64,000 nt of DNA from Isoetes taiwanensis. Taxonomy: Eukaryota > Streptophyta > Lycopodiopsida > Isoetales > Isoetaceae. The first letter of the stretch is position 1, and every line of letters starts with the position of its first letter. Both the position numbers and the translations under genes were made by a program. This document shows, piece after piece, positions 1 through 64,000 of this stretch. The stretch lies in the NCBI GenBank assembly GCA_021234155.1, contig JAJEKV010000912.1:1-64000 (forward strand), in the 5' to 3' direction. A model generated the notes under the pieces. The model searched no databases and had not been told where the DNA came from. It worked only from the letters and a program-made list of their open reading frames with translations.

Positions 1-2680
1 TGCAACCTCCAATAGCTGTTTATACATACTACAGAAACTCACGTTAAAACGTAACTCAAGCTAGCGGTTAGAGCTCATTACATGCTTTGGATGTTCCACC
101 CATTCACGTTCATCTGGATTCGAAAAACTATGCATCTGTCCACATGTAATACAATGGCCACATGTAATACAATGACCCCACTACCGGGCCAGAACAACTT
201 GGAGTCTTGGGAGGTGCCCAAAAAGAGGGCTTGCACAATACTTCTTCATTTTCGATTCTAACACAATTATTTATTTCATCGTTGATATCAAGGTTCTCAT
301 CGAACGAGGGACATACGCGGCTTTTACTCCCTCGCCTTCTTTAATTTGGAGTCGATTAAGCCATCAAGTGACACACCGCAAAGTTTGTACATTGTTTTCT
401 TTGTTATTCATAGGGTCGAGGAAAAAGAAGGTTTTTCTCTGAGAAATAGGAAAACAGAGATCATTAGGGATTTCAAGCTATAACTTCAAGCTCAGTTCAA
501 GCGCTCTAGTTGAAGCTCTAGTTCAATGCACAGTGCGGATACATGTTGGTGGCAAAGCATAAATTACGAAATGATACCAATATAATTCTGTAAAATGATT
601 AGAAGAGGTAAGCTTAATCACTATTTTTTTCTTATTCTTATCATGTTGATGTACAAAATATCAATCTACACATCCGAGCTCTAGACTATGCGAGTTGTCT
701 GGCCAAAAAGAAAATCACATGGACCGTCTTTCAATAAATTGTCATCTTGTTTGTGTTTTAGGTTTTCCTTCCTCTCATCCTTATCTCATCATTGATAACT
801 TCTACTTATTTAATTTTAGCAGGCTCTTTTACAATATTTTCTAATTTGGCTATCGGGTGGCCACCTCTCACTTCTGAATTTCATTTAGGCGGATTTAGAT
901 CATCTAATATACATATCTATGACTCATGAAATTCTAAATTTTACTAAATTCCTTTGCGTTAGATCTTGGGGCTGTGGTTGTTTTCTTTCTTTTTAATCTT
1001 TTATCCTTCTTCTTCATCTCAACTCAATGAAAGCCCACGCTTCTTCAAACAAAGCAAAGCTGAAGCACAAAGAAAGCTGATTGAGGTTTGCATTATGGGG
1101 TTGGAATAGCTTCTAGCTTCATCAATGTTGGTCAAACTTGGATTTTACATGTATTGCGGGGTTGGCACTAGGAGATATGTGTCCTCCTGCTCTTGTAAGG
1201 CAAAAACACTTGTTCATTCATAGAATATCAAGGCAATAAGATGGGTGTTATCTCTATTACATATGATATCTTTCAAATGTGAAATATGTTCTATACGTCA
1301 CATTCAACTTGCATTGCGGCTTGTAGTACCCTTTTGTTGTAGAGGAACCAAACACATGTCGATGTACTTGAAGGCGCTTTTCGGGGCTTTAAACTATTGA
1401 AGAAGAACATGCTCGTGTTTTCCTTCTAGAATGGGCTCATTGTACAAAAATTAATCGGTGTTGTAAATGTCGCATCTGGTTCCTATGTTTCATATGCGTA
1501 CAAATAGAAAAATACGCGTATGAAAATGCAGCGTCGTTTCATCACGTAAAAATCGTCTAAATACGCGATATATATGGCGTTACATATATAAAAAAGATCA
1601 ACGTGTATGTATTATACTCATATTAGGTATATAGTTTTTATTTTAAATATAATATTCAATTTAAATATATTAATCATAATACCTTTAGTTATTCCTAATG
1701 GCTTTGTACCTTAGAATTAATTTTATGTTCCTTCTAGTGCAATATTTATCCCACTATTGGTTCGAGATTGTTGCTTTGGTTCAATTGAAAGATACAACTT
1801 AATACTTGCCTTGCATGACTTGAAATATCAAAGAGGCGCTTGTTATACCTTTTCTAATTACATTGATCAGAGGCGATGATTGAAAGCTAGATTACACTGT
1901 GCTACGTGTAATTATTATTTGAGACCACACTGCATTAACAAGAAAACAAGGTCAAGAATCCGGAGAATCAAGCGTGACCGCCAATAGCACCGATTTCAGC
2001 CCCAACGATCTACCTAAGCGAGTTTGGAAGGCGGAGCAAGATCGGATGCCATCCCGCCCAGCTCTCTTTGTTAGTTTTAGGGGTTTAACGGGGGTTTCAG
2101 CGTGGGCTTTTAGGGTCATTCGAGGGCCTATGTTAATTTCTAACATTTGGGACCATTAGTTTATTTTTTTCCCATCTTAGAATCATGTAAAAGTGGGGGC
2201 GTATTTTTACCTAGCAAAAGCGTGCAGCGAATTTTGGAAAATATGTTTCATACGTAAGGCGGTTTAGTAAAGAATTTTGTAAAATCGCATATTATAACAA
2301 CATTGAATTAATCCAATTTAAAAGCTCACGAAACAAGGGCATATTGGTATTCATAGTGTTAAATGTTAGTGCATGTTGTAAAGAATTTGGGCGGCCTTTA
2401 AACTCCCTCGAAATGGAATATGAGATAGAAAGTAATGGATCTCACAAGTTCTGAGCAAACAAGGGCAAACACGGGATAAAAATTTATTGCAATGGGTACG
2501 TATGATGCTCTTAAAACATGCAATCATTGCTTGGTGAAATTCAAAAATCGTTGTGTCTGAACTCCAAAATGATGACATTTAGGATTCTTATATAGTAGCT
2601 ACGTTAGTTGCTTTATCATGTACATCACATCTGAAAGATTCATCTCTCTGGATATGCAAAAAATTCAGCCAGGCATGAAG
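1..2680. other. Stretch without recognisable gene
   Basis: AT-rich sequence with only short chance reading frames on both strands. I see no protein domain, LTR, tRNA or structured repeat. The two overlapping short frames near 1952-2159 lie on opposite strands and resemble nothing I know. Confidence 0.5.
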
Positions 2681-2689
2681 ATGTGATGG

Positions 2690-3478
2690 TCATCCTCGAT
2701 TCATGTTCAAAATGGAGGGGTGTACAATATAAGAATGGTCATGTAGTGGGGGCTCTATCTTTCAGGCCTGAAGAGGGATCACGTAGAATAATAATGCGTC
2801 AAGCTTTACAATGGAGCTGTGGAGGAAGTTAAAGCGCTGCTATGCTATATCCATGCATCTCATTTTGTTCTCTTAGGGTCCATACTTGATTGGCTCGATG
2901 AGCTATTCGAAGTTGGAATTTTGAATTCGTCATCATGTGCTTTATCTATGGTTCCATATTAGACTCCTTAGGCCGGCTTCACCTTTGAGAATTTTTCTTG
3001 TCCTAGAAACAATGTTCTTTGGAGGTATTCTGCTTCAATCACGGAGCTTGAAAAGCCTTACATTTCTTGATCTATCTTCTACTATCCTAATGGGTTCTTC
3101 TCCTGTGTAAATTGGAGGTTTTGCCAATCTGTCTGCTTTATCTTGTGCAATACCAGAAGATCTAGGGAGTACGAATGTTCAGCACTTCAAGAAGTCAAAC
3201 TGACCAACAATGTTTTTCATGGGAAGTTGTCGTTTTCCTTTTTCTAGGTTGCAGAAATTGGTGGTATGGACCTTTCCCACAACAACTTTATAGGATTATT
3301 GCCAAGCGATCTTTTGGAGTTGAGAACCATTGAGATTTTAGTATTGTCTCACAATCAGTTTTATGGGCCTCTGCCAAAGTCAGTTGCAGGTTTGGAGCAT
3401 TTGACTACTTTAGACATTTCTAATAATTTTTTAAATGGGAGTTTAACCTGCTGGTTTTTTTTTCGAGGGCATCTTTAG
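2690..3478 (+). pseudogene. LRR receptor-like protein remnant
   Basis: This is a decayed leucine-rich-repeat receptor (RLP/RLK) of the plant cell surface. From about 2697 the frame reads SCSKWRGVQYKNGHVVGAL, which fits the LRR N-terminal cap pattern (Cys, then W-x-GV, then G-x-V-x-x-L). From about 3050 comes SLKSLTFLDLSST. The 70-residue frame at 3266-3478 then holds three consecutive repeats: MDLSHNNFIGLLPSDL, ILVLSHNQFYGPLPKSV and TLDISNNFLNGSL, matching the plant extracellular LxxLxLxxNxxxGxxPxx consensus. The pieces lie in different frames with stops between them, and most of the usual 10-25 repeats, the transmembrane segment and any kinase are absent. It is therefore a truncated, frame-shifted copy. 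Confidence 0.75.
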
Positions 3479-3479
3479 A

Positions 3480-6400
3480 GACAAATTGTTTCTGGGACTT
3501 GCCTAGGCAGCGGTATACAAGCAGCTGCTATTTGTCTTATGCAGCACATGGACGTATGTTTCATCGTATGGTTGGATTACTTCCTCTTGGAATAATAGCA
3601 ACAAAATCAAATATAAGGGGCAGATCCGATTTTTCCATTTATTTTCAGCATGGGCATGATAAGGAAGTTGCAATTTTTTTAGTTTAGAAAATATAAATGC
3701 AAAGTTCAATAGTGGGACAAGGTCACTTTTATTACTATGCTATCAGCATGTACCAGTTTTGTTTCTGTAGCCAAAGGCAAACAAATGCACATTTACATAA
3801 TCTAGTATGGTTATGATTTACATTTCTCTATGAGTAATGAAGTTATCAATACGCATTGGAAGTGTGGCGGTGTTTGAGAGAATACATGCGGGATGGTGTT
3901 TCATTATATATCGACATCTTCCAATCTGAGACATGCCAAGGGAGATATAAATTGTTTTTAGGGAGGTGAAGCTACGGGGTGATTCTAGATTTGGTTACAT
4001 GCACACTATGCTCGTGCTTTCATTATAAATCCATTCGTCGCAGCGTCTTCCTAAGCTTGTCTTGGCCATACAACTAACATGCAACAAGTTTGATAGTAGA
4101 GCGTTGAGAGCTCAATGGGAAATAATACAAAGTTTTTGGGACTTGCATTTGAGGCAAGTTTTGGGGCCATTAGTTGGCCATAGCTCGGATGGAGATGCGC
4201 GTAGATGGTGTTGCATCTTTGGAAGATTATACAAGTGTGAAGGATCACGGGGAACAATATCACGGGATTCCGTGGGAAGGTTGGGTTTTTCTTTGCAACA
4301 AAGAGGAAAGATGGCAGCATTCAAGGCTTGCCACGATCAGGATTTTTTATACACAATGGGAAGAAGTTAATCAACCCACTTGATAGCTTGCGCAGCCTAA
4401 GAGACTCTATTTAGATGAAGATCTCGCCACACGAATGACATTTGGCACGTCTTCCATGCTTTCCAAGGAGAATATGGTCTTCAAATTGGAGATGTAGAAA
4501 GGAAGGATAGACAAAATTGGAGGCAGCCCAGCGGATTGCTTCACGGAAGGTTGGTCTTGTCTACATAAACTACAAGATCCATCTAATTCTCCTCAATGCG
4601 GACTCTTGGGCTGAAAACCTCTTGTTAGGTTGTGGCCTTATATATTGACATATTCCTATCACCCCATATGGGCCTATGGTCTCGTGTTAAGGCAGCATCT
4701 ACAGTCTCATTCTTCTTCAGGTAATTGCTCATTGTGGTCATGTGGCTTATTGCTCATATGGTCTCATTGGCTTATTGCTAAGATTTTTGTTTGGTTTGTT
4801 GCAATCTCAAAGGTTGTGGATTTTGTGGATAATTAGGCATTCAACACACACTTTGAAGATGAACTTTATAAGCCGTGAGACTTTTCTTGACATCTGATTA
4901 TCATGTCATTTCGCTGTGATGTTGATAAATTATTTTAGAGAAAAATGCAATGACATTTCTCTTCCCTTGAGTGGCATGGGTTCAGATTCTTGTGAAATTG
5001 TTTTTTTAGTAAAGTGGGCGGCATGATCCAAAATGAAAGGTCATATCTTTTAGTGCGAGACTTCCTTGAAAGCGACAAGTGCTTTGAATAAGTGGCGAGT
5101 TTCAAGCTCTTGGGAAATTGTTGTTCCACTGCTACCCATTTGAAGCATGAAAACATATGGCGGGTTTTTAGAAAAGAAGGCTGGACTTGATGGTAAGGAA
5201 ATCATTTATGATCTAGGAGATTCTGACATGGTAGACAATGTAGACAAAATTGTGCATGCTTTTAAAGGAAGGGATGAGAAAGAAGCACGAGGGGATGTGT
5301 TTGAGAATTGGCAATTGTTGTGAAGAGCGAGGGCGCCACATGGTGGACTTGTCCTTGGAAGCATGAAGACTATTTTAACAAGAACTACCTCCGACAATTA
5401 GATACAATAGAGGTTTGAAGATGAGTCGGTCGAGTTGAAGTGGAGCTTGAAAATAGGGGTGTTGAAGGCTTGGCTGCAAAAACATTAAGGAGCTAGCAGC
5501 GGTGATGGAGTTAAGACATACACTTGATGCCATGGTGGATGAGGCGAGCACCCAAACCAAGTGAAAGTTGAAAGACTTGTGAAGATAGACAATAAAAAGT
5601 CTACAAGGCCACTTTAGTCGATCAACTTAATGGGAATCCTTGGCTCTCGAAGGATAGGCCCGACCAAAGTTAAAACTCATATTCTATTGGGCCGAAAAGA
5701 ATAAAGCGGATCAATGCGACCCTTTGCTCTTGGCATTGGATCTGATTGTGCGATGTTCTTTGAGGTAGAAGGCGAGCAACAAAAGGCGGTCGAGGTTAGT
5801 GCAAAGCGAAATTATTAAAGACAACTTTGGTATTTGGGAAGGATTCTGGTATTGAAGGAAAGTTGGTAGGAAATTTGGAAGGAGGAAAGTAGGAAGCAAT
5901 TGCTCTAAGTTCGGACCATCCTATTTGGTAGAACTTAACTTGGCATGGTATAATGAGCATAAGTCTAGAAAAAAAATGTTGGTACACATTTGACTTGTCG
6001 AATGACATAGCGATATCATTAGATTCTGTCATAGCTTTGGCTTGTCTAACTTACAAGCGAATCTAGAATATATCTACTTCATGAGCATGATAGATTGCAA
6101 TTTGAGAAATTTGTTGCCGAGCAATTTAAAGGTTCTTTTGTAAACTTGTATCTTAAATGCATTTCACAATTAGGGTTGTTTTGCAATGATTATGAGGTCG
6201 ATATATTTAGTGGTCTTTGAATTTTAGAAAGATATAGATGTAGAAAGAATGTTTTAAATGTCTATTGTAATACTTAATATTCTTTGTGTGTCTTACTTGC
6301 GGTTTAGGTAGAGTTTGGAAGTTTAAAGTTGCCACCATGACACACCTTGAGTTTGTTTGGATCTCTTACATTACATTTTTGGTGCGAGATCTCTTTGAGG

Positions 6401-7100
6401 CAAGTGCAAGATGTGCTTCATATTTTGGAAGTAAATAAAATCATAGTTTCGGTTTTGATTATGGTCGAATGGGCGAGATGCATTACATTTTGTTTGGATC
6501 TCTTACATTACGTTTGGCTGCATCGGACAAAAGGCAAGTACTCTTCACATAAAAGATACCATATTATATTATATTAGAGACTTTTTTTACAAAAACTTGT
6601 GCATCTGAGAAGCCTTGCACGTTTTTTACACACAGTTTTCTGAGAAAATACAAAGCAGTTACATAGAGCCGATTATCTTTGCATGATATATAAGTCGATT
6701 ATCTTGGCCAGTTGAGGGCATCAAAAAAGTGGCACGGAGGGGGCATCTGCAGCGACACTCAAAGGTAAATGCCATACGCCTCCATGCTCATCTGTAGAAG
6801 TCGTTCATCGGCCGGGGATTAACCCGATCAAGCCATGCTTGCACCTTTTACGTAACATTTGCTCCTTGCTCTTTCAATCGATTCACCTCCAAAGCGGGGA
6901 AAGCGATGCCACGAAGGTCATCTCCATGCACGGATGGCTGGAATTGGATGATTACGCCATAGCCTTTTGGGCGTTGACCTTGGTCTTGGCCATTCCAAGC
7001 GGGGAGAAAAAAGCCGATTAGGGGAAGGAAGGGCCGAATATGAATAGGAAGCAATGTCGAACCTTGATGCCGAATAGGAAGCAATGCCCCTTTAAATATG
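3480..7100. other. Stretch without recognisable gene
   Basis: Short reading frames only. The + strand at 4170-4383 (…VDGVASLEDYTSVKDHGEQ…) and 5190-5330 (…KEIIYDLGDSDMVDNVDK…) looks protein-like in composition but matches no family I recognise and is stop-broken. They may be fragments of decayed genes. No LTR ends or terminal inverted repeats were seen. Confidence 0.4.
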
Positions 7101-7106
7101 AAGGCC

Positions 7107-7670
7107 ATGCAATCATGTAATTTCTGGCCATGCTAGCCTTGCTGCTATTATGCAATTTCTGGCCATGCAATCATGTAATTTAGTAATCATATGAACCATG
7201 CAATGATGTGATTTTATGAATAATCCTACCTTATAATAATGAACCATAGGAAGCTTATAATAATGACCTTAGGAAGTCTAGGAGCCATGCAATAATGAAC
7301 CATTATGCACCTTTTTAAAATTTCAACATTATAAGCCAAGAGACCATTGGCCAACATTTCGAAATTCAACATTTCAACATTATAAACCATGAAAACCATT
7401 GGCAAAATTGAACATTTCAACATTATAAACCATGAATTGCCAATGGTTTCATGAATTTTAACAACATGAATTCAACATTTACAACATTATAAACCATGAA
7501 AATCATTGCAAAATTCCATATGCCATGCCAACATTATAAGCCATTGGCCAACATTTCAACATTATAAACCATGAAAACCATTGGCCAACATTTCAACATT
7601 CCATATGCCAACATTATAAACCATTGGCCAACATTTCAACATTATAAACCATTGGCCAACATTGGCTAAA
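7107..7670. repeat. AT-rich minisatellite
   Basis: Imperfect tandem units of roughly 30-38 bp built around the phrase AACATTATAAACCAT followed by TGGCCAACATTTC recur at least ten times between about 7320 and 7665. They are preceded at 7107-7210 by a shorter duplication of GGCCATGCAATCATGTAATTT. The units vary by loss or gain of the TGAAAACCAT piece. Reading frames across it are by-products of the repeat. Confidence 0.85.
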
Positions 7671-8317
7671 ATTGTGAAGCTATTTGATCTTGTTGATCTT
7701 GCCTTATAAACTTTGTAGGGCAATTGATAATTCAACTCTAATCAACTTAGATCAATCATTCAATGGACATTGCATTGACAGGATTGACACACTTTGTATA
7801 GTCTTTATTTGCCATGGGTTATGATGTTAATCCCCCTTTTAACCTTGCATTTAATATGGGCTTGTATTTGAATAATCAAACTCCAAACCCCTACAACAAA
7901 CTAAGCAGCTAGCTCTTGTAATGACTAAAAAATATTCAAAAAATGATATGTTACCATATGTGCTACACGGGCTAGGACTTTTCTTATGGTGTCCAGTATA
8001 TGTATGGGAAAGGGTATATGGATTGCTAGTTGGGACTGGAGTACATGTACGGATAAGGGGCCAAAAATTAAAATTCATATGTCACGTATGTTGGTTGGGG
8101 TTCATAAAAAGTCGTGATATCTGAGGGGTTTCGATTGACCCCTTACGCACATGCCATATGCTCTATATAGAGGGTGAAGCCCAGGGGTTGGTATTAGTAT
8201 ATATCAATTTTTTATTATCCATTTGAATAGTACAAAACAAATATCCTTTTCAATATATGCTTCTAATATGTTCTAACAATACCCAAAAAAAATTAGTTTG
8301 AGCGATTCTTGGAATGA

Positions 8318-8415
8318 AGAGGAGGTTAACCCTCCCCTCAAGCAGATTATGGGAAATAACCCTCAAGGCGGTGGGCAGGAGGGTTTGTTTCCCATAATCT
8401 GAAGGAGGGTTACCT
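8318..8415. repeat. Inverted repeat with about 20-bp loop
   Basis: The left arm (AGGTTAACCCTCCCCTCAAG, then CAGATTATGGGAAATAACCCTC) and the right arm (GAGGGTTTGTTTCCCATAATC, then TGAAGGAGGGTTACCT) are near-perfect reverse complements of about 38-42 bases around a short G-rich loop. It lies in the segment present only in duplication copy A, so it may mark an end of what was inserted there. Confidence 0.75.
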
Positions 8416-9289
8416 CCCTTAACTCCTGAGCCCCGGGGTTGAAGCCCATGCCCTGTGCCTTTTCTTTGCCAAATCTAGATTTCTAAATCTTACAATAGTT
8501 TGTATAGGCTTTGCGGCTATTACGCTCTCTTTCAATGGCAAAAATACATGGCGAATTGATTTCCATGACTTTTCCTTCTTTCTAGCATTTGAGCTTTGCT
8601 AATCCATCTACGAGTAGCAGCGCTAGAAGCATCTGCAACAGTCTTCAACATCTAAGAATCATCTTCAGCATCTGCAGCAGTCACAAATCCATCTCTGAGA
8701 AAAGAAATAAGTCTTGAAGCACCTATGAGGATCCATCTCTGCAGGTCTGAAACATCTTTGCAAATCCATCCCTGCAAAAGTTCGAAACAATCTCTGCAGA
8801 TCCATCTCTGCATCAGTTGCTAAAACATCTCTAAGATCCAAAGCAATCCGATCGGTGAAGCGAGGGGTTACGTGTTGAAACAGAGGCAAGAAGATGAACA
8901 TAGTCGAATATTCGGGGAGACTATCAGTGATTCTGGCATAGTCCAGTGATTATCACAGTAATCACTAGGATATTATCTAAAAAAAGAATATTCAAGAAGT
9001 TCTGCATTATAAACATCATGTGATCGGCGATTGGGTAGTGGTTTGGATCGAGATAACCTAGAAGGACCCAATGGTTAAGGGGAGCATATTAGTTCCTTCA
9101 AAGATTTAGTCTTAGCAACACAATTTATATTGCGAATGGGATTTGATTTTGGACGAGAACCAAGAACCAAAATCCAATCTTTTTTCAAATTAGTAGTTGG
9201 AAGAGCAAAAATGATTTCTTTCACCAGTTGAACGTTTTAAATCGACATTAGAAACTTAAAAATATATAAACAAGCTCTGAAGCTTTTGG

Positions 9290-9487
9290 CTATGGAGATT
9301 TGCGAGAGGAACTTCGGCGTTCAAGTATATAAGGGGGAATCTGGATATCCTGCTCAGGGGCACGACGACATTCTCTCAAAACGTCCTGAATGGCAGATCT
9401 AGAAGCAGCCAAAATCTGGCTAAGTTCACCGATTTGGAGCTCAACAGCGGCAAGCCCGTTGTCAAGCTGCACGGATTTTCTGCCCAT
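9290..9487 (-). pseudogene. BPS1/ROH1-like C-terminal fragment (duplicate)
   Basis: This 65-codon frame, GRKSVQLDNGLAAVELQIGE… to …SAIQDVLRECRRAPEQ, is a second copy of the last part of the gene at 10573-11624. The upstream part of the gene is absent here, so it is a truncated duplicate. It stays open past the point where the fuller copy loses two bases (TTGGCTGCTTCTAG here against TTGGCCTTCTAG there). It therefore preserves the C-terminal helix (SRSAIQDVLRE) that in BPS1-like proteins ends the chain. Confidence 0.7.
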
Positions 9488-10195
9488 TCATTTTATTTTT
9501 CATGTGAAGACCATATTGAGGATTGCCCATCCAGTATTATTTGCTAGTTAGAGGAGGGACATCAATAGCGAACCATGGTCCAATTGCGGACCACAGTTCT
9601 CAATAATGATCAACAATAATTATTGTCTCTCTCTAGAACATTGAATGCGGTTGGTGAAGAATGTGGAACCAATCTTAATCAATTAGTCTTAATCCTTAAC
9701 CACGTCAAGATATGAGAAAGCGGAGTGTATCCTACTGTGTTATAATGAAAATGACATGGTCTTTCTTAGGGACAAAAACATACTTCTTTGATTTTATATC
9801 TTCGATCTCTAGTTAACTCCAATGCTCAAGCAAAAATCAAATAAACTATTTATATCATATTTTGGAATATCAATAAGAAACTATCCATGCATACCTTCCC
9901 ACTCATTTTGAAATGTCAAGCATCATGAAGCTAACTAAATCTGGTGTCTAAATCCTCTCTTTGGAGTGCCTTGATTCCAGTGGTATTCATTTAAACTAAT
10001 TTATGATGACTAAATCTTATCTATCTATCTCTCATTGAGATGCCTTAATTTATTTAAGCTAATTTATTTATGATGACTAAGCCTGGCTCTCGTTGGGGTG
10101 CCTTGATTCCAAGGTATTCCTTTAAACTATATCATGATGACTAATTCTTGTTCTCGTTGGGGTGCCTTGATTCCAGGGTATTCGTTTAAGCTAAG

Positions 10196-10740
10196 GGCTG
10201 GTATTAGTATATATCAAAATTTTATCCATTTGAATTTTACAAAACAAATACCCCTATTCAATGTACTATTCAATGTATGCTTCTAAATATGTCCTAACAA
10301 TACGCAAAAAATTAGTTCGAGTAATTCTTGGAATGAAGGGGAGCATATTTGTTCCTTCAAGGATTTAACAATTTACATTGCCAATGGGATTTGATTTTTG
10401 GACGAGAAACAAGAACCAAAATCCAATTTTTTTTTCAAATTACCTAGTAGTTGAAAGAGCAAAAAATGATTTCTTTCACTGGTTGAACGTTTTAAATCGA
10501 CATTAGGAACTTAAAATATATAAAAAGCTGTGAAGCTTTTGGCTATGAGATTTGCGAGAGGAACTCCGGCGTTCAAGTATATAAGGGGAATCTGGATATC
10601 CTGCTCAGGGCACGACGGCATTCTCTCAAAACGTCCTGAATGGCAGATCTAGAAGGCCAAAACCTGGCTAAGTTCACCGATTTGGAGCTCAACAGCGGCA
10701 AGCCCGTTGTCAAGCTGCACAGATTTTCTGCCCAATTCTT
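10196..10740. repeat. Segmental duplication, copy B
   Basis: This is the partner of the duplication at 8186-9487. It is uninterrupted and runs from the GGTATTAGTATATATCAA phrase into the 3' coding end of the BPS1-like gene. Confidence 0.75.
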
Positions 10741-11624
10741 CAGCAGACTGCTTAAGCTTCCATCCGTCCTCCTGATAGCTTCCCTTGCGCATTACTTCGT
10801 CGAACAATTCATGCAGAGCCAAAACGTGGGCATCCATGTCGGCCAATTCCGTCGTGAAGGAAAAGCCCCTTTTGTTTTTCTGCTCTTCATCTGCTCCATA
10901 AGCATCCGATTCAGATCGAGCAACGAATTCGCCCAGATGGGCTCCTTATTGATGATCAATTCCTCCACATTCTGCTTGGGATTCATGGAAAGGGCGCGGG
11001 ATAGGACCTGCAGAATGAAAATGGTGGTTATTCTGGTGCCATAGAATCCGGCGAGAAAGCTGCGCTGAGATGGGTGCCCATCTGAAGGCCGAGGAGATTT
11101 TCCTCTGCGATTATGGATTCGACTTCGCGGAGCAATTTCTCGCAGGTTTCGAGGCGGGCTTTCTGCAGGAGAGCCGGCTGATTTCTTCGTCTCTGCCCTC
11201 AAGAGCTTCCATGCAATTTTGAGCAGAAGGCGAGTCCGTTTGCACTGCCCTTTGTTGAACGATCCGTCCCGCTCCAGAGATTGAAGAGCCAGATGCACAA
11301 ACATTTGATAGTACCTGATATCCGCGATATTTTTCCGCAGCACATTGCAGACCTCCATCAGCTTCTCCACCTCGCTCTTGGCCTTCGTAATCTTAGACTC
11401 AATCGCGTGCTTTGCAGGCAAAATTTCTGGCAGAAGGGCTCCAGATTTTCCCTTGTACTCAGCACCAAATCTAACGCTTGCTGGATCCATCCCAGACTCA
11501 CCGCCCCTGCCCGCCCTAAGCTCTGCAATCCCTCGCTCAGATTCGATTCGAACTCCTTCAGATCCGCTGGTCTTTCCTCCGGATTTGAATACAGAGACTC
11601 TGTTGTTGCCCCTTCTCCTACCAT
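10573..11624 (-). pseudogene. BPS1/ROH1-like (UPF0496-type) protein gene, frame-broken
   Basis: The product resembles plant BYPASS1/ROH1-like helical proteins, a plant-specific family of about 350 residues. BPS1 itself is linked to a root-to-shoot signal; the function of this copy is unknown. The start at 11624 reads MVGEGATTESLYSNPEERPA, then FESNLSEGLQSLG…VSLGWIQQALDLVLST, matching the family's N-terminal helix with its LSLSWL-type core. The frame then shifts near 11420 to KSEVEKLMEVCNVLRKNIAD (family: LDVCNALSxEI), LALQSLERD and KARLETCEKLLREVESII. It shifts again near 11040 to QNVEELIINKEPIWANSLLDL, and finally near 10846 to HVLALHELFDEVM…LAAVELQIGELSQ, with a stop at about 10573. At least three indels break one otherwise continuous, intronless, GC-rich coding sequence. 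The colinearity suggests recent decay or assembly indels. Confidence 0.6.
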
Positions 11625-12210
11625 TTTTACTCGGATTCTTGCACCTGGGGATGAAATTCGAGGGACCCAACAACCGATTTGCTCAGATTTTTGCTTGAAG
11701 AGTGAGATCCGAGGGGAAAATTGTTCAAATCCACGAAAAATTTGATGATTTGACGCGACGCAGTGCGGGTTTGGGCAGATGGAGTCCTGCTTGTGTGTAT
11801 TGGGATTTATATGAAGGAATGCGTGTGCTTCTAGAACTAGTGGGTAGGCTTTCTGAGAGCACCGCTCCTAACAGCTTCTTTTGGAGGACTGTTCAAAAAT
11901 TGGTCTTCTGCTGCTTCGCTTTGACACGGAACCTCGTATTTTGACTCATTCATGACCTCTCTCTTACGTCATAACATATGCCAACGAATTATTCAAATGC
12001 CACCAACGGACGAGATTTGTCTTCAGATGTTGTCCGCAGGCCTCAATTTAGATTTTGTACAAGGGGAACTGTGCATTTCCTACGTGGAAGCAGGTTAAAG
12101 GGCATTCTGTGGCAGCGTTGAAGGGTGAGGCACGTTTCAGAGAAAGAAATTTTGCCCCGTGGCATTGCTTGATAGACGCACACAACGGAATGCTCTTTAA
12201 CTTGCTTTTA

Positions 12211-12365
12211 CGTAATAGGTAATGCACGCCTGGAAGAAACTCCGGGCTATAATTTTTGGCGGCGCACTCGCGGCTCTCCGACCTGGCGGCCGCGAGTGCG
12301 CCCACCGAAATCTGGCGGTGCGAAAAAATTATTGCCGAATTTCGACCGTGATGCATTACCTTACG
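12211..12365. mobile_element. Foldback / MITE-like inverted repeat
   Basis: The outer arms CGTAATAGGTAATGCACG (12211-12228) and CGTGATGCATTACCTTACG (12347-12365) pair. Inside them, TATAATTTTTGG pairs with AAAAAATTATTG. The centre is a perfect GC-rich 13-bp stem, GGCGCACTCGCGG (12261-12273) against CCGCGAGTGCGCC (12290-12302). The result is a roughly 155-bp nested foldback, as in miniature inverted-repeat elements. No transposase is present and no target duplication could be fixed. Confidence 0.6.
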
Positions 12366-12589
12366 AAATAAAGCGGAGGTTGAAATTACATTATGTTGGA
12401 GCGACTATGGCGAATGGGAGATGGCTTCCTTGCTATGGCGCTGTCTTTTCTTTGAACGCTAGCACCTATCTATAGGGCTATGCATTGTCTGCCAGGTCTA
12501 CGGCAAAAACCTTGTTATAGGATACAAAGTATTGGATTCAGCGAAAAGCTTGAAGACGAGTTTGGAGACAGGAAAAGCCCCTCTCGTAA

Positions 12590-12690
12590 GAATCTTGAAG
12601 CTCTGTCTTCGATGTGTGCTCTCTATCTTGAAGCTCTGTCTTGTAAGCTCTATCTTGAAGCTCGCATCTTGAATCTTGAAGCCCAATCTG
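12590..12690. repeat. Short imperfect tandem repeat (CTTGAAGCTCTGTCTT)
   Basis: Four or five imperfect copies of ATCTTGAAGCTCTGTCTT occur in a row. Frames crossing it give a repetitive LEALSS-type peptide that I treat as a by-product. Confidence 0.7.
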
Positions 12691-13039
12691 TATGTGTGCC
12701 GCTCTGACCTCATGCTTATAGTTTCATAGTCCAACAGTTAAGCCTTTCTGACTTGAATGCTCTGCTGTCGCCATAGCGTGAGTTGCAAAAGAGGGAAGAG
12801 CTTAGTCGCGAAAAACAAAAGGGCCATAGCCAAAGAGGGGAACCATAGCCAAAGAAGGAAGAGGTTAGTCGCGGGGAGGGGAGAGCTGTGGCGCCCCTTT
12901 CCGGCCAATGTCGAGTAATTCCATTACATGATTTAAAAATAAGCATAATTTTTCAAAGAATTTCAACCTCCGTTTATTACGCATACAGAACGGCCATTCC
13001 CCGGGTAACGTGGAAGAAGAGAGGTGCGATTAATGATCG

Positions 13040-13125
13040 AGAATCTTTGGGTAAAATCGAGAGAATGTCGGGTAAAAATCATAGAATGTCGGGTAGAATC
13101 ACCGGAATCCGCGAGAATGTGAGGT
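13040..13125. repeat. Short tandem repeat (AGAATGTCGGGTAA-like)
   Basis: Three to four imperfect copies of a 20-24 bp unit containing AGAATGTCGGGTARAATC run from 13040 to 13125. A similar AGAATGCAAGTAA unit recurs at 22125-22215. Confidence 0.65.
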
Positions 13126-13689
13126 AAGCATAAAAGAATACATGATAAAAATATTTGAGTCCTGTTTGTTCTACCGTTAACATTCTGTAAAATAAAAAGT
13201 GCCAAGTGGCACGCGTGCGTGATAAGCGAATGGGGCTTAATTGCGCCTATCTGTTTTTACGTTTTGTATATAAGAATGTCCTTTTACAAAACATTACGGC
13301 GTGGAAGCGTTAAACAAAGTTGCGTATTAAGCGGGAGCAAATCATTGAAAGCAGAGCAAAGGAATATTCCTCAAAGATTCCCTTTTTTTACAAAAAGGGG
13401 TAAAATGAGGTTAAAAAAAAAAAGATGCATGAAATTCTATTTTGACCCCGAAATGACTAATTTTTTTTTTTTGAAGGAATTGACTTTTTAAAGTGTCACT
13501 CTTCTTAGCAAAAGAATGTTCTTAAAGTATGTTTTAAGAGAGAAACTCTAATTTGAGGAGGATAAAATATTTAACAAAAAATTGAAGTAAGTGCATAATT
13601 GAAAGCTGTAGTATTCTCAAAATTTGAAGATAGAATCTTCATATTCACATCAAAATTTCTGATCTTTTCTAAGACTCGATTATGTGCAA

Positions 13690-16600
13690 AAGTGTGAGGA
13701 GTGATGAGAGAGGGATCCGGGGCGTCCTCATGTTCATTTATGCCATCGTCATCACCTTCACTTCTTTCATTTGTCCCTTTCGAGAAGTGCTTGAGTTATC
13801 TTCCTCATCACTATCAAATGACGGTGAAGCATTGTCACCACCTTCTTCATCATCTTCTTCATAATTACAAGCTTTTTAAGCAAATTGATAGTCTTAAGGC
13901 GTGAGCGATTGTGATTTCAATTTAAAATCATAGCACAATATAGTCACGTCATTAAAGGTTCGGCTCGTCCTACAACCCACCTTCTTGGACTTTCTCCCTT
14001 TTCCTTGGCTTCTCATTTCTAACTCATATCTACCTTCAAAAGCATTTTTCTCGAGCGTGTTGCAAGCCAATGAATCTGAGTTTAGTGACTAAGCCTTCCT
14101 CCTTGCATGTCAAGCACACTTTTGCTATCGTGAAGTCGACCTTTGTCATCCTCCCTCGATCGGAAGAGCAATTAGCATACCTTTGGTAATTTACGTGATA
14201 TTACCTTGGGGCTCATTCTGCGTCTTGGTAAAGAGGTACATGACTCGGTCCTCCTCGTCTTCTCGAGGTGCAAATGTAGCATTGCTTGGACCTGCTTGGT
14301 CTTTGGGGTTGATGGAAGGTGTTAGGCCATTGAAATGGTTCTTGCAACTGTCTTAGAGCTATATTTTGTACAACAATTTTTACATTAGAAAGAAATTACT
14401 CCACCACATCCAGATCTTCTTCTAAGAAGTACTTAAAACTGAGGAAATTCCATTTTCAATGGCTTTTAAGGATGACTCTGGGTACTTTTCTTCCGCTTGG
14501 ACTCCTTAGGATTTTTGAGAGGAAGTTGCTCAAAGACGTTCTATGAAGGAAGTGTCCGGAATATATTTAAGGAAGCGTAATCCCTCTAGCGGACTCCGGT
14601 CCTTAGTTGTGGTATACTTCTTCCCTCGTGAAGAAGCTTTGGCCATCCTTCAAGTAGAACTTGATATGATGTTGAAAGGTGAGATCATTCAACTTGTTCC
14701 TGACTTGTTCTCTGTTTGAGCGTTGAGAGAAAACAAACTCTCCGAAATCAGCGGTCTCTTTAAGAAGATCGACCTTTGGAGTAGGAGTGTAAGAATCTTC
14801 AATAATTTGAACTAAAGAAGGAAGGCGTAAAGCCTTCTTCCTTCTAAAGTAGCGCCTAAAAATCTTGAACATTTGGTCAATCTGATCATGAGTGTGGCCT
14901 ACAAGTAAGAAACCGAGCTTCACTTTTCTAAGATCCCTAGCTCCACTAACATGGCACAAGATGCATAAAAAGTGTTTGATTCTTGTTCTCCCTTGTAGTA
15001 TTGTCAAGTTGCGGATAAAACTCTTGGTGATAATTGCTCTTGCTCATACGGGACCTTGTTAAAATTGTAATTGTGAGGTTCGGGTCACCATGCAAGTTTG
15101 GATACGTCAAAAAAACTTTGCACCTTAGACTTCCTTTGAAGACCATAGCTCCTACAAGGTGGACCTTAACAAAACATTCCTCGGCACATCTTTAGGAATG
15201 TTCAAGAAATGTGGTAGAGTTGTTTTTGGTCCATTCCATCAATCACAAAGACATGTATTGCGTTGGACGTTCAAAGAGCTTTTTTCTATGCTTGGCAAGC
15301 TTTCTTCTCTCTCTGGCCGCTTGTTGTTCACGATGTCGGCAAGGTTACATTGCACAATACGTAGAAGAAATCAGGTCAAAGCATTTTCTCAAAAACAAGT
15401 GAGAGATTGGAGAACATGAACTTACTTTTTTCGACCCTCTGTCTTTCACGGGTTTCTCGTTGACTCTTTAATTACGCACACCTCGAGCAAGCGGACATTC
15501 TATGTTTTCTAGGAATTTTCACAAGACCTAATTCACTTTTTCCGGTGCGGTGAAGTGTGAGTAAGAGATGTCTTTGAAAGTGCAAGTCTCTTTGTACTCA
15601 TTAAAAACATCTTTTTTGGTGATGTTATCGGTTAAATGATACATGTTCTTTGTTAGGTAGCTTCTCACATGTTTCTCTAAAATATTTCTCCATCCATGAC
15701 ACAAAGACAAGGGCATGCATGGTTACAACTCTTCTTGGTCCACAATGATCATCGATTGCTGGATTTTTGTCCAGTCTTTTGTGTATTCTAGACATTCTTG
15801 TGGACCCTAAACGGTGGACAACCATAAAACATTTCTGGCAAACTTCTTGACGGTTAATGTAGTGCAAGAAGGTGTTGCGGTCTGGTCTTACATGATAAGC
15901 TAAGTAGGCATTACAGTGCCGCCAATGTCATGGGGCAGAGTTGTCTCTAATCGCCGTAATTTAGCCATGTTAAATCTGTTGATGCAACCCAATGAGCAGC
16001 ATTTAGTTCTCAAAAGTCTCCTCATTTTACATTTCATCCATAAGATTTCTTCTTCTTGCGAGGAGCAAGCCCTCAAACCAAAATCCACCTTGAATTTCTT
16101 TGAAGATTGGCTTGAGAACATGTAATCTCTTTGTTCCTCGTTGGTGTCTTCATCTTCTGATGAAACTTCTACTCTGGGGGTGACTTCCTCTGTCCTGAGT
16201 GGTGTGCTTGTAGAGGAAAACAGACCACGTGAAGTTGTTCCCGGAATAGGCGGGGGTACAGTGTTAAAGGGTGGTGATGGCCCATAAGAGGTTGTGGCAT
16301 CAGCTGTTCTTGTACCATCTTGAAAAGGAGTTCTTGCAAACATCTCCTTTAGCGGACTGAATTTGGGTCTGCAAATCCATGTGTCCAACCGTTGTTGTGT
16401 GAAGAGGAGTGCATCTTTGGAGCTTCCGTCCTCATTTGTAGTGAAGTCTGGTGAGAGAAATTGTAGTGAATCTCACGGTCTTACATGTTTTACATGTTCC
16501 TTGTATGTTTGCAATCAAAGGAGGCTTAAACTACAAAGGGGGGGTAGTTTGTTCTTGAGTTAACTTTGTTGTGCGGCTTCCAGCAAACCGGATGGAATAA

Positions 16601-16880
16601 AGGGTGGTGGCAGCCCGCCCGAACTAGTGGTGATTCTTTGAAGGAGATGCCGCAGGCTCGCCTACGTGACTTGGTGACTGGAAGGGTGGTGGAAGTCCAT
16701 ACGCGGCCGACCTGGGTGTCTTCAGGAAGCAAGAACGCATGAAGCAGCAGGTAGGAGCCTGAGAATGCCTTCTGCAAGAACCTACTGGTCCAAGCGGTTC
16801 CTCTAACTGCACGCAGCTTGAGACAACTAAAAGGTGGTGGAAGTTTGTTGACGGCGGGTTTGTCATCTTAAGAACCAAAA
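13690..16880 (-). CDS. DUF7869-family protein gene, spliced or frame-broken
   Basis: This is a plant member of the DUF7869 family. Its molecular role is unknown, but the conserved acidic blocks look like an RNase H-fold (transposase-like) core. The N-terminus (16880-16200) is proline-rich with repeated LPPPF phrases and YGPSPPFNTVPPPIPG. Then come LWMKCKMRRLLRTKCC (16030), QEVCQKCFMVVHRLGSTRM (15850), the Cys pair SACSRCALIKEST (15490), VIDGMDQNKT (15226-15246), the frame VKVHLVGAMVFKGS… then NLTITIL (15100), QLDNTTRENKN (15000) and KLGFLLVGHTHDQIDQMF (14880). This is the family's usual motif order. A GTAAGT donor follows the Cys block at about 15395. The tail (14280-13690) includes an acidic EEDDEEGGDN run. 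Several frame changes occur, so intactness is doubtful. It lies head-to-head with the methyltransferase gene. Confidence 0.8.
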
Positions 16881-16998
16881 CAAAGGTAGAGTTTAGATAA
16901 TGTTTCCATCAAGCAGAGCTTTTCTTATTCCTAATACAAGCCCCCTACTACAAGTAGAACTTCCTCGCGAACAATTAAGTTTAAAAGGCAAACTAAAA

Positions 16999-17338
16999 GC
17001 TATTCCCGAATACACTAGGAGCGTAGCAATTAAAGCCAAGTATTCCATTTCCACTTCACATAGAAAACGAGCAAGACGGAATGGACACCTTTAAAAGGAA
17101 ATTTTGGCGCCAGGTTGCGTATTCGATCGAAGGAAGCTGAAGTCGCCAAATTTGAATATAATATTCAGGAGCTGTATTAAGATACTCATAGAGAAAACAT
17201 GGAGAGGTGAGTAAGAAAGTACAAGGTACAATCATTTGTGTGTATCTGTTTCTTATTAGGAATACACTTTCGGGCTTTCGAAGTAGTGTATTCGGAATAC
17301 ACCTTCCTTTCCTCGGCGAAAGTGTATTCGAATACATT
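16999..17338. repeat. TGTATTC-GAATACA palindromes, upstream cluster
   Basis: Palindromic or near-palindromic copies lie at 17000-17015 (TATTCCCGAATACAC), 17240-17267 (TGTATCTG…GGAATACAC), 17286-17302 (GTGTATTCGGAATACAC) and 17321-17335 (AGTGTATTCGAATAC). They sit between the divergent DUF7869 and methyltransferase genes and belong to the same family as those in the methyltransferase introns. Confidence 0.75.
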
Positions 17339-17729
17339 CGTGTTCTTATGTTTTGTAAGGTTGTTTTTCCGTGATTTTGTAGTGACTTTAGGTGTTTTTC
17401 CTTTTTAAAACTTGTTTAGACCTGTTTTTTGTCAAGATTAAAGTGTTGTTTTGGCATTTTTGTCCTCTTTTGCCCTTGTTTTTTCCTTTTTCGCAAGACA
17501 TTTTGTATTACGAATAGTTTTTTGCCACTTCGCTTTCTCTTACAAGATCGTGTTTACACACAATTTGCAATGCATAAGCAAGAAGGCAAAGAAGAAACAA
17601 CACAAGAGACCAATTAAAATCCCAACTAAAACCGCACTCCACGAGAAGGGTTGAGGAGACATCTGCGCTTTGCCATCTCTAAAAACTTTCAAACTCAATG
17701 GTTTTTTACAAAGGGGTACTTGGAAAGTA

Positions 17730-19915
17730 CAAGACACTTACTTTCTTCCTACATGTTCCGGCTTCTTTGAGCCAAAAGGTACGATGAGAGGGAATTTGTT
17801 TGCATGGGCACCATCCAAATTGGTGAAGTAGGCGGGGAGTCCTACCACGTAGGGAGACTCGCTTTTCGTGACATCCCAAGGCTTTATTCATGTTGATGAA
17901 TCCTATTTTAGAGTGGTGAAAAGTAAATCCTCATCCTCTATACAAGTATGTTTCTCCACTACCAAGAAGAGGTCGCTTCCCGTGCCATCATCAACTGCGT
18001 GTTCAAAGCATAACGCATTTAAGACTTCCCCAAATGAGTCATCACAAGGGGAAGAGGATGACCAGCCCGAGCCCGAAAGCGGTTCCTCATCACAACTGCA
18101 GGAGTCCATCATGGTCCGTAAAGGCCACCGTCACCACCAAAAAAGCGGCCAAAGGGAAGCGATTCTTCGCTAAAGAGCCTAAAAAAGCGGGGCGGCTTTA
18201 ATTGGGTGAAGGATATTTCGAGGAACCTAAGAAGAAGAAGGGGAAGGGTAAAGCACCGGTGTTGCTATTAAGAAAAAAAAAAGTTGACAAGGCAGCTGAA
18301 AAGATGGAAGAGATTAACCCACACAAGTTTGTGCAAGGTGTCATTTATTACCAGTCCCACTTCAATGAAGCTTCCACTTAGAAAAATGAAGGCTGGTGAA
18401 AGGCCACTTGAGGTTCGCAAAATTTATGCCGATCATAAGGAACCGAAAGATGAGAGGAATAAGGAGCAATCCAAATGCTCATGTGGCTAATAGTTGTCCT
18501 TGTTGGACAGGGGAAGAGTGCAAAACCCCCAGGGACTATAGCAGAAAAACGCAGAGACCTACACTCACTCGTCTTGGGAGGCAATCATTTTAAGGCAAGA
18601 AGGCAACTTTATAAAGAGAAGAAGAACCCGAGGTACCTCTCGAGTCCTCTACTGCCGCATCTCATTGTGGTCTTACTGGAGTGAAAAGCCAAAATCGCTG
18701 CCAACACCCACAATCTTACGACAACGAATATAAACTAAAGATGAGCTTGGCCGACAAGATCCGGTTCATGCCGGGGAGTACGTAATATTCAAGGAAAAGT
18801 ACCGGTGTGAGGACTGAAGAAACCAGCATTTTCCCTTGGAGCTTATAAGGGCGTGTGCCATTGAATGCTGCCGAAATATGGAAGAGGCCAACAAAAAGTC
18901 TCTCATTGTACGACAACCCAGTTCGATTAGCTTTTAGAGATGGCAAAGGTAAGCACAAAATGTATTCGAATAGCAAATCAACTATTTAACGTGAATCTTC
19001 TTTGAGCATTTGGGAACTCCGGGACCGAATATTTACAATGTTCGGCGAGGGAGTTAAAAAGAGCAAAGGAAAGGACGACTAAGAAAAAAACCTCAGACGT
19101 TACCCAAAAAAATGACCATTACCGTCTGGCGGAAATGCAGAGCTTCTCCGAGTGCGGAGCTTCTCGGCAGCTTCTCCAAAAAGTTGTTGATAAGGAGTTT
19201 AGCCTAGAAGAAATGTCAAAGGAATTACACAAGTAAGTTCTCGACACAAACATTAGTTATTGCATGTTAGATTCCCAAAACATCGGCGTAGCTAGTGTAT
19301 TCGAGAATACACATGCCTTCCTTTACCGCGGGCAATGTGTATTCCGAGATACACATTGCTTGTCTCTAGAAAGGCATTATGTATTCCGGATACACATTGC
19401 CCGTGAAGGAAGGCATGTATATTAGGAATACACATTGCTCCTCGAATGTTGGCTGTGTATGTATTCTGGAATACGCATGCGTTCCTTTAGAAGAAGCAAT
19501 GTGTTTGTCCAATGTGTTTGTAGTAGAACTATTTTCTGCATATTGTTTCGAGGTAGCATCACAAGTTAACGGTTTGTATTCCGAATACAAATAGCTTGGA
19601 CTTTATTTGTTTTTCTTTTACGTTGCCTTCATTCTTTCGTTTAAACTCATTGTTTTCCTTAACGTCTGCAGCCAAAAGAGCGTCATAACATGTCAAACAT
19701 GTTTGATGGAGCGACTAAACGTCGACACACATGGAAAGGTGCAAGGAACTCTACCCAATTGCCACATCAGCGAAGCGCGTTGTCCAATATTCACCAAATT
19801 TTGAGAATTTGGGTAATTACACTTAGAATTCCTTCTCTCTTGCAAAAGCGATCTCTTGCCCAGGTTGTTGTTTTGTTTTTCTTTAGAGCAAAAGAAAAAT
19901 AAAGACCTACCAAGG
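17730..19915 (+). CDS. Upstream exon-like blocks of the methyltransferase locus
   Basis: These coding-like blocks precede the catalytic exons, and I infer they belong to the same transcript. At 17780-18180 the frame GDSLFVTSQGFIHVDESYFR leads into an acidic, serine-rich linker (EEDDQPEPESGSS). At 18120-18300 is a Lys-rich stretch (KKAAKGKRFFAKEPKKAG, EEPKKKKGKGKAP). At 18470-18590 is a Cys-containing block (ANSCPCWTGEECK). At 18740-18948 is LSLADKIRFMPGS… to SLYDNPVRLAFRDGK, ending at a GTAAGC donor. At 19100-19232 is MQSFSECGASRQLLQK then KEFSLEEMSKELH, ending at a GTAAGT donor. An acceptor (TCTGCAG, 19671) continues in frame into NQKSVITCQTCLMERLN. I recognise no named domain in this N-terminal half; the basic and acidic tracts suggest nuclear or DNA-binding linkers. 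Frame breaks occur inside several blocks. Confidence 0.45.
18949..18975 (+). other. Splice donor followed by palindrome
   Basis: The exon-like block ends with the codons for FRDGK at a GTAAGC donor (18949). The palindromic core TGTATTCGAATA lies 12 bases further on, at 18961-18972. This is the same arrangement as in the other two introns of this locus. Confidence 0.5.
19233..19671 (+). repeat. Intron carrying a cluster of TGTATTC-GAATACA palindromes
   Basis: The interval starts with GTAAGT and ends with a pyrimidine-rich TCTGCAG; joining its flanks keeps the reading frame. Within it are palindromes at 19295-19312, 19336-19354, 19378-19397, 19414-19434, 19459-19475 and 19572-19591. Each has the form (A/G)TGTATTC-n-GAATACA(C/T) with 0-3 central bases. 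They are spaced 20-110 bp apart and separated by short related sequence (AAGGCAATGTG or GGAAGGCATGT). Confidence 0.8.
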
Positions 19916-20089
19916 GCTTTATGAATTTGGTTAGAAACAAACACGGGAAGAGAGGTCGTTAGATTGAAAAGAAGAGCTGTTGAGAGCCGAACCATCCGAC
20001 TTCGAGAGATTGCATGTTTGATCAAAACAATTTATATTCAATCATTCATGGTGATTATTGCGAACCTTGTCCGAACGGTTAAGCCAAGG

Positions 20090-20830
20090 ACTTTACTTTG
20101 GTTATTCTAGATCTTCCCTATGGGTTTAAGCTTAAAGGAGGCGGAATCTGACGACCAGCCCTTCAAATTTTCAGAGTTTAATGCTTTCATTGAAGGAATC
20201 AAGCAGATCTCAGCGGCCAAACATTGGCGTTTAGTTACCGTTCCATTCGAGCATGCGATGCGGCTTGGTGGAATCAGCTTTCAAAAAATCACTTTGGTTC
20301 TCGGTTCAGGCGGGGATATGAAAACCTTGTATGCGGTAAGTCTTATTCGAATACAATTACGTTTCTCTTTAATTCGTGAGTGTGTATTCGAATAGTATTT
20401 CTGTTCTGGTTTTGAATGCTTCACTTTAAATGCTTCACTAGGTACAAAGCGAACATCAACTACCATGGTGGAGGACCAAGGTTGCTCGTGACAAGGTAGA
20501 GTACCTTCATGTAGCTTATTGGAGTTTGATGGGAAGAGGACCATGGATCACTTTAACTTTCTGCTTTGTCAAAACTTTTCAAGCGTCCTAGAGTTTCCAG
20601 CGGTCTTCAGAAATTGCGGGACCCAAATTGCACAAGGCGGGATTGTGAATCACTACGGAAACCACAAAAAGCTCATCAACCATCTCTGGACATGTTTCTC
20701 GTCCGGAGATTGGAATGCTGATGCTTTCTCACGGTTCTCGTACTACTATCGCATGTGCACTTAAGAAGGGCGCAAATGTGTAGCCCGTGGATATTGATAA
20801 GGAGGTCGTGCATTTTGTGAAGATGAGGCC
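20090..20830 (+). CDS. Beta-class DNA N4C/N6A methyltransferase-like catalytic region, spliced
   Basis: This region appears to encode the catalytic domain of an amino-group DNA methyltransferase (N6_N4_Mtase type), transferring methyl from S-adenosylmethionine to adenine N6 or cytosine N4. Visible motifs are DLPYG (20110-20124), a form of the catalytic [D/N/S]PP[Y/F]; FSEFNAFIEGI…KHWRLVTVPFEHA; an in-frame intron (20336-20441, GTAAGT…CTAG) joining MKTLYA to VQSEHQLPWWR; DKVEYLHVAYWS; NHYGNHKKLINHLWTCFSSG; then GDWNADAFS, a one-base break, GSRTTIACALKKGANV and PVDIDKEVVHFVKMR. The last part is the SAM-binding FxGxGTT motif with its following acidic strand. Motif IV before motif I is the beta-class order. 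Frame breaks after DLPYG, near 20560 and at 20731, plus a TAG at 20781, make this copy probably inactive as read. Confidence 0.72.
20336..20441 (+). other. In-frame 106-bp intron with two palindromes
   Basis: The GTAAGT donor and TTCACTAG acceptor flank 106 bases. Removal joins ACC TTG TAT GCG to GTA CAA AGC without changing frame. The intron contains TATTCGAATA at 20344-20353 and again at 20385-20394. Confidence 0.75.
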
Positions 20831-20899
20831 GGGTGCCTTACCTACTTTACTAGATGAAAATCAAGAGTTAGGGCCAAGTCTTCATCGATTATGCTAAAC

Positions 20900-21110
20900 T
20901 AACGTCCTCGGAGATCAAAACCTCCATTCTCCAGCTCACTAGGCGATGAGGCAACCTTTGGCGAGCTTAAAGAAGTAGCTTTAGCTACCATTCAGAGGAC
21001 AAAGAGGATAAAAACTCAAGTCTCCAGCAAAGGAGGCGGATAGAGCAGGAAGGGCGAGAGATGAGAGAGCAAAAAAAAGAATGGGAGGACTATGATGTAG
21101 ATCTTTGACT
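20900..21110 (+). other. Possible C-terminal coding tail of the methyltransferase gene
   Basis: The frame GDEATFGELKEVALATIQRT followed by Lys/Arg/Glu-rich residues runs in the same direction after the SAM-binding motif. It resembles a charged C-terminal extension. Nothing fixes the true stop. Confidence 0.3.
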
Positions 21111-21546
21111 GATGCATATAAAAAGTATCATTATTTATTACAATGAATCTTCAATATTGATGTACAACAATTTATTAAAACATAATACTTTTTTCCTTTC
21201 TATTACGGTGCTTTTTTTGTAATGCTTTCGGTCTCTTCAAGTCTATGCCTAAATTTAGCTATTTTATGATTTCTATTTCATAAGTACAAAGTTTTTCGTC
21301 TAATGATGGGCCAAAATGGCATGAAAAAATGTGAACCTCCATAAATTCTCAACAACTATCAAAAAAGGCTTATTTTAGAAACATGGTATTTTTTAAAGGG
21401 AATCTTTGAAGCAGGAGTGATGCAACACTCCGTTTAATTCAATCGTGTTGTTGTTAGCGTGGTCGTGACATAGATAATGTGTAAAAAAAAGAACATTCTT
21501 AAAACGTGAAGTTTGTGTTAGGGTTTACTCCTACGACTCCCTCGCT

Positions 21547-21810
21547 ATGGCGATGGCACCCCGTTATTTGTGGGCGCTCTCGTACTCCTGCGATGGCGCC
21601 CTTCTCCTCGCCTCTGCGAATGGCTCCGATGGCACCCCATCGGCTGTATTCCGGTTTGTTAAAAACGTGGTTGGGATTTATTCCCAGGTGCTCCGCCATG
21701 GCGATGCATCCTGCTCGCGATGGCATAACAAAGCCGATTTGTGCGATGACAAGGACGATTTTATAGACAAAGCCATTTTATCTGTTCTTTCTGGGCAGGG
21801 CACAAGGTAA
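21547..21810 (+). other. Unrecognised short reading frame with CGATGGCNCC repeats
   Basis: An 87-codon open frame, MAMAPRYLWALSYSCDG…, ends directly at a GTAACT donor-like site. The DNA contains five or six copies of (G)CGATGGCNCC, so the frame may be a repeat by-product. The opposite strand is open too. I do not recognise the product. Confidence 0.2.
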
Positions 21811-21824
21811 CTCTTCCTGAAGCT

Positions 21825-22015
21825 TTTTTGCTTTCTTTTGTTGCTTTCTTTTTTTCGAAGCCTTTCTTTTCTTTCTTTCTTTTACTCAGGCTTTTCTTTT
21901 CTTTTCTTTTCAAAGCTTTTTTTGAAGCTTCGAGCTTTTATTTTCTAGAAGCTTTTGAAGACTTCTTTCCTTCTGAAGCTTTCTTTTAAGGAATCGTAGG
22001 TGCTCCAAGCTTTTT
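21825..22015. repeat. Polypyrimidine, GAAGCTTTT-rich low-complexity tract
   Basis: About 190 bp of CTTTTCTTTTCTTTC-type sequence is interspersed with AAGCTTTT and TCGAAGC words. It is simple-sequence DNA without a gene. Confidence 0.8.
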
Positions 22016-22114
22016 AAGGAATGCTAGTCGAGCTTTGGATAGGGGTTCAATTCCTGGGGATAAATGTTCAATGTTCCGCATAACTAAAAGAAGAAGCGGA
22101 ATGAGTCCAAAATG

Positions 22115-22220
22115 CGGTAGAAATCTTAGAATGCAAGTAAGCAAAACCGAGAATGCAAGTAAACTTCAGAATACAGGTAAGAAATTCTAGTATGTCGAGT
22201 TAAAACTTAGAATGCAAACA
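22115..22220. repeat. Short tandem repeat (AGAATGCAAGTAA-like)
   Basis: Four imperfect copies of a roughly 22-bp unit with AGAATGCAAGTAA occur here, related in wording to the unit at 13040-13125. Confidence 0.6.
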
Positions 22221-22853
22221 AAGAGGACATTTCGGAAAAGAAAACATGATACGTGGTGGCAGCTCATTGGCGGATTGGCCAGGAAGAACCCTAACTAAAC
22301 TTTATGTAATAGGGATAATGTTCGGCCACAGCCCATTATGTAAAGGTTTAGGTAAGCCCTCGACTAAATATATTCTCTTATATAGGCCTGGAATTTAAAT
22401 TTTGCATTCATCGTCTGTTCGTTATTTATACTTACAAGAAATTTATTGTTAGAAATAGGCCGCCGCGAATATTTCTTTTGTTCGAATTGTTTTCTAGTTT
22501 GAACGGTGATTTACAGCTTGATCGCGAAAAGATGCCTAGTTTGACAATGTTGTGGTATTTGGGATCCTTAGATTATATTTGGGTTATGCATTCTATGCGG
22601 GAATGGTAGACTATGGATTTTATATTTTCCCTAGCTAAGCGGTATTTTTAGTAGTCGCCTAAGACCCGAAAGCGAAGCCATGGACATGATAGCAAAGAGA
22701 ATTGAAGCATTGAAGTACCATGCTAGCAAGGGACAATAAGAGCCTACAATGGGTATCATCAGGTAAGTTTGTTTACAAAAAAAAAATGGTGAGAACCATA
22801 TTTTTAAATTGGTTAAGAAAAGCAAGGGTTTGAAGCACCAAAGACATTAAAAA

Positions 22854-22977
22854 AAGGAGATATTGTTGTTCTCTACCCTTGAAAACTATTACAACAAATC
22901 CAAGAAAACCAGGAAAAAGGAGATATTGTTCTTCTGTATCCTTGAAAACTATTACAACAAATCCAAGAGAGCCAGGC
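22854..22977. repeat. Tandem duplication, about 61-bp unit
   Basis: Two adjacent units each contain GGAGATATTGTTSTTCT then CTTGAAAACTATTACAAC and AAATCCAAGARARCCAGG. The reverse-strand peptide repeat LGFVVIVFK comes from this duplication. Confidence 0.85.
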
Positions 22978-23005
22978 TGATCAGCCAACAGAACAGTCTG
23001 GGACT

Positions 23006-23167
23006 GGATGTGGGGCAAGGAGCAAAAGCCTTTGGATGCTAAGTTGCATATTATTCCAAGAACCAGAAGCAAGATTGCGCTTTCCCGGATGTGGTGCAAA
23101 GGGCAAAAGCCTTTGGATGCAAAGTTGCATATTATTCCAGGAACTAGAAGCCGGATTGTGCTTATAA
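23006..23167. repeat. Tandem duplication, 81-bp unit
   Basis: Units starting GGATGTGGGGCAAGGAGC (23006) and GGATGTGGTGCAAAGGGC (23087) share AAAAGCCTTTGGATGC and AAGTTGCATATTATTCCA. Related wording (AGAAGCCAGATTGTGCTTA) recurs once at 26686-26704. Confidence 0.85.
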
Positions 23168-23219
23168 TTATTACTAGAAAAAGTGTTTCATTCTTTGCCG
23201 GGCTTTTGTCGGGATTAAA

Positions 23220-24370
23220 CTAAAAAATTAAGATAAGAAAAAGGTTGACAACATTGGGTATTATGTTCCTCAAGCAAAAGTTTCCTTGGGTTTTAGTTCA
23301 ATCATGTTATTTTTAGATTGCATAAACGTTGCATTAGGAAACAACCATAGAATCATGATTAATCTATCACATAATTGCAAATTAGAGCATCACAATGCAT
23401 GAAAACAATCGACAATTATTAATTAAAACTGCCGTAGCGAAAGGACAAGTTGAGGTTCTATGAGGTTTTATTTGTCATCATTGGTGTTAATTAGAGTTCC
23501 ATTTCATATTGTTTTGTATTGTATTATGCACGGTATTATACCTCATTATGTTATATTGGTGTATTGTGGGGAGTATTATAGCTGATTATGTTGTAGAGTG
23601 TTTTTCATTATTGAGCTTCGTGGAACTATTGAATATTAGGACTGACTTACTGATGATCTATGAGGCACTTCAAGAGCTAAATGCATTTGGACGAAATTCT
23701 TAACTCATACTGCATCTCCCTCATCCCGAAGCATAAGGGGCTGTGTTATTTTTACACTGGCAAACATAGACTTAGAGGAGGTAGTTTTGCTTCAGAAAGA
23801 TGATATGGAGCATCAATTAAAGGTGGAACATCGACTATAGGATAAGTTGCTCACTAATTGTCAAGGGATTCCTTTACATGCAACATGATCTTGAAATGCA
23901 TTTAGGAACACCTTGCAATTTTTTTCACGATTCCATTTATTAATTGAACACCTTGCAATTTAATTCCAAAAAAAGCCCCTAGTATTAGCTGCTGTGCAGA
24001 TGGAATATCGCCCTTACTATTAGCTTTAAGTGACTGGCAATTTAAAGGCGCTTAAATGTCATAACATTATATTCCTTCTCCCTATGTAAGAAAATCCCAT
24101 AGCATGGAACCTTCAAGGTGTTTGGGAACTAAGGATCTTGAATATTTGGTTGAAAATGTATTACAATCTTTCTACAAAGATAATCTTACAAGTAGGTCAG
24201 CTCGATTCCATGCAAGAAGTTAAAACAATCACTAAGTTTCCTACAAGTTCCATCCTTTATCAAGAAAATGTACAATTGTCTCAATCAATTTCCCAGAGCC
24301 ATCAAGGAGATTGAAACAAAAACCATAAAGAGCCAAAACCAAAGAGAGCAATTACTAATGCAAGCTGTCG
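23220..24370. other. Stretch without recognisable gene
   Basis: AT-rich sequence with no domain, structured repeat or LTR boundary seen. It lies beyond the last recognised exon of the TraB-like gene and could hold its 3' UTR. Confidence 0.4.
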
Positions 24371-24377
24371 ATATCTA

Positions 24378-26600
24378 TTAAGTGGCTATCCGGTAATTTA
24401 CGCCCTTTGTGCAAGTGGTGAATATGCAACCGCTTTTATAGGAAGGCTCATAGACCATGGGTTTTAATATATTTGTAGGCTTGAGACCAAATTCTCGTTT
24501 CGGAAACGGCGATCCATATCCGTAAATGTCCACTTCCATAAAATATAGCCACCTTGTTACATCCCTCATCCAAAGCCTTCTCCAACTCGATTAGGTCTTA
24601 TTCCTTTTCCATTCACGAGCCTTTATTCCTTTCTCCAATAATCACACGAAAGCTCTCTGAAATATAAAATGAGTATCATTAAGGAGGACATACTGCTGCT
24701 AACCGCCTTGCCAAAAAAACTTTTAAAACAGATGAAAAGTCAAGTTGATGCTTTTAGTAAGATTCATATAAAGGGGCATCTATGGACTGAAATCCATTAA
24801 ATGAGTATCATTAAGGAGGACATGAACTGTTGCTAACTGCCTTTGCCAAAAATATTTTTAAACAGATGAAAAGTCAAAAGGTTTGATTCATTGAGATCTT
24901 TTTCCAATCTTAGGTGGTTTGCATATCTTTTAGCCCGTAGGATAGTAAAAATGATAAAACCATATTTTTAAAGTTTTGACAATCATAAGTGGTTAAAATA
25001 TGTGTAAAGCACCTAAGGTTGGAAAGATCTCAACGAGATCTATCTATTGCACTAAACGAGAGCTCATTTAGACTTTTCTATAAATAGTTATGTGAGTTCA
25101 TATAAAGGGGCATTTATCTTCATTTGGCTTAGTTGGCATGGTGCACAAAAACTCTATAAGCAAAAGACCTAATAAGGGCATTGGCACCATTCTTGACATC
25201 CAGAAAAGCTTCATTTTCCAAGGACCTAAATCATCACGTGCCAGAGCCACTTTTGAAATTACATTGCTAGAGACTTGTGCAAGATCTCTGGCAAAGGTGA
25301 AAAAATTCTCTCCACATTCCTCCTGCAACCATCATAGATCGGTATAAAATGTCTGCAACAAATCTCAGAAGAGTATGCATTACCATACAAGACAATCTTA
25401 GCTTAAACACAACCACTCATATGATGGACAAGTTTAACAAACAAAGGAGCTGACTTATTAAGTGTAAATTTGGACCTTTACCTGCAAACTTTTGAATGTT
25501 TCATAATCAAGATCTGCATGGTACCAATTATCCTTTCTATAATCCATGCATTCAAGTTGGAAGTCAAGTTTAAGCAAACTTGCTAAGAGACGTTGAATAT
25601 ACTTCCTATAAAACTAAAACCCCGCTTCCTACGCTTGCTCCGCTTGGGGGGCTTCCAACGGACAGCCTTGTTACTGTCCCTTCCTTTATCTGCCACCATC
25701 TCATACAGCACACAGTCATATGAATCAAGCTCCCTTTGCATAACAGAGAAGTACCTGCCTTATATTGACAGAATATTAGCTCTTTCAAAACCACTTCCAA
25801 TTACAAAGACCAATAACACAGAAATATCATAAGTTCTTACTCTGTGTCAGCAATATGAACTGCTGCTACAAGATCCACCTGCAATAAAAATGCCCAGTAC
25901 AAAATTAAAAAAACTTCATTTATGGTTAAAAAACACTTCAACATTGTTTGAGCTAGCCCTCCCAAAATACACAACTTCTTTCAACTAAAATGACCAGGAG
26001 GAAAGATATTGGACAAATGGATACAAGAGGCAGAGCCAAGGCCAAATGGACAGCAATAGCCATCAGACAAATTCTCGAAGATACAAAGAGATCAAAATGC
26101 TTACCATAGGCGCGATTTGCATGTGTCATATATGTCCAGGATCCACGCCATGACGCCATCTATTGCCATTTCCGCCATATTCTTTGCTTGAAATTCATTC
26201 TAAACATGCATTAATAAGTTTGCTCATATAGGCAAAAGCCATGGAATAGAAAAAGAGTTGGATGGTTTACCTTGCAAATTTTTTTAAGCGCTACTACAGA
26301 ACAGCCTCAGATGAAACGGCCGCTGCCGCTGCTGTTGCCGCTCAAGGCAAATAAATAAAGATTTCCTGCATAATAAGAATACGAATACAAAGACTAAATA
26401 AAATCTAAGCCTGAATGATCAGATTTAGGGCTCCATGAAAGACCCAAGAACCCCATTCCAGTATTCAGGAACGGGAACTGGAAAGGGAAGACGCCCAGAT
26501 TTGTGGGAAGAAGAGAGCCAGAACCGTCGTATCAAACAAAACCGCCAAAAGCCAAAATCAAGGGATGAAAATAAGTTAAAAAATTCAACGCGCAAGATTG
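24378..26600 (-). CDS. TraB/Tiki-superfamily protein gene, four or more exons, with indels
   Basis: This host-type gene resembles the TraB/GumN-like branch of the haem-binding-uptake Tiki superfamily; plant members are often predicted organellar, and their activity is unsettled. Exons on the minus strand: 25878-25841 (VDLVAAVHIADTE, acceptor TTGCAG, donor GTAAGA); 25754-25482 (YFSVMQRELDSYDCVLYEMV…, then QRLLASLLKLDFQLECMDYR, then DLDYETFKSLQ); 25322-about 25133 (EECGENFFTFARDLAQ…KMKLFWMSRMVPMPLLGLLL, a likely membrane-apposed helix); and about 24650-24400 (IIGERN…LIELEKALDEGCNKVAIFYG then EFGLKPTNI). The first two junctions join in frame. A two-base AT insertion near 25598 and indels around 24500 break the chain. 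5' exons lie at 26105-26600 but are not clearly readable. The catalytic-type G-x-x-H of the family appears as VHIAD and YGSGH. Confidence 0.65.
24667..24935. repeat. Tandem duplication, about 132-bp unit, inside an intron
   Basis: AAATGAGTATCATTAAGGAG starts units at 24667 and 24799. Both continue through GCTAACYGCC and AACAGATGAAAAGTCAA. The duplication sits in the intron between the last two recognised exons of the TraB-like gene. Confidence 0.85.
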
Positions 26601-26639
26601 CGCACAGACTATCATAAAATGCCTTTATTATTATATATA

Positions 26640-27290
26640 GATAACACTATGTTACCACTCGCAAAAGGTTTTGATTCCAGAGGACAGAAGCCAGATTGTG
26701 CTTACCATTATTATAACTCTATATTAGGACCTGCAAAAGTTTTTGATGTGCTTTAACCAAAAAGAAAAGTCATATTGTAAACACAGAAGTAATTGATGCA
26801 CTTAGCCTAATGATGTGCTGCTGGTTAGATGCCTTTGAAAATGAGCCTTATCCCTTGGAAGATGTTCTTGGGAAGTGCTACATGAGAAACCAGAAGGGAG
26901 ATGGCAAACCTGGCAGTGCAAAATATAGAAACGCATTTTTCTGAACCTCTTTTGACTCCACACCACCAATGTTGCATGTCTCCCCTCGTAGCTTAACTTA
27001 CAAAAGCATAAATACTATTTGATTTGTTTCCCATTTAATCTTGTCATAATGGCACTCTGCTTCTATTTATGATAACAGCTGAAACCAACCACAACAATTT
27101 TTCTTCCACAGAACCAATTGAACCACAATCCGTTGGGTGAAACGTACTAAATTGCAAGCAGGAATAGGTTCTGTACGTATAAAATTTGTTTTTCTGGACG
27201 TATAAAATCCAAAAATACGTATTTTTAGGTAAAAACGTATTTTTCATATTTTTCCCTACGCCTTGAGAAAACAAAAATTTAAACTTACAT
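26640..27290. other. Intergenic, no recognised gene
   Basis: No coding domain seen. Several ACGTAT/ATACGT words (27175-27260) lead into the palindromic array that follows. Confidence 0.4.
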
Positions 27291-27319
27291 AAAAATTAAA
27301 AAATAAATAAATAATTTTT

Positions 27320-27615
27320 TTTTCGCGTAAAAAAAAAAAAAAAAAAACGGATTTTTTTATTCCGCATTTGCTTACGCAAAAACAGTCGCGAAACAGCTAT
27401 TTCGCTTGCGCGAAAATTTATATAAAAAAAAAAAACCTTTCTTTTTAATTTTCGCGTAAGCAAAACCCCTGTTTCGCTTACGAGAAAACAGTTTCGCGTA
27501 AGCAAAACTGCTATTTTGCTTACCCGAAAGAAGAAAAGAATTTTTTTTTTTTTTTAATTTCGCGTATGCGAAACCTCTGTTTTGCTTACGTGAAAAAATT
27601 TCGCGTCTCGAATCG
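27320..27615. repeat. Palindromic TTTCGCGTAAGC array
   Basis: There are at least four foldback units of about 40 bp, each of the form TTTCGCGTAAGCRAAAC, 4-6 spacer bases, then GTTTCGCTTACGCGAAA. They lie near 27365-27415, 27447-27487, 27488-27530 and 27556-27600 and are separated by A or T homopolymers. The arms pair within each unit and between units. The minus-strand frame with repeated FAYAKL peptides is only a translation of the array. Confidence 0.8.
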
Positions 27616-27699
27616 CTAAACAAAAAATTTCGGCCGAAAAATTTTTTTTCTTGTATATTTTTTGACGTATTATACTTCAAATTTGTGTCAGATCATTGA

Positions 27700-28680
27700 A
27701 TAATATGTATTGAGTATAAACGATATCTGATGATTGAACCTATCCCTGATTGCAATAGTATATGAAAGGCTAGATGGAAGTCTCAATATTCTTAGTCAAA
27801 TGTTCTGCAGGAGTCTGGATGCCCATGCTTCAAAGGTGGGCCAAGGGCAATTCAAAACCTTAGAAAGCATTTCCATCTTGGTTTGATGGAGGAGGTACTT
27901 ATTGTTACCTATTGTCACCTTTTACTAACTTTTTCTAAACGAAGACTTGCTTTTCTTCATGGGCAGCAATGTGTATCATTGGTCTTGTCTCTTATTAGCA
28001 GCATCTTGGATGCTTGGAGAACCCGTCAATATGACTACTATCAGCATGTGCTCAATGGAATCCTATAAAGCTTGCCTTTCTTCTGCCAATCCTAATTTCT
28101 TGTTTGCCTTACTGGTGTCCACTGGGAGAATTGATTGTACCATAGCGTGCTCTCTTTGCCAAGAGGCCAATCTTAATGCAATAAATAAAGTTAAGTAGCT
28201 GATTAGCATTCTGGCCATGGCCTTGAAGGAATAATTCTGTTTCTGCTTCCTCTAGAAAATTATATTTGAGGTTGCAGATTGTAAGTTAAAGAGTGGTTGC
28301 GCTATTGTGATCCCTTTTGCTTGATGCCTTGGGCCCTTATTGTCAACCAGGACTTCTCAACACAAGATCACTCGTGTTCTTAGATAAGATTCAAATTTAA
28401 ATGTTGAGATCAGGTGTAATCCTTGCATCAAAGTAAGTTCTTTGGATTTGCCATTCGAGAGGAGCTACGAATTTTGCTGATTGGAAACTTAGATGTGGTT
28501 TCCAATTCATATACTTCTACCTGGGTGATAAGGAGGGGAGAAGAAACTACACACAATTATGAGATGGCTTTACAACAGGGTGCCCATCTACCATATATAT
28601 GTCAATACAAATGCTACTTTTTTGGACCGAATAAGCCTGTTAAGGATGATTTGTTGCTACATGTTTTTCTCGTCCATGTT
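27700..28680. other. Stretch without recognised gene
   Basis: Open frames at 27883-28198 and 28423-28713 (+) are protein-like in places (CTIACSLCQEANLNAINK) but belong to no family I recognise. Confidence 0.35.
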
Positions 28681-28699
28681 AAATTGGATGAAGTAATAG

Positions 28700-29345
28700 A
28701 ATTCGTCCACTAAAATGCGTAACATATGTTCTGCAAGCCGACAATGCCTTTGAATGGTGAAGCAAATGCAGTACCATTTGAAGGAGAAGGCGCTCCAGTT
28801 TTAAGTCTCTGATTGGAAGCAACAAAACATAAACAGCAAGAACATAGGCAAATAAGAGAGCCGAGGGTTCCTGTCTTGGCCATGCCATTCATTAGTTCGG
28901 CATCCAACATTATCTGCAAAAGAGAAAGAACAAAACACCATAAGATGAGATTTAAGCAGACCTATTAAACGTGAGTTATGCCCAATCCCTCCCTTTCACA
29001 GCTGTTTTTTGAAAAAAACTGCCATAGCTTGCCGTCTTAGAAGAGTGCTCTTCCTCTTCTCGGTCATCATAGCCCACGTCTTTACAGAGTCTCCCAAAAT
29101 TAGGTCATCTTCACCGATTTTGCCACTCATTGTGTTGGATCTGTAAAAAATAATGATCCATCTGTAGAAAACATAAGTACCTAAGTTCAGCCCGCAACAA
29201 AAATGAATACCCGGGTTGAATCTGTGGAAAACATAGGTTATCAGAAAAAAGAAATAAATACCAGGATCAGTCTCTGAAAAATATCGATTCCAGTGATCAA
29301 GTTGCCACTCCTGCTTGCCCTTCTCACATTGGGGCCTTGCATTGG
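28700..29345 (-). other. Unrecognised exon-like segments
   Basis: Minus-strand pieces look spliced. QEWQLDHWNRYFSETDP (29335-29280) ends at a GT. After TTTTTACAG, a piece at about 29140-28990 reads either GDSVKTWAMMTEKRKSTLL or, one frame over, GRLCKDVGYDDREEEEHSS. A third piece follows a TTTGCAG at about 28914-28710 with a hydrophobic LGSLICLCSCCLCFVA run. I do not know the product, and the reading frame is not settled. Confidence 0.3.
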
Positions 29346-30805
29346 TATTTTTTCAGAGTCCTAAAAGGAATTATAGCCATCGCCCTGCTTGCCCAAATAA
29401 ATTTTCCACAAAGCGGGAAGGAAGCACCGTCCACAACTAATGGCCAAGGTTGCATTCAGCCTGTGCATCTCCTACCTACGAAATCTTTGTGAAGCTTTAG
29501 AAAAGACTAGAAAATAAGTATTAGACCCACCATAGAGAGCAAAGCCCGGTTCAGGCGCATTTTGCCTTGAGGAGTATTTTGCTCGGATCATCAAACCTCT
29601 CGAAACAGAGACTAGGCTTTAAGTCGCCCAACCAGAGTTTGTTTTGAAAAAGCACAAGTCTGAGAGTTTCAACACTCTGCATATCTCATGGTCATAACCC
29701 TTTTTTTTTCTACATATTGCCATAGCTCGCCATGCCACAACACTAGAGCTGAGGTCGTGCCCGCCATCGCCAATAGCCAGGCATCAAAATGTGGGGAGGA
29801 GATTGTCCAAAGAAATTATATTGGCATCTAAACATCCAAAGCGACAAGGGCGTAAAAATTCTGTGTGACAAAAAACAGAAAATAGAAATAGAAAAGCGCA
29901 TTATATAAGTGTAGATAACATGCAAGGAATAAAATGACGCAGGATGAAGGGCTAATAGGCAAAGACCCTTTTAGCTCCATCAGCTATCAATAGACAATGA
30001 ACTATTAATAGACAAAGGCTAAGATTGTATGGATGTATTATAAATACATTCCAACATCCCCCCTACAATCTTGATCTCTTTGTAAAACAAAATAAGTAGC
30101 ATGTACCTTCGAGGGTGAGATCAAATGCACAATACTGCAAGATGTATATCCCCCTGCAGTTGATCTCTAGCTCGATTAAAAAAAAACTTTTCTTAACTTC
30201 TACCTTTTTAACTTCTGCCCGAACATAATGATTATGTATCTCTATGTGCTTATATTTGTAATTCAACACTTGATCTTTCGCAAGCGAATTAGCACCCTGA
30301 TTGTCACAAAAACAAAATTGCTCTTTGAGATGGTGGAAATCCAAAATCTGCAAGGAGTCATTACAACCAAACTAACTTCCGACAAGCAAAGGAAGCAGCC
30401 ACATATTCAGCTTCTATGGTGGAAGTTGCAATCCAATTTTGTTTCTTAATATGTAGCATAATAACAGGGGGTTTTCTTTGTGTTTTTGTACGCTTTTCAC
30501 TAAGGTTTTCTTATGATTTCGTGATGTATTCAAATGGATGTACTAATGCGTACATCTAGAGTGCACCATTTCTGAGCCATTGATTTTAGCCTCTTTTTTT
30601 CGAGTGCAATTTTTTTGCGGCCTTTTTTATAATGGTCTTATGGTCTTTATCCCTCAATTTAAAAAGCTATTAAAAAGTACTACAATGTGATTATTGTATT
30701 ATGCTAAGAGTGTAAGTAAACACATGCAACAAGGTATCCAAAGACAAAATATTGCAGTCAAAAGGCATGCAATAAGCTATCCAAAAGATCATCACTAAAC
30801 ACTGG

Positions 30806-32504
30806 CTAGAGAAGGGACATGTCAATGGAGGGATCTCTGTGAAGCTCTGACTGGAAGATGTAGAACATATGCTTGCATGGAATGAAGCTTCCCTTTGCAA
30901 CATGTTTCTGATAATCGGGACATGTGCATGAAGGCTCTTTCTTGATGCTAATAGTATATGCATTGCCATTTCTGTTCAAACCGAATTCCACATGTCTCTT
31001 ATGAACAATCACATTACTTAGAACTGAGACATCCATGTCTTTGCTTTGCTCAAATTTGGTTCGCAATTCTACTAAGTCTAATCCTACGTTTTTACGCTTA
31101 CCATCCGTCTCATGATAGAGTGTTGACTTCCAAGGCTGTAAATATCTTGGACATCTTCATTTTGACGGGTGTATGTGGTTCTACTCAATCCTTCCAGATT
31201 ATAGCCACCCTTTTCCAAAGTCTCGAGCTCATGAGGCTTGAATTTGACACCTTTATGTACAGGCCACAAAAAGGGACGATTAGGTGTGGAAACCATATCA
31301 GCATTTGGGTACCATGTGCACCTGTAGTTGTCAGGACAAAACCAAAAAATTGCTCACATGTTCCTCCTCTATAAGACCTTGTACCATAATAAGATGGCGG
31401 CCGGCAATGATAGCCCTTTGTTAATCATTTGTCACATTTTTTTACCATTTCTGAAAACCACCGCCTTGACATCTTACTTTCTCGCCATCATTTGTTCTCA
31501 CGAATGGCCGGTTAGTATCAAAGATTTCTCGTCGTGCGTCAACAGAAATTGACCCAAATAAATTTTGACTACCGAATCTGTCTGCGCTATTCTAGGTATA
31601 TTTCTTGCTTGCTTATGCGGTCTATATGTTCCAAACTCACCTCTGGTGTAGAGAACATTCATGCATTTTCTCTTTGATATTGTTTGATCATTCCCACTAG
31701 AACCACACTTGGTAAACCACAATCGCTAACTCCTGCATATTTGCATCGGTGACCTCCTTACTCTTAATACTTAATCTACCTTAATCGAGAGAAGTGTAGA
31801 TATTCTGGTCCTGATCCAACAAAGTTATGGTCGAGGTATGACTTGTATTTACTACTTTGTAAGATAGCTTCTGTTAAATCAAACAAATTAGCATCATATA
31901 GAGTTAAAGTTTTTTTGTAACCTGTAGCTGCTAACCAACTTGCATGTCTACTTTTCGACAAATTAGTATATGCATAGCATCTTCTATTAAGGCACAAGCT
32001 TTCATATGATTTTCCCATCGACTCACTCTTTGATGCCACCAGGCCATCCATGAGCATAATGCATTGACATTTGATGCAGAAACCTTCTCTAGAAGGCAAC
32101 CTGTCATATAAAGATACAATTTATTTGGTTTATCTGAGTTTCTCCATTCCCTGCAGACTTTTATAAACTCATCTCTATATTCTGGATTGAGATGCTTCTT
32201 GGCCTGCCTCTGCATACACTGTTCAAAGTGAAAGACACAAGAGCACTCTTTTTTGCACACTTCTTTACCCTCAAAGAAAACATATCTAACTGCTATCCAA
32301 TTTGCACAGGCTTCATCGACCATAAATCCATGAAATTAAGCGGGGCTCGTAACCCTTAGATATCATCACTTTATTCAACTTTTTCCAGAATTTTCTTTGT
32401 GACTGGGCATCTTCTGTTTTCATATCACAAACTGCTATTGTGACCAAACTTCTTAATCTGTAATATGATAACATTATATTAGTTAATATTAAGACAAAGT
32501 TCAT
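30806..32504 (-). pseudogene. MULE-type transposase / SWIM zinc-finger protein remnant
   Basis: This is a decayed Mutator-like (MULE/FAR1-type) transposase or a domesticated relative. From the high end: QRKFWKKLNKVMISKGYE; then, after a frame change, FMVDEACANWIAVRYVF with CVFHFEQCMQRQAKKHL (32323-32200), the metal-site region of the DDE core where MULEs read D-x-x-x-A and H-x-x-x-x-x. LCSWMAWWHQRVSRW and a GSGPEYL tail follow (to 31800). A linker at about 31720-31084 precedes the SWIM finger CTCPDYQ…PCKHMFYIF (30928-30869), which has the full CxC…CxH ligand set. At least four frame breaks separate these pieces. No terminal inverted repeats were identified. Confidence 0.75.
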
Positions 32505-32830
32505 ATAACAAAAGGGCTACATTAAGTCGTCACTTACATAGGATCATACACATGACATGCCAATGTAGTCCATCTATGTATTCTTTTAACGTGATCAAAA
32601 TGCACTCATGAGTTGCCAAGATCCTGACCGGGTCGCATTCTGTTTACTAAATCAATTCCACTACCAGGACCAATGGTTGACATTTTAAAAATATAGCATC
32701 TATCATTATCTTTGTCATGGGTTTGGTATGGAAACTTTGAGCCATGGTTACCAACACTTACTTTTCATATACATGATGTTGTTATAGTCATCAGAATATT
32801 GTTTATTTTCTTTCTTGCATCATCTATCCA

Positions 32831-32995
32831 TTTCCTTAACACCCTGCTCCTTGGGTTTTTATGGCTAAAACAGTCATAATGCCCTAGGCCGTTACCACAA
32901 AGGCTCATAACGCCCTAGGGCGTTATCACGAAGGCTCATAACACCCTCGGAGCAGGGTGTTAAGGAAGATAACGCCCTGGCCCTCGGGCGTTATG
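32831..32995. repeat. Nested palindrome cluster (TAACGCCCTAGGGCGTTA)
   Basis: A perfect 20-bp palindrome, ATAACGCCCTAGGGCGTTAT, lies at 32907-32926. It is flanked by TAACACCCTCGG…CAGGGTGTTA (32939-32962), ATAACGCCCTGG…CGGGCGTTAT (32969-32994) and a decayed copy at 32876-32896. A longer inverted pair, TTCCTTAACACCCTGCTCC (32832-32850) and GGAGCAGGGTGTTAAGGAA (32949-32967), encloses the group. Confidence 0.85.
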
Positions 32996-33240
32996 GGAAT
33001 AAAATTCTCGGGCAATATGGCCGTGGCCAAAATGGCTCGGGCGTGCTCCAACAGTTCTTCTACCTTGTCGCTTGTCAACATTTCAATTTGATCAATGTCT
33101 GATGTTGGAAGAACATATGCAATCACCAATTGCATGGCCAATTCATTTTGCATCTGTTTGGGTCCAAATTTACCAATGGAACTAACTGGCATGTTCTGCA
33201 AAATTGAGTGCAATCTACTTATGTCTTCCTTGCTTTCCAC
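32926..33240 (-). other. Unrecognised 104-codon frame
   Basis: The frame MESKEDISRLHSILQNMPV… is one of the longer open frames outside known elements and has ordinary protein composition with helical character (DKVEELLEHARAI). Its C-terminal third overlaps the palindrome cluster. I do not recognise it. It could be an upstream piece of the MULE-type gene, which runs in the same direction. Confidence 0.3.
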
Positions 33241-33409
33241 ACGCCTAATGGGATGAGTGTGAGTTCCAGTATGGACTACTATGGCTTATACCAAATGTTG
33301 CTTATGCTGAAAATGAGGCATGACCATAATTCCAACACAAATATCACTTTGAATCACCTTGCCGCAGGTTGAAATAGCTTGAATCGGCAGCATCTTGAGT
33401 CGATACTTT

Positions 33410-34340
33410 CAAACGGCGCCGTTTGGGGTTAGTACATTATCCAGAGCATATCTAGAGCATTCTTTTCTTGAGCATTTCGTTTCTAGAGCATTCGTTTCTT
33501 GAGCAAACGACGCCATTTAGACTTCTCAGCCAGTTTTGGAACTTGTTGTATTGAAAAGGGGCAAAACGGTTTAGGTCCTTCCAAAAATTCTTCTTTCATG
33601 TCATCATCGAATGTATTGATTGATTTGACTCAAATGTATTCATTTGAAAGATCTGTTTGACGGTGCTGTTTAACGGTATTCATTTGAATGTTTAACGATG
33701 CTGTTTGAAAGGCTAGAATGTATTCATTTGAAAGTTTCGAATGCTATTTGAAAGATTTAACGGTGCTCATTTGATCTTGTAAAATAAAAAAGCAAGTTAA
33801 AACGGCGCCGTTTGGGCTTTTCATTGAGCTTTTCATTGAGGCTTTAAACAGGAGGCCAGATAGATAGGTTAGTGAGGTTACTGTAAACGCTGGATAGGTT
33901 ACTGTATCAGACTGTAAACGGCACTGTTTGAGGTTGTTTCTTGCTCCTTTTTTCTGTATTCATTTCGTAAATAGAATAAGTATAATAGAACAGTTCAAAT
34001 CCAGAACACGCAATAGGTTGATTCGCATTATGTCATCTTACTTCTGGTGCTAGATATTGAATCAGATAATATCTTCCTTTTGATGCAAACGGCGCCGTTT
34101 GGACTTGTTTACATTCCTGCAATGTTGGGTTTGACATAGATAGATAGTAGGCAAATAGAATAGATAGAATACAAAGTCGGATATTTTTACAAAGTAGAAT
34201 ACTGAATTAAATATTTTTACTTCATCCAGAGGTAAACGGCGCCATTTAAAAGACCTCCACTTCTATCTATGACACTGAAGGGTTTTTATGCAATTTTCTA
34301 GTTCAATTTATGAGACACCGTTTTCTGAAATGGCACCATT
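33410..34340. repeat. Dispersed AAACGGCGCCGTTT palindromes
   Basis: Perfect copies of AAACGGCGCCGTTTGG (first or last base varying) lie near 33413, 33799 and 34088. Decayed copies (AAACGACGCCATTT, AAACGGCACTGTTT, AAACGGCGCCATTT, ACGGTGCTGTTT, GACACCGTTTTCT) lie near 33506, 33668, 33917, 34231 and 34318. They are mixed with a repeated TATTCATTTGAATG phrase. The flanking DNA is otherwise non-repetitive. Confidence 0.8.
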
Positions 34341-34344
34341 TGCT

Positions 34345-36590
34345 TCATATTCAGATATAGTGCTTTCTTCTCAGAACATTATGCTAGTTGTGAAGGATTA
34401 TCACGTCGATCTATACATTCAGATATAGTGCTTTCTTCTCAGAACATTATGCTAGCTATGAAGGATTATCACGTCGGTCCATACGGTATGCTTTGCTGTT
34501 GATGTTTTGGATTCATCATGTTCATAGTTCATGTTCACAGTTCATTGTTTATTATCCAGGAGTTTAGGCGTTGTAAAAATTCGTGTCAAAGTATGAGCTT
34601 GAATTAGAAAGCTGAACCTCTTCTCTTGCCATTGTTTCATACCATGAGCATACTGTAGCTTCTAATCTGCATTTTTCTAATCTACAACACTTAAGGCCAG
34701 CTTTTATTGTATATTAGTTTCTAGAATTTTATTGTACTGCCTATTTTACGGCTGAGACAATAGCTTCCCTTTGGCATAAAATTTATTTTGATGTGGTAAT
34801 TATATCCTTTGCAAATTTGTATTTTATGTCTTTGCTATCTATTGCCTAAAAATCCTTTACTTTTTTTGTTATGTGCGAGGATATGGTTGTAACGTATAGG
34901 AAAGAAAAACTATATTAGAACACTGAGAAGATGGGGAAGAGAAAATGAAAGATGGTCTCAAAGAGGGAATAAAAAATGAAGAGACACAATTCATAGAGAA
35001 GGGGATGAAGAGAATATGGGAACATCAGGTGGAAGACTTCATTGAAATGGAAGAGTTACAAGGTCAGAGGATAGGCCTAGCATTGATCACAGGAGCCTAA
35101 AGAGGGTGAAGTTGAAAACCAGGTGGAAAAAAAAAAGGAAGCATGAAGAAGAGGATCTTGTAGGCGTCCCAAAAATTTCACTTTGCAAATGATATCCCGG
35201 ATCTTAAATGAACTTCAAAAAAAAAAAAAAAAGAATTGTGAAGGGAAGAGATCCTCCCTTAATCTCTCTTTGGGAGGGCCAACTATAAACCAAGCGGTCA
35301 ATCCTTCCTTAATCCCTTCCATTATTATTACCAAGGGAGCCAAGGCAATGTGCGAGACACTAAGGAATGATGGGTACATACTTCCCAGGGTAGTTTTATT
35401 CTATCTAAATACTGACTCATTGGGCAATACAATTCAGGTCAAAAAAAAGTTGTGCAAAGGCGGGATGATTTTTGGAAGCAAGAAAACAAAGCATTTGAGT
35501 CCGGTTTGCAATCAATGAGGAATGGGTGATCTTTCCAATAAGATGTTTATTTCTTTGGGATGGGAACCATAGAGCGGATGCCTGATGTACTTAAATCAAA
35601 GAGATACTCTCTAGTAAGAAGCATGCACTTTTGGTTAATGCATCATTTGTGAACATTGAGCCCACCAAGGAGGCAGCCCTAGTATGAGCAATGAATAGTG
35701 ATGTCTATAATTACATATTCATTTATACAAACAAGTACAATATATCTTTCGGGTTAAAAGCATGGAAAAAAAAAACAAAGTTGAAAGACATACTTTGCAA
35801 ATTTAGTTTTTATGTAATGACAAACTCGATTTGACAAACTTCCTTTGCCAATGTTGTTATGTCAAGAGCTTGCGAAATCAAAGTAGAAAACGAATGAAGG
35901 CAAGAATTATGTAGTGCATCAAAGGCACAAGATGAAGAACTCCTACATTTTTCCGGGATAATAGATCCTTTCCTTAAAATGTTGATAAGAATGATGGTAA
36001 GTGGGAATGCCAAAAAACAACGTTCAGAAGCTTCAATGGGAAGAGGAAGAAGTCCTTGAGATATTTGATGGCGTGGATGCTAGACCTTCATATGACTTGA
36101 GAATGGGTCTTTGTATGTTTGGATGTGCATGTGCTAGCAAAGTCTATAGTGTCATTGGCTTCTTCTATGAACTTTAAAGACTTCAAGGAGTTAAGGAATT
36201 TTGCGTGCAAACAAAATGATTGACAAATTTTTGAGTCTAGGAATGGCAAGCCTGAGAGATTGGGGCTTTCATGTGGTTCTTATAGATCTTGCTATAAAAA
36301 TGATAGACCTACCATCGGGCATGATGAAATTCCAAAGATGGAATTTATGTGATCGAGGGAGCTCATAGATGCTAGCATGAGCATTGATACACTTTGCTTA
36401 GATGACAAAGGATTTGCATTGTGCATTTGTGCATTGAGGAACAACTAAAAACAATCGGACATGTATGCAAAGAAGTAGAATTTGGAGAAATGTCAAATGT
36501 TCTTTTCTATCCTCTAAGATTCCTTTTGGCCATAGCAAGGATAATAATATTGGGAATGTATCTTTCTGACTTTACAAGATATGTATATAA
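34345..36590. other. Stretch without recognised gene
   Basis: It contains a roughly 69-bp tandem duplication (34349-34475; phrase CAGATATAGTGCTTTCTTC). A + strand frame at 35183-35518 (…NLSLGGPTINQAVNPSLIPS…) looks protein-like but unknown. Further + strand fragments run to 36500 without a recognisable domain. Confidence 0.4.
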
Positions 36591-36700
36591 TTCATGATAA
36601 GAGCATCGACGTAGTCAGATTACACGAAGAGGTCACAAAAAGACCATAAAGACCAGCATGAAAAAGACCATGGAAAAAATTTTCCCTTTTGAGTTTTTCA

Positions 36701-36870
36701 ATGGTCAACAACCAATGGCTCACAACAAAAGCCCCTTTTTTGTGCGTGTGGTGCATAATGGGCACATGAAGGGCCATTGATTTTAGCCTTTTTCCCAATG
36801 GTCAATAACCAATGGCTCACAACAAAAGCCCTCTTTTGTGTGTGTGGTGCATAATGGGCACATGAAGGGC
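36701..36870. repeat. Tandem duplication, about 98-bp unit
   Basis: Units start at ATGGTCAACAACCAATGGC (36701) and ATGGTCAATAACCAATGGC (36799). Both continue through CTCACAACAAAAGCC and GTGCATAATGGGCACATGAA. Frames crossing it are by-products. Confidence 0.9.
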
Positions 36871-38260
36871 TTGAAGGGCACATGTAGTGCAGTTTCCCCG
36901 CCGGCAACACATTTCTTATCATAACTTTTGATCCAAGGCTCTGTTTGAGATGATTTTTATTGCATTGGAAAGCTCTCTCCGAGATCTTTTTGATGCTGTA
37001 TGATATGGATATGTTTGGTTAAGTTATATATGCTAAAACAGCAATTTTTCGGCCGGGTTTGGTAGGCTTTCACATCCTACCAAATATTAAACAGGATTTG
37101 CTTATTGGATATTGTTTTATGGCTCATTCCGGTCGAAGCTTGCAAAAAATTACCATGCATTTTTAGATTTTGAGGCGCTTATTAAGCAAATTCCCAAGGC
37201 TTCTAGATCCTTGTGCTAACAAATAAAAGTTTCCACTTTGGTTTCTCACCACAAAAATCCATGGAGGCCAAAGGTCGTAACATTCCAGTTGAAAAAATGT
37301 TTGTGTATGGGTGTTGCAAACTTTATGACTTCTAATAATGGGATCAATCGCCTATCTTTATGGTAACTTTTTTACTTATGTTCTATTTGTTTTTATTGTG
37401 ATCAAATTCAAAAGCTACAGTGTGATGAAACCTCAAATGTATTCTAGTTTTTTCCGGGTTTGAATTCTAAAATTTTTGTCACACCGGGACGCCCTAAGGC
37501 CAAGAAGGCCAACAATTTTTTTGCAACACAAACCATTAACATCCAACATATAAAAATTAAATCCCCAACACATAACAACCACACATAACAACCATTGACA
37601 TTAACAACCAACACATAACTATCATTGACATTAATTAACACAACCATTGGGTCCAACACATTTAAATTAAAATCCCCCTTAAACCCCCTTTGGTTTGGTG
37701 CATATTCACACGGGGTGACGTGAGGCCGAGAGCCCTCATAATTGTATTTTGCACGTAAGAAATCAAGACTATATAGTATTCCGCTTGAAATCTTATAGTA
37801 TTTTCCATAATCTTACTATACAAGATAGTAGGTTTTGTACTTGCATATCTCACAAATGAGGAACTTTACGCGGATTGTAGATTAAGGAATAAGGGGTGAA
37901 TATGCCTATTCAACAGCTCTCGTTGCCCGGAGTCATTCCCCGTGTGAATATGCCCATTGATACTAAAGATGATCCAATGATAAAACAATTCCCATTTTTA
38001 GATCCCATTAGACGATCGTAACTTGTCCAACCGTGATCTCAGATAACCCGTTAAGGGCATAGTTCCTTGTTCACCATCTTGCTTACAATATAGAAGTCCA
38101 TAGTTGGTTGTGTCTTTCAAATATCTCAAAAAACGTTTCGCAATGATCCAATGTTCTTTACGGGAGAAGACATAAATTGACCCAAAAAGATTATTTGCAA
38201 ATTAGGGCGAAGCATGTGCAAAGTATTGAAGAGCTCCAAATTGGCATAAAGGAATATTTT

Positions 38261-39002
38261 TCATTGCATCATGCTCTTGATCTTTTTGCAGACAATGCAA
38301 CTTAGACAAATGCAAATTTTTGGATGAACAACCATACGCGATGCTACAACTTTGCACTGCGACAAATCAAACTTGTCCACTGCCTCTAGTATAGCATTTG
38401 TGTGGCTTAAATGCATCCTTTCTTTTGAACGATCACGTTGAATGTTGAAGCCAAGACAAGAACGGATATTTTCAAGATCAATCGTCTCAAATGTTGATAC
38501 TAACTGCTTCTTGACAGAGATTAGAAAATTCATATCATTACAAACGAGAATATTATCACCAACATAGAGTGCAACGAAAATGAATGACTTGCCATGATGC
38601 CTATTAGAAAGATTAGGATATGCATGAGATAATCGAAAATCAATGGAACAAAGCATCCGTCTTCTCATACCATTTCCTTGAAGCTTGTTTTAACCCATAA
38701 AGGGAACGATTCAACTTACAAACCATTTGCTCCTTTCCTGAAAGTGCAAAACCTTTGGGATGTTTCATGTAAATCCCTTCTGTGATATCTCTGTTAAAAA
38801 AAGCAGTCTTCACATTCATCTGATGAACTTCCAAGTCAAATTGCACTGCAAATGCTAACAATGCACGAACAGTAGTCAAACGCACAACTGGAAAAAAAGT
38901 TTCTTCATCGTCAACACCTTCAATTTGTGAGTATCCCTTGGCCACCAATCGAGCTTTAAACGTATCAAAAGTTCCATCAGCCAACATTTTGGTCTTAAAC
39001 AC
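38261..39002 (-). pseudogene. Copia reverse transcriptase domain, catalytic Asp lost
   Basis: Two overlapping frames cover the RVT_2 domain. The first holds GTFDTFKARLVAKGYSQIEG, TTVRALLAFAVQFDLEVHQM and IYMKHPKGFALSG. The second holds KSFIFVALYVGDNILVCND and LVSTFETIDLENIRSCLGF. The frame change falls near 38655. The first Asp of the YVDD metal site is Gly. Confidence 0.88.
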
Positions 39003-39028
39003 CCATTTACACTTGATTGCTCTTCTTC

Positions 39029-39670
39029 TAAAAAGGAAGGAAGGAAAGGGAAAATTTTAACGTCCACGGAACCCAATCGGGTTATGGGACTAAGTACATA
39101 AAGGGACGAAGTCCCCGGATCGGGTCCAAACAAGAACATGGGCGAAGCCCTTAAACCAAAGCACACAACGTGAGCAAGACCACAACCATCATGACTCTAA
39201 TTAAAACCACACGAAAAAAACCGTTGCTGTGATGATTATGGCTGCTCACCGATCAAAAATCCATGCCGCTGCACAAGCAACAAGCATACCTTCATACCTC
39301 CGCCGGACAAGGCTTCACCAAAGCGACTCCGAACGGTAACCTCTTTCACCGGGTGCTGGAAAATAGACGCCTTAACGCCGCGCTTAGACGAGGAGTGGAA
39401 GGTGGCGCCAGAGAAACCGCCAGTGGAAATCCCATACCTGGGAGGTGCCTCCGCTCCCCTATCCTCCGCCCCCGCGCCCGCCAAGACTTCTGTGTGTATG
39501 CGGAGGTGACATGCACTCGAGTAATACCACAGCGCCATCCTTCGGTATCCTTCTTCGCCGCTGCTCCAACGCCATCCATCATGCACCGGGCCAGGTAGGG
39601 CCTCAGCAAAATACTCGGTAGCGCCAGCGCCAAAAAGCCAGCGCCAAGGTAAGGGAGAGGAGGAACGAAA
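39029..39670 (-). mobile_element. Unidentified insertion of about 640 bp inside copia pol
   Basis: Copia pol reads …WTITELP up to about 39671 and resumes as RRAIKCKWVFK at about 39028; in intact elements these phrases are adjacent (TELPxGRRAIKCKW). The sequence between is GC-richer and unrelated to copia. Read on the minus strand, it ends in two strong stem-loops with TTCG loops: GGGCTTCGCCC (39140-39150) and GGGACTTCGTCCC (39103-39116), followed by an A/T- and CTTCC-rich end. This fits the 3' end of a non-LTR element (LINE or SINE), but I cannot name the family. No clear target duplication was seen; GGAAAGG and CGAAAGG at the two edges are only suggestive. Confidence 0.6.
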
Positions 39671-41049
39671 GGCAATTCAGTTATAGTCCAAGTAATTTTT
39701 AGAAAGCAAAGCATCGCCCCCGCATTGCAATTTTTCCACATCTCATGATTTGGTGAAGAGATAGCTTGCTCATATGTAGCAGGATCATGAGAAACAACCA
39801 AGGCATAATAATAAAAGAATTTTTGAGTAGGAACCCAAGTTCGAAGTTGTCGCTCTTAGACTATTATCCTGCGGATTAGGCTCAACATTATCCGGAATAA
39901 CTTCATCAATAAAATTGCAAGAGCATCAACGTTAGCAAAGACATCAACATTGGCATGGGGTGTTTACATTCTCACTTCGTTAGCAACATGCAAAACCGGA
40001 GTATCAGTTTGATGAGCATCAGGAATTATACCAGTAACATCATCATCTGGAAAAACAGTTAGAATACTATCTGAAGGATTTACTGAATTTGCATCCCCAT
40101 GCAGATTCATCAAAGATAGCGCTATGACTAATCGACACCTTACGTGTCTCAGGGTCAAAAAACCTGTAAGCCTTTGAATCTGCAGAATATCCAATAAAAA
40201 TAACCTTTTGACCTCTAGGGCCAAGTTTCTTGCGATCTTTATGAGAAACAAGTACATAAGCAATACATCCAAATTCGCAAATGAGAAACTGATGGTTTTA
40301 TACTTGTCCAAGCCTCAACGGGAGTAGTAGATTTTAGTGCAGGTGTAGTGAGATAATTTTAAATGTAAATAACAGTAAGAACAGCTTCAGCCCAAAAGTG
40401 CACTAATAAATTTGCATGAATCAACATAGATCTTACGGAATTTAAAACAGTGCGGTTCTTTTGTTCAGAAACACATTTTGTTCTGGTGTCTCTGGTATAG
40501 TAAACTCATGTTGAATCCCATGTTCTGTGCAAAATGCTTGAAAAACTTTAGATTTATACTCAACACCATTGTCGATTGCATAAAATCTTAAGAGGAAGGC
40601 CAATTTGACTTTCAACAAGTTTGCAAAGAGACAAGGAAAATATCAAATACATCGATTTCTTTTTTCAAGAAGTAGGCAAAAGTATACCGTGTGTAATCAT
40701 TAATGAACAACAAAAATAAGAAGAACCCCTAAAAGGCAAGGGAAAAGGACCACGGACATCGAATGTACCCAACTCAAGAATTTGGGTAGCATGAATAGCT
40801 TAAGTATGGAAAGGATTGGCAGTAAGCCGCTTACCCGTGGCACATGACTTACAAACTTCCAATTTGGCATGACTCTATAAGTCTTGGCACCATATACAAT
40901 GGCTAGACATTCCATTTCTATAAGTCTTTGAAATTTTGAATGTGCAACACGAGAGTGCCACGTAGCAATCTTGTCGTGGGTACTAGAAGTTGTAATAGCA
41001 TATGCAAAATTATTATCTATGGAAAGTTCCCATAAATCATTATGTCCGT

Positions 41050-44000
41050 GGTGCTAAAGTAAGAAGGGCAAAAGTATATTTGGTGGGTATCAAAAGCTAT
41101 AGGCCCCACGATATGCTTATAGTAGGGTTTTAGCCCGCTTTAAAGCACCCCCCGCTTTTGCTTAATTTGGGTGCTGGTGGGTGTAACCGGCGTCATTTTT
41201 CCACGCCCTTCATGTACTCACATGTCCGCCCCAAGAACGAACCGTTAGGAAATGATTGTGGGATTTTTGGGATTTTAAAGGCAGTGGTTGTACTTTTTTA
41301 CAAATTTTAACTTCATGATCCGCGCCCGCAAATTCTCCTTCACTTATTCTCCCTTTGTCAAGAAATTCATGGCTTTCCGATCTGATCTTGGAGGCACCAT
41401 CATCGTTTAGCATTGGATTTTTCAGCCGATGAATTCTAATACAAATTGGATCTTGAAACCGCTGAAGACCAATTTACAAGAGTGGATGCCACCGAACCGA
41501 GAATAAGATGAGAAAAGCAAAGGGTTGGACTGAAGATCTCGAGCAAGAGATGAAGAAATAGCCAAACATAGTTGATTTCAACAAGCTTACCAAAATGCAT
41601 TTTAAAAGGCCCGTGATGAAAGGGTGGTTCATCCCGAAATGAAATCCCCTTAACCTAGAATTTTGCCAAATCCAAAGGAGTGCAAGGCGGCGGGGTGTTA
41701 TTTGAGATGCAATTCCACTATGGCAGAAGTTGTTAGGTACATCTAATTCTTGATTTCATGTCCTGCGGCTTCTTTATGCTTTTAAGTGCTTGTATCCGCC
41801 GAGTGCACTAAAATCAAGTCCGTGCTTCTTTATGCTTTTAAGTGCTTATATCCGCCAGTGTTACTTGGCCGAGAGGTTCATTGAATAATGTGCAATATTT
41901 CTTATGATAGGTTCCAAAAGGGCAACAATTGCAATCGCCGTTTAGAAAATCGGAAGTCGGCCCTTGGATATGGTCCATGGTCTTGCTTCCAAAGGAGGTT
42001 GAGGTGCGATTCTCTCACCCCGCTTTGCAAGAAAAGCATTATAAAAATTCGAAACAAAATAACGAGTCTCTCCTTGCAAGAAGGATGTTGTGAACACTAT
42101 TGAGACTCGAAGCCCAAATTTCTTCCCTTGCACCTTATGGAGGTCACACTGTATAAGTTTCCATACAAAAGCTCCTTTGCAATTCTTGTATAAATATTTC
42201 TAAACAAAAGGCCACCATTCAACCGCAGCCTTTTTCAACAATACAAAAGGCACATCCCGAACACCCTCGTTTGCTTAAAGGCTTTCGAGTGAAGTTGAAG
42301 CCTATTTATGTAAAGAAAGTATCGTAAAGGGAAACCTCATTTGCATATACTATATGAAGTTGGAGTATACCTTAGTAGGCTTGAATGCTTTAAGGTCAAA
42401 TAAAACCGATTTCATGGTGAAGAGTGCAAAGTGTTGTTGTGAGGTCTCAGGACCTCGGTGAGAAGTAACCGCCAGCCAACATACATATGACTCAAGCATC
42501 GAGCTCGAGGGTGTGGTTTGCAACAAGAGCGAGGGTGAAGAATGGTATAAACATGACCGCTTGATGCAGAAAAAATGTCGAGGTGTGGCATAAAAAGTCT
42601 TCCTATATGTCCAAGAGAAAGAGAGGATCATGAGTTCTGCTTGAATGAAAACGTTTGAAAAGGTAATACTCTCTTTATTGCATGCCGCAATATGCCGAGA
42701 TGTCGCCATCCATCGAATCATGTTTTTACGCTTTCAACTTGCACTAATCTTCGCTTTTATGCTATAGACCTTGCAGCATTCCAAAGGGAGATGTAATAGT
42801 TGGTGGAGTTGGGATCAGGTTATCAAGGAAGTACGGTGGCAGCAGAAAGAAAAGATCCACGCTACCAAGAAGGGAAACAAAAGTAAGAAATCCAAGGTAG
42901 CTGGTGGGACACATTTCGAAACTCAAGACAAGACGAGACCTCAACCGGGCAAGGGAAAAAAAGAAAGAACCAAAGCCGGTTCTTAGATTGTCTTACAAGA
43001 GAATCCAAGTGAAGGATTTCTATTTCCCTATCTCGTGTTCCACATTGAAGATATTTTGTTATTATAATTACAGGGGGCTAGATGGCAGCCCCGCAATTGT
43101 GAGGAGTTGCCTGGACAATATCCAAGATGGCATCGTTGTTTCAGAATTGATTTTGGCAGAGAATTACAACATAAAGATAGAGCCAAAGACTCATATGATA
43201 TGATAGACAAAAAGCCTCGGGATCGTAAAGCTATTGAAGGAAACCCATTTTACTTAAGTGATGACAAGATTCATGACACTCTTTTATGCAAAGACTATCT
43301 TAGAAAGCACAATTCATGGCTTATATCAAATGGTGTAGAATTCTCTGTGCATATAGTTTGGTCGATGGTTGTTCTAGCCAATTCAAATCTGCCCCGGCCA
43401 TTCTATTTTCTCGCTAAGATATCACAATGAGCTAGGGAAGGAAATAGTGTGGAATTTCTTTGGGATAGCCCATGGTAAGGGAGAGCACCATATACAAGGG
43501 CAAAGCCCTTAAGGGGCATTCACTAGAGAGTAGCTCAAGCATGATGGGGTGAGATTTAGGTGCCGATGCCCGGAATTGCCGACCGTTGGAATGAAGGTAT
43601 CAACAACGGGAATATCAAAAGGTATTATACTTTCATCCACGTGATCTCGCTAAGTAATGCCGCCGCGCCGAGTAATGTCAGATTGTCAGACAGTCTTGAG
43701 TAGTGCCGTGTCAGGAACTATCAGAATGTGATGAGTAGTCAGATTATGATGAGTAATGTTGTTCGTGGAGCCGCAATACTTGTTGTTGTCTCTTTGCGTG
43801 TACTTCGTTGATAGGACAGACCGAATTTGGACCAAGGAAATACACAAAGATCCGCACATACATGTCCAAATCCACCACAAGGGTGGGTCATAGAGATTTA
43901 AGTTGTTTCAAGGGTAACCGCTTGAAGGAAAACCGGTCATGTTGTGTGAATAGGCACAAAGTTGAAGAATTGGAAGTATGTGACACTAAAGCCTATGAAG

Positions 44001-45180
44001 TCTACCGGTGAAACACTTGATGACTAAATTGACGAGGCATTTTTGAAGGTGATGGGGAATGGCTTAGTGGAAACATAGAGGAAGGTGACAATTTCAAGTA
44101 GCTTGTAGCCGAGGAGGGCAACCAAGAGAATGCGACTTCTATGTGGTGAAGTGTGCTAAGCCGAGGCATATTCTTGACAAAATTGTACATGATACCGGGC
44201 CGACTTTTTAATGTCGATGAACATGTGTTGGCTGATTTATACTATGCTATCCAACCCGATGGTAGTTGGGAGCTATTTCAAAACAAAGGTCTTACTTTAC
44301 CAATACACCATCATGTCACACAATCAAGTTTGAGATGAATCAAATTCCGACACCAATGTGTATTCCGAGGGGGCTACCCATCGATGATCCTTGACAACCT
44401 ACCATATGAAGGTTGAAAAATGGTTTGACCTAGTTGTTTCATCATTTCAAAGATTTATCTTAAAATTTGAAGAGACCTTTATCTTAAATTTTGAAGACCT
44501 TTATCTTAAATTTTTATGTTGTATTAGAGACATTACTTGGAATCAATACTCAAGATTACATAACGAAGTCATATATATTATGTAAAAAGGCTAGTGTACA
44601 ATGGTATTTTCGGAGTCATTGAGTTTTCGTGAGTGGATAGAGTCTTCAAGAATGGTGCCCAAAGAAATCCATTGTACCTCTTTTCCGAGCATTGAGGATA
44701 TAATAGGCCGAGACAAGATAGTTGTTGAGACAGTAATCTAGCACATCAACTGCCTCCTTCTTCGCAACCATGCATTAGTGATATCTAGCTGGGAGATTGT
44801 TTCTTCAACTCATGGGAAGACAAGTAATCCAATGCCGGACACACAAACTTCTCGCAAAAGTTGTTCTCTTCCCGCCCCTTGAAAAGCATAACAGAACGGT
44901 TGTGTGCTTGTGGTTTAGAAACCCTTTGTGTAGGTCATCTACCAAAAAATCATACCATGATATTCAGGAAAATCCTCAAGTACAACCTTCAACTCCTTGA
45001 AAAAAGTTGCTTTGTTGTATTGGTTGGATGCTCACATGCATAGCATTGCTCTTGACCATATGCCTTTAAGAATTTGGTCCGCAAATGGGTACAATGCATC
45101 CACCATATCCCTTTGTATTCAAGTAGAGAAGCACCTGCATCACAATATCAAACCTCAGAGTGCCCACTCCACAAACTCAT
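41050..45180. other. Coding-like but unrecognised, decayed
   Basis: Plus-strand fragments at 41540-41650 (NIVDFNKLTKMHFKRPVMKG), 42780-42985 (Lys-rich KKGNKSKKSKVAGG), 43070-43430 (YNIKIEPKTH, then DMIDKKPRDRKAIEGNPFYL…) and 43800-44340 (LADLYYAIQPDGSWELFQN) are protein-like and colinear, with stops between. They suggest one decayed gene or element on the plus strand. I recognise no domain. Confidence 0.35.
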
Positions 45181-45189
45181 GATACCCCC

Positions 45190-45950
45190 GTCCGCAATTA
45201 TTTGCGCTTTTACAACATGGTTCGCTTGAGGTGGAGGCAAGAGTTTTTGGCCCATTCTCCTCTCGTTGTGTACGTACAAGACACCATTTATGTCAAGCAC
45301 CATCAACTTCCGCTTGGGTTCCCATCCTCAACATTTCCACCTACCACGGCCGAGGTGTAAGCCGCGAAGTCGTGGCCGACTCTCTTTGGATCAGGCCGCC
45401 ACCATCCGTGTCGGGATGCTGCCGAGATGTGCCGGACTTTGTCTGCGACCGTAGGACTCGCTTTAGCTTTGCTACCCAATGATGGAGAGGCCGATAGCCA
45501 TAGTCGATCTAGTTTGATATTGCCCCGCTGCCTTTTCCTTTGAATGTAGTCAAGCTTCTCGCCTCGAGTTACGGGTGCCTCTTCCAAACTCAAGGCCTTA
45601 TCCTCACCTCCCCGACCGTCCTTGGGTTGATTGCCCGAACCAACCTCTTAATGTTGCCGCTCAGCCCCTTCAATGTATCCATCCACCGCTTGCCTTTCCG
45701 CGGATTCTAGGTACATTGAGTCTCGCCTCAAGGAATTCTTCTGTACTTGCTACTTGGATAAGTTGCCCTAATAATCCTCAGAAACCTGTCAGACCGCTGC
45801 TTGTTTGGGATCACCGAGACGTAGTGCTTGAGTGTAACTTTGCCGAAAGTCCCGAACTTGCAATTGTTTTTCCTACCTTGTTGGACTTTTAGTGATCCTT
45901 TCCACCATATTCGGCCGGCCCTATCAAGTTTGCCTTGTCTGCCCCTTTAT
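45190..45950 (-). pseudogene. Possible Ty3/gypsy gag remnant
   Basis: It lies directly after the primer-binding site of the 5' LTR at 45978-47620 in the element's sense, where gag is expected. The minus strand is largely open (for example GEKLDYIQRKRQRGNIKLDRL…), and so is the plus strand. No zinc knuckle was seen, so the assignment rests on position. Confidence 0.35.
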
Positions 45951-45956
45951 CTATGT

Positions 45957-45973
45957 CCTTATCTTTCATTCCA
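45957..45973 (-). other. Primer-binding site, initiator-Met-tRNA-like
   Basis: Four bases after the LTR end, the minus strand reads TGGAATGAAAGATAAGG. It keeps 10-11 positions of the common plant PBS TGGTATCAGAGC-AGG. The position supports the LTR at 45978-47620 being a 5' LTR. Confidence 0.5.
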
Positions 45974-45977
45974 TAAG

Positions 45978-47620
45978 TGTGACGCCCTCGCCAAACATAC
46001 GGCCACCCTGCCGCACACTGGCAGGAATCCCCCGTCCCCGGCCAACAACCGCACGTGCCCTCCGCCTATTCCGCACTATGGAACTCCCGTGAAAGCGGAA
46101 AGGGGACACTAAGGTGTCTTTGGCGCGCCTCTTCCCTATGGGCTCCTATCCCGCCGAAGCATAAACAACGCCGTAACTAGCAATAACAATACAACATACT
46201 ACCCAAGGGTAGTCCATCACATATCCATATGAGCAAAGAAGATAATCATAAACCATAAAACATGAGAGCTCCTACCCATGGCTCCACTCATAAGGAGGTA
46301 GACCTGACGGATAGGTCTCAAGATAGAGCGCAATCGAAGTCATAACAATGGCGCAGGGCTGGCATAAGACAATGGCTAGGGTTGACCACTCCATCCGCCT
46401 CCCCGTGCATACTTTGCGTGATGGGCTAAATCAGCTCGCATGACTCTAGCCTTCCAGGACACGCAATCCCATGGCATCACCCATCTGGGACTACTCCAGT
46501 TGCATCTCCTCGTCCCATGAGGCAGAAGGGTTGCATCTCCCTCCCAGGGTCTAGAGGTTAAGGGCGGCTAGAGAATCGTGGGCACACACCCATTCGCACT
46601 CTGACTTAACCCCCAAAACGAGAGCCAAGCCGACACTTGCGCCTCGAGAGTGTGGAGGCACCATTGCCCCGGGGAGGTGTGGGACCCATGCTCGCCCACA
46701 CGGTGACCGCACCATAAGCCTAGCCCACTATGGGATCCCCCTAAGCCCCCACTGCAGGATCCTCCCTCCACATTCCCTCTAGCCCTCAAGTATGTGGTGC
46801 TGAGTCACAAAGATAGCCTCGAGAAGCCCCGGGTGGGCTCCTATGCACAGCCGCATCTAATAGGAACTAGGGATCTACTCTAGGAGCATACTACATATGG
46901 CCCTAGGTCTCTACCCCCTTCCCAATACAAGAGGAGCAAACATGATCAACCAACATCACATAATCATCGGGGATCCTAAGAATGATCATAAGAAGAACAT
47001 CTTAACCTAATCATACAATCTAACTAATGGTTAGGGTTCATTGATTAGGGTTCAAGATGTTGAATACTGGGTTCTAGGATGGCTCTACTCTAGATAATAA
47101 GATACTAGCACATCCGGAATGCTAATTCCAAATGAGCTATCACAACTACTACCCTACATACCTGCTCTCGATGCTCTCCCTCCAGATCCGTAGGCCTCCA
47201 TGGTCTTGACTCACGGATGTCGCTCTTGCTCCAAGAACGAGTCCAGCCCCCAAGGGGCTGCTGCACTGCACTATGCCCACAAGAACGATGTTCAAAACGG
47301 GTTTGAACGAGTAGATGACCTCGGGGTGCTAGGGCTGGAAAGAGGCCTAGGGTTAGGGTTCCGCTAGCCCATATAAGTTAGGGTCCACCTAAGATGCCAC
47401 GCGGGCACCAATCGGTGAGTCTCGCGGTGGCGGGTGCCCAACAGGTTAAGGCCACGTGGAAAATGGTCTTAACCCTAGGGTTGGCTAAGTTATATGAATA
47501 ACTTAGTCATGCCCCCTAGTGCCACAATCTATGGTATACAAGGCTATGAAGATAGATTCTGTATAGTGACCGGGTCCAGAATATACGTATGCATAGCGTG
47601 ATATTCCCTCGAACGCCACA
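45978..47620 (-). mobile_element. Ty3/gypsy 5' LTR (copy A)
   Basis: It begins TGTGACGCCCTCG and ends CCCTCGAACGCCACA, matching short inverted ends (TGTGRCG). A PBS-like site follows on the minus strand. The interior aligns in patches with the LTR at 48009-49850 (shared CATCACATATCCA, CCACTCCATCCGCC, CTGCCCCTTCCCAATACAA wording), so both come from one chromovirus family. The two differ too much to be the pair of one insertion. Confidence 0.65.
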
Positions 47621-48008
47621 ATAAGAGTTTTTTGAATTCTTCCATCTCATCAAGCCATGCTTAGCCTCCATTCCCGGCTGCCCTTGCCCGAAACTGTTCC
47701 AGCTTTCTTGTCATCCAAACATTGCTCATTGCACCGCATCTACCTTCTTTTGGTAGTCATCTACTTTTCTATTCTTGTTTCGGGCCTCGCGGATGTGTCC
47801 GACTTCCATCGCCAATGCACGGATCCACTGCCCGGAGGTCCTCAACCGCTAGAACTGGAAGGTGATGGACTCCTCCTGCCTCTTCCTTTTCTTTTTTCTC
47901 GCCTTTCTGCAAGAACCTGATTTTTCTTCCTTTTCTCGTTGGGAGTTTGGCAATACCTCCCACAGCGATTGGAGTGTGGAAGGTGGAGGTCCATACTCTT
48001 GAGCATGC
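47621..48008. other. Segment between two gypsy LTRs
   Basis: This interval lies between copy A's LTR start and copy B's LTR end. Both strands are open and the composition is pyrimidine-rich on plus. Minus-strand pieces (REARNKNRKVDDYQKK) hint at old gag-like coding, but nothing is certain. It is probably the target into which one or both elements inserted. Confidence 0.35.
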
Positions 48009-49850
48009 TGTGGACGCCCCTACTCGGTATAGTGCACACACACCGTATACAAACATGAAGTTCTTCCCCCCATACCAGCTCCATGCCGACATAGGGGGCC
48101 TTCATATGACATCGCAAATCTTGACGTTCCATGGGGAAGAGTGAAGGGCCATTTTACCCCGCCTCCCTCGTGGCCTACCTACGCGAAGCGCATATATACA
48201 TGTCAAGATATAAGAGCATCACATATCCACCTCTAGGGTGGTACATCACACATCTGCATGAACAATGATCAGCACAATGCATATGGGAAATCCTACCCAA
48301 GGCTCGTGACTTCGTGGATGGGTCGACAAGCTTGGGTCTCCAGGTTAGCAGTTCGGCACATAATTCATGGCAATGGATTTGGCCGGTATAAGAACATGGC
48401 ATTGGGTTGTCCACTCCATCCGCCCCCTCGTGCACACCTTATGGAGTAGGCTGAAAGTGTTGGGACCGTAGCTCAAACGAATGCATAGCCAAAAGGGCTA
48501 CTCCGGTTTCATCTCCCAGTTGGGATGGGGGGGTGGGTAAGAGCATGTTAGGGCCTACATGTTTTGGAAACTACCTGGAAAATACTCTGGGTAGTCAAAG
48601 ATGATGATATATTTGAGTTCTTAACATCTTCTTGACATCACAAAGTACCTTACAACATGTATGTACTACTACTCTTGAACCTAACACAATTTCTTTTAGT
48701 CAATCTTGTAGTCTAGGTACTTTAAAATACAATTATGTACTTGCACAGAAGTACACAGAAAAGTACCTTTTTGGTAATTTTTTATGTAGGCCCTAACATG
48801 CTTTCACCCGGTGTAGGATCCTCCCTCCGGATATCTACATCTTGACTCAAGGTGACTAGAGGGCCAACGCCCCTATTCGGACCGAACCCATCGGAAAGTC
48901 ATGAACACCACTTCAGGTGTCGAGCCCATGCCTTACCCACACTCGGTGGTAAGCCATTAGACCTAGTCACAATGATCCCGGTAGGGCCTTACACAACGGA
49001 GGGATCGTTCAAAGAGTCGGGGACACTAATCTCCTTCTTAGCCCGGCCGGCCCCCTTCACCCACAACCGTGTGTGGTTCTTGTACACTAATCTATAGTGT
49101 GCTAGAGGGCTAAACTAGGGAGCATCCACTACCAAGCTTTAGGTCTCTGCCCCTTCCCAATACAAAGGAGTTCATAGAGATACATCATCCACATACATCA
49201 CGGTAAGAACTAAAGAACTAGATCTAATCTATATCATGGAGTTAGGTTCTTTAGTTAGTGTTTGGGATCTAGAGATCTAGGTAGCTGCTATGGCAATTTA
49301 ATAGGCTAAGCCTCACTGATTCTATGATTGGAAGGCGGTTTAAGCTATTAAATTGACTAAATACCTGATCCTTGGGTGGCTCCTCCCTAACCCGAAGTTC
49401 AACCATCCCGGCTGAGCTGATCGAATCAAGGGAAGCTAATGGTGCCATTCGGGCTAGGCAGAGTCGGGAGGCGGTTTTGGTTCCAGGGCAGCCAAAACGA
49501 GAGCTCTAAACCCTATGGATCTTAAAACTAGCAAGTTAGGGTTTTCCTACCCTAAATAGACGTGGGGTTAGGGCTAGGGTTTCCACCACCCCTTTAGCAT
49601 GTGGGATAATTGGAAAGGGCCCACTTGCCTTTAATGGCTAGGTGGCAAAATGTGCCCACATGGAAAGGTGTGCCCACATTAATGTGCACATTGGTAAATG
49701 TGCACATTAATAATAAATGCACATACCTAGCAAGTTGCCCCTAGGGCTACCCACTGGCTACACATCGGGCATTAATGATTCGGAGGGCGTTAATGCGGAC
49801 GAGGCAAGACTTTATACGCCCCGGGACCGTATAATCTTTGGAACATCACA
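48009..49850 (-). mobile_element. Ty3/gypsy 3' LTR (copy B)
   Basis: It begins TGTGGACGCCCC and ends GGAACATCACA. Directly outside the right end, the minus strand has a purine tract, the hallmark preceding a 3' LTR. Length is 1842 bp. It belongs with the chromovirus pol at 50775-53740. It also contains a repeated AATGTGCACATT phrase (49680-49720). Confidence 0.7.
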
Positions 49851-49866
49851 TTCTCCCCACCTTGAA
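49851..49866 (-). other. Polypurine tract
   Basis: On the minus strand CAAGGTGGGGAGAA abuts TGTGATGTTCC at the LTR edge. This is the classic chromovirus plus-strand priming site. Confidence 0.75.
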
Positions 49867-50770
49867 ATGATGTCAGTCCAAAGATCGTGGGTCTCCCCAC
49901 CTTGGAGTCTTCCCTAATCAGCAATCAACGTGATGCATACAATATAATACTTACACATTTACCAAGATTACCCCTAAGGTAATATTTTTTAGAACATTAT
50001 TACGCCATTATACTATGGAATATTTATCAATTCATAACATCATTAAACAAGTTATTCACTAGTTTAGTTATTACGACAATTAAGTTTAACAAAATTTCAA
50101 CATTTCATATCTATAATTATTGTTGAGGTACTCTTCATTCCTTGCAACACATTCCAACAAAATTTGTGTTGCAAGTCTTTGTAGCCTCGACCTCCCTTGC
50201 CCTCCCATTTATTGGCCTGCAGTCGACACCACGTTAGTACCATTTTAATTATTAATAAAATTTTTGGTTATATGGTGACCACCCCACCTATCTACATGGA
50301 TGCGGCTAATCTCCCATTAGGAAGAGGGTGAATCTTCCATCGTGGCTGTGAGGCAAATACCTATATGCCTATATGTCAGCCATGCCTACACCTCTAGTTG
50401 CCTGGGTGGAGGATATCCTTCCGTTATAAGGGGCGTGGAAGGATAGATTCCTCCTATCAAAGCAGCATATATGGGGCTAAAGGTGCCTTTTCCTATCAAT
50501 GCATTCTTAATGACCTCCTTTCTTCGAGGGGCGTCTACCCCAGGTGGGACGTAAGTAGACTTTCTAATCTACCTTCCACTCGTCCAAAAAAAACACGGCC
50601 ATGCCTACATTGTTGACATTACACCACGCCCTAGAGATCACGTAGTGGTCTCATCATCTGCGAACCACGCATGCGACCCCATACCTAGCATAGGTTGCAT
50701 CGCGTAGATTAATCTTAACTACACAAGAATTAATCTACACAATTAAGACATGCCTGCTGGATTTCTTGGA
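49867..50770. other. 3' untranslated part of the chromovirus
   Basis: About 900 bp between the chromodomain end and the polypurine tract without a recognisable domain. Part may belong to the C-terminus beyond a frame break. Confidence 0.45.
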
Positions 50771-50774
50771 GATG

Positions 50775-50905
50775 ACCTTGCAGGTATGCTTGCTTTACTA
50801 AATCTTTCTTAAGTACCCATGTCGCGTCTTCCCGCGGCAAGTGTTTCCACTTGACCAAATATTGAGTCCTCGTTTTCTTGAAAGCTTTATCAAGAATCAA
50901 TTCGG
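50775..50905 (-). pseudogene. Integrase C-terminal chromodomain
   Basis: The frame reads ELILDKAFKKTRTQYLVKWK then HLPREDATWVLKKDL. It matches the chromodomain core with the aromatic residues of YLVKW and W of ATW. In chromoviruses this module guides integration to particular chromatin. Confidence 0.85.
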
Positions 50906-53740
50906 AACTATTTCAGGCTCTCGGGATCATTTCCAACAACGTTGAGTGTCCAAAAGACTTAGATGCGGGTTTGGAGTGTGCTTCTTCAACAAACTCACGT
51001 GGAAGACCTTATGAATCTTTTAGGTGTGGCCGGCAGATCTAACTTGTAGGATTGATTACCTACTCTCTTTTTCTATTCAAGGGTCCAGGCCCACCTTGGA
51101 GCAAGCTTCTTGCAATTCCGATCCCGAGCCACTGCTTTACCTTGATCTTCAACCAAACATGGTCGTCAACTTGGAACTCTCTAACTGCGTGATGCTTGTC
51201 GGCAATGCTCTTCCCGACGACTCCTTGCCGCTAGGAGATATCCCTCGAACTTCTTCCACCACCGCCGCATATCTTCCAACATCTGGCCGCGAAACTTCCA
51301 CTTTTGATACGGGATTGTGCCAGGTGTCCGGAGTTAGGCATTGATAGCCTTTAATTGATCATAAATCCGACATTTGGGGACGATTCCGCTTGGTGTTATT
51401 ATATGCAAACTCCACCAAGTGAATAAATTCTTCCCACATACCTTGCTTATTCAAGACATAGTTTCGTAGCATGTCCTCAAAAAATCCTGTTGGTCCGGCT
51501 CCATTTGGCCATCCGCCCGAGGATGATATGCCGATGCTCATGGATAGCTGTCTCAATTGTCGCAAAGAGGTCTTGCCAAAAGGCTCCATGAATTTCGGAT
51601 CGCAATGGAGATAATCTCCTTGGCATGCCATGAAGCCTGAAGATCTCTTTGGTGAAGAGCCAGCTTTGTATCCATAGCCCAGACTCGTGGTCCCAGAATA
51701 CAAAGTGTGCCATCTTCGACAACTTGCTCAACCACTACCATCAAGGCATCTTTCCTTCTTATCGTCCTTGGAAGCCCCCGCGGATGAAATCCATGCGATC
51801 ACCTCCCACTTAGCGTTTGGCACGCTTAATGGCTCTAATGCCCCCGAATTAAGGCGCTCCGCTTTGTCACGGCATAGCCGACATTCTCGATGTAGCGAAG
51901 CTACCGGGCTTCTTCATTCCTGGCCAATAATGGCTGCTGCAGACTTTGAAATATGTTTTCATGAATCCCGCATGGCCAGCTATTGGGCTGTTGTAGCGGT
52001 CATGGAGGATCAATTTCCTTACACCGATGATTCGCACGCACAAATTGTTCTTATGGTATAACCGGGTTGCCTTCCTTCTTATAATGTTTAAAGGCTTCCC
52101 GCTCTTTATCTGTTTCTTGCCTCCCTAGAGAGGCTTGCCCATACTTCCTTGAAATCCACATCCGGCAAGGACTCCTCAATCTTCTTACCAAAGTCATTTG
52201 GAGGCGCCGAAATTGCATTACAATGCACTCTAGTTGTCGGGGATGCTTTGCCCGGACCGCTACTACATTGAGTTTCCCCGCTTGTAGACTATATCAAAGT
52301 CATATTCTTCCAGGAACTCCATCCACCTTCTGCCCCTCATTGAGGTGTGGTTGCGTGAATACATACTGGAGGCTCTGATGATCTGTATCCAATTGGAACT
52401 TCCTTCCCAAAAGGTAATGCCTCCAAATTCTTAATGCCGATAAACCGCAAGCAATTCGATCATGCGTGGGGTAAGCGTTTACCGGCGTCGTTCATCTTCC
52501 GGAATCGTGCGCTACCACCGCTCTCTTCTTGCATGAGGGATTGCGCTGTGGCTATCTTACTTGATCTGTTGCTACAAGCTTATCTTTCTCTAGGTCCGAG
52601 GGGTTAGGGACCGGGGTTGTTAAAGCTTCCTTCAATAATTCAAACCCGGCTTTGGGCTTTCTTGTGCCAATGCTCCGCCCCAATCTTTTACCTTTTACGC
52701 CCTCGTCAAATCTGTGAAGGGGCCGCTATCTTAGCAAAGTTCTTCACGAACTTCTGTAGTACCACGCTAGCCAGAAACTTCGACCTCATGCACATTTTTT
52801 CGGGAATTCTTGCTTCAATCTTGGCGGGATCCATCCGAGATTCCTTGGCTGAGATCACATGACCAAGGTATTCCATCTTCTCCCGCTGGAAGTGGCACTT
52901 TGACAACTTCATGCATAACGGTGCCTCTTCAACTTCTCAACACTCTTCTTAAGTGTTGCGCGTGCTCTTCAAGGGATCTGCTATACACCAAAATGTCATC
53001 AAAGAAAACTATCACAAAGGTGTCTAGGAACTCCTCGAAGATCTCGTTCATGAGCCTCATGAGCGTTTTTGAAGCGTTGATAAGCCAAAAGGCATTACCG
53101 CGTGAATTCATAGTGCCCATACCATCTGCGTTAAAGCGGGTTTTATGAATATCTTCTTCCTTTATCCGAATTTGGTGATAGCCGACCTTAAGTCGATTTT
53201 GAGAAGACCTTTGCACCTTGGAGTTGATCCATCAAGTCATCTGATCTTGGGAGTGCATACTTGTTCTTAATGGTGTGCTTGTTCAAGCGCCTATAGTCTA
53301 TGCACATCCTTAAAGCGCCATCCTTCTTCTTTACAAAGATAATGGGTGCTCCAAATGGCGAGATGCTAGGTCTAATGAAGCCTAGGTCGAGCAACTCCCC
53401 ACTAATTGCTTCTTTAGCTCGTCAACTCCCAGCGTCGTCATTACGTATGGAGCCTTGCTTGTCGGCTTGTTCCGGTTCGAAAGTGCTATCTCACACTCGA
53501 CTCCCCTATAAGGAGGGAGCCGCTGATCTCATCCAGGAATGTCGTGGAACTCCGTGATCAAAGTTAGCTATCTGCTTAAAAGCAACTTGTTGAGCACTTT
53601 ATCTTCTTCACTTTTCTTCTAATTCGGCTCTTCAATCTCAAGCTTGAAGATGTATGCCACCTGCTAAGCTCTTGATGCACTTTGAGCATTTGGTTTAAGA
53701 AGGCGTTACATAATCGCATGATGGGAACAACTTCTTTACC
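50775..53740 (-). mobile_element. Ty3/gypsy chromovirus pol, decayed
   Basis: Minus-strand pol of a chromodomain retrotransposon. From the high end: [33 protein letters not shown] and [20 protein letters not shown] (RT, 53480-53200); VGYHQIRIKEED and VIVFFDDILVYS (active site FDD intact, 52995-53003); YLGHVIS. RNase H: SLMQEES, TDHQSLQYVFTQPHLNEGQ, AGKLNVVA (52560-52270). Integrase: LSKMAHFVFWD, IFRLHGMPRRL, GAFWQDLF, FFEDMLRNYV and WEEFIHLVEFAYNN (51740-51380). The chromodomain follows. Gag is missing because another element splits it at about 53.7 kb; the rest should lie beyond the window. Multiple indels break every domain. Confidence 0.88.
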
Positions 53741-56700
53741 TCGTGACTCAAGGAAGCTTAAAACTTTTCCAAAATCAATAATGGCCCTCCTGGATCAGGT
53801 ACTTTTAGGGTGATCAAACTTTGACATATAAAACTGGAATTTGAGAAAAGTCATTTTGGAATCAAACAAATTGGTTTTTCCAAAATCACTAAAGTCCCAT
53901 ATGAAGTGAGAAAAGTCATGGCCGAGCAAAAATGGCGAGCAAAAATGACCTTTTGCACACACCTTGTGAGATTTTTGAGATGTGATTGGTGGTATAGATG
54001 ATCAACAAGCAAAGGAAACCGGGGTGGAGATTTGACTTGATTTGAATAGGGAAGGTTGAGAAAATGTAGGTCAAAGTCGGGTCAAAAAGTTGGCCAAGTG
54101 CCAAAACGTAGAGCCAAAATTTGCGTGATGGAGTTTGATAAGGAATCTTGAGTTGGGATCCAGGGCAGCAACTTCAAAAAATAACCCCTAGATCATGTGC
54201 ATAGGGTTTAAATAGCAAAAAAAGTTTTAGTTTCTCCGTAAGCAGCCGAGGCCTCGTGAAAAGAACAAACTCGTGGATGCTTATGAAAAAAGGTCTTTTT
54301 ATGTATTTTCTTTGAATGTGTAGGTCTCTAAGGTTTTTATGAAGATGAAATGCAACTATCTGAAAAGAATATAGCTTGGAATAAATATTTTGGGTTTTGT
54401 TTTTAGTTTTTAGCTTTAAAAGCACAATGCAGATTACAAAAGATGAATATACAATGGTGACAACAACTTTCCGTGCAAAGACTATGCATTATAGAAATGT
54501 AACACAAGAAATTTGATAGTGTTAGCAAGGCATTACCAAATTCAAACATATAATAGTGTTTGAAAGTAAAATCCAGGTCCGTCCGAGCCTTTAGTGAATC
54601 TTTAACTACCAATGAAGCCGAATGAAATGATTTTTGGGTTGTAGTTGAAGTGCCTCAAGTCGAACAAGTCACACCGACGCATCTTCAATCACGAAAGAAA
54701 GAGCAGAGCAAATTTTGGAATAGAGCAGAGCAAGATAATATCGAATATCAAAATGCGCCAAGATCACGAGAGGTCTATCTCCGAGGGGACGCGGCCGATT
54801 TGATCCGCTTTTCTTGGCTTAAGAACCGTTTCTTCCCAAAAGCTAGCTCTATTTGAGTGATTTGAGGCCCAAATTGAGCAATTTCTATCGAATCAAGTGC
54901 CACAAAGGATCCCCATGGTTTCGAAAAGGTTTAGGAGCTAATTTGGCTAAAAATTGGGGGATTCAATCAAATTTAGGCAACTAATTGGCCGGATTTAGCA
55001 AGGTGTTCCCTATTTCTTAGGGTTCATCAAAAATTCTTAAGGGTGATATATCCCACAGGCCTAAGTGGTTCTCAAGGCCCCCAGATATAAGGAATAATGC
55101 GGCCCACTATTAAATTTATGTGTTAATGCAGAGGGGACACCCACCCAGGTCCGCGCCCCCACGCCGCCAACGGAAAAATGGGGGGTGACTCGAACTATGC
55201 GTAAATAGATAGGGTAGATAGGCTAGAATAGGTTTTTTATTTTTGGGCACGCATCCCAAGAATCCAATTTTGAAGGTCTTCCCAAGGGTTTTTTTTTTGA
55301 ATTTTAAAAGACCAAGTTAGCTCTTTTTTTCCAAGCTTTCCATCTAGAGGGTTTTAGGTCAAACTGAAACATTTGAATTTTGGTCCCTTTTGACCCATGG
55401 TCAATGAATATTGCAACATAGGGATGGTGAAAAGTCATAGGAAAAAAGATGGGAAAAGGGTGTAAAATAGGCTATACTAGGGTTTAGGAAGATGAAATGA
55501 GAATGAAAAAAAGCTTTCTTTGCCTTTGAAGGTTTTCAAGATCACTAGGGACAATTCTCAAATGAAGGTGAGATCAATAAAAAATAAGTAGTAGAATGAT
55601 GAGAAAAGGTCTCAAAAGTGGAAACAATGGTGAAGGAAAAGTTTTGAAGGCTCTTGGGATATAGAAAGGGGAATGTAAGATGAATGGAATGAAGAAGAGA
55701 TGGGTACCTCAGAGCACTTGATCTTATCTCAAATTGTTTCTAGGGCTCAATTCATACCTCCTAGTGAAGATAGATTTGCTCAAAGCCTAAGGTCTTCCAA
55801 ACTTTTATAAGGGTCTTCCAAACTTCAAGGCTAGAACAAGAGCAAATTTCACTTCTAGGGTAGCATCCTCATGTGTGTGACTTCAAACTTCTCAAGCAAG
55901 CTTCATAAGGTTTGAGCTTTGGTAAAATGTCTTGTGCCTCCTTGATAAACTTGCTATAGCCTTTGCCTGGTCTTCAAATCAAAGGAAAATGTTAAACTAA
56001 TAGGAATGTGTCTAGAAAGGTGTTTTACCTCAAGGAAAAGACTAGGCCATAATAGGAGATCCCAAATGTCTTCCAATCTTGGTCAAATGTCTTCCAAACT
56101 CGATGGGATCACAATAGTTGGAACTTTTTCCTTGAAGGAAATATAAATGAAACAAAGGTTTTGATACATAGATGCTGGTCTATGTTGCCAAAAATGGGCA
56201 ACATCTCCTCAAAGGAAAGAATATTGGTCCCCAGCCTAACAAATGTAAATTTAGACCGAGGAACTTCAGATGTGGTGCAAGTGATGAGTGATGTAGAATG
56301 ATGAAAGAGAGTGGCAATGAGTATGAGATGAACTCGCTGTTATGATGGAAATGTGGTGCGAGCATTGTAGGGAATAAGAATAAAGGAATGGAAGGCTGAA
56401 ATGGTATGAAGGGCAACCGATAGGAAAATTATATATGGATAGCACTCTAGATGGAAATGGAAGAGAAAAAGAATGAACCCGCCATGATATGACAAGAATC
56501 AAAGTTAGCATGAGTGCTAAACGAGATGTGGAAAAGTATATATGGATAGCACTCTAGAACTCCAATGGAGAAGCAAGGTCTCATGAAGAATAAGCCAAGA
56601 TGAAAAGCGATGAAATGTTTTGACAAATGGCCCCGGCCATGACAACATAGAACTCATTAATAGGTAATAATCAAAGTCTTTATCCCTTGTGGCCACATTC

Positions 56701-56800
56701 CCGTGAAGCCTAAACGTAAAACACCATATTAAACCTCAAAGGAAATATGCTAGTCAAGAAGAAATATTAAAACCTCAACTTTGAAATTATAAACTAACCT
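53740..56800 (-). mobile_element. 3' LTR (and adjoining 3' region) of the inner Ty3/gypsy element
   Basis: The segment from about 53740 to 55515 matches 62280-64000 almost base for base with scattered 1-5 base indels, showing it is the LTR partner. The left edge lies between 53722 and 53782. The right edge cannot be fixed because the partner runs off the window; pol ends near 56830, so the LTR may be up to about 3 kb. It carries no gene. Confidence 0.75.
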
Positions 56801-56829
56801 ATTCTAAGCTAGAACAAATGCTTATATAG

Positions 56830-58190
56830 AAGTGAAGAGGCTCAAGCTGTGCATGCCGAGGCCAATATCTTTTAAGGTGTTGAATATTAATGGGATTTGG
56901 CAAAGCTCTAATCCCCGTACTCAAGATCCGCCAACCTATAAGATGAGCAGCCAAGATCTCCTAGAATCTGATAAGGGCCTTCCTGTGGGTTTTCAAACTT
57001 TGAAAGCTTTCCTTCACCCGCAAAGATTCCACTTTTAAAACTAATTCCATAGGTGCAAACTTGTCCTCAGTAGTTTGTGAGCAGCCTTTGAAAGCCAAGA
57101 CTCTTAGCCTTCTTCAAAGAAATTGTAATTCTCTCAGAACAAACCTTTCTTCATCTAATTTTAACAGAACTTCATACCTGTGCTTCAAGGCTTCGTAAAA
57201 CTCCAACTCAAGCTTGAGTGCCATCCTTAGAGAAGGTATCTCTAACTCGACCGAATAATGCCTTCTACCCATATACTAAACCGAAAGGTGAGGCATTAGT
57301 AGCTGCTTTAGAAGTAATTCTATGAGCCCAAAGAGCATCATATAATTTCAAGTGCCAATCCCTTTGGTTTTGGCAAACTGCTTTTCTGCAAAATACCCTT
57401 AAGCACTTTGTTAGTAGACTCGGCTTGGCCATTTCCTTGAGGATAATAGGCTGAGCTTTTCACATGCTTGATCTTGAGGCTTGAAACAAGGAAATTAATA
57501 ACTTCATTAATAAAAGTAGAGCCTCTATCAGTCAAAATTTTAAAAGGAATGCCAAACCTAGAGCAAATATTCTCATGCAAAAATCTAGCAAAGAGTATGG
57601 GCATTTGCTTTCCTTAAAGGTGCCGCTTCTGACCACTTAGTGAACAGACCAGAGCCACAACAATGTATTCATGTCAATGAGGATGGGGATTGATAGGGCC
57701 AACATAGTCCAATCCCCAAACTTGAAATGGACCAGGGGAGACAATTCCCTCAGAAGAGGAGCAGGATGCAAGATTCTTTTGCCAAAGATCTCGCATTGAT
57801 GACAAGTCTTTATAATATCATAACAATCTTTAAATAAATGAGGCCAGAAATAACCAGACCTCAATATTTTCTTGGCAGGTTTCACAGCAAAATGACCACC
57901 ACAAACACCTTTGTGATTTTCAGCAAGTACCGTGGCAGCTTCATCTTCATCAACACATCTTAAGAGTACACCATCCCTATTTACCTTGCACAAGATGTCA
58001 CCAACCAAGGAGTAAGTCAAACATTTTAACTTAAACTTGTAAGCTTGGCTTTTTGAAAATTCAGAAGGTATCTCCTGATACTGAAGGAACCTCCTAATAG
58101 GTTGTTGCCAACCTTGAGCTGGTATAGTTGACAAGTCCTGCTCATTTACAACAAGGTTAGTCATTTCTTCTTCTTGTATCAACTCCTCAT
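56830..58190 (-). pseudogene. Integrase of the inner gypsy element
   Basis: Frame at 58182-57637: the zinc-binding HHCC region (NHKGVCGGHFAVKP, IIKTCHQCEIFGKR) then LLRELSPLVHFKFGDWTML. Frame at 57604-57338: the core IPFKILTDRGSTFINEVI, then SSAYYPQGNGQAESTNKVLK with the conserved D and E of the DD35E triad. A C-terminal piece, FPNPINIQHLKRYWPRH-like (…ALPNPINIQHLKRYWP), ends near 56830. One frame break lies at about 57620, and more occur in the tail. Confidence 0.88.
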
Positions 58191-58439
58191 GTTCAAAGTA
58201 GGCAAAGCAGTAAGTATAAACTCGGGTTGTTCAATACATGAATAACCTTTACCTTTAAATCATAAGATTGAAGCCTACAAGCCCACCTATGAAGTTTAGG
58301 TTTTTCTAATTTCTACCATACAAAAAAGGGCATGGGGTTCTCACTGCATGTAGATAGTGGCTTGGGATTTTGTAAAGATGACCCCTGCCTCTCGATCAAA
58401 AAGATGAGAGCAAAGCAAAGACTCCTTTCTATCTTAGCA

Positions 58440-59620
58440 TACTTCTCTTCAGCTTTGAGACCATTGTTTGCTTGCAAAAGCAATAGGGTGTCTATCCTGC
58501 AAAATGGCAACTCCAGCAGCCTTTTTAGTGATAGTTATGTAAACTTTAAATGGTAATGAAAGGTCTGGAGTTTTTAAAAGTGTAGAATGGCAAATAGCCT
58601 CTATGATCTGCAAAAAAGCTTTTTCACACTCATCAGTCCAAACAACAGTGCCTATATTTACTTTTCTTTTACTAACTTGGCCTACTCTAGTCAACTTAGA
58701 GATAGGACTAATAAGGTGAGAGAAATTAGGCACATACACTCTTAAGAAAGAGGTCATTCCCATAAATCCCTTTGACTTCTTTAATTGTCCCGGTGTTTGA
58801 AGCTTTTTAAAGCTATGATCTTTTCAGCTACTTGAAGGCCTTTAGCGTAAAACCTCATGGCCTAAGAGCTGGCCTTTTGATGCCAAAAAGATGCACTTCT
58901 TTGGGTTTAGATTAACTCCAGTTTGTCCGCACAATGTAAATATCCTTGTTAGCTCTGAAATATGATCACTTGTACCAGTATTCTAAGCATAAATCATCAA
59001 GATAAACTCTGAATTGCTCAGAGTCATGTTTGCAAAGACAAAGATCCATAGCTCTCAAATGTAGCAGGGTATTCATTAAGCCAAAAGGCATCCTTTTCAT
59101 TGCATAAGTTCCCCATGGAGTAATGAAGGATGTCTTTGGTTGATCTTCCTTTTGATGCTAATCTGATTAAAACCAGAGAAACCATCCAAAAATGAGTACA
59201 TAGACTTGCCACCCATCGATAAAGTATTTCTTCCAAAAAGGCAAAGGGTAACAATCTTTGACAAGAGCTTTATTTAGATCTCTATAATCCACACATATTC
59301 TTAGAGAACCATTCTTTTTTAGAAACTGAACAATACAAGAAACCCAAGAAGGGTTCACAATGTCAACTATCAAACCCGACTCCTGATTTTGAATAATTCC
59401 CCGCTTGATAAGATCTAAAAGTGAGGAATTAATTTTTCTCAATCTCTCGCAGATGACAAGTTTAGTATCTTCACGAACTTTTTTTATCTCAAACTCACAA
59501 ATGCTCCTATCAACCCCTTTCAATTCTGAATATTCCCATGCAAAAACATCCACCCAATCTTCAAAGTACTTAATCATTTTACCTTTGCAATCTTCATCAT
59601 ATAGATCTCCCATTTGCAAA
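58440..59620 (-). pseudogene. Reverse transcriptase and RNase H of the inner gypsy element
   Basis: RT begins with FEDWVDVFAWEYSELKGVD (59560), then PSWVSCIVQFLKKNGSLRIC and VDYRDLNKALVKDCYPLPF (59350-59230). After a frame change comes EQFRVYLDDLCLEY (YLDD metal site intact, about 58991-59000), then MTSFLRVYVPNFSHL and WTDECEKAFLQIIEAI. The connection/RNase H region PFKVYITITKKAAGVAILQD follows. The wording (FAWEYSELKG, YLDD) fits the Athila/Tat side of Ty3/gypsy. At least three indels are present. Confidence 0.87.
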
Positions 59621-59748
59621 GTCCCGACATACCTCCTTTGTGCACTTCAAGTTCTTTGTGTGATTCCTCTTGTGCTAGGTTGATGGTCAAGATAGGATGA
59701 AAACGAGAGAGTTCATCTTCATCTAGGACATCTTCCTTGATAGCTCCC

Positions 59749-60160
59749 TCAGAGAGATGCTCTAAGAGTGTTTTCCCCGCACAAAGAATCAGCCTCAAAG
59801 TTTTTAGACCTTGGAATATGATAAATTTCCCAATGATAAAAAAAAAAAAAAAAAAAAAAAGTTAGCAATTCTCGAGCTTGTGTGTTCAGATCCTCCATAT
59901 CTTGATGTTTTGTTTGGTATTCTCCCAAAATCTGTTTGCAAACAAGTTGTGAGTCTCCATAGATAACAATATGGGAAATATTCATGAACCTTGCTTCCTC
60001 AGAGGGCCTGCAATGAGGGCCCTATATTCTCGCTGCATTAGAAGAAATATTAGGATGAATTCTCCCTATCTTAGTCATCAGCTTAAGATCTGTGATCCTT
60101 CGAATAGCAGCAGAAGAAGCAATCCCTAATTTCTTAGACATACCTCCATCAAACCAAAGG
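59749..60160 (-). pseudogene. Extra RNase H (RVT_3-like) domain upstream of RT
   Basis: Minus frame KAYLWFDGGMSKKLGIASSA (FDGG at 60142-60150), then GRIHPNISSNAA, then NISHIVIYGDSQLVCKQILG (59990-59930), then IYHIPRSKNFEADSL (about 59790). This is the plant/archaeal-type RNase H pattern with Asp residues at DGG, GDSQ and ADSL; the middle Glu (NAAEYRAL in relatives) is lost to an indel. An A22 homopolymer (59840-59861) interrupts it. The domain lies between protease and RT, whereas gypsy elements with a second RNase H usually carry it after RT. Confidence 0.8.
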
Positions 60161-60429
60161 TAGGCCTTGTTTTCTTTTGGATCGGGAACTCTACATGAGC
60201 AAAGTTGATAACTTCGTGATTTATATCAACATCTAGACCTAAACTCAGAACTCCTAACTCTTCTTCCCGCAAAATATCCACATCTATGAATCTAATGTTA
60301 GCGTATGGGTCACTTTTTGGTTTACCAGCTTTAATGGAAGTTGCTCCATTTGAAATAGTGCAAATACCTTCAGCACCATATAGGCCTAGCATCTACCATT
60401 TTCATCCACCTTCTTCCCAAGAATAAATC

Positions 60430-60890
60430 ATAAATGTTAGCATGATTAACATTCTCAAAGTCAACAACCACAAATGTAGCTAAGACAATGATTCCCCCCA
60501 GATAATGCACACATTTTTCTCACCACCCCTTTGGTACTACCTTAGCATTGGAAAAGGATTTTAGAACAATAGAAGTGTTGTCTTCTACTTTGAGATTCAA
60601 GTTTTCATAACATGATAAGGCATGACATTTAGGGAGGAACCTCCATCCAACAAAAACCTTATCTAAATGGGAGGTACCTATAGTAGCACTACAAATAAAA
60701 GCACCCGGATCTTCAAAGGTGCTCGTGTAAGGCTACGTAAATGTTGTTGCAAGTTTTCGCAAAGAATTTCTTCAACATTTTGGGTATTCTTGATGAGCTT
60801 TTCCCCTGTATGATGGTGCAATCCTTAATAAAGTTAGTAAGTCTACAAGAACCTTGGAGTTTTTCATAAGCAATTCAAATTCATCAAGCT
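60430..60890 (-). pseudogene. Aspartic protease region of the inner gypsy element
   Basis: The minus strand reads ICSATIGTSHLDKVFV, then in the next frame LDGGSSLNVMPYHVMKT (active-site D at about 60653), then VEDNTSIVLKSFSNAKVVPKG and NIYDLFLGRRWMKMVDA. It matches the retropepsin DTGSS…LGxxW pattern with DGGSS at the catalytic Asp, which is frequent in plant gypsy elements. A one-base break lies at the active site. Confidence 0.8.
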
Positions 60891-61139
60891 CTTAATCTTT
60901 TCTGCTTATACCTTTGAACAGGGGAGGAGCTATATCCCCGAGGATTTGGCTGAAATGTTACCTTAGGAGCTACACTTGGTGGGACAGTAACTTGCAGATG
61001 TACCTGAATGGAGCCTAGCACGGTTTGCACAACCATAACATCTTGTTCTTCTTGTTCTTTTCGCACAAGTCTCAATAAAACTAATATTGACACTGCTTAC
61101 CTTTTTCTTGCTTTGCAAGGTAATTCTTGACACTGCAGT

Positions 61140-62221
61140 AACTTCTCTTCATGACCTATCTCTTTGCAAAAAGAACAAACAGACATTCTCTACCAAAATG
61201 GCCCCTTTGTGGCATTTAGGACAAGATCTTGCAAAGCAATTTTCAGCCCTATGATAGGGTTTACCACGCTTTGTGCATCTGTGTATGGCAGAGCTAGAAG
61301 AAGGAGCATTATTACTATTTTTTAACTCCATGAGTTGTTTGGTAACTTCTAAGAGAGCTTCAGATATTTTACTTATCTCAGATTTCATTTCTGAAACCCG
61401 AGGGTCTAGCTCTTCAGCTTTTTGGCTTCTTTTTTCCTTCTAAATCGCAGATACATGTGGGCAGCATTAGCATAGTGTGACTCGTGGCTCAAGATCATGA
61501 TGAGGAGGGTAGAATGGATCTCTCGATTTCATCATCATCGCGAGATAGCTTAGCATTTCTACTAAATCTACAGCCTTTTACAAATGTCTTATGGATTGAA
61601 TCTAGCTCACCAAACTTTTGAAGTTTTAATAACTTTCTATAAATCTTAGGCCCGACATCGACTGATAAAGGAAGCAACCAGATGCAAAGTTGGGTGGGAA
61701 ACATGGTTCCTATTACACACCAAAGAAATAAGAGTTAAATCTTTCCACATATCGTTTCACACTTTCACCAGATTTAATAGAAAAGGAATTGAGCTCAAAA
61801 ACAAGGTCCCTGGGTGAAGTAGTCTTACCAAACCTTGATGTAAACCTTTGTTCCAATTCATCCCACTTAGTACCTATCGACAGCTCAAATCCAACCAGAT
61901 CCGCCTCATCACCTTTCATGCATTTGATAAACTCAAGAAACCTGGTAACCTTTCTTCTTTCCATGCTCCCTCATAATATTCTTCAAAATTCTTCAAGAAA
62001 TGGTTAGCATTCATGGAAGAATCATAACAAGGGGAAGAAACAGGTATAGTGAGCTCAAATTGATAAGGAGCTTGTGGAGGAAAAGGCAAAGCAGAAACAT
62101 TTGTAACATTTGCTGTGGAACTGGTAGCCACTTTCATGCTTACCCCTACTAGATCTGGTTGACCTGTTACCTCAAATTGCTCAGCAGGCTCAGCAGTCTT
62201 TCTTGGTGCCATGGAGTTCAA
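61140..62221 (-). pseudogene. Gag of the inner gypsy element
   Basis: It starts MNSMAPRKTAEPAEQFE (62221 or 62212), just after the primer site. Frame 2 (61964-61713) reads FIKCMKGDEADLVGFELSIG, KWDELEQRFTSRFGKTTSP and GESVKRYVERFN, the conserved gag capsid pattern. Frame 3 ends with CTKRGKPYHRAENC (61265), a CCHC zinc knuckle whose second Cys is Arg. Frame breaks lie near 61940 and 61710-61490. Product: the nucleocapsid protein that packages element RNA. Confidence 0.85.
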
Positions 62222-62234
62222 CTTCCGTGTGAAA

Positions 62235-62252
62235 ATCTCAGAGGGACCTCCA
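62235..62252 (-). other. Primer-binding site of the inner gypsy element
   Basis: Three bases inside the LTR end (TGTTAG on plus at 62256), the minus strand reads TGGAGGTCCCTCTGAGAT. The TGG start and spacing fit a tRNA primer site; I did not assign the tRNA. Confidence 0.55.
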
Positions 62253-62255
62253 AAA

Positions 62256-64000
62256 TGTTAGCCTAAAAACCCGAATTTTAGTCTAACCTCAAGGAAGCTC
62301 AAACAAAATGGTTAGGACCTCCAGATCACTTAGGGTGATCAATCCTTGACATATGAAGTGAGAAAAGTCATTTTGGAATATTGGTTTTTTCAAAATCACT
62401 AAAGTCCCTGAAACTGAAAAAACTGTCAGAGCAAAAAATGGCCTTGCAGACACACCTTGTGAGATTTTTGAGATGTGATTGGTGGTATAGATGATCAACA
62501 AGCAAAGGAAACTCGGGGTGGAGATTTGACTTGATTTGAATAGGGGAAGGTTGAGAAAATGTAGGTCAAAGTCGGTCAAAAAGTTGGCGCTACAAAACAG
62601 AGCCAAAATTTGCAGATGGAGTTTGATAAGGAATCTTGAGTTGGGATCTCGCGGCAGTAACTTCAAAATAACCCCTAGATCATGTGCATAGGGGTTTAAA
62701 TAGCAAAAAGAGTTTTAGTTTCTCCGTAAGCAGCCGAGGCCCTCGTGAAAAAGAACAAACTCGGTGGATGCTTATGAAAAAGGTCTTTTTATGTGTTTTC
62801 TTTGAATGTGTAGGTCTCTAAGGTTTTTATGAAGATGAAATGCAACTATCTGAAAAGAATATAGCTTGGAATAAATATTTTGGGTTTTGTTTTTAGTTTT
62901 TAGCTTTTAAAAGCACAATGCAGATTACAAAAGATGAATATACAATGGTGACAACAACTTTCCGTGCAAAGACTATGCATTATAGAAATGTAACACAAGA
63001 AATTTGATAGTGTTAGCAAGGCAGATTACCAAATTCAAACATATAATAGTGTTTGAAAGTAAAATCCAGGTCTGTCTCGAGCCTTTAGTGAATCTCTTTA
63101 ACTACCAATGAAGCCGAATGAAATGATTTTTTTGAGTTGTAGTTGAAGTGCCTCACCGTTGAACAAGTCACACCGGGACGATCTTCAATCACGAAAGCAG
63201 AAAGCAGAGCAAATTTCGAATAGAGCAGAGCAAGATAATATCGAATATCAAAATGCGCCAAGATCACAGAGGTCTATCTCGAGGGGACGGCCGATTTGAT
63301 CTCTGCTTTCTTGGCTTAAGAACCGTTTCTTCCCAAAAGCTAGCTCTCGGTTGAGTGATTTGAGGCCCAAATTGAGCAATTTCTATCGAATCAAGTGCCA
63401 CAAAGGATCCCCATGGTTTCGAAAAGGTTTAGGAGCTAATTTCGGGCTAAAAATTGGCGGATTCAATCAAATTTAGGCAACTAATTGGCCGGATTTAGCA
63501 GGTTCCCTATTTCTTAGGGTTCATCAAAAATTTTTAAGGGTGATATATCCCACAGCCAAGTGGTTCAAGGCTCCTCAGATATAAGGAATAATGCGGGCCC
63601 ACTATTAAATTTATGTACACGCAGAGGGGGACACCCAACAGTTCCGCCCCCACCGGCCGCCACGGAAAAATGGGGTGACCGAACTATGCGTAAATAGATA
63701 GGGTAGATAGGCTAGAATAGTTTTTTATTTTTGGGCACGATCCCAAGAATCCAATTTTGAAGGTCTTCCCAAGGGTTTTTTTTGAATTTTAAAAGACCAA
63801 GTTAGCTCTTTTTTTTTCCAAGCTTTCCATCTAGAGGGTTTTTAGGTCAAACTGAAACATTTGAATTTTGGTCCCTTTGACCCATGGTCAATGAATATTG
63901 CAACATAGGGATGGTGAAAAGTCATAGGAAAAAAGATGGGAAAAGGGTGTAAATAGGCTATACTAGGGTTTAGGAAGATGAAATGAGAATGAAAAAAAAG
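62256..64000 (-). mobile_element. 5' LTR of the inner gypsy element (cut by window end)
   Basis: It matches 53740-55515 through the end of the window. Differences are mostly 1-5 base indels and clustered small replacements, for example around the GCCCCCACG phrase at 55160 against 63648. Both LTRs hold a TAGATAGGGTAGATAGGCTAG phrase. The remaining part continues past 64000. Confidence 0.85.

Follow-up and report, generated by a model that had tools for sequence, protein, structure and literature searches.

The window analyzed here, a 64,000-nucleotide stretch of an Isoetes taiwanensis contig (JAJEKV010000912.1), carries near position 20110 what the initial annotation described as an intron-containing gene for a bacterial-type DNA methyltransferase, and the question raised by this locus is how such a gene came to reside in a plant genome and what carries it. 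The two motifs behind that description were both located where it had placed them, DLPYG at 20110-20124 and DAFS at 20720-20731, the latter followed by GSRTTIACALKKG and, past a stop, by PVDIDKEVVHFVKMR. The 106-bp intron that had been proposed is also recognizable as an intron-like stretch with the borders gtaagt..ag (intron c, Table 1); L062, another copy from the same genome, splices in frame at this place (..YENLVW/YKTNINYHGG..), and the position is common to L062, the Azolla-type copy L021, and probably P0002. The DLPYG motif, the SDDQPF and HFNFLL..DAFS stretches, and the GSRTTI motif of the window are spread over three reading frames and interrupted by several stops, and the window copy of the methyltransferase is therefore dead, a pseudogene. 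Its C-terminus, ..DYDVDL followed by a stop at 21106-21108, recurs in L039. When the related proteins P0001, P0002, and P0003 were compared with the window by tblastn, the best E values were 2.2e-28, 9.4e-25, and 2.3e-28, respectively, and five tblastn queries of the reversed window gave a best E value no lower than 0.12. A read-through of the window copy was aligned with P0001 and P0002 at 61% identity (E = 1.9e-36 and 2.7e-34), and its identity to P0001-P0003 was 59-61%. No methyltransferase match was returned when pieces of the window were searched against Pfam or when a crudely joined read-through served as a database query, and the best PDB match of the read-through had an E value of 0.099. 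The Pfam N6_N4_Mtase test that had been suggested for this gene fails on the window, because the read-through protein scored E = 0.08, below the cut-off, and in the area of motif I only, but it succeeds with the relatives (5.2e-18 for P0001 and 7.2e-19 for the spliced L062 protein).

The PF01555 match of the spliced L062 protein covers residues 141-233, in the C-terminal half only, and P0002 also carries this domain. The adenine methyltransferase CcrM (6pbd) was aligned to residues 9-253 of the same protein with an E value of 2.5e-12, and it is in this alignment, rather than in that with Pfam, that motif IV and then motif I are spanned together. The motif order in the element gene is D[LIV]PYGF and then DAFSGSGTT; D[LIV]PYG was found in the window, L062, Azolla-type, and Riccia P0005 sequences. 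Judged from its sequence, the enzyme is a beta-class (motif IV before motif I) amino-methyltransferase of the bacterial type, an assignment made at the outset and borne out by PF01555 in the relatives and by the CcrM alignment. The N-terminal region contains GGSHSAEA, AWDHNND, and RQKMSS motifs that resemble ParB in their order only, and Pfam, PHROGs, NCBIfam, and hhalign gave no support for a ParB-like domain in this region. AlphaFold models of both proteins encoded by the element were too poor for use (pLDDT 39).

A profile search found 51 proteins, including two from the liverwort Riccia sorocarpa and one from the sea star Patiria miniata. In a 30-row tree, which left out 26 of these 51 proteins, a 15-row clade of mostly eukaryotic source was separate from the other sampled rows with a support of 98/97; its rows are the window, P0001-P0004, P0006, P0009, Azolla-type, Riccia, P0008, and Patiria, and P0009 had been labelled bacterial beforehand. 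Because the domain lies in this mostly eukaryotic clade, nothing points to its recent transfer from bacteria. The Patiria protein (P0014) has LDFPETW and lacks the catalytic D-x-PY motif, and it may as a result be inactive or repurposed. Two weak relatives were present in viral contigs, none of the 104 phage records with matches had one covering 80%, and a scan of prokaryote genomes yielded nine loci, namely three bacterial loci and six plant contigs in one metagenome-assembled genome (MAG).

The I. taiwanensis genome (1.66 Gb in 1110 contigs), when searched with P0001, was found to hold at least 150 better-scoring copies of the methyltransferase; all 150 scored matches, from 3184 candidates, had E values of 2.8e-84 or better, and some contained stops. 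Four of the fetched copies are on contigs of 11 to 45 Mb, and because there are many copies, including these four, the misassembled bacterial contig that had been considered for this locus is excluded. The residence in a eukaryote, claimed from the intron, is likewise upheld by the introns and the many copies in a plant genome. The last exon was open in 28 of the 30 fetched loci, which are the best-scoring ones and are biased toward intact copies, with 202-209 residues counted from the anchor. L042 and L052 were missed by the anchor pattern and have no stop in the own-genome search; L060 has a stop within its own-genome match. For the last exons of the 28 open loci, the mean dS was 1.287 and the mean dN was 0.096, giving a ratio of means of 0.074 over 257 of the 378 pairs, with the 121 saturated pairs excluded. 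The last exon of the methyltransferase is under strong purifying selection, and the open last exons together with this ratio indicate that selection continued to preserve the methyltransferase during the multiplication of the element.

The same copies define the unit to which the gene belongs. Their blastn matches to the window start on the left at 13313 for L062 (base 1088) and L064 (base 995) and at 13310 for L063, those of L061-L063 on the right stop at 21453-21457, and the final conserved terminal letters (..CAATCGTGTT) are at 21440-21449; since the own-genome copies match and stop there, the ends of the window element are settled. Exact 4-bp target-site duplications flank both of the own-genome copies with two ends, L062 (GGTT/GGTT) and L063 (TTTG/TTTG), and L063 sits in a copia element. 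The target-site duplication of the Sola superfamily is 4 bp in length. The terminal inverted repeats of L062 are AACAAGATTGCG.../AACAAGGTTGCA..., and the right terminal region has a counterpart in 29 of the 30 own-genome loci. Alignment of the Azolla-type ends to those of the window gave scores of 30 and 30 compared with shuffle maxima of 35 and 36, which is non-significant alone. The L061 transposon copy contains a LINE-like insertion (L061:1085-7700, endonuclease domain 2e-7).

Within these ends, the methyltransferase gene is accompanied by a gene for a DUF7869 protein on the opposite strand in the window, the own-genome copies, and the Azolla-type copies. PF25273 matched a minus-strand frame of the window at 14606-15043 (E = 3.2e-19), ∼5 kb upstream of the methyltransferase motifs. 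The Azolla-type DUF7869 protein gave strong tblastn matches at 13918-14061 and 14630-15873 (4.9e-28), and the Azolla-type methyltransferase exons were matched in order on the plus strand, weakly (0.003 to 8e-6). L062 was matched by PF01555 (9.3e-18) and L064 by PF25273 (5.2e-51); the DUF7869 stretch and the methyltransferase share the same two ends in L062 and L063 and are adjacent in L064. DUF7869 has no named function in Pfam, and no mention of it was found in the literature searched; we take the protein to be the presumptive transposase. The motifs are left over from an autonomous DNA transposon whose second gene contained them, and the identity of the element as a transposon is close to certain. 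The original description of an intron-bearing methyltransferase gene in a plant genome stands, but the gene is the second one of an 8.1-kb transposon and this copy of it is dead. As for the two origins that had been offered, carriage by a mobile element is correct, whereas horizontal transfer, at least a recent one, left no trace in the tree.

Table 1. Features of the decayed transposon copy in the window.
Feature	Position	Strand	Evidence or remark
Decayed DNA transposon copy, end to end, 8137 bp	13313..21449	.	blastn of own-genome copies
Left target-site duplication GTTA, decayed	13309..13312	.	3/4 letters match right GTTG
Left terminal region, AACAAAGTTGCGTATTAA...GGAATATTCC..TCAAAGATTCCC	13313..13385	+	Same in L062-L064; resembles Azolla-type left ends
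DUF7869 pseudogene, presumed transposase	13918..15873	-	PF25273 and tblastn
Remnant of the intergenic palindrome array (GTGTATTC..GAATACAC)	17001..17340	.	Arrays at the equivalent position in L062, L064
Methyltransferase pseudogene, N-terminal region to stop (start approximate)	17780..21108	+	blastn to L062-L064; Azolla-type exons by tblastn
Intron a (gtaagc..ag)	18949..19006	+	Absent from Azolla-type copies
Intron b, containing second remnant palindrome array (19295-19591)	19233..19671	+	
Exon with catalytic motif IV (DLPYG), frameshifted	20008..20335	+	Intact counterpart: L062
Intron c, 106 bp, remnant motifs at 20344-20401	20336..20441	+	
Frameshifted last exon, containing AdoMet motif I (from 20720)	20442..21108	+	tblastn P0001 2.2e-28, P0003 2.3e-28
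Right terminal region	21395..21449	-	15-bp exact inverted match to 13371-13385
Right target-site duplication GTTG	21450..21453	.	

The six plant contigs of the prokaryote scan are filed under the cyanobiont MAG CAKZGI01 (uncultured Trichormus) in the species-representative genome set. Because they hold introns and gypsy (retrotransposon) genes, these contigs derive from a plant or other eukaryote, and the plant behind the loci designated L003-L008 and L020-L026 is probably the fern Azolla, with which Trichormus is associated as a symbiont in the literature. The layout is better preserved in these Azolla-type copies, with a DUF7869 protein of ∼870 residues encoded divergently from a multi-exon gene that ends in the methyltransferase, and the copies share their right ends and their left ends. 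On contig C204 the element sits inside a gypsy pol frame; removal of the element and one of the 4-bp copies gives a 360-aa pol frame, compared with 247 aa when both 4-bp copies are kept. A target-site duplication was found in one of the three Azolla-type copies with both ends and in neither of the other two.

An 18-bp palindrome, GTGTATTCCGGAATACAC, occurs in 2585 exact copies across the I. taiwanensis genome, and the reversed sequence occurs in none. It is located between the genes and in introns, with three exact copies in L062 and four in L064; L061 and L063 have no exact copy and have four and three, respectively, at two or fewer mismatches. At the same tolerance, the palindrome was present upstream of the last exon in 25 of the 30 own-genome loci, and the reversed control in 0 of 30. 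The window contains GTGTATTC 12 times, 11 of them inside the element (binomial 1.5e-9), and because the palindrome was picked after inspection these clustering P values are post hoc; the binomial and array computations took 21451 as the right end, two bases past 21449. The first 50 of the 2585 palindromes listed are on 19 contigs, three of which (C3, C23, and C50) also have a match from the list of 150 for the methyltransferase, ∼0.85-7.5 kb from the palindromes. GTGTATTC was absent from the six Azolla-type loci first examined, a result that at first counted against the motif. Between their two genes, the Azolla-type copies have different palindromes, which are often based on AGTCGATGC and form arrays of up to ten, and no such palindromes were present in the stretch examined of L005 and L006. 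The palindrome arrays are family-specific and occupy both the intergenic stretch and introns of the methyltransferase gene.

The explanation that we consider probable overall is an autonomous transposon whose methyltransferase marks its own palindromes. The enzyme would bind the palindromes, guided by its own recognition and by the long N-terminal region, and would place an amino-methyl mark on the promoter and introns of the element, with N6-adenine being a likelier target than N4-cytosine because of the D-x-PY motif. The mark would counter host silencing or prime transposition, and each element lineage would therefore keep the enzyme together with an array to match. Better-kept copies in the genome could mark themselves in this way; the one in the window would no longer do so. 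Taken separately, the self-marking function of the methyltransferase is a proposition on which we are evenly divided. Its widest form, in which a land-plant transposon family encodes a sequence-specific amino-methyltransferase that would mark the palindrome arrays of the family with something other than 5mC, with enzyme and array co-evolving as a private self/non-self code against host silencing, a system active within a single plant at hundreds of loci or more, is tentative and we would sooner doubt than accept it. The palindromes could instead bind the transposase or act as hairpins, and a somewhat unlikely reading of the same transposon has the arrays serving as sites for the DUF7869 transposase or as hairpin regulators while the methyltransferase marks, for example, newly replicated or host DNA. 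The palindromes do fit a dimeric DNA-binding protein and an array between two divergent genes could regulate both, but arrays are also present inside the methyltransferase introns far from the ends, unlike subterminal transposase sites.

A host methyltransferase gene acquired horizontally from bacteria or phage, similar to the cases in rotifers or Marchantia, and captured by or lying beside a transposon would agree with the beta-class domain and with the best solved relatives being bacterial (CcrM); it is nevertheless very improbable given that the methyltransferase and DUF7869 are found between the same ends in L062 and L063 and adjacent in L064 and the Azolla-type contigs, that the copies number at least 150, and that the clade is separate from the other sampled rows. 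The version of this reading in which the window holds one lone host gene is refuted. Bacterial contamination or misassembly has next to no chance of being correct, because introns at shared places, copies on the 11 to 45 Mb contigs of the same assembly, and insertions into copia and gypsy elements all speak against it, and nothing in the window speaks for it, although the Azolla-type copies do stem from a contaminated MAG.

The idea of self-modification by a transposon is already in print for algae, since the available part of PMC12477816 (which cites Iyer 2011 and Petroll 2025) suggests ParB-plus-methyltransferase transposon proteins for brown, green, and red algae and proposes that the algal accessory protein binds and modifies its own element. 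Sola1-1_Ec32 of Ectocarpus and the algal transposons are like the present element in that the transposase is encoded on one strand and a methyltransferase, predicted to make 4mC or 6mA, on the other; they differ in that ours is from a land plant, has a DUF7869 partner, and is 8.1 kb rather than 21.5 kb in length, and in that its likeness to ParB is confined to motif order, whereas the palindrome arrays and the dN/dS evidence belong to the present element and not to the algal account as far as its available text extends (PMC12477816). The VANDAL transposons of Arabidopsis are alike in layout only, with family-specific arrays of short motifs in introns and upstream regions that are bound by the VANC proteins and co-evolve with them; according to the available portion of PMC5735166, VANC are anti-silencing proteins that cause methylation loss and the motif is a 9-mer in the same orientation, compared with palindromes and a methyltransferase here. 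The N4CMT of bdelloid rotifers shares the permuted (beta) N6_N4_Mtase domain, the introns, and the eukaryotic residence, but it is described in the accessible text of PMC8885841 as a host gene with a chromodomain and an SPPY motif that marks transposons, whereas the present gene is transposon-borne and has D[LIV]PY rather than SPPY. DIRS1-type retroposons are also mobile elements with an adenine-methylase domain, but they are retroelements with a tyrosine recombinase, and the methylase is described as inactive in the part of PMC3537659 that was available. Within the literature searched, and as far as that search extended, the land-plant family and its pairing with DUF7869 are new, as are the number of copies, the evidence for selection, and the family-specific arrays.

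The reality of 6mA or 4mC marks in land plants is disputed. Here the amino-methyltransferase of a high-copy element is conserved under strong selection and has an obvious candidate target, the 2585 exact palindromes, which provides a test bed for the existence and place of such a mark. If the self-marking proposal is true, a transposon would respond to cytosine methylation by the host with its own mark, and the family would offer methyltransferases with natural, varied candidate targets.

Several other features were noted in the window. A direct pair of LTR-like sequences of ∼1.7 kb, 91% identical (53805-55512 and 62330-63998), reaches the window end and encloses a gypsy-type integrase zinc-binding domain (57640-58230, minus strand). 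A Copia-type reverse transcriptase fragment (RVT_2, 8.2e-41) is present at 38643-39056 on the minus strand, and a SWIM zinc finger at 30809-31156 on the same strand (4.9e-5) is perhaps the remnant of a MULE transposase. A direct duplication with 90% identity occupies 9077-9486 and 10336-10734. Among the ten frames scanned, the likeliest piece of a host gene is a 296-aa open frame at 10795-11682 on the minus strand with a ROH1-like match (2e-6).
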